Source: Bacteroidota bacterium (lineage in GTDB: Bacteria; Bacteroidota; Bacteroidia; AKYH767-A; OLB10). Taken from it: a stretch of 37,293 bases of DNA. Below the pieces are notes generated by a model. That model ran no database searches and was not told where the DNA came from. It saw nothing but the letters and a program-made list of their open reading frames with translations. The stretch spans positions 1 through 37,293 of the forward strand of contig CANFIN010000016.1 of assembly GCA_947447155.1 (NCBI GenBank). The letters run 5' to 3'. Of this stretch, positions 1-37,293 are shown piece after piece. Within the stretch, counting starts at the first letter, position 1. Every line of letters starts with the position of its first letter. The translations under genes were made by a program, and so were the position numbers.

Positions 1-194
1 ATACCATCCATTACAGGCATCATGATATCTAAAATAACCAAATGTGGGAATTCCTTTTTTGCAATTTCAACTGCTTCTTTACCATTTTTAGCCTGAAGTA
101 CCTGATATCCTTCCTTTTTGAGATTATACTCCATAAACTCAAGAATATCTGGCTCATCGTCCACTAAAAGTATTTTAATATTTGAGTTTTCCAT
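1..194 (-). CDS. PhoB/PhoP-like response regulator, N-terminal part (truncated by window edge)
   Basis: Only the first 64 codons are inside the window, read on the minus strand from an ATG at 194. The translation starts MENSNIKILLVDDEPDILEF and continues to a phosphoacceptor motif LVILDIMMPVMDG. This is the receiver domain of a two-component regulator: the acidic pair (VDDE), the phosphorylatable Asp and the following MMP are all visible. The output domain is off the edge, so membership of the OmpR/PhoB winged-helix class is inferred from receiver style and from its place. It is divergent from the porin-pst-phoU operon across a 377-bp spacer with matched Pho-box-like repeats on both sides, so it is probably the phosphate-starvation regulator. 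A histidine kinase partner would be expected outside the window. Confidence 0.85.
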   Translation of the reverse strand, partial: MENSNIKILLVDDEPDILEFMEYNLKKEGYQVLQAKNGKEAVEIAKKEFPHLVILDIMMPVMDG

Positions 195-211
195 ATGTTT
201 TTTAACCTGTC

Positions 212-267
212 CAAATATCTACTGCAATTATTACCAAATTGTTAATAGAACATTAAAGGATAAATAA
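212..267 (-). promoter_or_regulatory. Putative Pho box and -7-like box of the response regulator gene
   Basis: Read on the minus strand, four hexamers lie exactly 11 bp apart: TTATTT (267-262), TTAATG (256-251), TTAACA (245-240) and GTAATA (234-229). They are followed by GATATTTG (219-212), one base off the Bacteroidota -7 consensus TAnnTTTG. The half-sites start 48, 37, 26 and 15 bp before the -7-like box, the same distances as in front of the divergent porin gene. Bacillus PhoP binds TTAACA-type direct repeats with 11-bp periodicity, so autoregulation by the phosphate regulator is a reasonable inference. The region is very AT-rich, so chance similarity is possible. The middle of the spacer (about 268-490) shows nothing else I can support. 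Confidence 0.5.
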
Positions 268-492
268 ATCATTTTTTTAGTTGTAATTAAATAACAAAGC
301 ATAAATTCAAATGTAAATGTAATTAGATAATTCAATACTATGTTTGAAAAAAAACACAAGAAACTATCATTGTCTCATATTATTTCGAGTATTTAAAACC
401 GAAGAACAAACAAAGAAATAGGCTCTTATTAACTGATTATCAATGCAAATTAAATGGACAAGCCATTACAAAGAACGTCTTATACCCAATCC

Positions 493-548
493 TTAACATT
501 AAATTAATATTGGAGTAACCTGACGTTAACACTATCTTAATCTATTTG
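493..548 (+). promoter_or_regulatory. Putative Pho box (five 11-bp-phased repeats) upstream of the porin-pst operon
   Basis: Five heptamers occur with exact 11-bp spacing: TTAACAT (493), TTAATAT (504), GTAACCT (515), TTAACAC (526) and TTAATCT (537). A -7-like box TCTATTTG (541-548) matches TAnnTTTG except at one base and overlaps the fifth repeat. The first four repeats would then lie at about -58 to -19 from a start site near 551. Established knowledge: PhoB and PhoP bind head-to-tail repeats with 11-bp periodicity, and the Bacillus PhoP half-site is TTAACA-like. The fit to that pattern and the downstream phosphate genes make this a probable PhoB/PhoP operator for the whole operon. Confidence 0.7.
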
Positions 549-571
549 CATTGTCTTAATATAAACTAAAC

Positions 572-1996
572 ATGATAAAAGGCCTTAACAAATCCATCAC
601 ACTACTGCTTATTGTGGCAAGCACATTTACAAGCGCATCTCTTAAAGCTCAAATTGAGGATAGCTCATCATTAGCTACAAGAATTGAATTGGAGCCGGAA
701 GATACAACCATACAAACTGTAAACAAACTTTACAATGATATGGAGTATTTGAAACGGTTTCAAATTAGCGGATACATTCAAACTCAATTTCAATGGGCAG
801 ACTCTTCAGGTATTGCATCTGCATCTGGAGGTAACTTTAATACAGGAGTAGATAAAAGATTCTCAGTTAGAAGAGGTCGTTTGAAAGTTACTTATGATAA
901 ATATTTCAGCAAGGTTGTTTTCCAAACGGATATGACTGAAAGAGGTCTTCGCGTAGTAGAAGCTTACGCAAGTATAACAGAACAAAAGTACTATTGGGCT
1001 ACATTAACGGCGGGTATATTTAATCGTCCTTTTGGCTATGAAATCGAATATACTTCAAATATGAGAGAGGCTCCTGAGCGTGGCAGAATGTCAGGTAATT
1101 TATTCCCTAATGAAAGAGATTTGGGCGCTAAGTTAACCTTACAAGGACCGAAATTCGGGATTTGGAATTGGTTGAAATTAGATGTTGCCGTAGTTACTGG
1201 TGAAGGGTCACCAGACGCCAATGCAGGAATTTCCGATTTCGATAGTCATAAAGATTTAATATCTCACTTAACTGTAAATCGCTCTAATAGAAATGAAGAT
1301 ATTAAGTATGGCTTTGGCGTTTCTTATTATAATGGTGGAGTAATTTACAATGTAGACTCAATAAACTCAAAATATAAAGCAGTCGCATATACATTAAGTG
1401 ACAGTGCGGGAACAAACATATTCCATGCAGACTCTGTGAATCCGAGTGGCTACGCTCCTAGGACCTATTATGGAATTGATGGGCAATTACAAAAAGATTT
1501 TAATTGGGGAATTTTTACTTTGAAAGCTGAATATATTCAAGGAACGCATTCAAGTCAAGGTTCAACATCCAAAGCATTTCAATCTAAGCCAACCCTTGCT
1601 AATCCATTATATACGCGCAAATTCAACGGGGCTTATTTTGAATTAGCGCAGAATTTAAATCGTGCAACATCAGAAAATAAATTTTTAAATACATTGTATT
1701 CATTTATACCAGGACAGATTGTTTTAAAGTATGATTGGTATGATCCTAATACAGAAGTTAAAGGAGACGAAATTGGGCAAGGAGCATCAAGTACTTCTAA
1801 AAATCGATTAAAGACAAGTGCTACTGATTTAAGATATGATACCTTCGGTTTTGGAGTGGCTTACTTCTTAAGTAATAATGCAAAAATCCTTGCTTACTAC
1901 GACACTGTGAAAAATGAAACTTCAAAAAATCTAAGTGGATACACAAAAGATTTAAAAGACAATGTGCTTACTTTGCGCCTTCAATATAAATTCTAA
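572..1996 (+). CDS. Phosphate-selective porin (OprO/OprP family)
   Basis: A 474-residue protein with an N-terminal signal peptide (hydrophobic run LLLIVASTFTSASLKA, cleavage likely before QIEDSS). The mature part is rich in alternating aromatic beta-strand segments and ends in an aromatic strand (LTLRLQYKF), as outer-membrane barrels do. Segments such as RFSVRRGRLKVTYDKYFSKV and the GIFNRPFGYEIEYTSNMRE stretch are typical of the phosphate-selective porin O/P family. It would let phosphate or polyphosphate through the outer membrane. It is the first gene of the phosphate operon, 23 bp before pstS, directly behind the phased Pho-box-like repeats. The ATG at 572 gives a complete signal peptide. 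Specificity for phosphate rests on family and context. Confidence 0.85.
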   Translation: MIKGLNKSITLLLIVASTFTSASLKAQIEDSSSLATRIELEPEDTTIQTVNKLYNDMEYLKRFQISGYIQTQFQWADSSGIASASGGNFNTGVDKRFSVRRGRLKVTYDKYFSKVVFQTDMTERGLRVVEAYASITEQKYYWATLTAGIFNRPFGYEIEYTSNMREAPERGRMSGNLFPNERDLGAKLTLQGPKFGIWNWLKLDVAVVTGEGSPDANAGISDFDSHKDLISHLTVNRSNRNEDIKYGFGVSYYNGGVIYNVDSINSKYKAVAYTLSDSAGTNIFHADSVNPSGYAPRTYYGIDGQLQKDFNWGIFTLKAEYIQGTHSSQGSTSKAFQSKPTLANPLYTRKFNGAYFELAQNLNRATSENKFLNTLYSFIPGQIVLKYDWYDPNTEVKGDEIGQGASSTSKNRLKTSATDLRYDTFGFGVAYFLSNNAKILAYYDTVKNETSKNLSGYTKDLKDNVLTLRLQYKF

Positions 1997-2019
1997 TCAA
2001 TTTTAAAAATCATAAAACA

Positions 2020-2844
2020 ATGTTTAAAAAAATATTAGCAGTTGCTTTAATTTTAATTAGCAACCTATCATTCGGACAAAAAATCGTTATCAAAGGAAGC
2101 GATACAGTTTTACCGCTTAGTCAAAAAGAAGCGGAGCAATTTATGAAAACCAATAAAAGTGTAAACATCAGTGTTGTTGGAGGCGGATCTGGAGTTGGTA
2201 TTGCTGCATTAATTGATGGAAACACTAACATCGCAATGTCATCTCGTCCAATTAAGATGGATGAAAAGATCAAATTACAAGATGCTGGAAGATCGTACAA
2301 AGAAGTTAAAATTGCATTTGATGCTTTAAGTATAATTGTACACCCTGGAAATAAGGTTTCTCAATTAACAAGAGAACAAATCGAAGGCATCTTCACAGGC
2401 AAAATTAAAAATTGGAAAGAGGTAGGCGGGGATGATTTAAAAATTGTTGCTTACGCGAGAGAAACATCTTCAGGAACATATGAGTTCTTTAAAGAGCATT
2501 TATTAAATCGTAAAAACTATGCTGCAACATGTTTAAATATGCCAGCATCAGGAGCCGTTATTCAATCTGTAAGTCAGACGAAAGGCGCTATCGGCTATGT
2601 TGGATTAGCTTACCTTGATAAAAGTGTAAAAGCAATTGGCGTATCAACCGATAAAGGTAAAACATTTGTTAAGCCTTCCGTTGCTACAGCAAAAAACAAA
2701 ACATATCCAGTAGTTCGTCCATTGTTTTTCTACTACCCTACAAAATCAGAAGCATTGGTAAAACCTTTTATTGATTATATAATAGGTAAAACAGGTCAAG
2801 GCATTGTATCGCAAATAGGCTACATTTCTTTAGACGGAATGTAA
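2020..2844 (+). CDS. pstS: Phosphate ABC transporter, periplasmic phosphate-binding protein PstS
   Basis: A 274-residue periplasmic binding protein. A signal peptide (MFKKILAVALILISNLSFGQ) is followed at once by the family's first binding motif IKGSDTVLP (residues 24-32). Later landmarks are GGGSGVGIAALIDG (54-67), IAMSSRP (71-77), the hinge IIVHPGN (105-111), LTREQIEGIFTGKIKNW (116-132), the binding motif RETSSGTYEFF (147-157) and TKGAIGYVGLAYL (187-199). It captures phosphate and delivers it to PstC/PstA. The length fits the short PstS class. It follows the porin by 23 bp. The gap to pstC holds a strong hairpin that probably keeps pstS mRNA more abundant than the permease mRNA. There is no lipobox, so it should be soluble. 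Confidence 0.96.
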   Translation: MFKKILAVALILISNLSFGQKIVIKGSDTVLPLSQKEAEQFMKTNKSVNISVVGGGSGVGIAALIDGNTNIAMSSRPIKMDEKIKLQDAGRSYKEVKIAFDALSIIVHPGNKVSQLTREQIEGIFTGKIKNWKEVGGDDLKIVAYARETSSGTYEFFKEHLLNRKNYAATCLNMPASGAVIQSVSQTKGAIGYVGLAYLDKSVKAIGVSTDKGKTFVKPSVATAKNKTYPVVRPLFFYYPTKSEALVKPFIDYIIGKTGQGIVSQIGYISLDGM

Positions 2845-2861
2845 TTATCAAAACACTTGCA

Positions 2862-2900
2862 AATAAAAGCTGCATTTGACGATGCGGCTTTTATTAATTT
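2862..2900 (+). terminator. Stem-loop with U-rich tail between pstS and pstC (attenuator or partial terminator)
   Basis: A 14-bp stem with one G-U pair (2862-2875 with 2882-2895) closes the 6-base loop TTGACG. The 3' arm ends in CTTTTATT and is followed by AATTT. It begins 17 bases after the pstS stop codon and lies before every credible pstC start. Hairpins in this position are known in other pst operons, where they give more binding protein than permease. The tail is not a clean U-run, so read-through is expected, consistent with the same-strand genes that follow. Confidence 0.65.
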
Positions 2901-2922
2901 AATTAAACCATTACATTTGAGC

Positions 2923-4116
2923 GTGATTAAAAAAATAATTAATAAAACGATAGAAGGATTATTAATGTTGAGCAGTACGATTACTACACTCACTGTCTTA
3001 CTAATAGTCTTGTTTTTATTTAAAGAAGGACTTTCTGTTTTTAAAGAATCTCCTCTCGAAGGAGAAAATGTTATTGTGTTAAGTAATCAAAATAAAATAA
3101 CCCATCTTTCTTCTATAGATATAAAAAAAATATTTGACCAAGAAACTACAAACTGGAAACTTATTGGAGGTGCTAACGATTCAATATTACTTTTTACAAT
3201 TAATGATTTAAGTAATTACTTTTCCGAAGAAGAACTTGGACCTAACTTCGAATTTCTTCCTCAAAAAATGGATTCACTCATTGAAGCTAACCCGGGAATG
3301 ATTGCGATTTTTTCGAAAAAATATCTTGATAAAAATCACAAATCAAAAATCGCTTCAATAGATAATATTTCACCAAAATCTTTTTTATTAGGAAAGGAAT
3401 GGTTTCCAACTGCAAGTCCTGCCGTGCAGTTAGGTGTATTGCCACTCATTTTAGGAACTCTTTATGTTTCGATTGTCGCAATATTAATAGCGCTCCCAAT
3501 AGGCCTTGCAACTGCAATATATATTGCGGAAGTGGCGAACCCAAGAATACGGGCTATCTACAAACCTGTTATTGAACTTTTGGCAGGTATTCCTTCAGTA
3601 GTTTACGGATTTTTTGGATTAATTGTAATAGTACCCTTGATTCAAAAAATATTTGATTTGCCAGTAGGCGAAACTGGATTAGCCGGCGCAATTATACTTG
3701 CAATTATGGCGCTGCCAACAATAATTACAGTAACAGAAGACGCATTAAGAAACACTCCTAGATCAATGAAAGAGGCTAGCCTAGCGCTAGGAGCTACGCA
3801 ATGGCAAACTATTTACAAAGTTGTAATCCCCTACTCTGCATCAGGAATATCAGCTGCAGCAATTTTAGGGATTGGAAGAGCAATCGGAGAAACAATGGCA
3901 GTACTAATGGTGACAGGAAACGCAGCTGTAATGCCTCATTCATTACTTGAACCATTGCGAACAATTCCTGCAACTATTGCAGCAGAATTAGGCGAAGCTC
4001 CTGCAAATGGAATTCATTATAAAGCATTATTCGGACTAGGATGCATTTTGTTTATTATAACAATGTTCATCAATATCTGGGTTGAAGCTATTTCGAAAAA
4101 AAGAATAAAGCATTAG
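2923..4116 (+). CDS. pstC: Phosphate ABC transporter permease PstC with an extended PstS-like periplasmic loop
   Basis: An inner-membrane permease, 397 residues from a GTG start at 2923. The frame is open further upstream, but those codons fall in the hairpin after pstS, so I reject the longer form. A first membrane helix (TITTLTVLLIVLFLFKEGL) is followed by an unusual loop of about 115 residues, then the standard permease core with about five helices. The cytoplasmic coupling (EAA) loop SMKEASLALGATQWQTIYKV is present and should contact PstB. E. coli PstC is about 319 residues; the extra length is in the loop, which resembles the second lobe of PstS (see findings). ATG at 2965 is an alternative start but would shorten the first helix. 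It is followed 3 bp later by pstA. Confidence 0.93.
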   Translation: MIKKIINKTIEGLLMLSSTITTLTVLLIVLFLFKEGLSVFKESPLEGENVIVLSNQNKITHLSSIDIKKIFDQETTNWKLIGGANDSILLFTINDLSNYFSEEELGPNFEFLPQKMDSLIEANPGMIAIFSKKYLDKNHKSKIASIDNISPKSFLLGKEWFPTASPAVQLGVLPLILGTLYVSIVAILIALPIGLATAIYIAEVANPRIRAIYKPVIELLAGIPSVVYGFFGLIVIVPLIQKIFDLPVGETGLAGAIILAIMALPTIITVTEDALRNTPRSMKEASLALGATQWQTIYKVVIPYSASGISAAAILGIGRAIGETMAVLMVTGNAAVMPHSLLEPLRTIPATIAAELGEAPANGIHYKALFGLGCILFIITMFINIWVEAISKKRIKH

Positions 4117-4119
4117 TTT

Positions 4120-4986
4120 ATGCAAACAGATTTCAAAAAAAGAATTAGTCAGTCAATTGCATTCTGGACATTCAGAATACTTTCATTAATTGTAATGGGT
4201 GTTTTATTTTCTATTCTAGGGTTTATTTTTGTAAAAGGGATCGGCGTTGTAAATTGGGACTTTATTACACAAATGCCAGAAGATGGAATGACAAAGGGTG
4301 GAATTTATCCTGCAATCATTGGAACCTTATGTTTAATTTCCGGATCAATGCTTTTTGCTTTTCCCATTGGAGTTATGTCGGGGATTTACATTTATGAATA
4401 CACAAAAGATAGTTGGTATAGAAAATTCGTACAATTAATGACATCTAACTTGGCTGGAGTACCGTCAATTGTATTTGGACTTTTCGGTATGGCTTTATTT
4501 GTTAATAAACTTGGTTTTGGAGATTCTATTTTAGCAGGTTCGTTAACGTTAGGACTATTAGCACTCCCTGTTGTAATAAGAACCACTGAAGAAGCATTAA
4601 AAGCCATTGATAAATCTTATCGTGAAGCAAGTTATGCTTTGGGCGGAACTAAACTTCAAACAATTCGAAGAGTAACATTGCCGATGGCATTGCCCAATAT
4701 TATTACTGGACTTATTCTTAGTATTGGTCGAGTATCTGGAGAGACTGCACCTATTTTATTTACAGTTGCAGCTTACTTCTTACCCAAATTACCAACTAGT
4801 ATTTTTGATCAAGTAATGGCATTGCCCTATCATTTGTATGTTATCTCAACTAGCGGAACAAATATTAATGAATCAAGAGGGATGGCTTATGGTACAGCCG
4901 TTGTCTTAATTTTGATTGTTTTAATTCTGAATATTATTGCAAATCTTATCCGAAGATTTTTATCTAAAAAATACAAAACGAATTAA
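4120..4986 (+). CDS. pstA: Phosphate ABC transporter permease PstA
   Basis: A 288-residue inner-membrane protein with six predicted membrane segments, the first at about residues 18-38 ([20 protein letters not shown]). The segment [20 protein letters not shown] and the coupling loop [20 protein letters not shown], followed by [12 protein letters not shown], are typical of PstA. It pairs with PstC to form the phosphate channel driven by PstB. The ATG at 4120 begins 3 bp after the pstC stop codon, and pstB starts 7 bp after this gene, so the permease and ATPase genes are tightly coupled. Length and motifs are ordinary for the family. Confidence 0.95.
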
Positions 4987-4993
4987 CCCTATC

Positions 4994-5746
4994 ATGTATA
5001 AAATAGAAAGTAAAAATGTAAATCTTCATTACGGTACCTTCCATGCATTGAAAGGCATCAATATGTCTATTGAAAAAAATACCGTTACTGCATTAATCGG
5101 TCCTTCAGGGTGTGGGAAGTCGACATTCCTTCGTCTTTTTAATAGGATGAATGATCTAATTGATGGAGTAAAAATAGAAGGAGAATGCCTAATCGACGGC
5201 AAAGACATTTATAGCAAGTCAATTAAAATTGATGAACTGCGTAAACGTGTAGGAATGGTTTTTCAAAAGCCAAACCCTTTTCCTAAAACCATTTTTGAAA
5301 ATGTTGCCTATGGATTACGCGTTAATGGTATAACACACAAAAATTTTATTGAAGAACGTGTGGAAATTTGTTTGAAGCAAGCAGCCCTCTGGGATGAAGT
5401 AAAAGACAAGTTAAAAAAATCAGCAATGGCATTATCGGGTGGTCAACAGCAACGACTTTGCATTGCAAGAGCTCTTGCAATTGAACCATCTGTTTTACTG
5501 ATGGATGAGCCAGCTTCAGCATTAGACCCAATTTCTACTGCTAAAATTGAAGAATTGATTTATCAATTAAAAGAACTTTATACAATTATTATTGTAACTC
5601 ATAATATGCAACAGGCAGGAAGAGTCAGCGATAGCACTGCGTTCTTTTACCTTGGGGAATTAGTAGAGTTTGATTCAACAAAAAAAATATTTACCAATCC
5701 TTCAGAAGTAAGAACTCAAAACTACATCACTGGAAGATTTGGTTGA
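4994..5746 (+). CDS. pstB: Phosphate ABC transporter ATP-binding protein PstB
   Basis: A 250-residue ATPase from the ATG at 4994 ([14 protein letters not shown]). An upstream in-frame extension overlaps pstA and is rejected because the first beta-strand of the fold starts here. All key elements are visible: Walker [10 protein letters not shown] (residues 36-44), Q-loop FQKPNPFP (90-97), signature LSGGQQQR (147-154), Walker B VLLMDEP (167-173), D-loop SALDP and switch histidine VTHN (201-204). NPFP after the Q-loop is characteristic of PstB. It powers phosphate import through PstC/PstA. It sits 7 bp after pstA and 18 bp before phoU. Confidence 0.97.
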
Positions 5747-5764
5747 TAATTAAAACACAACATT

Positions 5765-6427
5765 ATGTCACATTTAAATATTGAACTACAGGACTTACGC
5801 TCGAACATTTTAGAAATGTTTGAACTTGTACAATCACAATTAATAAAGTCAAAAGAATCATTTATTCAACTTGACAAAGACTTAGCACGCGAAGTAGTGA
5901 TAAATGAAAAACGTGTTAATGGATTTGAATTAAAAATAGATAGAGACTGCGAGAATATTATTGCGCTATTTAATCCAGTTGCAATTGATTTACGATTTGT
6001 ACTTGCTTGCATGAAAATCAATTCTAATTTAGAAAGAATTGGAGACATCGCAGAAAGCGTTGCGAAATTCGTACTTAATTTCAAATTAGAGCCTGAAAAA
6101 GAATTATTGGAAACATCAAGGGTAATTGAAATGTTCGACATCTGCATTGAAATAATGACTGCTACCGCAAAATCTTTTGCTGACGAAGACACTAAACTTG
6201 CAAGAAGCATTTTCAAACTCGACGAAACTGTTGATGAAATCAACATTGAAGCAAACGACAAAATCGCAGCATTTATCCGAACACATTCCGATCGTATCAA
6301 CCAGAGCTTATACACTATTTCTATGATTAGAAAATTAGAGCGCGTAGGAGATCAATGCAAGAACATAGCGGAAGAAACAATATTCTATATTGAAGCGAAA
6401 GTTTTAAAACATAAATCACAAAAGTAA
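5765..6427 (+). CDS. phoU: Phosphate signalling protein PhoU
   Basis: A 220-residue, almost entirely helical cytoplasmic protein made of the two three-helix PhoU repeats. The repeat signature with clustered acidic and Asn/Arg residues appears twice: SNLERIGDIAESV around residues 87-99 and RKLERVGDQCKNIAEE around 189-204. PhoU binds metal ions through these acidic clusters and links the Pst transporter to the phosphate sensor kinase, turning the response off when phosphate is plentiful. It is the last gene of the operon, 18 bp after pstB, and is followed by a strong terminator. Confidence 0.95.
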   Translation: MSHLNIELQDLRSNILEMFELVQSQLIKSKESFIQLDKDLAREVVINEKRVNGFELKIDRDCENIIALFNPVAIDLRFVLACMKINSNLERIGDIAESVAKFVLNFKLEPEKELLETSRVIEMFDICIEIMTATAKSFADEDTKLARSIFKLDETVDEINIEANDKIAAFIRTHSDRINQSLYTISMIRKLERVGDQCKNIAEETIFYIEAKVLKHKSQK

Positions 6428-6456
6428 TCTAGGATCTTAAATAGCACTTAAAAAGT

Positions 6457-6486
6457 GCTCTGATAAAATTTATCAGAGCTTTTTTT
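6457..6486 (+). terminator. Rho-independent terminator of the pst-phoU operon
   Basis: A perfect 11-bp inverted repeat (GCTCTGATAAA, 6457-6467, with TTTATCAGAGC, 6469-6479) is followed by seven Ts (6480-6486). A second short stem, AGCACTT with AAGTGCT (6443-6459), overlaps its left edge by three bases, so the two would compete. The T-run overlaps the last codon of the convergent suhB-like gene. A matching T-run for the minus strand is not obvious, so it probably serves the phosphate operon. Confidence 0.85.
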
Positions 6487-7285
6487 AATGATTAAATGCA
6501 TTAGAAATTACTGCTAAAAATGGAGCGTGTGTATGTTTATTGCTAGCAATTATTTCCTTACCGAATAAAAAATCATCGCCTCCAGAAAAGTCAGTTACCT
6601 CCCCTCCTGCTTCTTTTACAATTATACATCCTGCAGCAATATCCCAAGCATTTAATCCATATTCATAAAAAGAATCCATTCTTCCTGCAGCAACATAAAC
6701 TAAATCTATCGCTGCTGAGCCAAGCCTTCTTAATCCATGTGTATTGCGCATACAATAATCAAAAACGCGCATATAAGCTTCCATGCGCGAATAATTTGTA
6801 TAAGGAAATCCTGTTGCAATCAATGATTGATTAAGGCTATCGACTATAGAAACTTTGATCTCATTACCATTACAGTATGCACCTCCATTTTTCCAAGCAT
6901 AAAAGCATTCATCTGTGTTTATTTCATGTACCACACCGAGAACCAGTTCGTTTTGAAACATCAAGGCAACACTTACACAATATAAATTTAAACCATGAAT
7001 AAAATTTGTTGTGCCATCCAACGGATCAATTATCCAACAATAATCCTTATTAGAAATGCTAGCAGTATTTTCTTCAGTAATAAATCCAGAATCAGCAATC
7101 AAGGTTGAAAGCTTTTCAACTAAAATTTTTTCTGCCGTTTTATCTACATAAGAAACTAAATCATTTGCGCCTTTATATTCTACTGCAGCCTGATTAAAGT
7201 TTAGCCGTTCATTGCGAATAAACTTAACAGCTTCATTCACTATCGACTTTACCTCTTCACAAAAAGCACTATTGATTAACTCCAT
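6485..7285 (-). CDS. Inositol monophosphatase family protein (SuhB-like)
   Basis: A 266-residue cytoplasmic enzyme of the Mg2+-dependent FIG/inositol phosphatase superfamily. The metal-binding motifs are in order: GFITEEN (residues 67-73), WIIDPLDGTTNF (84-95) and NAWDIAAG (212-219). The family removes phosphate from inositol-1-phosphate or related sugar phosphates; the exact substrate cannot be read from the sequence. It is the third gene of an mtaB-lgt-suhB operon, and its start overlaps the end of lgt by 17 bp, indicating translational coupling. Its stop codon abuts the terminator of the convergent phosphate operon. Confidence 0.93.
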   Translation of the reverse strand: MELINSAFCEEVKSIVNEAVKFIRNERLNFNQAAVEYKGANDLVSYVDKTAEKILVEKLSTLIADSGFITEENTASISNKDYCWIIDPLDGTTNFIHGLNLYCVSVALMFQNELVLGVVHEINTDECFYAWKNGGAYCNGNEIKVSIVDSLNQSLIATGFPYTNYSRMEAYMRVFDYCMRNTHGLRRLGSAAIDLVYVAAGRMDSFYEYGLNAWDIAAGCIIVKEAGGEVTDFSGGDDFLFGKEIIASNKHTHAPFLAVISNAFNH

Positions 7286-8426
7286 TTCGCTTCTTGCTAA
7301 AAATTATCAACCCAAATGTACCCAACATTATTAGGCATGATGCTATAATCTCTGCCTGCGTAACATTCATTCCTAAAAACATGAATTTATTATTGATACG
7401 GATTTGTTCTATAATAAATCTTTCTGCTCCATTTAATAATAGGTAAAGAGAAAATACTAAACCTGGCTTATTAATTTTTTTCCTGAGTGCCCATAAAAGA
7501 AAAAACAATGCAACACACATTATAGATTCATACAATGGTGTTGGAAAAACTGGCTGAGGAAGTATCATACAATGACGGCCATAACAACCATCCATTGGAA
7601 CTCCGCTACTGATAACATTATGAGGATAATTATAAGACCAGAACCAATCAGGTAAAAAACTCATCCAATCAGGCTTAGGAGCAAGATTTGCAATTCCCCA
7701 ATCTCCATCACCAGACAATTGACAACCTAATCTTCCAGTACCATATGCCAACATAATACCAGGCGCAGCGGCATCAGCAATATGTAGCGGTGCGATACCT
7801 TGTTTCTTTGTCATATAAATAACTGCAAAAGTTCCGAAAATCAAACCTCCATACATTGTCAATCCACTAAACGATAATAGCGATTCAATTGGGTTAGCCA
7901 CCAACTCATCCCAGTTCTCTAAGTTGTGAAATATTTTAGCTCCAATTATTCCAGCAATCGCCGCAGTAAATGTAATATTCATTACAATCTGATGCGGCCA
8001 TACTTTTTCTTGAACGATTTTAATTTCAGTTAATTTATTTTTTTGTCCCTCACGGTATCGAATATACCCCATGATTGAACCAAGTATCAAGCCGCCAAAT
8101 AAATTTCCTTTTGAAGACAACAGTACACCTTGTGTGTCATTGACAAAATCACCATAATGAAATAAAATAAAAACTAATTTATATCCAATTACGAAACCAC
8201 TTATCGATGAACTGAACAACTCAGATATAGATGTAGGTTTTCCAGTCACTACATCAACTATGTTATAATTCAGCAATCCGGCGTTTTCTTTTCTAATCAA
8301 TTCAAGTTTTAAAGTATACGCTGCTAAAAAAAAAGAAATAGCCAGCATAAAACCGAATGTTTGAATTGGAAGTGGCAAATTAATTCCAAAAAAATCAAGC
8401 AAGAAATCTGATATAGTAGGATACAT
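7269..8426 (-). CDS. lgt: Prolipoprotein diacylglyceryl transferase Lgt
   Basis: A 385-residue inner-membrane enzyme that transfers diacylglycerol from phosphatidylglycerol to the lipobox cysteine of prolipoproteins, the first step of lipoprotein maturation. The signature appears as YGTGRLGCQLSGDGDWG in the middle of the protein, the form usual in Bacteroidota. Other family landmarks are the N-terminal region LPIQTFGFMLAISFFLAAY and PTPLYESIMC near the C-terminal helices. It is longer than E. coli Lgt (about 290 residues) because of an extra segment between the first helix and the core (about residues 45-135). The gene begins 3 bp after mtaB and overlaps the next gene by 17 bp. Confidence 0.94.
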   Translation of the reverse strand: MYPTISDFLLDFFGINLPLPIQTFGFMLAISFFLAAYTLKLELIRKENAGLLNYNIVDVVTGKPTSISELFSSSISGFVIGYKLVFILFHYGDFVNDTQGVLLSSKGNLFGGLILGSIMGYIRYREGQKNKLTEIKIVQEKVWPHQIVMNITFTAAIAGIIGAKIFHNLENWDELVANPIESLLSFSGLTMYGGLIFGTFAVIYMTKKQGIAPLHIADAAAPGIMLAYGTGRLGCQLSGDGDWGIANLAPKPDWMSFLPDWFWSYNYPHNVISSGVPMDGCYGRHCMILPQPVFPTPLYESIMCVALFFLLWALRKKINKPGLVFSLYLLLNGAERFIIEQIRINNKFMFLGMNVTQAEIIASCLIMLGTFGLIIFSKKRNGVNQ

Positions 8427-8429
8427 TTT

Positions 8430-9737
8430 TTAATTTATTTGCAATTCAACTTCACCAATACATTCAGGAGTTAAATTTTCGATTTTGCATTCAACAATTT
8501 TATTCACTAGTGATTCGCTATAATTCGATTTTACTCTAACATAATTATCAGTGTAACCATAAATAAAGTCATTTTGAATTTCTGCTTCAAATAAAACAGG
8601 ACGTATTTCACCAATATTTTTTTCGTAAAAAGCGCGTTGCTTTTTAATTGATAAATTCCGAAGTGTCTTATTTCTAAGCTTTCTTATTTCCATTGGTACC
8701 TTACCTGGATAATCTTTCGCAGGAGTATTTTCTCTCTCTGAATAAGTAAAAACATGCAAATAAGAAATATCCAAATCTTTAAGAAAATTGAGTGTTTCAT
8801 TAAAGATTTCATCGGATTCTCCAGGAAAACCAACAATCACATCTACACCAATTGAACAATGTGGCATCAAGGATTTAATCTTCTCGACTTTCTCTGAATA
8901 TAAATTAGACAAATAACGGCGACGCATTAACTTCAGCATTTCATCAGACCCACTTTGTAAAGGAATATGGAAATGAGGGACAAACTTTTTCGACTTACTT
9001 ATTATCTCAATAATTTCATGGGAGAGCAAATTGGGTTCAATGGAAGAAATACGAATTCGCTCTAGCCCTTCTAATTTATCTAATGCGATTACCAAATCAA
9101 CGAACTTCTCTGCCCTATCTCCATTAACATCCAACCCAAAATCACCTAAATTGATTCCCGTTAAAACAATTTCTTTTGCTCCCGACTTTACAATTTCTGC
9201 TGCTTGATGTATTACATTTTTAACAGTATCGCTCCTAGATTTACCACGAGCCAACGGAATAGTACAAAAGGTACAGCTGTAATCACATCCGTCCTGCACT
9301 TTTAAGAAAACACGCGTTCTATCATCTGATGAATAGGAACTAATAAACGAATCTATTTGATCAATTTCACAAGAAATATACGAGCCTTTATCATTTTTAT
9401 TAATTGAGGACAAATATTCTAAAACATTGAATTTCTCCTGCGCACCTAGTACCAAATCAACCCCATTTATTTCTGAAATCTCCTGAGGCTTTAATTGTGC
9501 ATAGCAACCAATAATTATCACCTTGCCATCCGAATTAGCTGTCATTGCTTTGTTAACAATTGACTTACATTCTTTATCAGCATTTTCAGTAACAGAACAA
9601 GTATTTATTACATAAACATCTGCTGGTCCAGGGAAAGCAACCTTTTGCCAACCAGCATCTTTAAATTGCCGGGCAATTGTTGAAGTTTCTGAAAAATTCA
9701 ATTTACAACCTAATGTATGGAATGCTACCTTGTTCAT
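8430..9737 (-). CDS. mtaB: tRNA t6A37 methylthiotransferase MtaB
   Basis: A 435-residue radical-SAM enzyme that adds a methylthio group to t6A at position 37 of tRNAs reading ANN codons. The N-terminal domain carries three cluster-binding cysteines, in HTLGCKLNFSE (C11), VINTCSVTE (C47) and IIGCYAQLKP (C78). The radical-SAM motif is CDYSCTFCTIP (C151, C155, C158), and a TRAM-type domain closes the protein. TLGCKLNFSETSTIA distinguishes MtaB from MiaB and RimO. It is the first gene of the mtaB-lgt-suhB operon, with a TAnnTTTG promoter box only 7 bases before its ATG. Confidence 0.94.
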   Translation of the reverse strand: MNKVAFHTLGCKLNFSETSTIARQFKDAGWQKVAFPGPADVYVINTCSVTENADKECKSIVNKAMTANSDGKVIIIGCYAQLKPQEISEINGVDLVLGAQEKFNVLEYLSSINKNDKGSYISCEIDQIDSFISSYSSDDRTRVFLKVQDGCDYSCTFCTIPLARGKSRSDTVKNVIHQAAEIVKSGAKEIVLTGINLGDFGLDVNGDRAEKFVDLVIALDKLEGLERIRISSIEPNLLSHEIIEIISKSKKFVPHFHIPLQSGSDEMLKLMRRRYLSNLYSEKVEKIKSLMPHCSIGVDVIVGFPGESDEIFNETLNFLKDLDISYLHVFTYSERENTPAKDYPGKVPMEIRKLRNKTLRNLSIKKQRAFYEKNIGEIRPVLFEAEIQNDFIYGYTDNYVRVKSNYSESLVNKIVECKIENLTPECIGEVELQIN

Positions 9738-9744
9738 TACACCG

Positions 9745-9752
9745 CAAAAATA
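9745..9752 (-). promoter_or_regulatory. -7 promoter box of mtaB
   Basis: TATTTTTG on the minus strand matches the Bacteroidota -7 consensus TAnnTTTG exactly and ends 7 bases before the mtaB ATG at 9737. No good TTG -33 element is visible at 17-23 bp. The implied 5' leader is only a few bases. Confidence 0.55.
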
Positions 9753-9806
9753 TAAAATTGAAGAATGTCATAGTATATGAATAGCATTTAGTTTGAAGGA
9801 GTCAAT

Positions 9807-9835
9807 TTGAAAACTAATGGGAATTATTAGCTTTG
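9807..9835 (+). promoter_or_regulatory. Bacteroidota-type promoter of the peptide-binding lipoprotein gene
   Basis: TTG (9807-9809, part of TTTG) and TAGCTTTG (9828-9835) are separated by 18 bp, fitting the -33/-7 consensus TTG-N17-23-TAnnTTTG. The box ends only 4 bases before the ATG at 9840, so the transcript should be leaderless or nearly so. Confidence 0.7.
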
Positions 9836-9839
9836 TAAC

Positions 9840-11474
9840 ATGCGGTTGATTTATCTTGTAATCACATTTTCTTTAGTAATCTCTTGTAAAAAGTCTGGCT
9901 TTAATACAAAAGGAAAGACTGTTTTTAGGTACAATGAATCTTCGGGAATCACCTCATTAGATCCTGCGTTTGCTAGTAATCAAGCTAATATATGGGCTTG
10001 CAATCAAATCTTTAATGGACTCGTTAGCTTAAACGACTCTTTAATTCCTGAGCCATGCATTGCAAAATCTTGGACAATAAGTGACGACGGTAAACTTTAT
10101 ACATTCAATTTAAAAAACGATGTTCACTTCCATCCAGATAAATCTCTTAAGGCAAATAGAAAAGTCGTTGCAGAAGACTTTGTGTTTTCATTTAACAGAC
10201 TAATTGACCCCAAAATAGCGTCACCTGGAAGTTGGATTTTTAATTTTATTGAAAAGGACACTATCAAAAACATACTCAATGTCAAAGCTGAAAACGACTC
10301 TACATTAACAATACGACTTAAAGAATCTTTCCCTCCTTTTTTAGGCTTATTATCATCAGTTTATTGCTCTGTAGTTCCCCACGAAGCAATTGAAAAATAT
10401 GGTAAGGATTTCAGAAAAAAACCAATTGGCACTGGCCCATTCTTATTCTTTAATTGGTACGAAAGATCTGCTTTAATTTTTCACAAAAACGATAATTACT
10501 TCGAAAGAGACTCTAAGGGATTAAGATTGCCATATTTGGACGCTATTATGGTTTCCTTTATTCCCGATAAGCAAAGTGCCTTTTTAGAATTCTTAAAAGG
10601 CAAACTTGATTTGATAAGTGGATTAGATGCGTCTTATAAAGATGACTTATTGAATAAAAATGGAAGTGTAAAAACAAAATACAAAGATAAATTTAAGGTT
10701 CTAACATCATCTTATTTAAATACTGAATATTTGGGTTTTGCTTTAGACTTAAACAATGAAACCAAAAACAATCCATTATCGAATCTTAAAATAAGGCAAG
10801 CTATAAACTACGCTTTTGATAGAAAAAAAATGATTCGTTATTTAAGAAACAATATGGCCACACCAGGAACATCGGGATTTGTACCTATTGGCTCTCCTGG
10901 ATTCAGCCAATCTTCCACAACTTATGGCTATAATTACAATCCTGAAAAAGCAAAACAACTTTTGAAAGAGGCGGGATTTCCTAACGGTGAAGGATTACCT
11001 ACAATTACAATGAGTACAACAAACTCCTATCAAGATTTATGTGAGTATATTCAAGGGCAGCTTGGTGAGGCAGGCATAAAGGTAAAAGTAGAAGTAAATC
11101 AAGCAGCACAACATCGTCAGATGGTAAGCAAACATCAATTATCATGGTTTAGGGGATCGTGGATTGCGGATTATGCAGACCCTGAAAATTATTTATCGTT
11201 GTTTTACAGCAAGAACAAATCACCTAATGGCCCTAATTACACACATTTTGAAAGCACTTTATTCGACTCAGAATATGAAGCCGCAATGAGAATACAAAAT
11301 GATAGTCTTCGATCAATAAAATACCACCAATTAGATTCTATTGTTATGTCGGATGCTCCTATTGTTGTGCTATACTACGACAAAGTGTTACGACTTCATC
11401 AGAACAATGTCAATGGACTTGGCATAAATGGAATGAATCTATTGACGCTTAAAAGAGTAAAAAAAGACAACTAA
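9840..11474 (+). CDS. Peptide ABC transporter substrate-binding lipoprotein (DppA/OppA family)
   Basis: A 544-residue extracytoplasmic solute-binding protein of family 5. The signal sequence MRLIYLVITFSLVISC ends in a lipobox (VISC), so Cys16 should be lipidated. Family features include the start YNESSGITSLDPAFA, the region WTISDDGKLYTFNLKNDVHFHP, the segment GTGPFLFFNWYERSALIFHK and the C-terminal WIADYADPENYLSLFYS. Such proteins bind peptides or related compounds for ABC import. No permease or ATPase gene is adjacent, so its transporter must be elsewhere. The gene end overlaps the convergent propeller gene by 4 bp. Confidence 0.9.
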   Translation: MRLIYLVITFSLVISCKKSGFNTKGKTVFRYNESSGITSLDPAFASNQANIWACNQIFNGLVSLNDSLIPEPCIAKSWTISDDGKLYTFNLKNDVHFHPDKSLKANRKVVAEDFVFSFNRLIDPKIASPGSWIFNFIEKDTIKNILNVKAENDSTLTIRLKESFPPFLGLLSSVYCSVVPHEAIEKYGKDFRKKPIGTGPFLFFNWYERSALIFHKNDNYFERDSKGLRLPYLDAIMVSFIPDKQSAFLEFLKGKLDLISGLDASYKDDLLNKNGSVKTKYKDKFKVLTSSYLNTEYLGFALDLNNETKNNPLSNLKIRQAINYAFDRKKMIRYLRNNMATPGTSGFVPIGSPGFSQSSTTYGYNYNPEKAKQLLKEAGFPNGEGLPTITMSTTNSYQDLCEYIQGQLGEAGIKVKVEVNQAAQHRQMVSKHQLSWFRGSWIADYADPENYLSLFYSKNKSPNGPNYTHFESTLFDSEYEAAMRIQNDSLRSIKYHQLDSIVMSDAPIVVLYYDKVLRLHQNNVNGLGINGMNLLTLKRVKKDN

Positions 11475-12553
11475 TTTTTCCAATCAGCAATAAATAAATT
11501 TGTATCATGCGTTCCATTATTATTTCTATTAGATGAAAAAATAATTTTCTTACCATCAGGAGAAAACATTGGAAATGCATCAAACATCGTATCAAATGTA
11601 ATTTGCTCTAAATTGCTTCCATCTAAGTCAACCATCATCAGATTAAATGGCAAGCCCCTAGTTGCTTTATAATTACTCGCAAAAATCACTTTCTTGCCCG
11701 ATGGATGAAAAAACGGTGCCCAGCTTGCATTAGGCAAATCTGTAATTCGTTTTAAATTTGATCCATCAATATCGCATGTATACAATGACATCTTTGTTGG
11801 CATCACTAAACCATCTTTTAGCAATTCATTGTACTCTTTGATTTCTTCTTCTGTTTTTGGACGTGATGCTCTAAATATTAAGTGCTTGCTATCCGGAGAA
11901 AAGAAAGCGCCTCCATCATATCCCAATTGATTAGTGACTTGTTTAACATTTAACCCATCAACACCCATTGTATATAATTCCAAATCACCAGAACGCATAC
12001 TCGTAAAAACAATCATTTTTCCATCAGGAGAAACCGTTGCTTCTGCATCATATCCAGGAGTATTCGTCAATTGCGTCTTAATTGACCCATTTAAATCACT
12101 AACGAAAATATCGAAATCAGGATAGATGGCCCATACATATTTTCCATCAGCTCTTCTTTCCGGATCTTTTGGGCATTCATTATTTCCTAAAAAGGTCGAT
12201 GCATATAAAATAAGTGAATCTCCTGGTAAAAAATAAGAACAAGTTGTGCGACCGGTTCCGGTACTAATTAATTTAGACGAAGATTCAACATTGGTTTTAG
12301 AGTACAGATCAAAATAATAAATCTGGTCACAATCCATACCTTTAGACTTATTTCTCATTTGATAAGTCAGCTTTTTATTATCAAAACTAAAATATGCTTC
12401 AGCATTATCGCCACCAAAAGTAAGTTGTTGGACATTAGACAAATGCCTCTCCTCGCCTTCATAGAGTAAAGTCTCCTTGTTGAAACGTGTTTTATCTTGA
12501 CTGATGCTTAATAGAGGAGCTAATAATAATATGCTTGCGATATACTTTTTCAT
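11471..12553 (-). CDS. TolB-like PD40 beta-propeller protein, exported
   Basis: A 360-residue protein with a signal peptide (MKKYIASILLLAPLLSISQ). The rest is built of WD40-like PD40 repeats with the recurring pattern SPDGKxIxFxSxRxGxxxLYxMxxDG, clearest at EATVSPDGKMIVFTSMRSGD, FFSPDSKHLIFRASRP, FFHPSGKKVIFASN and MFSPDGKKIIFSSNRN. The fold is that of the TolB propeller, but the TolB N-terminal domain is absent and no tol/pal genes are nearby. It is therefore a stand-alone periplasmic propeller of unknown partner. It is transcribed alone, convergent with the peptide-binding lipoprotein gene. About 290 bp of AT-rich DNA separates its start from the sigma factor gene; I found no exact -7 box there. 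Confidence 0.85.
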   Translation of the reverse strand: MKKYIASILLLAPLLSISQDKTRFNKETLLYEGEERHLSNVQQLTFGGDNAEAYFSFDNKKLTYQMRNKSKGMDCDQIYYFDLYSKTNVESSSKLISTGTGRTTCSYFLPGDSLILYASTFLGNNECPKDPERRADGKYVWAIYPDFDIFVSDLNGSIKTQLTNTPGYDAEATVSPDGKMIVFTSMRSGDLELYTMGVDGLNVKQVTNQLGYDGGAFFSPDSKHLIFRASRPKTEEEIKEYNELLKDGLVMPTKMSLYTCDIDGSNLKRITDLPNASWAPFFHPSGKKVIFASNYKATRGLPFNLMMVDLDGSNLEQITFDTMFDAFPMFSPDGKKIIFSSNRNNNGTHDTNLFIADWKN

Positions 12554-12835
12554 AATGAATTTTAATTGGCGACTAAATTAGCATATGTACTAAATAAACA
12601 TTGAATGTACATTGTTTAATTTAAGAAAATTCAGGCACGATAGTTGACTATTCAAAAACAAACAATGTTTTTCTCTTGCTTCTTGATAAAATATTTTTTA
12701 AATTGCGGTAACACAATAATAAAAAAAAATTATCGTTCGTTAAAAGAGTTAATCTAACATAATTAAAAACTGAGACGCTTATAAGTTAAAATTTACACAT
12801 AGAAAAATTTAATCTTCTTATTCAAACCTACTTAA

Positions 12836-12842
12836 AAGGAGG
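12836..12842 (+). promoter_or_regulatory. Strong Shine-Dalgarno sequence before the ECF sigma gene
   Basis: AAGGAGG lies 4 bases before the ATG at 12847, giving a near-perfect match to the 16S anti-Shine-Dalgarno. I see nothing comparable before any other gene in this window, as expected for Bacteroidota, where Shine-Dalgarno sequences are rarely used. It supports this start codon. Confidence 0.8.
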
Positions 12843-12846
12843 AACT

Positions 12847-13434
12847 ATGTGTAAACAACAAATCTCAGACAACGAGCTTGTAGCTCTGTTTATCAAGGGC
12901 GATGAAAATGCTCTTCAAAAATTAATCATTCGTCACGAAAAGAAAGTTTACACCAGTATTTATTTACTGGTTAAAGACAGTGACTTAGCAAATGACATTT
13001 TTCAGGATACCTTTATTAAAGTGATTAACACACTTCGGAATGGAAACTACAACGAAGAAGGAAAGTTTCTAAGCTGGGTATTAAGAATTGCTCACAATCT
13101 TACAATCGACTATTTCAGAGGGCAAAAAAGAATGCCAATGGCTTACGACACTGAGGAGTATAGCATTTTTGACACTTTACCATTAATGGATTCTAATATT
13201 GAAGACCGAATCATTAATAAGCAAATTCAATCTCAGGTTAGGCAGCTTATAGAAGAACTTCCATTCGATCAAAAAGAGGTGGTAATTATGAGACATTATG
13301 GGAACATGAGTTTTAAAGAAATCGCGGAGGCTACTAATGTAAGCATCAATACTTCTTTAGGCCGTATGAGATATGCAATTATTAATCTTAGAAAGATAAT
13401 TCAAGACAATAGACTTCAATTAAGTGCAGATTAA
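12847..13434 (+). CDS. ECF-type RNA polymerase sigma factor
   Basis: A 195-residue sigma-70 family member with regions 2 and 4 only. Region 2 covers about residues 25-95 (RHEKKVYTSIYLLVKDSDLA, then NDIFQDTFIKV, WVLRIAHNLTIDYFRGQKR). Region 4 covers about residues 135-185 (LPFDQKEVVIMRHYGNMSF, KEIAEATNVSINTSLGRMRY). It directs RNA polymerase to a dedicated promoter set. Sequence style matches the widespread Bacteroidota ECF factors that I associate with SigP, which in Porphyromonas gingivalis acts with PorX to control T9SS genes; this identity is an inference. No classical membrane anti-sigma gene follows. Instead a 75-codon gene comes 45 bp downstream behind a hairpin. Confidence 0.92.
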   Translation: MCKQQISDNELVALFIKGDENALQKLIIRHEKKVYTSIYLLVKDSDLANDIFQDTFIKVINTLRNGNYNEEGKFLSWVLRIAHNLTIDYFRGQKRMPMAYDTEEYSIFDTLPLMDSNIEDRIINKQIQSQVRQLIEELPFDQKEVVIMRHYGNMSFKEIAEATNVSINTSLGRMRYAIINLRKIIQDNRLQLSAD

Positions 13435-13454
13435 GCAATAATCCATCTAACATA

Positions 13455-13477
13455 GCGTTATTAATGAAAAATAACGC
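13455..13477 (+). promoter_or_regulatory. Hairpin immediately upstream of the small gene start
   Basis: GCGTTATT (13455-13462) and AATAACGC (13470-13477) form a perfect 8-bp stem with a 7-base loop, ending 2 bases before the ATG at 13480. The loop contains another ATG (13464) opening a 13-codon frame that overlaps the start of the small gene. The structure would hide the ribosome-loading region, suggesting translational control or coupling to the sigma gene. It has no U-tail and so is not a terminator. Confidence 0.55.
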
Positions 13478-13479
13478 CT

Positions 13480-13707
13480 ATGAACACTATTTGTACTTTA
13501 AATGATTTGATTGCTTATTTGTATAATGACACTCAGCTATTAAAGACAGTTGAGATTCAAAAAACAATAGACAATAACGAAGAAGTTGCTGAGTTATATC
13601 AAGACATGATTGCAATTTCGAAAGTATTAGACCAATCACTAATAACCCCATCGAGATGCATCAGCGAAAGCATCATGCATTACGCAAGATTAACTGCTCC
13701 ATTTTAA
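13480..13707 (+). CDS. Small protein downstream of the ECF sigma factor, function unknown
   Basis: A 75-residue soluble, acidic, helical protein beginning MNTICTLNDLIAYLYNDT. I do not recognise a family with certainty. It has no membrane segment and no zinc-binding HxxxCxxC motif, so it is not a standard ZAS anti-sigma factor. Its composition (a short N-terminal helix, a TVEIQKTIDNNEEVAELYQD helix, then SKVLDQSL) recalls the cytoplasmic N-terminal portions of Bacteroidota anti-sigma factors. Same-strand position between the sigma gene and a terminator suggests co-transcription, and a role in controlling the sigma factor is a plausible guess. Codon use looks like its neighbours. Confidence 0.7.
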   Translation: MNTICTLNDLIAYLYNDTQLLKTVEIQKTIDNNEEVAELYQDMIAISKVLDQSLITPSRCISESIMHYARLTAPF

Positions 13708-13722
13708 ATAGTTAATATTATG

Positions 13723-13757
13723 AAGGCCGGAAACTGAAAAGTCCGGCTTTCAATTTT
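13723..13757 (+). terminator. Rho-independent terminator after the sigma/small-gene unit
   Basis: GCCGGA (13726-13731) and TCCGGC (13742-13747) form a GC-rich stem, extended by a wobble and A-T pairs outward, with a 10-base loop. It is followed by TTTCAATTTTT. It lies 16 bp after the small gene and before nth, closing the sigma operon. Confidence 0.8.
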
Positions 13758-13781
13758 TATACATTTTTCATAGTATTGCAG

Positions 13782-14438
13782 ATGACAAAAAAGGAACGGT
13801 ATGAATTTGTTTTGGAGTATTTCAAAAAGAATGTACCCAATGCAGAAACAGAGCTTACTTACTCTAGCCCTTATGAATTAATTGTTGCTGTTGTTCTTTC
13901 GGCCCAATGCACTGATAAAAGAGTAAATATGGTTACTCCACGTTTATTTAATAAATATCCAGATCCAATATCATTATCAAAATCAAACATAGATGATGTT
14001 TTTAATATTATAAGATCGATTAGCTATCCCAATAATAAAGCTAAACATTTAGTTGGGCTGGGCCATATGCTAATTGAGAAGTTCAATGGTGTAGTTCCTT
14101 CAAATGTTGATGATTTGGTATTGCTGCCCGGAGTAGGTAGAAAAACAGCCAATGTAGTTGCTTCAGTAGTTTTTAACCAACCAAAAATGGCCGTAGATAC
14201 TCATGTTTTCAGAGTTTCATCGCGAATTGGATTAACAACAAATTCAAAAACACCATTAGATACTGAAAAACAATTAGTGAAATTTATTCCGGAAGAATTG
14301 ATTCATATAGCGCACCATTGGCTAATTCTTCATGGTCGATATGTTTGCACAGCCAAAAAACCTAAATGCGAAAGTTGTCCATTAATGGTTGCCTGCAAAA
14401 GCTTTAAAAAATTATCAAAAACGAGTAGCCATCAATAA
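13782..14438 (+). CDS. nth: Endonuclease III (DNA glycosylase/AP lyase)
   Basis: A 218-residue base-excision repair enzyme that removes oxidised pyrimidines and cleaves the abasic site. The helix-hairpin-helix motif LPGVGRKTANVV (residues 115-126) carries the catalytic lysine (K121), and the catalytic aspartate is in AVDTHVFRV (D139). A [4Fe-4S] cluster motif C-X6-C-X2-C-X5-C is complete (C189, C196, C199, C205). I start at the ATG at 13782; a TTG two codons earlier is in frame but less likely. The 3' end overlaps the convergent alanine dehydrogenase gene by 24 bp. Confidence 0.96.
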   Translation: MTKKERYEFVLEYFKKNVPNAETELTYSSPYELIVAVVLSAQCTDKRVNMVTPRLFNKYPDPISLSKSNIDDVFNIIRSISYPNNKAKHLVGLGHMLIEKFNGVVPSNVDDLVLLPGVGRKTANVVASVVFNQPKMAVDTHVFRVSSRIGLTTNSKTPLDTEKQLVKFIPEELIHIAHHWLILHGRYVCTAKKPKCESCPLMVACKSFKKLSKTSSHQ

Positions 14439-15635
14439 ATTCAAATCACGGTAAGGCAGGCGCGTGATTTCAGAAACATATTTATTGGTTACCATACCTC
14501 GGTACAAATAAGCTGATTCTCGAACATGCCTATCTTTTTCAAGTAACGCTTCAACTCCTCCACTCTCTCCCATACTTAAAATAATCGGAGTAAAAATATT
14601 GCTTAATGCAAAAGAGGCTGTCCTAGCTACGCGACTCGCAATATTGGGAACACAATAATGAATTACACCAAACCTTTTATAAGTTGGATTCGAATGATTG
14701 GTTACTTCAGAAGTTTCAAAACATCCACCTTGATCAATACTTACATCGATAATTACTGAGCCATTTCTCATTTGAGCAACCATTTCTTCTGTTACAATGA
14801 CTGGCGACCTACCCTCCTTACTTAAAATTGCACCTATAGCTACATCACAATTTTTCAAAGCACTTAGCAAAGCTGTTGGCGACAAAGTTGAAGTTGCAAC
14901 AGGAAACCCTAAGTTTCTTTGCAATCGACGAAGCTTATAACTAGAGCTATCGAAAACTTTAACACTTGCACCTAATCCTACTGCAACACGGGCTGCATTT
15001 TCGCCTACTGTTCCAGCCCCTAAAATAACGACCTCTGTAGGAGAAACACCCGGGATACCTCCAAGAATTTCGCCTTTACCGCCAGTGGTATTACTCATTA
15101 ATTCAGATGCAATAAGAATTGAAGTACTTCCAACAATTTCACTCATTGCTTGAATAACGGAATATACATTAGTCTCGTCTTTTAAATATTCATAAGCCAA
15201 AGCAATCATTTTCTTAGAAGACATTTTCTGAATATATCCAGCGGATTGCATTCCTATTTGCAGAATAGATAATAAAGTCTGTTTATCCTTAATTAAATCT
15301 AATTCTTCAACAGTTGGTGGAGCTACTTTTAAAACAATATCTGCTTGGTAGATTTCATTTGTAGAATAAACTATTCGCGCACCGCACTCACTAAAATCCT
15401 TGTCTTCAAAATTTGCATTTTTTCCTGCATTAGTTTCTATTATTATTTCATGTCCATTACTAACTAAAACAGACACTGAATCTGGAACTAAAGGAATTCG
15501 ATTTTCCTGAAATGAAATTTCTCGAGGAATACCGATAGTTAAACTTTTTCCAAACTTTCCTATTTCAAAGGGGCTTTCCTTTGGCATTACCAAACCCTGA
15601 CTAGTCAAATTGCTTAATCCATGAATATTACTCAT
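14415..15635 (-). CDS. ald: Alanine dehydrogenase
   Basis: A 406-residue enzyme interconverting L-alanine and pyruvate with NAD. The N-terminal domain starts properly with IGIPREISFQENRIPLVPDS, a form shared with NAD(P) transhydrogenase alpha subunits. The Rossmann nucleotide-binding motif is VVILGAGTVGENAARVA in the middle, and VIIDVSIDQGGCFETS follows. The Bacteroidota type has a leader of about 28 residues before the conserved core, seen here. There is no transhydrogenase beta-subunit gene or membrane domain, which favours alanine dehydrogenase. Its ATG overlaps the tsaE stop by 4 bp, so it is translationally coupled in the porX-tsaE-ald operon. Confidence 0.88.
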   Translation of the reverse strand: MSNIHGLSNLTSQGLVMPKESPFEIGKFGKSLTIGIPREISFQENRIPLVPDSVSVLVSNGHEIIIETNAGKNANFEDKDFSECGARIVYSTNEIYQADIVLKVAPPTVEELDLIKDKQTLLSILQIGMQSAGYIQKMSSKKMIALAYEYLKDETNVYSVIQAMSEIVGSTSILIASELMSNTTGGKGEILGGIPGVSPTEVVILGAGTVGENAARVAVGLGASVKVFDSSSYKLRRLQRNLGFPVATSTLSPTALLSALKNCDVAIGAILSKEGRSPVIVTEEMVAQMRNGSVIIDVSIDQGGCFETSEVTNHSNPTYKRFGVIHYCVPNIASRVARTASFALSNIFTPIILSMGESGGVEALLEKDRHVRESAYLYRGMVTNKYVSEITRLPYRDLNLLMATRF

Positions 15636-16057
15636 ACGCTTAATATTAGATTTCGGGAACTGCCTTCACCGTTTATAAAGATAATTGCTTTTGGCAAATT
15701 TAACAAACCCTCAATCATTTCGGGCCATTCAACTACACAAAGATTTCCGGAATAAAAGTAATCTTCATAACCAATATCATATACTTGCTCGATTTTGTCA
15801 ACGCGATAAAAATCAAAATGATAAAAAACAGCTCCATCGGAATTATAATACTCGTTAACAATAGAAAATGTAGGACTTTGAACTTCATCGATAACATCCA
15901 AAGCCGCAAACAACGACTTACTAAATGTAGTTTTTCCAGCACCTAAATCTCCTTTTAGACACAAAATACTTATACCTTCATTATTCAGAATAGAAATAAT
16001 TTCTAAAGCAACATTTGAATATTCTTCTAACCCGATGTTCAACCAACTTCTCTCCAT
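15632..16057 (-). CDS. tsaE: tRNA t6A biosynthesis ATPase TsaE
   Basis: A 141-residue P-loop ATPase required with TsaB, TsaC and TsaD to make threonylcarbamoyl-adenosine at tRNA position 37. The Walker A motif LKGDLGAGKTTF spans about residues 34-45. SPTFSIVNEYY, the HFDFYRV strand and VVEWPEM are typical of the family. The window also encodes MtaB, which modifies the t6A product further, though not in the same operon. The gene begins at the last base of porX (1-bp overlap) and overlaps ald by 4 bp. Confidence 0.95.
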   Translation of the reverse strand: MERSWLNIGLEEYSNVALEIISILNNEGISILCLKGDLGAGKTTFSKSLFAALDVIDEVQSPTFSIVNEYYNSDGAVFYHFDFYRVDKIEQVYDIGYEDYFYSGNLCVVEWPEMIEGLLNLPKAIIFINGEGSSRNLILSV

Positions 16058-17610
16058 TACTTACTTTTCAAGGTAATTACAGGTATGATCATTTCTTCTG
16101 GAGAAATTCCTCCATGCTGAAATGTATCTCTATAAAAATTCACGTAATAATTATAGTTGTTAGGATAAGCAAAAAACTTATCTCCCTTAATAAAAACATA
16201 AGAAGTACTGATATTCATTTTTGGAAGCATTGCATCAGCAGGATTTTTCACTTCCATCACATCGCGCTTTTCATAGTTAAGCGATTTGCCAACCTTATAT
16301 CGCAAATTTGTATTGGTGTTTTTATCGCCAACAATTTTTGATGGCTCATTTACTTTGATGGTACCATGATCAGTTGCGATTATAACTTTACATGGTTTTT
16401 CACTAATCCTTTTTAATGCTTCCAGAAGTGGGGAATGCGTAAACCACGATTTTGTAATTGAACGATATGCCTTTTCATCTTCGGCCAACTCCCTTATAAC
16501 TTGCATATCCGTTCTAGCATGTGAAAGCATATCTACGAAATTATAAACTATCACATTGAGCTTGTTTTGATGAAGGTTGGGAATATGATCTACAAGCTGC
16601 TTCCCAGCATCAATATTTGTAACTTTTGTGTATGAGAATTTATAGTTTTTCTGAAGTCTCTTTAAGTGATCCGCAAGAAAATCTTCTTCGTGATTATTTT
16701 TTCCTCCATCTTCGTCATCGTTTACCCACATATTTGGAAATCTTTTTTGAATATCCGAAGGCATCATGCCTGCAAAAATTGCGTTACGAGCGTACTGTGT
16801 AGCAGTCGGTAATATGCTACAAAAAGTTTCATCTTCTGTTACGGTAAAAAAGTCTGATAACAAAGGTTGTATTATTTTCCATTGATCATATCTCAAATTA
16901 TCTATCAATACAAAAAAGACAGGTACATCAGAATTATCTACAACAGGCAAAACTTTTTTACGAAGTAAATGATGAGATAATAGCGGCGCAGTATCTGGGT
17001 TTTTGAGCCAATCGATATAATTGTTTTCAATAAATTTTCCAAATTGAGAGTTAGCCTCTGCCTTCTGCATTTTTAAAATATCATACATTCCTTTATCAGA
17101 AGAATTCTCTAATTCAAGTTCCCAGAATACAATTTTTTTATAAATCTCTGTCCACTCCTGCCAATTCAATCTATCTGATAATCGCATCCCAATCTGACGA
17201 AATTCTTGCTGATAATTTTGATTTGTTTTCTCACTAATCAATCGCCGATGTTCTAGGTTCTTTTTAACTGAAAGCAATATCTGATTAGGGTTAACGGGCT
17301 TAATTAAGTAATCAGCTATTTTACTTCCAATCGCCTCCTCCATGATCTCCTCTGCTTCATTTTTAGTAATCATTACAACAGGTAAATCAGACTTAATATT
17401 TTTTATTTTTAGCAATGTTTCAATGCCTGACAATCCAGGCATGTTTTCATCAAGAAATACGATATCATAATAATTTTGACAAATTAAATCTAATGCATCA
17501 TTACCATTATTTGCAGTTTCAACTTGATATCCCTTTTCGTTTAAGAAAATAATATGCGGCCTTAATAAATCGATTTCATCGTCAGCCCAAAGAATTTTTA
17601 TTTTATCCAT
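16057..17610 (-). CDS. porX: PorX: T9SS response regulator with PglZ domain
   Basis: A 517-residue protein from the ATG at 17610 (MDKIKILWADDEID). A longer in-frame reading to 17751 is rejected because the receiver domain begins here and the extension has no domain character. The receiver occupies residues 1-120: acidic pair D10/D11, phosphoacceptor in VFLDENMPG (D54), switch region VVMITK and conserved Lys in YLIKPV. A helical linker leads to a PglZ/alkaline-phosphatase-like domain (about 210-517) with VFFVLIDNLRYDQW, LPTATQYARNA and VIIATDHGT. PorX is known in Porphyromonas and Flavobacterium as a regulator of type IX secretion, and its PglZ domain cleaves (cyclic) oligonucleotides. An exact TAnnTTTG box lies 14 bases upstream. 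Confidence 0.94.
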   Translation of the reverse strand: MDKIKILWADDEIDLLRPHIIFLNEKGYQVETANNGNDALDLICQNYYDIVFLDENMPGLSGIETLLKIKNIKSDLPVVMITKNEAEEIMEEAIGSKIADYLIKPVNPNQILLSVKKNLEHRRLISEKTNQNYQQEFRQIGMRLSDRLNWQEWTEIYKKIVFWELELENSSDKGMYDILKMQKAEANSQFGKFIENNYIDWLKNPDTAPLLSHHLLRKKVLPVVDNSDVPVFFVLIDNLRYDQWKIIQPLLSDFFTVTEDETFCSILPTATQYARNAIFAGMMPSDIQKRFPNMWVNDDEDGGKNNHEEDFLADHLKRLQKNYKFSYTKVTNIDAGKQLVDHIPNLHQNKLNVIVYNFVDMLSHARTDMQVIRELAEDEKAYRSITKSWFTHSPLLEALKRISEKPCKVIIATDHGTIKVNEPSKIVGDKNTNTNLRYKVGKSLNYEKRDVMEVKNPADAMLPKMNISTSYVFIKGDKFFAYPNNYNYYVNFYRDTFQHGGISPEEMIIPVITLKSK

Positions 17611-17624
17611 AGATTCTAATAACG

Positions 17625-17632
17625 CAAAAATA
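17625..17632 (-). promoter_or_regulatory. -7 promoter box of porX
   Basis: TATTTTTG on the minus strand is an exact TAnnTTTG match, 14 bases before the porX ATG. The nearest TTG (17650-17648) is 15 bp further up, slightly short of the usual 17-23 bp. The same eight bases plus CG precede mtaB. Confidence 0.5.
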
Positions 17633-17698
17633 CAATCTTTAATATGCCAAACATTACGATATTTGCTACTTCTTACAAAACTTGTTAAGTTGCCTTGC

Positions 17699-18937
17699 AT
17701 GATTATAAATAAAAATAAAATTTTTAATGATCCAGTATATGGATTTATCACACTTCCGAGCGATTTAATTTTTGATATTATTGAGCACCCTTGGTTTCAA
17801 CGCCTTCGAAGAATTCGTCAGCTAGGCCTTACCCATATGGTTTATCCTGGAGCCTTACATACTCGGTTTCATCATGCATTAGGGGCTTTACATTTAATGA
17901 CGGAGGCGATTAAAACTATAAAATCCAAAGGGCACGAAATAACAAAGGAAGAAGAAGTTGGAGCTTACATTGCAATTCTTCTTCATGATATCGGACATGG
18001 GCCATTTTCGCATGCACTCGAAAACTCCATTGTAACCGGAATAAGTCACGAAACCCTCTCTATTCTAATGATAGAAGAGTTGAACAAACAGTTTGATGGC
18101 AAACTATCTGTTGGCATTGAGATTTTGAAGAACAACTACAAGAAGAAGTTCTTACATCAATTAGTATCGAGCCAACTTGATATGGACCGTCTGGATTATT
18201 TGAACAGAGACAGTTTTTATACAGGAGTTATGGAAGGAACTATCGGATCTCAAAGAATTATTAAAATGCTTAATGTGTTCAATGATGAATTGGTGGTTGA
18301 TGAAAAAGGCCTTTATTCTATAGAGAAATTTATCATTTCGCGACGATTAATGTACTGGCAGGTATACTTGCACAAAACAGTTTTATCAGCTGAAAACATG
18401 CTGGTAAATATCTTAAAAAGAGCAAAGGAGCTTTTTCAAAATGGTGTGGAACTATTTACAACTCCTGCATTAAAATATTTTTTGGAAAACAACATTTCAC
18501 CTGAAAATCTAAAATCGAAAGAAGAGTTTTTAAATGTATTTTCTCAACTTGACGACTATGATATTTACGGCGCAATTAAAGTCTGGTGCAATCATTCAGA
18601 TGTTGTTTTATCAAGATTATCTAAGGGAATGATTAACCGCAAACTTTATAAGATCAGTTTACAGCTTGACAATTTTGACAATTCAAGTTTAGATTTGTAT
18701 AACCGTCGAATTGAAAATCAATGGAGCATAAATAAAGAGGATTATCACTATTTTGCTTTTGCCGGAAAAATATCAAACAGGGATTACAATCCGCAGGGCG
18801 AGCCCATAAAAATTCTTATGAGAAACCAGGATAAAATAACCCTACTTGGTGATGACGAAAAAATGGATGTTGCGATACTCTCTACACCTGTAAACAAATA
18901 CTTTCTATGTTATTTGCCTGAATTGGCTACTGATTAG
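17699..18937 (+). CDS. HD-domain phosphohydrolase (dNTPase/SAMHD1-like, COG1078 type)
   Basis: A 412-residue protein from the ATG at 17699; 12 further upstream codons without a start-like context are dropped. The metal-binding HD motif is complete: H58 in LHTRFHHALG, H96-D97 in LLHDIGHGPFSHALE, and the distal Asp in SSQLDMDRLDYLNRDS. These proteins hydrolyse (deoxy)nucleotides or related phosphates; the specific substrate is not readable. It is divergent from porX with 88 bp between the starts, including GATATTTG (17658-17665), a one-mismatch -7 box. It lies 60 bp before lpxD but lpxD has its own promoter box. Confidence 0.9.
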   Translation: MIINKNKIFNDPVYGFITLPSDLIFDIIEHPWFQRLRRIRQLGLTHMVYPGALHTRFHHALGALHLMTEAIKTIKSKGHEITKEEEVGAYIAILLHDIGHGPFSHALENSIVTGISHETLSILMIEELNKQFDGKLSVGIEILKNNYKKKFLHQLVSSQLDMDRLDYLNRDSFYTGVMEGTIGSQRIIKMLNVFNDELVVDEKGLYSIEKFIISRRLMYWQVYLHKTVLSAENMLVNILKRAKELFQNGVELFTTPALKYFLENNISPENLKSKEEFLNVFSQLDDYDIYGAIKVWCNHSDVVLSRLSKGMINRKLYKISLQLDNFDNSSLDLYNRRIENQWSINKEDYHYFAFAGKISNRDYNPQGEPIKILMRNQDKITLLGDDEKMDVAILSTPVNKYFLCYLPELATD

Positions 18938-18980
18938 GCAAAATGGCAATTATTCTTTCCCTACTTGATGTTCATTTTGC

Positions 18981-18988
18981 TAACTTTG
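18981..18988 (+). promoter_or_regulatory. -7 promoter box of the lipid A operon
   Basis: TAACTTTG matches TAnnTTTG exactly and ends 9 bases before the lpxD ATG. The best -33 candidate is a weak TTT at 22 bp. It would drive lpxD-lpxC/fabZ-lpxA and the ATPase with a leader of only a few bases. Confidence 0.5.
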
Positions 18989-18997
18989 TGACCCATC

Positions 18998-20035
18998 ATG
19001 GAATTCACAGCCAAACAAATCGCTGAATTGCTTAACGGAACCATTGAAGGTGATTCGGAAGCAAGAGTATCACGCCTATCAAAAATTGAAGAAGGGACAA
19101 CAGGTTCATTAACTTTTTTGGCCAATCCTGCTTACACTTCATTTGCGTATACAACCAAAGCTACTGTTCTTATTACTGGAGTAGATTTCATCCCTGAAGG
19201 ACCAATTACACCTACAATAATTCGAGTTGAAAATGCTTATGCTGGATTTGCTAAGCTACTTGAAGTTTACAATACTATCCAGCGGAACAAGTCAGGTATT
19301 GAGCCCAATTCATTCATTGACGATACGGCAACTATAGGCGCTAATATTTATGTTGGAGCCTTTGCTTATATAGGAAAAAATGTGCGCCTTGGCGAAAACA
19401 CAAAGATTTATCCTCATTGCTATATTGGCGATAATTGCGTAATTGGAAACAACACAACCTTATTCCCAGGAGTAAAATTATATTCTGATTGTGTAATAGG
19501 CAATGATGTTACTATCCATTCGGGAGTAGTTATCGGTGCTGATGGATTTGGATTCGCACCCAACGAGAATAATAATTATCAAAAAGTAGCTCAAATTGGC
19601 AATGTAATTATTGAAGATCAAGTTGAAATTGGCGCAAATTCAACGATTGATCGTGCAACCCTTGGATCAACAATTATTAGAAGAGGTGTTAAATTAGATA
19701 ATCTGATTCAAATAGCACACAATGTAGAAATTGGAGAAAACACTGTTATAGCCGCCCAAACTGGTGTTGCAGGTTCTACCAAAATTGGAAAAAACTGCAT
19801 GATTGGTGGCCAGGTTGGTATTGGTGGTCATATTGTTATTGCAGATGGAACTAAACTGGCTGGTCAATCTGGCGCATCTGCCTCAACAAAAGAAAATGAA
19901 ACTCTGCAAGGTACGCCAGCAATAAATATTGGAAATTATAAACGATCATATATTCTCTTCAAGAAACTTCCTGAGTTGGAGAAAAAAATAATCGCTATCG
20001 AAAAACAAATTACTTCACAAGGAAATAATTCATGA
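18998..20035 (+). CDS. lpxD: UDP-3-O-(3-hydroxyacyl)glucosamine N-acyltransferase LpxD
   Basis: A 345-residue acyltransferase for the third step of lipid A synthesis, adding the N-linked hydroxyacyl chain. An N-terminal uridine-binding domain (to about residue 100) is followed by a left-handed beta-helix of hexapeptide repeats (many [LIV]GxNxx units) and a C-terminal helix. Diagnostic stretches are HSGVVIGADGFGFAP and LIQIAHNVEIGENTVIAAQ, the latter with the catalytic histidine. It overlaps the next gene by 4 bp, so the lipid A genes are coupled. Confidence 0.96.
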   Translation: MEFTAKQIAELLNGTIEGDSEARVSRLSKIEEGTTGSLTFLANPAYTSFAYTTKATVLITGVDFIPEGPITPTIIRVENAYAGFAKLLEVYNTIQRNKSGIEPNSFIDDTATIGANIYVGAFAYIGKNVRLGENTKIYPHCYIGDNCVIGNNTTLFPGVKLYSDCVIGNDVTIHSGVVIGADGFGFAPNENNNYQKVAQIGNVIIEDQVEIGANSTIDRATLGSTIIRRGVKLDNLIQIAHNVEIGENTVIAAQTGVAGSTKIGKNCMIGGQVGIGGHIVIADGTKLAGQSGASASTKENETLQGTPAINIGNYKRSYILFKKLPELEKKIIAIEKQITSQGNNS

Positions 20036-21420
20036 GAACCCATCAATCAACTATAAAAAAGTCGGTTACAGTATCGGGAGTTGGACTTCATACAGGAGTA
20101 CCCGTGACGTTAACTTTTCACCCAGCACCTGAAAACCATTGGTACGTATTTAAGCGCATTGATCTAGAAGAACAACCTTGTATAAAAGTAGATGCTGATA
20201 ATGTTTCAGATACTTCAAGAGGAACTACTTTGCAAAAGAATGGAGCTAAAATAAGCACGACTGAACATGTTTTAGCTGCACTTATCGGACTTCAAATTGA
20301 TAATGTTTTAATTGAAGTCAATGGACCTGAGGCACCGATTATGGATGGCAGCTCAAAGCCATTTGTAGATGCATTGCTTGAGGCAGGTATTGAGGAACAA
20401 GATGCTCCAAGAGATATATTCGTACTAGAAGATATAATCACTTATGAAGAGCCAAGCAGAAATGTAGAAATGCTTGCAGTCCCTAGTCCTGATTATAGAA
20501 TTACCGTGATGGTTGACTACAACAGCCCAGTTCTAGGAACTCAACATGCGCAGCTTCATCATATTGACGAGTTTAAAGATAATATTTCTCCTTGCAGAAC
20601 TTTTGTTTTTGTTCACGAATTAGAAATGTTAGTGAAGCATAACTTAATAAAAGGTGGCGACTTAAACAACGCAATTGTGGTTGTTGACAGAGAAATATCT
20701 CAAGAAAAACTAGACGACTTAGCGAAGCTATTGAACAAACCTAATGTTCAAATTAAAGAAAAAGGGTTTTTAAATAACACTTCGCTTCATTTTCAAAATG
20801 AACCAGCAAGACATAAACTGTTAGATATAATAGGTGACTTAGCTTTAATCGGGCAGCCTATACAAGGACATGTTTTAGCTGCAAGGCCAGGACATGCAGC
20901 CAATGTTGAGCTTGCTAAAAAGATTAAGGCCCTTATCAAATCTAAAAAAGGTTCTGTAAAAAAGTATGATTTAAATGCACCTTCGATATACGATGTAAAT
21001 CAAGTGGCATCAATGCTACCTCATCGCTACCCATTTTTATTAGTTGACAAAATAATTGAACTAGGCGAATCACATGTTGTAGGAGTTAAAAATGTGACAA
21101 TGAATGAATGGTTTTTTCAAGGACATTTCCCGAATAATCCTGTGATGCCAGGTGTATTGATGATTGAAGCGATGGCTCAAACAGGGGGCATTTTAGTGCT
21201 TAGCACTGTTCCTGATCCAGAAAACTATTGGACGTATTTCATGAAAATAACTGAAGCCCGATTCAAGCAAAAAGTAATGCCTGGTGACACCTTAGTGTTT
21301 CACTTAAGTTTAATAACACCAATTCGCCGTGGAATTTGCCATATGAAAGGCGAAGCTATTGTTGGAGACAAAATCGTAATGGAAGCAGAAATGATGGCTC
21401 AAATTGTAAAGAAAAGTTAA
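20032..21420 (+). CDS. lpxC/fabZ: Bifunctional UDP-3-O-acyl-GlcNAc deacetylase / 3-hydroxyacyl-ACP dehydratase (LpxC-FabZ fusion)
   Basis: A 462-residue fusion. Residues 1 to about 305 are LpxC, the zinc deacetylase that commits to lipid A: STTEHVLAALIGLQIDNV and EPARHKLLDIIGDLALIG carry the metal ligands and HVLAARPGHAAN the catalytic histidine. Residues about 320-462 are FabZ, which dehydrates 3-hydroxyacyl-ACP: LPHRYPFLLVDKI has the catalytic His and NNPVMPGVLMIEAMAQTGG the catalytic Glu. Both enzymes compete for hydroxyacyl-ACP-derived intermediates, so fusion may balance lipid A and phospholipid synthesis. The same fusion is known across Bacteroidota. No missing key residues. Confidence 0.96.
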   Translation: MRTHQSTIKKSVTVSGVGLHTGVPVTLTFHPAPENHWYVFKRIDLEEQPCIKVDADNVSDTSRGTTLQKNGAKISTTEHVLAALIGLQIDNVLIEVNGPEAPIMDGSSKPFVDALLEAGIEEQDAPRDIFVLEDIITYEEPSRNVEMLAVPSPDYRITVMVDYNSPVLGTQHAQLHHIDEFKDNISPCRTFVFVHELEMLVKHNLIKGGDLNNAIVVVDREISQEKLDDLAKLLNKPNVQIKEKGFLNNTSLHFQNEPARHKLLDIIGDLALIGQPIQGHVLAARPGHAANVELAKKIKALIKSKKGSVKKYDLNAPSIYDVNQVASMLPHRYPFLLVDKIIELGESHVVGVKNVTMNEWFFQGHFPNNPVMPGVLMIEAMAQTGGILVLSTVPDPENYWTYFMKITEARFKQKVMPGDTLVFHLSLITPIRRGICHMKGEAIVGDKIVMEAEMMAQIVKKS

Positions 21421-21422
21421 CT

Positions 21423-22208
21423 ATGAACTTTCCAATGACCAACATTCATCCCGATGCTCGTATAGGCGCTAACGTTACAGTGAGTCCGTTTACAACTATT
21501 GAAGCTGATGTAGAGATTGGCGACAATACTTGGATAGGCCCCAATGTTACAATTTTTGACGGAGCTAGAATAGGAAGTGATTGCAAAATTTTTCCAGGTG
21601 CCGTTATATCTGCTATTCCGCAAGATTTAAAATACAGAGGCGAAAAAACTTATACAACTATTGGCAATAACACAACTATAAGAGAGTGTGTAACAATAAA
21701 CCGAGGAACAGAGGCACTAGGAAAAACGGTTGTTGGAGCAAACTGTTTATTGATGGCATATGTGCATGTTGCACATGATTGCATTGTTGGGAATAATGTA
21801 ATATTGGCCAACTCTGTTAATTTAGCAGGCCATGTAATAATTGATGATTGGGCTATTCTTGAAGGATATGTAGGCGTCTCTCAGTTTATTAGAATTGGGG
21901 AGCATAGCTTTATTGCGGGACAGACAGGAGTTCGAAAAAATGTACCGCCTTTTGTAAAGGCTGCTAGAGAGCCATTATCATATGCAGGAATTAATAGCGT
22001 AGGATTGAAGCGTAGAGGATATAGTGACAAAGACATTAATGATATACAAGAATTTTACAGGGTACTCTTTTTAAGAGGACATTCCGTATCGAATGCGATT
22101 AACATTATTGAAGAAAATAACAACTCAGAGATCATTAAAGAGATCATTGAATTCATAAAGCAAAGTGATAAAGGAATCATCAAAGGACTATCAAACAGCA
22201 ACGAATAA
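21423..22208 (+). CDS. lpxA: Acyl-ACP-UDP-N-acetylglucosamine O-acyltransferase LpxA
   Basis: A 261-residue hexapeptide-repeat acyltransferase for the first step of lipid A synthesis. It starts at the ATG at 21423, 2 bp after the lpxC/fabZ stop codon; the in-frame extension into that gene is rejected because it has no hexapeptide character. MTNIHPDARIGANVTVSPFT opens the beta-helix, LMAYVHVAHDCIVGNN contains the catalytic histidine, and SVGLKRRGYSDKDI with the following helices is the typical LpxA C-terminal domain. A second ATG 12 bp later (MTNIHP) is an equally possible start. Confidence 0.95.
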   Translation: MNFPMTNIHPDARIGANVTVSPFTTIEADVEIGDNTWIGPNVTIFDGARIGSDCKIFPGAVISAIPQDLKYRGEKTYTTIGNNTTIRECVTINRGTEALGKTVVGANCLLMAYVHVAHDCIVGNNVILANSVNLAGHVIIDDWAILEGYVGVSQFIRIGEHSFIAGQTGVRKNVPPFVKAAREPLSYAGINSVGLKRRGYSDKDINDIQEFYRVLFLRGHSVSNAINIIEENNNSEIIKEIIEFIKQSDKGIIKGLSNSNE

Positions 22209-22212
22209 TTGA

Positions 22213-22839
22213 ATGAAAATCACCTGTACAGATATCAGTAAGAAATATCAAGGCCAGTGGATATTTTCAAACATCACTTTTGATTTCGTTGAAAAAAGCA
22301 AAACTGCAATCGTAGGATTTAATGGTTCGGGTAAATCAACATTACTAAGTATTCTTTCAGGCTATACCACGCCAACAAAGGGCGAAATAAAACATGTTAT
22401 AAATAACAGCGAGATTTCGAAAGATGAATTATTCAATCACCTTTCCATCGGATCTCCCTATGTCGAAGTTCCTGAAGAATTAAGTACCGCAGAATTAATT
22501 AAAACTTTTAGTCCATTTAAACCATTTATTAAAGGCTTGAATGAAGTTGAAATATTAGAATACTTGCGTTTAACTAAAGAATCTGAAAAACCTATCAAGT
22601 ATTTTTCATCTGGCATGAAGCAACGCCTAAAAATCGGATTAGCCATTTTAGCAGATACTCCTCTACTATTACTTGACGAACCAATTTCTAATTTAGACAA
22701 AGAAGGAGTACAATGGTTTGACCATATTATGCAGGAATTTATTGGCAGCAAGACTGTTATTATTGCCTCTAACAATATTAATGACGAAATAAAATTCTGT
22801 AGTTCGATTATCGACATAAGCAATTATAAAAGAATTTAG
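22213..22839 (+). CDS. ABC transporter ATP-binding protein, partner unknown
   Basis: A short 208-residue ATPase with Walker A VGFNGSGKST (about residues 35-44), signature FSSGMKQRLKIGLAI and Walker B LLLLDEPISNLD. Size and motif style resemble CcmA-type exporter ATPases. It starts 4 bp after lpxA and is probably transcribed with the lipid A genes, but no permease gene is next to it. The following gene is a broken membrane protein that does not look like an ABC permease. The link to lipid A transport is therefore only positional; MsbA- or LptB-like identity is not supported. Confidence 0.88.
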   Translation: MKITCTDISKKYQGQWIFSNITFDFVEKSKTAIVGFNGSGKSTLLSILSGYTTPTKGEIKHVINNSEISKDELFNHLSIGSPYVEVPEELSTAELIKTFSPFKPFIKGLNEVEILEYLRLTKESEKPIKYFSSGMKQRLKIGLAILADTPLLLLDEPISNLDKEGVQWFDHIMQEFIGSKTVIIASNNINDEIKFCSSIIDISNYKRI

Positions 22840-22898
22840 CGACGATAAAAAACTGGACAATTTTCAATCAGCTGATTCACTATTAAAATTAGATAGTC

Positions 22899-23307
22899 AT
22901 GAAGAAATCAAATTACGAATTTTACTAGCTGGCCATATTTGCAATATGCTTTATTTCATATCAACAAATTTCTGACAATATCAGACCAGAATACGTTGGA
23001 GATAATTACATTATTAAATATTTATTAGGAGTTGCGCCTAATTTTTTCCTGCTATCGGCATTCCTTCATTATTTGTTGTTTTAATTCCACAATTGAAAAA
23101 TACTTATAAATGGATTAATGATAAAAACACTTAATTGCGAATCTAATTTCAATAACCGGACTTATCACCTGGGAATTTATTCAGGCTTACTCGGCAAATT
23201 TACATTTTGACTGGAACGATATTCTTTGGACATTAATAGGTGCTTTTGTTTTTCAATTATTATGGAAGATAACACATAAAACAATACAGCATCGTGATGA
23301 TGAATAA
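22899..23307 (+). pseudogene. Broken gene for a small membrane protein (in-frame stop plus two frameshifts)
   Basis: Starting at an ATG at 22899 the frame meets TAG at 22926-22928, then continues as a membrane protein (LAIFAICFISYQQISDNI, YLLGVAPNF). Near 23041-23048 a six-T run lacks one base and the frame shifts to PAIGIPSLFVVLIPQL and YKWIND. Near 23125 a five-A run again lacks one base and the frame shifts to LIANLISITGLITWEFIQAY, FDWNDILWTLIGAFVFQLLW and a final stop at 23307. The reassembled product has about four membrane helices and about 135 residues. I recall similar small Bacteroidota membrane proteins without a named function (VanZ-like in feel). Both indels sit in homopolymers, so sequencing error is a possible explanation for them, but not for the TAG codon. 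Confidence 0.75.
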
Positions 23308-23370
23308 CTAACAAAACAGTCGGCATGATATGAATGAAATTTATCTCGTTACAATATCGAAATTTAAAAT

Positions 23371-23925
23371 CTATTGAGCGCTTTTTTTAAACAGCAGCTC
23401 GCTTTTATCATTTAACGCATCAAAATAAAAATCCGAAAAATCGTTACAACAACTTGCACTTAATACTGACTTATCTAAATAAAAAAACCGATTTGAAGAG
23501 TTATAAATTTCAAATCCCCTTGCAGGTCGATTATAATAAAAAATCAAGTTTGTCAAGTTTGCTTTTTTGTAATTATCCAATTTTATTTGTTTGAAAGAAG
23601 TAATTATTTGTACTGATTTATCATTTTTCAAAACAAAAACATCCACACCTACATAACCACTATCTAGCAAGATGACATGAAGTAACCTTTGACTTTTTAT
23701 TTTACTTACAGACAAGTCCTCCACTAACCAATAGTTACTACTATCAATGTTTGATAAATTTACAATGTGGGCTTCGCCAATACAAGAGCTAATGCCATTG
23801 ACTTTTTTATTAATTGAAAAGTCACCGCAAAGCCAATTCGAAAACTGACGGTGATTTTGACCTTTACTTGTGGAGCAAAAAAGTAATAAAATAATCGAAA
23901 TGGAAATAGTTCTCAAACTAGTCAT
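23371..23925 (-). CDS. Secreted protein of unknown function
   Basis: A 184-residue protein with a clear signal peptide (SISIILLLFCSTSKGQ, cleavage after GQ or before NHRQ). I do not recognise the mature domain. It has short beta-strand-like segments (YWLVEDLSVSKIKSQRLLHV, LNDKSELLFKK), and four mature-region cysteines, two of them adjacent (SASCCND). The style is that of small Bacteroidota periplasmic proteins. It is transcribed alone on the minus strand, with CAAATAAA just upstream (a one-mismatch -7 box on that strand, 7 bases from the ATG). The 260 bp between it and the next gene hold only AT-rich sequence and a weak 6-bp stem (24153-24171). Confidence 0.75.
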   Translation of the reverse strand: MTSLRTISISIILLLFCSTSKGQNHRQFSNWLCGDFSINKKVNGISSCIGEAHIVNLSNIDSSNYWLVEDLSVSKIKSQRLLHVILLDSGYVGVDVFVLKNDKSVQIITSFKQIKLDNYKKANLTNLIFYYNRPARGFEIYNSSNRFFYLDKSVLSASCCNDFSDFYFDALNDKSELLFKKSAQ

Positions 23926-24185
23926 ATTGGAGCAAATAAAAGTACCACAAAAGAGTCGGTTTTTAATAAAATGTTTGACTTTTCAATAGCTTCTTACATT
24001 GACTCAGCTTGGATTAAATTTATTTTCAATCTAATAATTAGGCCTATTAGAGGGGGAAACATTAAATCATCCTATTTTGAATTGCCATAAAACATACTTT
24101 TTCTTACAAAAGAAATGAAAACTGAATAATTGAAAATAGCTGCTTCAAATGCGATGTAGTTTGCATACATCAAAAACAAACAGCT

Positions 24186-24623
24186 ATGAATACGATTACA
24201 AAAACATTTTTACTGAGTATCACACTTTGCTTTATCGCATTAAGCTCGATGGCCCAAATGCAAAACAGCAGAAAGTACAGGGTAATTGCTTATAAAAATG
24301 GTGAGCCGCAAACATTCAGTGTTTCTAATGAGGTAGAAATTATCCCTCCAATGACCCTTTATGTTCCTAACACCTTTACTCCAAATGGTGATGGACTCAA
24401 CGACACATTTGGAATTGCTGGCGAAGCGGTAAAAGATTTTAAAATGGAAGTGTTTAATCGTTGGGGCCAATTAATATTTCAATCCTCAAATCCTAATTTG
24501 AGATGGGATGGAACATTCCAGGGTTCACAGGTTCCAGAAGGAGTTTATGTTTATAAGGTAACGGCTCAGGGCAATAAAGGCAAAAGAGAAACAAAAGAAG
24601 GAAATGTAAATGTTGTAATGTAA
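24186..24623 (+). CDS. Minimal T9SS type B (CHU_C) sorting-domain protein
   Basis: A 145-residue protein: signal peptide (FLLSITLCFIALSSMAQ), a short stretch that looks like the last strands of a fibronectin-like domain (KYRVIAYKNGEPQTFSVSNE), and then a complete gliding-motility-associated C-terminal domain from about residue 57. The diagnostic pieces are YVPNTFTPNGDGLNDTF, FKMEVFNRWGQLIFQS, WDGTFQGSQVPEGVYVYKV and the end GNVNVVM. CHU_C domains direct proteins to the type IX secretion system and normally end proteins of many hundreds of residues. Here almost no cargo is attached. It may be a remnant of a larger gene or a genuine small surface protein; the frame is intact from ATG to stop. 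Confidence 0.88.
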   Translation: MNTITKTFLLSITLCFIALSSMAQMQNSRKYRVIAYKNGEPQTFSVSNEVEIIPPMTLYVPNTFTPNGDGLNDTFGIAGEAVKDFKMEVFNRWGQLIFQSSNPNLRWDGTFQGSQVPEGVYVYKVTAQGNKGKRETKEGNVNVVM

Positions 24624-24940
24624 TATGACAATAATAGCACTTACTTTCCTACTTAAAAAACTTAAAGTTTATTTGACGATGAAAGGACTCTCTTTAGTAA
24701 TAAAGATCCCTCTATCGAGCCTTAAGTTCAGAGTTTTTTAGCTTGTGAACTTGTATTTTTAGTTGGCTAAATTACAATACTTCGTGGCTAAAAATCGTAT
24801 TGAAAGCTATTTTTCTAATTTATATAGTTGATTATCATACAATTGATTGTTTTGCGATTGTTTTTCTTGCATAATAATAAATCTCGAGGTAAATTTGAGC
24901 TCCACGCTTTGAAAAGCCTTGTTTAAAACCAACCTAAACA
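24624..24940. other. Intergenic region before the large secreted-protein gene
   Basis: These 317 bp are AT-rich with no open frame I trust. They contain a short palindrome AAACTTAAAGTTT (about 24658-24670), no convincing terminator for the preceding CHU_C gene, and at the right end a well-formed promoter (separate entry). Confidence 0.5.
24867..24897 (+). promoter_or_regulatory. Bacteroidota-type promoter of the large T9SS protein gene
   Basis: TTG (24867-24869) and TAAATTTG (24890-24897) are separated by 20 bp, a full match to TTG-N17-23-TAnnTTTG. The box ends 43 bases before the ATG at 24941, leaving a leader of about 40 bases with no Shine-Dalgarno sequence. Confidence 0.7.
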
Positions 24941-27900
24941 ATGCTTATTCAAAATCTAAAATCAAAATTCACAAACAGTAAATTGTTTGTGTTTTCTTTT
25001 TTACTGACTCAATTTATCACTTCATTAAATGTCGTTAAGGCCCAAAGTTGGACACCTTATAATTATTGGACATTTGATGGAACGACTCCTTTAAAAGATT
25101 CGATGAATCAATCGAACCTTGATGCAGCTTATTTCCAGTCACCTTATTTAATTCAAAATAGCACTACAAATGTGGGTGTGGGTAAATATTTGCAACTTGA
25201 TGCTTCATCAAAACAAATAGTGGCTTCCACTCAATTTGTTCCAGATACTGCTTATACAATAGAATTTTTATTTAAAACAGCAGCAGACATAAACCAAACA
25301 ATTCAATGGTTTAGCAGAAGAGATGCTGCAATAAATTTAAGATTGTATTTTCCATATATTCGATTTACAACTAAGTCAATTCCTACGGGATCAACAGCAA
25401 CAGCAACTGATAATTTTGATATTAGTTTGGAAGCAATTGGAAAGGGCACCTATAATTATTATGTAGATCAGAATTGGCATCATATCGTTTTTAAATACGA
25501 TGCTAAGAACGGAGTTAAAGAAGTTTGGATTGATGGCCAGCTTCCATCTGGATTTAGCAAAACACTTGCTGGAGGGTTAATTCCAACAAACCCAGGCGTG
25601 AGCAACAACAATGTTTGCGATGTAAACACAAGCACCACTTACTATAAATTTTATGGTGGCATGGATGAAATTGCTGTATATAAAACAGCATTACCCGCAA
25701 ATATGATTTACAAGCATTATTTAGATTTCACACAAAACAAACATTATACATTTGCGAACACCGTTATTACTGTACCTTCTGCAACTTCCATTACCGGTTC
25801 ATTAAACATGAATGAATTTGCTCCAGGCCATCCCAATGCTAACATTGATGCATTAACGCAATTAAAATCTTTTCCTGCAGCAAGAGCATTAACAAATTCA
25901 ACATTATTTCCGAATACAATAATTTTTAATCCCGCGCATTTAGCGGGTGAAGGCACGAGCACATATAGCATGAGCACACTGGTTAGCAGAAGTAAAGAAA
26001 TTCAAAAAGAATTGGTTACTAATTTTCAGTACGCGCTTCTTGTTACAAGCAATACACATGAAGTATCAACATTTAGCGATACGAATACATATGGTGGTGC
26101 ATGGATTAAAATGGCCAACTTAAATCCAACTTGGAAAACTTCTGCAAATTCATATTGGGGACAACTCAGCCCTAGTGATATTAATAAGACCTCCAATAAG
26201 GCTTATGTAGGATGCGGATGCTTGCCAAGTACATCCTATTTAAAAAATGCTTCGGGACAGTTTATTGATAAAAGTGGAAATGTATCTACGACGACAAAAA
26301 CATTAAGTCCAGAATCAGCACTAGATTCTTTTAAATTAGACGGACAAACGATGCGTTATTATTTAGATCAGCTAACAAAGAAAATGACGCGACCTCTAAA
26401 TCATTTATTTGAGAACGGAGAAACGATGCCTGCTTGGTCAAGTACAGGCTTAAAGCTCGATCCAACGGTTAACACCGCTTTTACAAATAGCGGTCTCACT
26501 GATTGGAGTAGATACATTGGAAGAGGAATGAAAAAAATAACTGCATCATACACAACTGAATTTTTATCATTACCTGCTTTAAGCGCGACACGATTTAGCC
26601 ATTTCTTTTTAAATGGGCATCCTTTATATAGCTGGAACTGGCAAGAAACCAGGGAGCTAAATTCACTCACAAACGGACAACGTTATTCATCAGGCGACAT
26701 CTATATGCAACGTCCTAATGTTTGGAGGTTCTGGCAAGGAGCTGCTCATGGATGGCAATTTGTTACTGAATCCAGATTTACCGAAATCACATTAGGAGAT
26801 AAATTATATTCACCATTCGTGTCTGCTGGCTGGGTTAATGAAGAATTAATTCCACGACCAGCTCAATGGCTTGGCTTCCTAAAAGTAATTTCAATGTCGG
26901 GTGCAGAGTATTTTCAGACAGGTTATTTTGTAACAACACAGCCTTACCAAAATCCTAATAATTATGTTTGGCAAATGGCAATCCCTGGATATGCTGAAGC
27001 CATAGCAACACGATACCAGGACTTTTTGTTTAATGGTACTCTTATGAATGGAGATGTACCTGCGAATGCAACTAATAATACAACACAACCTGGTTATTCA
27101 TTTAATGCAGGCGACATTACAAAATTAGTAGTTGCAAGGAAGCATAACACAATAAGCAAATATGCAATTACCGGTACCATTCAACCCAACTCGAATTATG
27201 TTGGAAATGCGCCATTAACTGGAGTAGCGTCTATTAATCTAGATGGACAAAATATAAAATTCAATGTTCGCAGACAAGGTAGCACCTATATCTATGACAA
27301 AAGCAATGTAAGCACGCCTGTTTTTTATCAGTTAGATGGATGGCATGAAAACACACATCCATATTACTGGTCGAAGGATTTTGTTTTTGAAGGTGAACTT
27401 TATGACAACACATCTTCAACAACTAATTATATAAAAACATATGTCCCTGCAGGAACTATCGTTGGCGACTATACGAACTTTACTTCATGCATTGGTTTCA
27501 AATCTGTTGGTGCGGCTGAATACAACTTTGTTACTAGAGGCACCGGTAATACTTCTTATTACTTTTGGATTAAAGCAAGAAGTAAAAATGGAAGCAATAC
27601 TGGCTTTTCTGTATCAATGGATGGAATTACTAAAGGAAATATCAATTGCATTAGCGATACTAACTGGACATGGTATCGCTATGATGGAACCACAAGCAAC
27701 ATCATTAATTTTGCTAATCTAGCTGTTGGAAATCATTTATTGTCGATTTCGCCAAGCAATATTAATCTTGAAATCGATATTATTACTGTTACATCGAATA
27801 GCGGACTAACATTATCTCCGGCTGCTGCTCCTTGTGTATCTAGTATATTCCCACCTACTATAACCCCATCTGGCCCAACGACATTTTGCCAGGGAGGAAG

Positions 27901-29440
27901 TGTAACACTAACTGCAACAGCTAGCACTTCCTATTTATGGTCAACAGGATCAACAACACAATCTATTACAGTTACAAGTACGGGCAACTATGCAGTTACG
28001 ATTAATAACAATGGTCAATTAAGCACAACTAACACAGTGAATGTGACGGTCAATCCTGTACCTGGAAATACAATTACCGCAACAGGATCAACTTCAATTT
28101 GTCAAGGCAGCTCCGTTACATTAACCTCTTCCGCAGGTACGAGTTATTTATGGTCGACTGGAGCAACCACACAAACTATTAATGCAACCACAGCAGGCAA
28201 TTACTCTGCAACAGTAACTAACGTTTATGGATGTACTTCATTAGCAAATTCATTAGCTGTATCAATTGCAAATCCAACAGCAACAATTACAGCTAACGGG
28301 CCAACAAGCATTTGCTCAAATCAATCAGTGACATTAAGTGCAAATGCAGGAACAAATTATTTATGGTCAAATGGAGCAACAACGCAAACCATTAATGTGA
28401 ATACAGCAGGAACTTATACCGTTACCGTTACGCAAAATGGAGGTTGTTCAATAGCCTCAAGTGGGACAATAATAACCGTAAATACATCTCCAAATAGTAT
28501 AGTTAGTGCATCTGGTCCTACAACTTTTTGCAATGGAAGCGTAACACTAACATCGGGAGCGGCCAATAGTACTTACTTATGGAGCAATGGATCAACTACA
28601 CCTTCGATTATAGTGGCTACTACTGGAACTTACTCATGTACAGCCACAGCTAATAATGGATGTACGAGCTTAAGCAGCCCAATTATTGTTACAGCCCAAA
28701 CGGGAACGATTACTACTCCAACAATATCTGCAAGTGGGACAACAACCTTTTGTTCTGGGAGCTCAGTAAATTTAACTTCATCCGCTGGAGCATCTTATTT
28801 ATGGTCAACGGGTGCAACAACACAATCAATTAATGTTACAGCGGCAGGAACATATTATGTTACCGTATCACAAGTTGGAGGTTGTTCAGCAACGTCTGCA
28901 GGAAACACTATTACGATTAATCCTGTTGCAACTTTCACTACAAGCGTGAATGGGCCTTTGACTTTTTGCCAAGGAGGCAATGTCATAATAAGCGCTTCAA
29001 GTACTAACGCTCAGGCCTATGTGTGGTACAAAAACAATATTATTATTAGCAATGCTACCTCTTCAAGTTACAAAGCAACTACAGCGGGTACTTACTTAGT
29101 AAGGGTTCAATTAGGAAGTTGCGGAGTGTTCTCATCGCCTTATGTTGTTTCTGTACCATGCAGAGAAGGCGAATTAACTGAAACCACCGTTACTTGCTAC
29201 CCAAATCCGTTTAGTAGTACACTTAATTTCAACCTAGGGCTCCCAGAACAATCAGTGGCAACATTAAAAATATTTAATACAGCTGGACAGTTAGTAGATG
29301 TAATATTTGATAATGAAAAACTACTTAAAGGTGAATCAATATTCGAGTATAACAGCTCGCATCTGAGAAACGGGGTATATATTGCAGAAATAAAAACTAA
29401 AACAGATAACAAACGAATAAAAATCTGCAAGCAAGATTAA
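24941..29440 (+). CDS. Large multidomain T9SS-secreted protein with LamG-like and Ig-like repeat domains
   Basis: A 1,499-residue protein with an N-terminal signal (residues 1-35). Domains: a LamG/concanavalin-like jellyroll at about 40-265 (YWTFDGTTPLKDSM, WHHIVFKYDAKNGVKEVWID); an unrecognised large domain at about 275-690 rich in Trp and Tyr (YGGAWIKMANLNPTW, WRFWQGAAHGWQF, RPAQWLGFLKVISMSGAEYF); a beta-rich segment at about 730-830; a carbohydrate-binding-module-like segment at about 836-960 (YYFWIKARSKNGSNTGFSVS); six Ig-like repeats at about 975-1405; and a type A T9SS sorting domain at 1414-1499 (TVTCYPNPFSSTLNF, LRNGVYIAEIKT). The layout suggests a secreted enzyme or adhesin acting on a polysaccharide, but catalytic activity is inference. 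Its 3' end overlaps the convergent namZ-like gene by 4 bp. Confidence 0.88.
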   Translation: MLIQNLKSKFTNSKLFVFSFLLTQFITSLNVVKAQSWTPYNYWTFDGTTPLKDSMNQSNLDAAYFQSPYLIQNSTTNVGVGKYLQLDASSKQIVASTQFVPDTAYTIEFLFKTAADINQTIQWFSRRDAAINLRLYFPYIRFTTKSIPTGSTATATDNFDISLEAIGKGTYNYYVDQNWHHIVFKYDAKNGVKEVWIDGQLPSGFSKTLAGGLIPTNPGVSNNNVCDVNTSTTYYKFYGGMDEIAVYKTALPANMIYKHYLDFTQNKHYTFANTVITVPSATSITGSLNMNEFAPGHPNANIDALTQLKSFPAARALTNSTLFPNTIIFNPAHLAGEGTSTYSMSTLVSRSKEIQKELVTNFQYALLVTSNTHEVSTFSDTNTYGGAWIKMANLNPTWKTSANSYWGQLSPSDINKTSNKAYVGCGCLPSTSYLKNASGQFIDKSGNVSTTTKTLSPESALDSFKLDGQTMRYYLDQLTKKMTRPLNHLFENGETMPAWSSTGLKLDPTVNTAFTNSGLTDWSRYIGRGMKKITASYTTEFLSLPALSATRFSHFFLNGHPLYSWNWQETRELNSLTNGQRYSSGDIYMQRPNVWRFWQGAAHGWQFVTESRFTEITLGDKLYSPFVSAGWVNEELIPRPAQWLGFLKVISMSGAEYFQTGYFVTTQPYQNPNNYVWQMAIPGYAEAIATRYQDFLFNGTLMNGDVPANATNNTTQPGYSFNAGDITKLVVARKHNTISKYAITGTIQPNSNYVGNAPLTGVASINLDGQNIKFNVRRQGSTYIYDKSNVSTPVFYQLDGWHENTHPYYWSKDFVFEGELYDNTSSTTNYIKTYVPAGTIVGDYTNFTSCIGFKSVGAAEYNFVTRGTGNTSYYFWIKARSKNGSNTGFSVSMDGITKGNINCISDTNWTWYRYDGTTSNIINFANLAVGNHLLSISPSNINLEIDIITVTSNSGLTLSPAAAPCVSSIFPPTITPSGPTTFCQGGSVTLTATASTSYLWSTGSTTQSITVTSTGNYAVTINNNGQLSTTNTVNVTVNPVPGNTITATGSTSICQGSSVTLTSSAGTSYLWSTGATTQTINATTAGNYSATVTNVYGCTSLANSLAVSIANPTATITANGPTSICSNQSVTLSANAGTNYLWSNGATTQTINVNTAGTYTVTVTQNGGCSIASSGTIITVNTSPNSIVSASGPTTFCNGSVTLTSGAANSTYLWSNGSTTPSIIVATTGTYSCTATANNGCTSLSSPIIVTAQTGTITTPTISASGTTTFCSGSSVNLTSSAGASYLWSTGATTQSINVTAAGTYYVTVSQVGGCSATSAGNTITINPVATFTTSVNGPLTFCQGGNVIISASSTNAQAYVWYKNNIIISNATSSSYKATTAGTYLVRVQLGSCGVFSSPYVVSVPCREGELTETTVTCYPNPFSSTLNFNLGLPEQSVATLKIFNTAGQLVDVIFDNEKLLKGESIFEYNSSHLRNGVYIAEIKTKTDNKRIKICKQD
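27863..29155 (+). repeat. Six tandem Ig-like repeat units within the large T9SS protein gene
   Basis: Six coding repeats with a period of about 212-222 bp (71-74 residues). Each has the pattern [FI]C-x-G-SVTL, then YLWSxGxTTQxI, then GxYxVTV and usually GC. The first-cysteine codons fall near 27887, 28100, 28312, 28529, 28750 and 28967. Units 1-5 keep the WSxG core; unit 6 has diverged (YVWYKNN) and joins the sorting domain. Such repeats act as stalks between a surface anchor and functional domains. The DNA copies are diverged, so recent expansion is unlikely. Confidence 0.85.
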
Positions 29441-30615
29441 AAATCTTGATAGAGTAAATATTTTTTTCTTACAGCTTTATACTTTTCAATTTCTTCGCCC
29501 CAAGAATTCCGGATTTGCTCTTCGGAGTAACCTTCTTGAATTTGATTTCGGAGCTTATCTGTTCCAGCAAGTTTGTCGAAAAATGAATTAAAAAAATCAT
29601 TCTTGTTATTTGCTTCTGTATATAACTGTATCAACCAACTTAAATTCAGTTGGCCTGCAGTGGAGGCAAATTTATCACCGTACTCTTTAACATTAAAGCC
29701 TCTACAAACAATATTTTCGTAGGGTGGATTTTTAGATTTACCTGGAATACTAATCGGTTTAAAAGTAAACTCTCCGCTCTTGCTATCGGGATATCCAAAA
29801 ATTTGAAATGGATATTCGGTTCCTCTACCAACACTTATTTTAGTTCCTTCAAAAAAACACAATGAAGGATACAAGTAAATAGATGCCATGTTAGGCAGAT
29901 TTGGTGATGGAGGAATTGATAAGTTAACATGAGATTTGTGGTCCCAATTCGAAACAGGAATCACTTTCAATTCGCATTTATTTTTTTTCGCACTGAAGTA
30001 TTCTCCGTTTAAGTATCGAGCATATTCACCCATTGTCATTCCATGAACAACTGGAATTGGCTGCATACCCACAAACGATTTAAAAGCTGTATCTAATACA
30101 GGACCATCAATATAAAAACCATTAGGATTAGGCCTATCAAGTACAATTAGAGGGATGCTATTTGACGCACACGCTTCCATTACATATTGTAATGTGCTTA
30201 TATAGGTATAAAACCTAACGCCTACATCTTGAATATCAAAAATGACAACATCAACTCCGTTCAAATCTTCTTTAGTTGGCTTATAGTGTTTTCCATAAAG
30301 AGAAATTACTTTTATGCCAGTCTTTGCATCTAATCCATTATCGATATGTTCACCAGCTTCTGCATTGCCTCTAAATCCATGTTCAGGCGCGAATACACAT
30401 TTGATCTTAACTTTTAATTTCAAAAGTGAGTCTACTAAATGCGAACTACCAATCACCGAAGTTGGGTTGGCAATTATGGCTATTTTTTTATGCTTCAGAC
30501 CAGCAATATATAGATCAGTTCGTTCTGCGCCAGAAATATAATTGAGCACTTGAGAATTAGCGCCCAAAGAATTTATAACAAAAAGAAATAACAGCGTATA
30601 TTTAGAGAGAGTCAC
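29437..30615 (-). CDS. Exo-beta-N-acetylmuramidase family protein (NamZ / DUF1343)
   Basis: A 392-residue exported protein from a GTG start at 30615 (MTLSKYTLLFLFVINSLGANSQ is a signal peptide, and no ATG precedes it in frame). Conserved NamZ/DUF1343 stretches are all present: IAIIANPTSV, FAPEHGFRGNAEAGEHID, VVIFDIQDVGVRFYTYISTL, VLDRPNPNG, and ISVGRGTEYPFQIFGYP. The family removes terminal N-acetylmuramic acid from peptidoglycan fragments, as shown for Bacillus and Tannerella members, so this gene probably serves cell-wall recycling in the periplasm. An exact TAnnTTTG box lies 29 bases upstream. Confidence 0.9.
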   Translation of the reverse strand: MTLSKYTLLFLFVINSLGANSQVLNYISGAERTDLYIAGLKHKKIAIIANPTSVIGSSHLVDSLLKLKVKIKCVFAPEHGFRGNAEAGEHIDNGLDAKTGIKVISLYGKHYKPTKEDLNGVDVVIFDIQDVGVRFYTYISTLQYVMEACASNSIPLIVLDRPNPNGFYIDGPVLDTAFKSFVGMQPIPVVHGMTMGEYARYLNGEYFSAKKNKCELKVIPVSNWDHKSHVNLSIPPSPNLPNMASIYLYPSLCFFEGTKISVGRGTEYPFQIFGYPDSKSGEFTFKPISIPGKSKNPPYENIVCRGFNVKEYGDKFASTAGQLNLSWLIQLYTEANNKNDFFNSFFDKLAGTDKLRNQIQEGYSEEQIRNSWGEEIEKYKAVRKKYLLYQDF

Positions 30616-30644
30616 GATTAAATAATAATTAGGTAAATTTAGAC

Positions 30645-30652
30645 CAAAATTA
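30645..30652 (-). promoter_or_regulatory. -7 promoter box of the namZ-like gene
   Basis: TAATTTTG on the minus strand is an exact TAnnTTTG match, 29 bases before the GTG start. No TTG is seen at the usual -33 distance. It lies in the 49-bp gap shared with the divergent permease gene. Confidence 0.4.
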
Positions 30653-30664
30653 AGTAATTCGGCT

Positions 30665-31888
30665 TTGAACCTAAGTAAACTTTTATCGGAAAGAATCTTT
30701 CAATCGAATAACGATTCGAAAAAAACAGCAAAACCTGTTACCTATATTGCAATTGCAGGAATATCACTTGGGGTTGTTGCAATGCTATTATCAGTGATGA
30801 TTGTAACTGGCTTTAAGAAAGAGATTTCAAATAAAGTTACCGGCTTCATGTCTTCAATTCGAATTCATCAATTTGAAAACAATAATTCATTTGAAGAAAC
30901 ACCAATGCCGAATAATCAAAAATATCTGCAAGAAATAAAAAAAATAAAAGGCGTAAAAACAATACAAAATTACGCTCACAAGGCAGGTATATTAAAAACT
31001 AACGACGAAATACAGGGTGTGGTATTAAAGGGTGTTGACAAGACATTTGATTGGACTTTTTTCGAGAGCAAAATAACAGATGGAACCAAGATAAACATAA
31101 ACAACAAAGAAGAAAACGAGGCGCTAATCTCTAAAAATCTATCAGCAAAATTAAACTTAAAAACAGGCGACCATTTTTTGATTTTCTTTATTCAAGAAGA
31201 TAGAAAAGTAAGGAAGTTTTTAGTCAAAGGGATTTACAATACAGGACTAAGCGAGGACTTTGACAACTTATACATTTTTTGCCCGATGGCATTAATTCAA
31301 AAAGTCAATAATTGGGACAGTACACAAGTTGCAGGTTATGAATTAAAAATTGATGACTTAAACAACTTAGAAAATATTAGCAAAGAGGTATATGAAAAAG
31401 TAGATTACCATACCAATGTTCAAACGATAAAAGACCTCTATCCACAAATTTTCAATTGGCTTGAATTACAAAATCTAAATGTGATTGTAATAATTTTTCT
31501 GATTTGCATGATTGCAGGAACAACAATGATCAGCACTTTACTGATTTTAATTTTAGAAAACACACGCCCTATTGGATTGTTAAAAGCACTTGGAGCTAAC
31601 GACAATATGTTGACATCAACATTTTTAAAACTTTCCAGCAAATTACTTTTTAGAGGATTATTATTAGGGAATATTATTGGATTAGGCTTGGCTTATCTAC
31701 AGATAAAAACAGGCTTTATTAAGCTTGATGAAGAATCATATTACATTAATAGCGTACCAATAAATTTTACGTTAATAGGTATTCTCTCTATCAATGTTGG
31801 GACATACCTCGCATGCATGCTAATGCTTTTAATTCCAGGCAAAATCATTTCTAAAATTAGCCCGATTGAGTCATTGAGATTTGATTAA
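30665..31888 (+). CDS. ABC transporter permease of the LolC/LolE (lipoprotein release) family
   Basis: A 407-residue inner-membrane protein. The frame opens with a TTG at 30665 (NLSKLLSERIFQ); no ATG occurs before the first helix, and this N-terminus matches the family. One helix at about 25-47 (TYIAIAGISLGVVAMLLSVM), a large periplasmic MacB-like domain, then three helices at the C-terminus (LNVIVIIFLICMIAGTTMIS, LLFRGLLLGNIIGLGLAYLQ and INVGTYLACMLMLLI) give the FtsX/LolE topology. LolCE with LolD extracts mature lipoproteins from the inner membrane; no lolD gene is adjacent. It could be another MacB-like exporter subunit, but length and topology favour LolE. Confidence 0.85.
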   Translation: MNLSKLLSERIFQSNNDSKKTAKPVTYIAIAGISLGVVAMLLSVMIVTGFKKEISNKVTGFMSSIRIHQFENNNSFEETPMPNNQKYLQEIKKIKGVKTIQNYAHKAGILKTNDEIQGVVLKGVDKTFDWTFFESKITDGTKININNKEENEALISKNLSAKLNLKTGDHFLIFFIQEDRKVRKFLVKGIYNTGLSEDFDNLYIFCPMALIQKVNNWDSTQVAGYELKIDDLNNLENISKEVYEKVDYHTNVQTIKDLYPQIFNWLELQNLNVIVIIFLICMIAGTTMISTLLILILENTRPIGLLKALGANDNMLTSTFLKLSSKLLFRGLLLGNIIGLGLAYLQIKTGFIKLDEESYYINSVPINFTLIGILSINVGTYLACMLMLLIPGKIISKISPIESLRFD

Positions 31889-32292
31889 TCGTTCCAATTA
31901 AAATTAACAGTTTGTATGAGATCAGGATGCAAACTAAAAGTAATAGGACAAGTGGCAGCCGCTTTCTCGATTAACAACTTTTCTTTTTCGTTGTAGCTAT
32001 TTAATGGGAACGTGAAATTAATCACAATTTCACCAATCCTTCTAGGGTTGGCCACCATAATTTTATTGATGCTTATTTTAGTGCCATCGATTGAGAACCC
32101 ATGTGTATTAGCAGCAATACCCATTATAGTTAACATACAAGACCCCAATGATGCGGCCAATAAGTCTGTTGGTGAGAAAGCTTCCCCTTTCCCGTTGTTA
32201 TCCACTGGCGCATCTGTGATAATAGTGTTTTGGGAAGCAAGATGTGTTGCTTGAGTTCTTAACTCGCCCGTATAGATTGTTTCAATTGTCAT
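31885..32292 (-). CDS. OsmC family protein (peroxiredoxin-like)
   Basis: A 135-residue cytoplasmic protein with the two reactive cysteines of the OsmC/Ohr superfamily: C52 in ASLGSCMLTIMGI and C114 in AATCPITFSL. FSPTDLLAASLG before the first cysteine is the usual motif. These proteins reduce organic hydroperoxides with a thiol pair; whether this one is an Ohr, an OsmC or a YhfA-like member is not decidable here, but the length and GKGEAFSPTDLL favour the OsmC/YhfA-like side. Its 3' end overlaps the convergent permease gene by 4 bp. Confidence 0.9.
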   Translation of the reverse strand: MTIETIYTGELRTQATHLASQNTIITDAPVDNNGKGEAFSPTDLLAASLGSCMLTIMGIAANTHGFSIDGTKISINKIMVANPRRIGEIVINFTFPLNSYNEKEKLLIEKAAATCPITFSLHPDLIQTVNFNWND

Positions 32293-32297
32293 AGGTT

Positions 32298-32305
32298 CAA
32301 ATTTA
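32298..32305 (-). promoter_or_regulatory. -7 promoter box of the osmC-like gene
   Basis: TAAATTTG on the minus strand matches TAnnTTTG exactly and ends 5 bases before the ATG at 32292. A TTG on that strand (32332-32330) lies 24 bp up, one base beyond the usual range. The mRNA should be nearly leaderless. Confidence 0.5.
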
Positions 32306-32347
32306 AGAATTGATAGTAAAATAGCCCTACAATAATGACGTTAATTG

Positions 32348-32355
32348 TATATTTG
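32348..32355 (+). promoter_or_regulatory. -7 promoter box of the 254-residue exported protein gene
   Basis: TATATTTG matches TAnnTTTG exactly and ends 5 bases before the ATG at 32361. No TTG is present at 17-23 bp. The implied leader is almost absent. Confidence 0.45.
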
Positions 32356-32360
32356 TAGAT

Positions 32361-33125
32361 ATGAATTTGATTAGGCGAATAACACTTCTTGCTTTTTTGC
32401 TATTAGCAAGCATTTTTGCTTATTCGCAGAATTCAAATCCTAATGAATTTGTAGAAGAAAAGCCACCTCTAATGAAAGGGGAAATTGCTTTCGGACTTAA
32501 TGTTCACACTAGTGGCACGCTAGGATTGCAATTCAGAAAAGCAAAGAATTTAACTGGATATAAAAAAATTTATTGGGAGTTAGATTTAGTAGGAATGAAA
32601 CATCCAAAAGAGATCAAATCTGTTAATAGATATTTTACCGATGCAAAAGCCTTTGTCTTTGGCAAACAAAACAATTTAACCATTCTTCGTGGAGGTGCGG
32701 GTTTTGAAAAAACAATTTACAGCAAAGCAGAAAAAAATGGAATAGAAATTCGCTTTGTTTATGGCGGTGGATTATCACTAGGAATTACCAAGCCAGTTTA
32801 TTTAAACATTCTTGAGCCGACCGGGAAGTTTGGAGAATTTGAAACTGTTGTAGAAAAATACGACCCGAATAAACACTTTCTGGATGATATTTATGGCAGA
32901 GCGCCTTTTACTTATGGTTTGAACCAAATCAATTTACATCCTGGCGCCTACGGTCGAATTGCTTTTAATTTTGAATACTCTCCTATTTATTATGACGTTA
33001 AGGCATTAGAGTTAGGAGCTATTATTGATGCATACCCAAAAGAAATTCCGATAATGGCATTAATTGAAAACAAGAAATTTTATTTCACATTTTACATGAC
33101 CTTTATTTACGGAAGAAAAAAATAA
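32361..33125 (+). CDS. Conserved exported protein, probably outer-membrane beta-barrel type
   Basis: A 254-residue protein with a signal peptide ([19 protein letters not shown]). The mature part alternates short aromatic strands ([69 protein letters not shown]) and ends in a strand with a basic tail, consistent with a small outer-membrane barrel. I recognise the general Bacteroidota type but no named function. It lies 1 bp before lipA and is probably co-transcribed with lipA and gapA from the promoter box just upstream. Confidence 0.8.
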
Positions 33126-33126
33126 T

Positions 33127-33999
33127 ATGATGGATTCTGGAAAATCGTTATCTGAAAAAAATAAAAAACCGAGTTGGTTAAAAGTAAAGTTGCCTATTGG
33201 TGAAGAGTATAGGAAAGTGCGTGAGCTTGTAAGTGAAAACAAATTACATACTATTTGCGAAAGTGGAAACTGCCCTAACATGGGAGAGTGTTGGGGTGCT
33301 GGTACAGCTACCTTTATGATTTTAGGTAATGTTTGCACAAGGTCATGTGGATTTTGTGCCGTTGCTACGGGGCGGCCATCCGCAGTGGACTATAACGAAC
33401 CAATGCGAGTTGCAAATTCCGTTAAGATAATGGGTGTAAAACACTGCGTTGTAACTTCAGTAGACAGAGACGACTTAAAGGATGGCGGTGCGAACATTTG
33501 GGTTGAAACGATTAAAACAATCAGAGAAGTTAGTCCTGGAACAACATTAGAAACATTGATTCCAGACTTTCAAGGCAAATGGGACAACTTGCAATTAGTA
33601 ATAGACATAGCACCAGAGATTATATCTCATAATTTAGAAACTGTTCGACGATTAACCAAGCAAGTAAGAATACAAGCAAAATATGATCGCTCATTAGAAG
33701 TATTGAAAAGAGTGAGTGATGCAGGAGTAAGAGCTAAGTCGGGCGTTATGCTAGGACTTGGAGAAACTGAGGAAGAAGTTTTTGAAACAATGGATGATTT
33801 AGTAAATGCAGGAGTAAGTATAATGACCTTAGGTCAATATCTACAACCCACTAAAAAGCACCTTGAAGTTGTAGAGTTTATTACTCCTGAAAAATTTAAT
33901 TTTTACAAAGAAGTTGGCTTAAAGAAAGGATTACTATATGTAGAGAGTGGCCCTTTAGTTAGATCATCTTATCACGCTGAAAAACATTTGATCAAATGA
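33127..33999 (+). CDS. lipA: Lipoyl synthase LipA
   Basis: A 290-residue radical-SAM enzyme that inserts two sulfurs into octanoyl groups on lipoyl domains. Both iron-sulfur cluster sites are complete: the auxiliary cluster in [13 protein letters not shown] (C44, C49, C55) and the radical-SAM cluster in [10 protein letters not shown] (C70, C74, C77). The C-terminal [13 protein letters not shown] includes the serine that ligates the auxiliary cluster. It starts 1 bp after the preceding gene. The ATG ATG at the beginning allows a start one codon later. It overlaps gapA by 4 bp, so the two are translationally coupled. Confidence 0.97.
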
Positions 34000-34991
34000 A
34001 AAAAACAAATGTTGCTATTAATGGATTTGGAAGAATCGGCAGAACTTTTTTAAGAAAAGTATTTCAAGATAAAAAAATAGAGATTGTTATAATTAACGAT
34101 TTAACTGCCCCATCAACTTTAGCGCATCTATTAAAATATGATTCTATACATGGAAAATTCCCAGGAGAAATTGCATGTGGAGAAAATTTTATTTCTATTG
34201 ATGGAAAAATAATTGAGATCACGGCTGAAAAAGATCCGGCCCAATTACCCTGGAAGAAATATAATATTGATATAGTAATTGAATCAACGGGGAGATTTAC
34301 TAATGAAGAAGATGCGTTAAAACATATAACTGCTGGAGCAAGGAAAGTTATTATAAGCGCACCTGCAACAGGCAATATCAAATCGATTGTTATGGGTGTA
34401 AACGAGAACATTCTAGATGGAACAGAGTTAATCATTTCGAATGCTTCTTGTACAACCAACAATGCTGCACCAATGATAGCATTATTGGATAAACACTTTT
34501 CAATCGAAGATGCTTATGTGACAACTGTTCATGCGTACACGGGCGATCAAAACATACACGATGCTCCGCATAAAGATTTAAGAAGATCAAGAGCTGCTGC
34601 ACATTCAATTATTCCCACAACAACTGGTGCGGCAAAAGCAATCGCTGATGTGTTTCCACATTTAAAAGGATTAATTGGTGGTGCAGGTATACGAGTACCT
34701 GTTATAGACGGATCTCTAACTGACATTACCTGTGTAGTAAAAAGAGAAGCAACTGTTGAAGAGATTAATTCTATATTCAAATCTGCTTCCGAACACGAAC
34801 TCAAGGGAGTATTAGAATACACTGATGAGCCAATAGTTTCTGTAGATATAATTGGAAACAATCATAGTTGTATTTTTGATTCACAACTTACAAGTGTATT
34901 GGGCCGTATGGTAAAAGTTGTTGGATGGTATGATAATGAAAGTGGTTATAGTAGCCGATTAGTCGACTTAATCCATCACCTATCGAAATAA
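33996..34991 (+). CDS. gapA: Glyceraldehyde-3-phosphate dehydrogenase, type I
   Basis: A 331-residue glycolytic enzyme converting glyceraldehyde-3-phosphate to 1,3-bisphosphoglycerate with NAD. The Rossmann start [15 protein letters not shown] is intact, and D35 in IINDLTAPS suggests NAD preference. The catalytic cysteine is C152 in [14 protein letters not shown], and the partner histidine is in [12 protein letters not shown]. The C-terminal [15 protein letters not shown] is standard. The ATG at 33996 overlaps the lipA stop codon (ATGA). Nothing is missing; sequence details such as [10 protein letters not shown] differ slightly from the E. coli form but are within the family. Confidence 0.96.
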
Positions 34992-35002
34992 TGCTAAGTA
35001 AA

Positions 35003-36733
35003 CTAATTTACTAAAGGCCAATTAAATCCAAATCGAATAGTGCGTGGAGGAATAACATATCCGTTTCGCAAGAAGCTGTCTTCATTCAACCATCCGATAT
35101 TAACCCTTTCTATTTTCAGGAATAAAGTTGCTGCTTTAATTTTAAAATCAGCAAATAAATTTAAAATGGCAATTCCATTATATTTTCTTTGTGACTGGAT
35201 ATAAAAATCATCTAATGCTGGTGAATAATTTGGTGCAAACCAAGAATCATTGTAAACACAAGAAAAACCCGCCTCCACCTTTAAGTTGTTTTTAAACAAA
35301 TCAAACAAATATCCAACCCGAGCAAAAGACTGTAGAGGAATAACTGGATAATAATCACTATTCGATTTATTATAGTTTGTACTTTCAACGATATGGAATC
35401 TATTTATCGTATCATTATAACACAAGCCAAGACTAATTAAACTCTCATTTTTATTTGAGACTGTTGGAACCACTTTTTCATTTAGAAAAACTCTATCTCT
35501 AAAACTAAGCATAGACGCACTTATTAAAATGTTATTACTGAACAAAACCGATAACTTTCCATTCTTGCTTTTCACATTAGAGAAATTGTCTTTATTCCAT
35601 ACATGATGATTAGAAAAAAGTTTTTGATAAGTAAATGGAACATTATTGTTTTCAGCTGAATAACTTAAAATCAACTTATTAAGAAAAGAACTGTTTATAT
35701 CCATGTCATATGTACCACAAATGCTAGAATTGTTTTTTCTAAAATTATTTCCAAGATTCTTATAATAACGAACCGACAACTTGACTTTTTTTATTTTGTA
35801 AGCCAAATGAGACTTTAAAGCAATATCATCAAAGTGATATATCGAATCAAGGATGTTTAAGTTATAATCACTCCTTTCAATAGATGTAGCCAAAGTAATA
35901 TTCTCTATTTTGAAACAAACTCCTAAATAATTTTCAAACCAATTATATCCCAGAGAATCATTAGTTGCTGTAGAGTCGTAATACGTAGCTGGGTAAAACT
36001 GACTAATTCCTTCACCCTTATAATTATAACCAAATTTAGAAAAACTATTACCCAAAATCAATGAAGTATTTCTTTTCTTGTTTTGAGATTCATCTAATTT
36101 AATCGTATGATTTAAATCGATCTTAAAAAACTTCTTTTTAAGATAATCTGTATTTAAATTAACATCTAACTGTTGTAATTCGCGTTTAGAATAATTTACA
36201 TTTAAGACTGAGTCAGAAACACCTCCAGAACACCCATCATTATTAGAGGCAATTATAAAATTAGCCTCCAAGCTATATGATTTATAATTATGATTTAATG
36301 CGAGATCAAAGCTTCTGTTTTTTGAATTATTGTTTTTCAAAAAACCCAAACTAGCGATTGAAGAGTAATTAAAATAAATCAGAGTAGAATGACCAATACG
36401 TTGAAGATTCTCTAATTGCAGACATTGGTTTTTCTGAGAACCTAAGACTAGGTAAACATTAGACTTAGCTTTTAAGGAATCAAGCAATAAAGAATCTGAA
36501 AAGCTTAATGACTTAAAAAAAGGGAGGCCTATTTTTTTTCCAAAATTTGGTTGTAAAATTGAGTGATTATCAATAAAACGATAAGAAAAGTCATCATAAT
36601 AATATGTTGTAAAGAATATGGATTGATAATTTTCGACTTCAGACAAATTAAACCTCGAAGAAGATATTTGTGCTGAAGAGTAAGCAAAAAGAAAAAACAG
36701 CAAGGATGTTAGAGAAATAGATTTTGTCCTCAA
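35003..36733 (-). CDS. Putative outer-membrane porin (Bacteroidota 'putative porin' family)
   Basis: A 576-residue protein from a TTG start at 36733; an in-frame stop lies two codons upstream, so no earlier start exists. The signal peptide is SISLTSLLFFLFAYSSAQ. The mature protein is almost all beta-strand, with many Asn/Ser-rich turns and aromatic girdle residues, and ends GYVIPPRTIRFGFNWPLVN, an ending I associate with the Bacteroidota putative porin family (DUF4289-like). Substrate is unknown. It is transcribed alone, pointing the same way as the rRNA operon but separated from it by a terminator; an exact TAnnTTTG box is 23 bases upstream. Confidence 0.8.
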   Translation of the reverse strand: MRTKSISLTSLLFFLFAYSSAQISSSRFNLSEVENYQSIFFTTYYYDDFSYRFIDNHSILQPNFGKKIGLPFFKSLSFSDSLLLDSLKAKSNVYLVLGSQKNQCLQLENLQRIGHSTLIYFNYSSIASLGFLKNNNSKNRSFDLALNHNYKSYSLEANFIIASNNDGCSGGVSDSVLNVNYSKRELQQLDVNLNTDYLKKKFFKIDLNHTIKLDESQNKKRNTSLILGNSFSKFGYNYKGEGISQFYPATYYDSTATNDSLGYNWFENYLGVCFKIENITLATSIERSDYNLNILDSIYHFDDIALKSHLAYKIKKVKLSVRYYKNLGNNFRKNNSSICGTYDMDINSSFLNKLILSYSAENNNVPFTYQKLFSNHHVWNKDNFSNVKSKNGKLSVLFSNNILISASMLSFRDRVFLNEKVVPTVSNKNESLISLGLCYNDTINRFHIVESTNYNKSNSDYYPVIPLQSFARVGYLFDLFKNNLKVEAGFSCVYNDSWFAPNYSPALDDFYIQSQRKYNGIAILNLFADFKIKAATLFLKIERVNIGWLNEDSFLRNGYVIPPRTIRFGFNWPLVN

Positions 36734-36756
36734 TTTTTAATTTATTTATTAGAGAG

Positions 36757-36764
36757 CAAAAGTA
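36757..36764 (-). promoter_or_regulatory. -7 promoter box of the putative porin gene
   Basis: TACTTTTG on the minus strand is an exact TAnnTTTG match, 23 bases before the TTG start. Its -33 region would fall inside the rRNA terminator hairpin, and no TTG is seen there. Confidence 0.45.
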
Positions 36765-36766
36765 TA

Positions 36767-36800
36767 CAAAAAGAAAATGCCCCGACTAGCGAGGCATTTT
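36767..36800 (-). terminator. Rho-independent terminator of the rRNA operon
   Basis: On the minus strand AAAATGCC pairs with GGCATTTT, and the stem continues inward with one G-T wobble to give about 14 pairs around a CTAGT loop. It is followed by CTTTTTG. It begins about 8 bases after the 5S gene and separates the rRNA operon from the porin gene. Confidence 0.85.
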
Positions 36801-36807
36801 CAATGAT

Positions 36808-36917
36808 ACGGCAACGACATACTCTCCCAGATGTTACTCTAGTACCATTTGCGCAGTTGGGCTTAACTTCTCTGTTCGAAATGGGAAGAGGTGGACACCA
36901 ACGCTATAGTCACCATA
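36808..36917 (-). rRNA. rrf: 5S ribosomal RNA
   Basis: The minus strand reads as a full 5S rRNA of about 110 bases, with the conserved CACCTCTTCCCATTTCGAAC and AGAGAAGTTAAGCCC segments, and AGTATGTCGTTGCCG near the 3' end. Ends are estimated by pairing of the terminal stem and may be off by a few bases. It follows the 23S gene with a spacer of about 70 bp. Confidence 0.95.
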
Positions 36918-36926
36918 AATATCTTA

Positions 36927-36944
36927 CTTTGAATAAATTCAAAG
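36927..36944 (-). other. Hairpin in the 23S-5S spacer
   Basis: CTTTGAA and TTCAAAG form a perfect 7-bp stem with a 4-base loop between the 23S and 5S genes. It may help processing of the primary rRNA transcript; it has no U-tail. Confidence 0.4.
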
Positions 36945-36985
36945 ATGACAGGGATTGAAAGAAAATACATTTGATAAAATAGATT

Positions 36986-37293
<308 letters not shown>

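Follow-up and report, generated by a model that had tools for sequence, protein, structure and literature searches.

A phased repeat array before the porin-pst-phoU operon as a probable Pho box of Bacteroidota

Our analysis of the window, as we call the whole 37,293-nucleotide stretch of Bacteroidota DNA studied here, suggests that an array of 11-bp-phased TTAACA-like repeats ahead of a porin-pst-phoU operon (Table 1) is a Pho box, i.e. an operator to which protomers of the divergently encoded regulator PhoB would bind in tandem, head to tail, and switch on phosphate-starvation genes. To this reading we assign a probability of roughly 0.93. We observe the array itself, its conservation and register throughout the phylum, a copy of it before phoB and a target set made up mostly of phosphate genes.

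An earlier note on this DNA had described five repeats starting at 493, 504, 515, 526 and 537 with 4-base linkers between the 7-base units, and this is exactly what the sequence reads throughout the array. It thus has the layout of a Pho box, namely two or more direct repeats of about seven conserved plus four less conserved bases at an 11-bp period. Runs of [T/G]TAA[C/T] with this period comprise, in the window, one of five (the array at 493-543) and one of three on the minus strand, the latter taken to be a second array before phoB; at periods of 9, 10, 12 and 13 no run above two was seen within the window. Chance periodicity might be suspected in an intergenic region this rich in AT, but among 400 windows simulated with a dinucleotide Markov model the longest period-11 run was three, never five, and none held a run above three. 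With a profile trained without the window the site scores 38.1, as against 2.4 for the 99th percentile of shuffled upstream regions. Because the comparative data below, which reveal phylum-wide conservation with a fixed register, already refute chance, we consider it the least probable of the explanations weighed here.

Table 1. Coordinates of the features in the window (registers are distances to TTTG; occupancies refer to homologous promoters)
Feature	Position	Strand	Remarks
phoB, first 64 residues, at contig end	1..194	-	remainder plus phoR on contig C105
-7 element GATATTTG, phoB promoter	212..219	-	
Second Pho box: TTAATGT 256-250, TTAACAA 245-239, GTAATAA 234-228	228..256	-	upstream of phoB; registers 41/30/19
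Pho-box repeat 1, TTAACAT	493..499	+	register -52; occupied in 32/58
Pho-box repeat 2, TTAATAT	504..510	+	register -41, most conserved; 53/58
Pho-box repeat 3, GTAACCT	515..521	+	register -30; 36/58
Pho-box repeat 4, TTAACAC	526..532	+	register -19; 31/58
Repeat-like 5, TTAATCT	537..543	+	overlaps -7 box; register filled in 7/58
Bacteroidota -7 promoter element TCTATTTG, porin-pst operon	541..548	+	7/8 matches to TAnnTTTG, n counted as match
Outer-membrane porin gene, first of operon	572..1996	+	no Pfam match itself; homologues precede pst across Bacteroidota
pstS, phosphate-binding protein	2020..2844	+	PBP_like_2, E 1.5e-43
pstC	2857..4116	+	N-terminal partial PBP-like region
pstA	4120..4986	+	
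pstB	4994..5746	+	start codon inferred
phoU	5765..6427	+	PhoU, E 2.1e-38

A search with the porin yielded 80 named loci from Bacteroidota genomes, most of which share the porin-pstSCAB-phoU order, and with the window included gave 81 upstream regions for comparison. (In the window's operon, PstC has an N-terminal extension that partly matches PF12849, a domain of phosphate-binding proteins, at residues 72-197.) When pairs of TAACA were pooled over these 81 regions, lags of 11, 22 and 33 were found in 23, 16 and 9 cases, respectively, and any other lag in at most two. Motif discovery upstream of related porins, a check that the earlier note had proposed, returned 11-bp-phased TTAACA repeats plus TAnnTTTGC; run free of priors, it gave cTTAACATt.actTAACA at width 18 and, at width 58, one ungapped motif with 97% occupancy that consists of four repeats followed by aATac.TTTGCa, the -7 element. 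Phased TTAACA repeats are hence present at the orthologous promoters: in a leave-one-out test, 57 of the 59 pst-linked porin promoters outside the window scored at least 8.7 (the 99th percentile of shuffles again being 2.4). Scores of pst-linked porins lie mostly between 16 and 44 and those of pst-unlinked paralogues are mostly negative, with two of the latter, L082 and L043, scoring above 20 as well. No box was found at the pst-linked porins L025 and L098 and a weak one at L070, in part because their start codons are uncertain. Conservation of the array in front of phosphate genes, in fixed register, thus extends across the phylum.

The register is counted to TTTG of the core promoter, which was recovered together with the repeats in the one ungapped 58-bp motif. 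In 58 promoters, repeats occupy distances of 8, 19, 30, 41 and 52 to TTTG in 7, 31, 36, 53 and 32 cases, the best off-register occupancy being 8/58, and over the 81 upstream regions the only TAACA-to-TTTG distances with at least five counts are 18, 29, 40 and 51. The box therefore sits just upstream of the core promoter element at the fixed distances 19/30/41/52, and judged by these occupancies the first four repeats of the window are typical and the fifth is not. The previous placement of the array just upstream of a -7 box holds for repeats 1-4 and has to be amended for repeat 5, which overlaps the element and, with polymerase bound, is probably not a PhoB subsite. Likewise, the proposal that five repeats make up the Pho box is supported as to the box, with at most four repeats being typical in most promoters. 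From the position of the repeats we infer that the PhoB array replaces the -33 contact.

For searches beyond porin promoters we relied on a sequence-only profile built from 40 of them in other species, the window excluded (its E-values are rough), because in a loose IUPAC scan of the window's genome the matches of the backward control outnumbered those of the real pattern. With this profile, the window site ranks first in its own genome (E 1.2e-7), ahead of one on contig C38 that precedes the gene for a secreted protein of 360 aa (E 2.4e-4) and of the phoB promoter (E 0.02); the same genome also gives many weak matches with E above 0.05. A match upstream of eutB (contig C10, E 0.04), which lies 101 bp away from the predicted gene start and has no further support, was treated as probable noise. 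Over 41 genomes the profile found 98 matches at E<=0.05 (best 1.6e-9) as opposed to 19 (best 0.009) for its reversed version, whose matches do not mark mostly phosphate genes. Downstream of the sites we find genes for porins (Porin_O_P), PstS, phoB, TonB-dependent receptors with CarbopepD_reg, PlcP-type Metallophos_2 proteins, another metallophosphoesterase, an Exo_endo_phos protein, a PhoX-domain protein, PhoU_div/DUF47 and an LTD protein; hence the box recurs across genomes at promoters of phosphate-starvation genes including pst, phosphatases and phoB. That orthologous porin promoters carry the phased array and that sites genome-wide lie mainly at phosphate genes both bear out the Pho-box reading of the earlier note.

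These searches also speak to phasing of the A-tract kind, whereby AT-rich repeats spaced near one helical turn would bend DNA and serve as a UP-like element without any specific regulator. Period and base content agree with such a view; against it stand the C conserved as fifth base of TTAACA, which is base-specific and no A-tract signature, the few sites found by a reversed profile of equal composition and period, and the pst-unlinked porin paralogues, mostly devoid of arrays. We therefore regard bending as very improbable, slightly less so than chance, and retain PhoB binding as our reading.

Coverage of the profile varies with the clade. Among Bacteroidia, 56 of 295 genomes have a match at E<=1e-4, a low share from which we conclude that some clades have a weaker or divergent form of the motif, for instance Bacteroidales with GTAACA-type repeats. 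Matches at E<=0.002 occur in 94 of 150 genomes of Flavobacterium, a genus recognised by means of S15 of PDB 7jil, a structure from F. johnsoniae. As contigs of training loci recur in some of the relative genomes (G005:C60 and L020 lie on one contig of 145,698 bp), porin-promoter matches in these relatives are not independent of the training set; those in the window's genome, at non-porin genes and in Flavobacterium are.

As for the genes marked by the box, the protein on contig C38 (L101:404-1483) has about 360 residues, is secreted and carries a Big_7 domain near its C-terminus, and boxes also precede the homologous starts at L141, L144, L149, L188 and L194, i.e. in congeners and one more distant genome. 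We consider it a candidate for a new phosphate-starvation protein. Several further boxed genes that lack Pfam domains (L192, L202, L209, L220) have homologues in F. johnsoniae, which we matched to lipoproteins of the FI/FII/FIII type.

The regulator that the earlier note had located at 1-194, at the end of the contig, is PhoB of a PhoB-PhoR pair. Contig C105 of this genome shares its last 129 bases with the start of the window, the frame continues, and the joined sequence encodes a PhoB-type regulator of 228 aa with a histidine kinase after it, so that across this overlap the pair is complete; in a related genome, a single contig holds PhoB (228 aa) and then PhoR (346 aa), divergent from porin-pst. 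A full-length congeneric regulator shows the Response_reg and Trans_reg_C domains of Pfam, and in the PDB the sequences nearest to the DNA-binding domain of a related PhoB (L038) come from E. coli PhoB, with 1gxp and 3t72 among them. A PhoB-type member of the OmpR family is thus encoded together with its PhoR kinase.

The second array, not mentioned in the earlier note, belongs to a minus-strand site (266-209) that scores 20.7 with a profile from whose training the window was left out. Two divergent boxes are likewise seen in the congeners G001, G003 and G004; alignment with G004, the only clean one within the genus (the porin sides of G003 and G001 align poorly), shows repeats that are mostly kept and linkers that vary. 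Elsewhere, boxes precede regulator genes at L020, L022, L027, L038, L042 and L056 and, more weakly, at L034, L040, L060 and L061; none was seen before the regulator gene in the examined loci where it comes after phoU within the pst operon. Since the second array precedes the divergent phoB, it suggests that phoB may be autoregulated via a box of its own.

Could the repeats be bound instead by a different OmpR-family response regulator, with phosphate genes forming only part of its regulon? Tandem repeats of 10-11 bp are common among regulators of this family, and further full-length response regulators with PhoB matches at E<=1e-25 are encoded in the window's genome. Arguing against them, however, phoB itself is preceded by the box, which is located in the interval from phoB-phoR to pst, the targets are mainly phosphate genes in many genera, and in B. 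fragilis PhoB binds its own pst promoter (512 bp) by EMSA and is needed for pst expression (PMC3547664). Another regulator, albeit the strongest competitor, therefore seems to us quite unlikely, and we infer that PhoB is the binding protein and acts as an activator. Under phosphate starvation, PhoR would phosphorylate PhoB, whose protomers would then fill successive 11-bp repeats on one helix face and in fixed register with the -7 element; standing at the position of the -33 element, bound PhoB would bring in RNA polymerase, an established ability of PhoB, and turn on expression of porin-pstSCAB-phoU, and the box on the opposite strand would let PhoB raise its own expression.

Published induction data bear on the sites in genome G557, which we take to be that of F. 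johnsoniae UW101. Genes for a glycosyltransferase, Porin_O_P, a kinase, a regulator, a TonB receptor and a lipoprotein follow one another there as in Fjoh_0541-0546 (PMC8115612), and its five best sites precede Fjoh_0545, a Pit-type DUF47 gene, Fjoh_0542, Fjoh_2478 and Fjoh_3414, where the gene adjoining the CCP_MauG gene is taken as PhoX-like Fjoh_2478 (without a Pfam match itself) and the choice-of-anchor lipoprotein gene as Fjoh_3414. Phosphate-starvation RNA-seq reported log2 changes of 8.0 for Fjoh_0545, 12.5 for Fjoh_2478, 10.3 for Fjoh_3414 and 5.4 for Fjoh_0541 (PMC8115612). Thus, three of the top five sites precede strongly induced genes; the Pit/DUF47 gene is not in the published table, and the site before Fjoh_0541 ranks eleventh. 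Fjoh_0542 (OprP; L299:2044-3339), a phosphate-selective porin, has one of the best boxes of this genome yet was not induced by phosphate starvation (PMC8115612). In six further blocks with 297 genes, ranking by box score placed two Endonuclease_1 genes at 1 and 4, the PUSII FecR leader at 2, the PUSI Metallophos gene at 6, an ECF sigma gene at 18 and a PI-PLC gene at 20; the rank test over these blocks (p = 9e-9) is optimistic because several genes were recognised after their high rank had been seen. Upstream of the F. johnsoniae PlcP gene, which is induced, we found no clear box.

Some loci encode PhoB domains that stand alone. Between pstS and pstC, L025 (8181-8471 and 8473-8856) and L031 (8264-8560) have a PhoB-like DNA-binding domain of 96-98 aa with a receiver-only protein adjoining, and this pair is a predicted split PhoB of inverted order within the pst operon; a full-length PhoB is encoded elsewhere in the genome of L025, too. 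Directly behind a Pho box we see DNA-binding-domain-only relatives of PhoB (L130:785-1156, L170:197-589) and receiver-only ones of 123-131 aa (L161, L176, L192, L143), in genomes that encode full-length PhoB as well. A rather doubtful, wider idea would be that the arrays define a Bacteroidota-wide class of activated promoters in which register-bound PhoB units replace the -33 element and, in several lineages, DNA-binding-only or receiver-only relatives encoded under the same boxes or in pst operons tune array binding, which would make PhoB split and modular.

Bacteroidota are major recyclers of phosphorus in soil, sea and gut, and what is known of their response to phosphate starvation comes from omics (PMC8115612) and one EMSA (PMC3547664), with no operator defined in the papers found. 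In the study of the F. johnsoniae regulon there is no mention of a Pho box or motif (PMC8115612), and neither a mapped PhoB site in the B. fragilis pst promoter paper (PMC3547664) nor a Bacteroidota box in the Pho regulon review (PMC4415409) appears in the portions available of these two. In agreement with the earlier note, which was not aware of a well-defined Pho box for the phylum, we found no such definition for Bacteroidota/Bacteroidetes, Flavobacterium or Bacteroides in a literature that was mostly open-access, so that its absence is no proof. With a Pho box that holds for the phylum and keeps a fixed register to the promoter, regulons could be predicted for uncultured organisms from their genomes, and the cooperation of PhoB with the Bacteroidota sigma factor could be probed directly by mutation; the box also points to uncharacterised secreted proteins, among them the FI/FII/FIII-type lipoproteins and the Big_7 protein of 360 aa, as members of the phosphate response. 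To our minds, the array extends a familiar type of operator to a further phylum, and we found no published description of it.

The Pho box of Bacillus subtilis PhoP consists of direct repeats of TT[A/C/T]ACA. With it the array shares the TTAACA half-site, the 11-bp period, several tandem copies, a regulator of the OmpR/PhoB family and a place at phosphate-starvation genes; it differs in phylum and in being coupled to the -7 element TAnnTTTG in strict helical register. The earlier note was right to place the half-site nearer to Bacillus PhoP than to E. coli, though it is also close to the cyanobacterial SphR box, tandem repeats of CTTAACCT with 3-bp linkers (PMC1906773). Here, the likeness covers the 11-bp period, a TTAAC core after C, often three copies, and pst and phosphatase genes, whereas the seventh repeat base is A in Bacteroidota (CTTAACAT) and C in SphR, and promoter architecture differs. 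The E. coli PhoB box (CTGTCAT) has 7 + 4 bp repeats on which PhoB effector domains bind in tandem, head-to-tail (PMC4415409). Consistent with the previous claim of a geometry common to both systems, the 7 + 4 layout is that of E. coli and the 11-bp period that of Bacillus; tandem repeats adjoining a core promoter element and a regulator whose DNA-binding domain aligns best to PhoB are further links to E. coli, from which the array departs in three of seven half-site positions and in using TAnnTTTG rather than a sigma-70 -10 element. The nearest known sequences to the array are the repeats of SphR and Bacillus PhoP.
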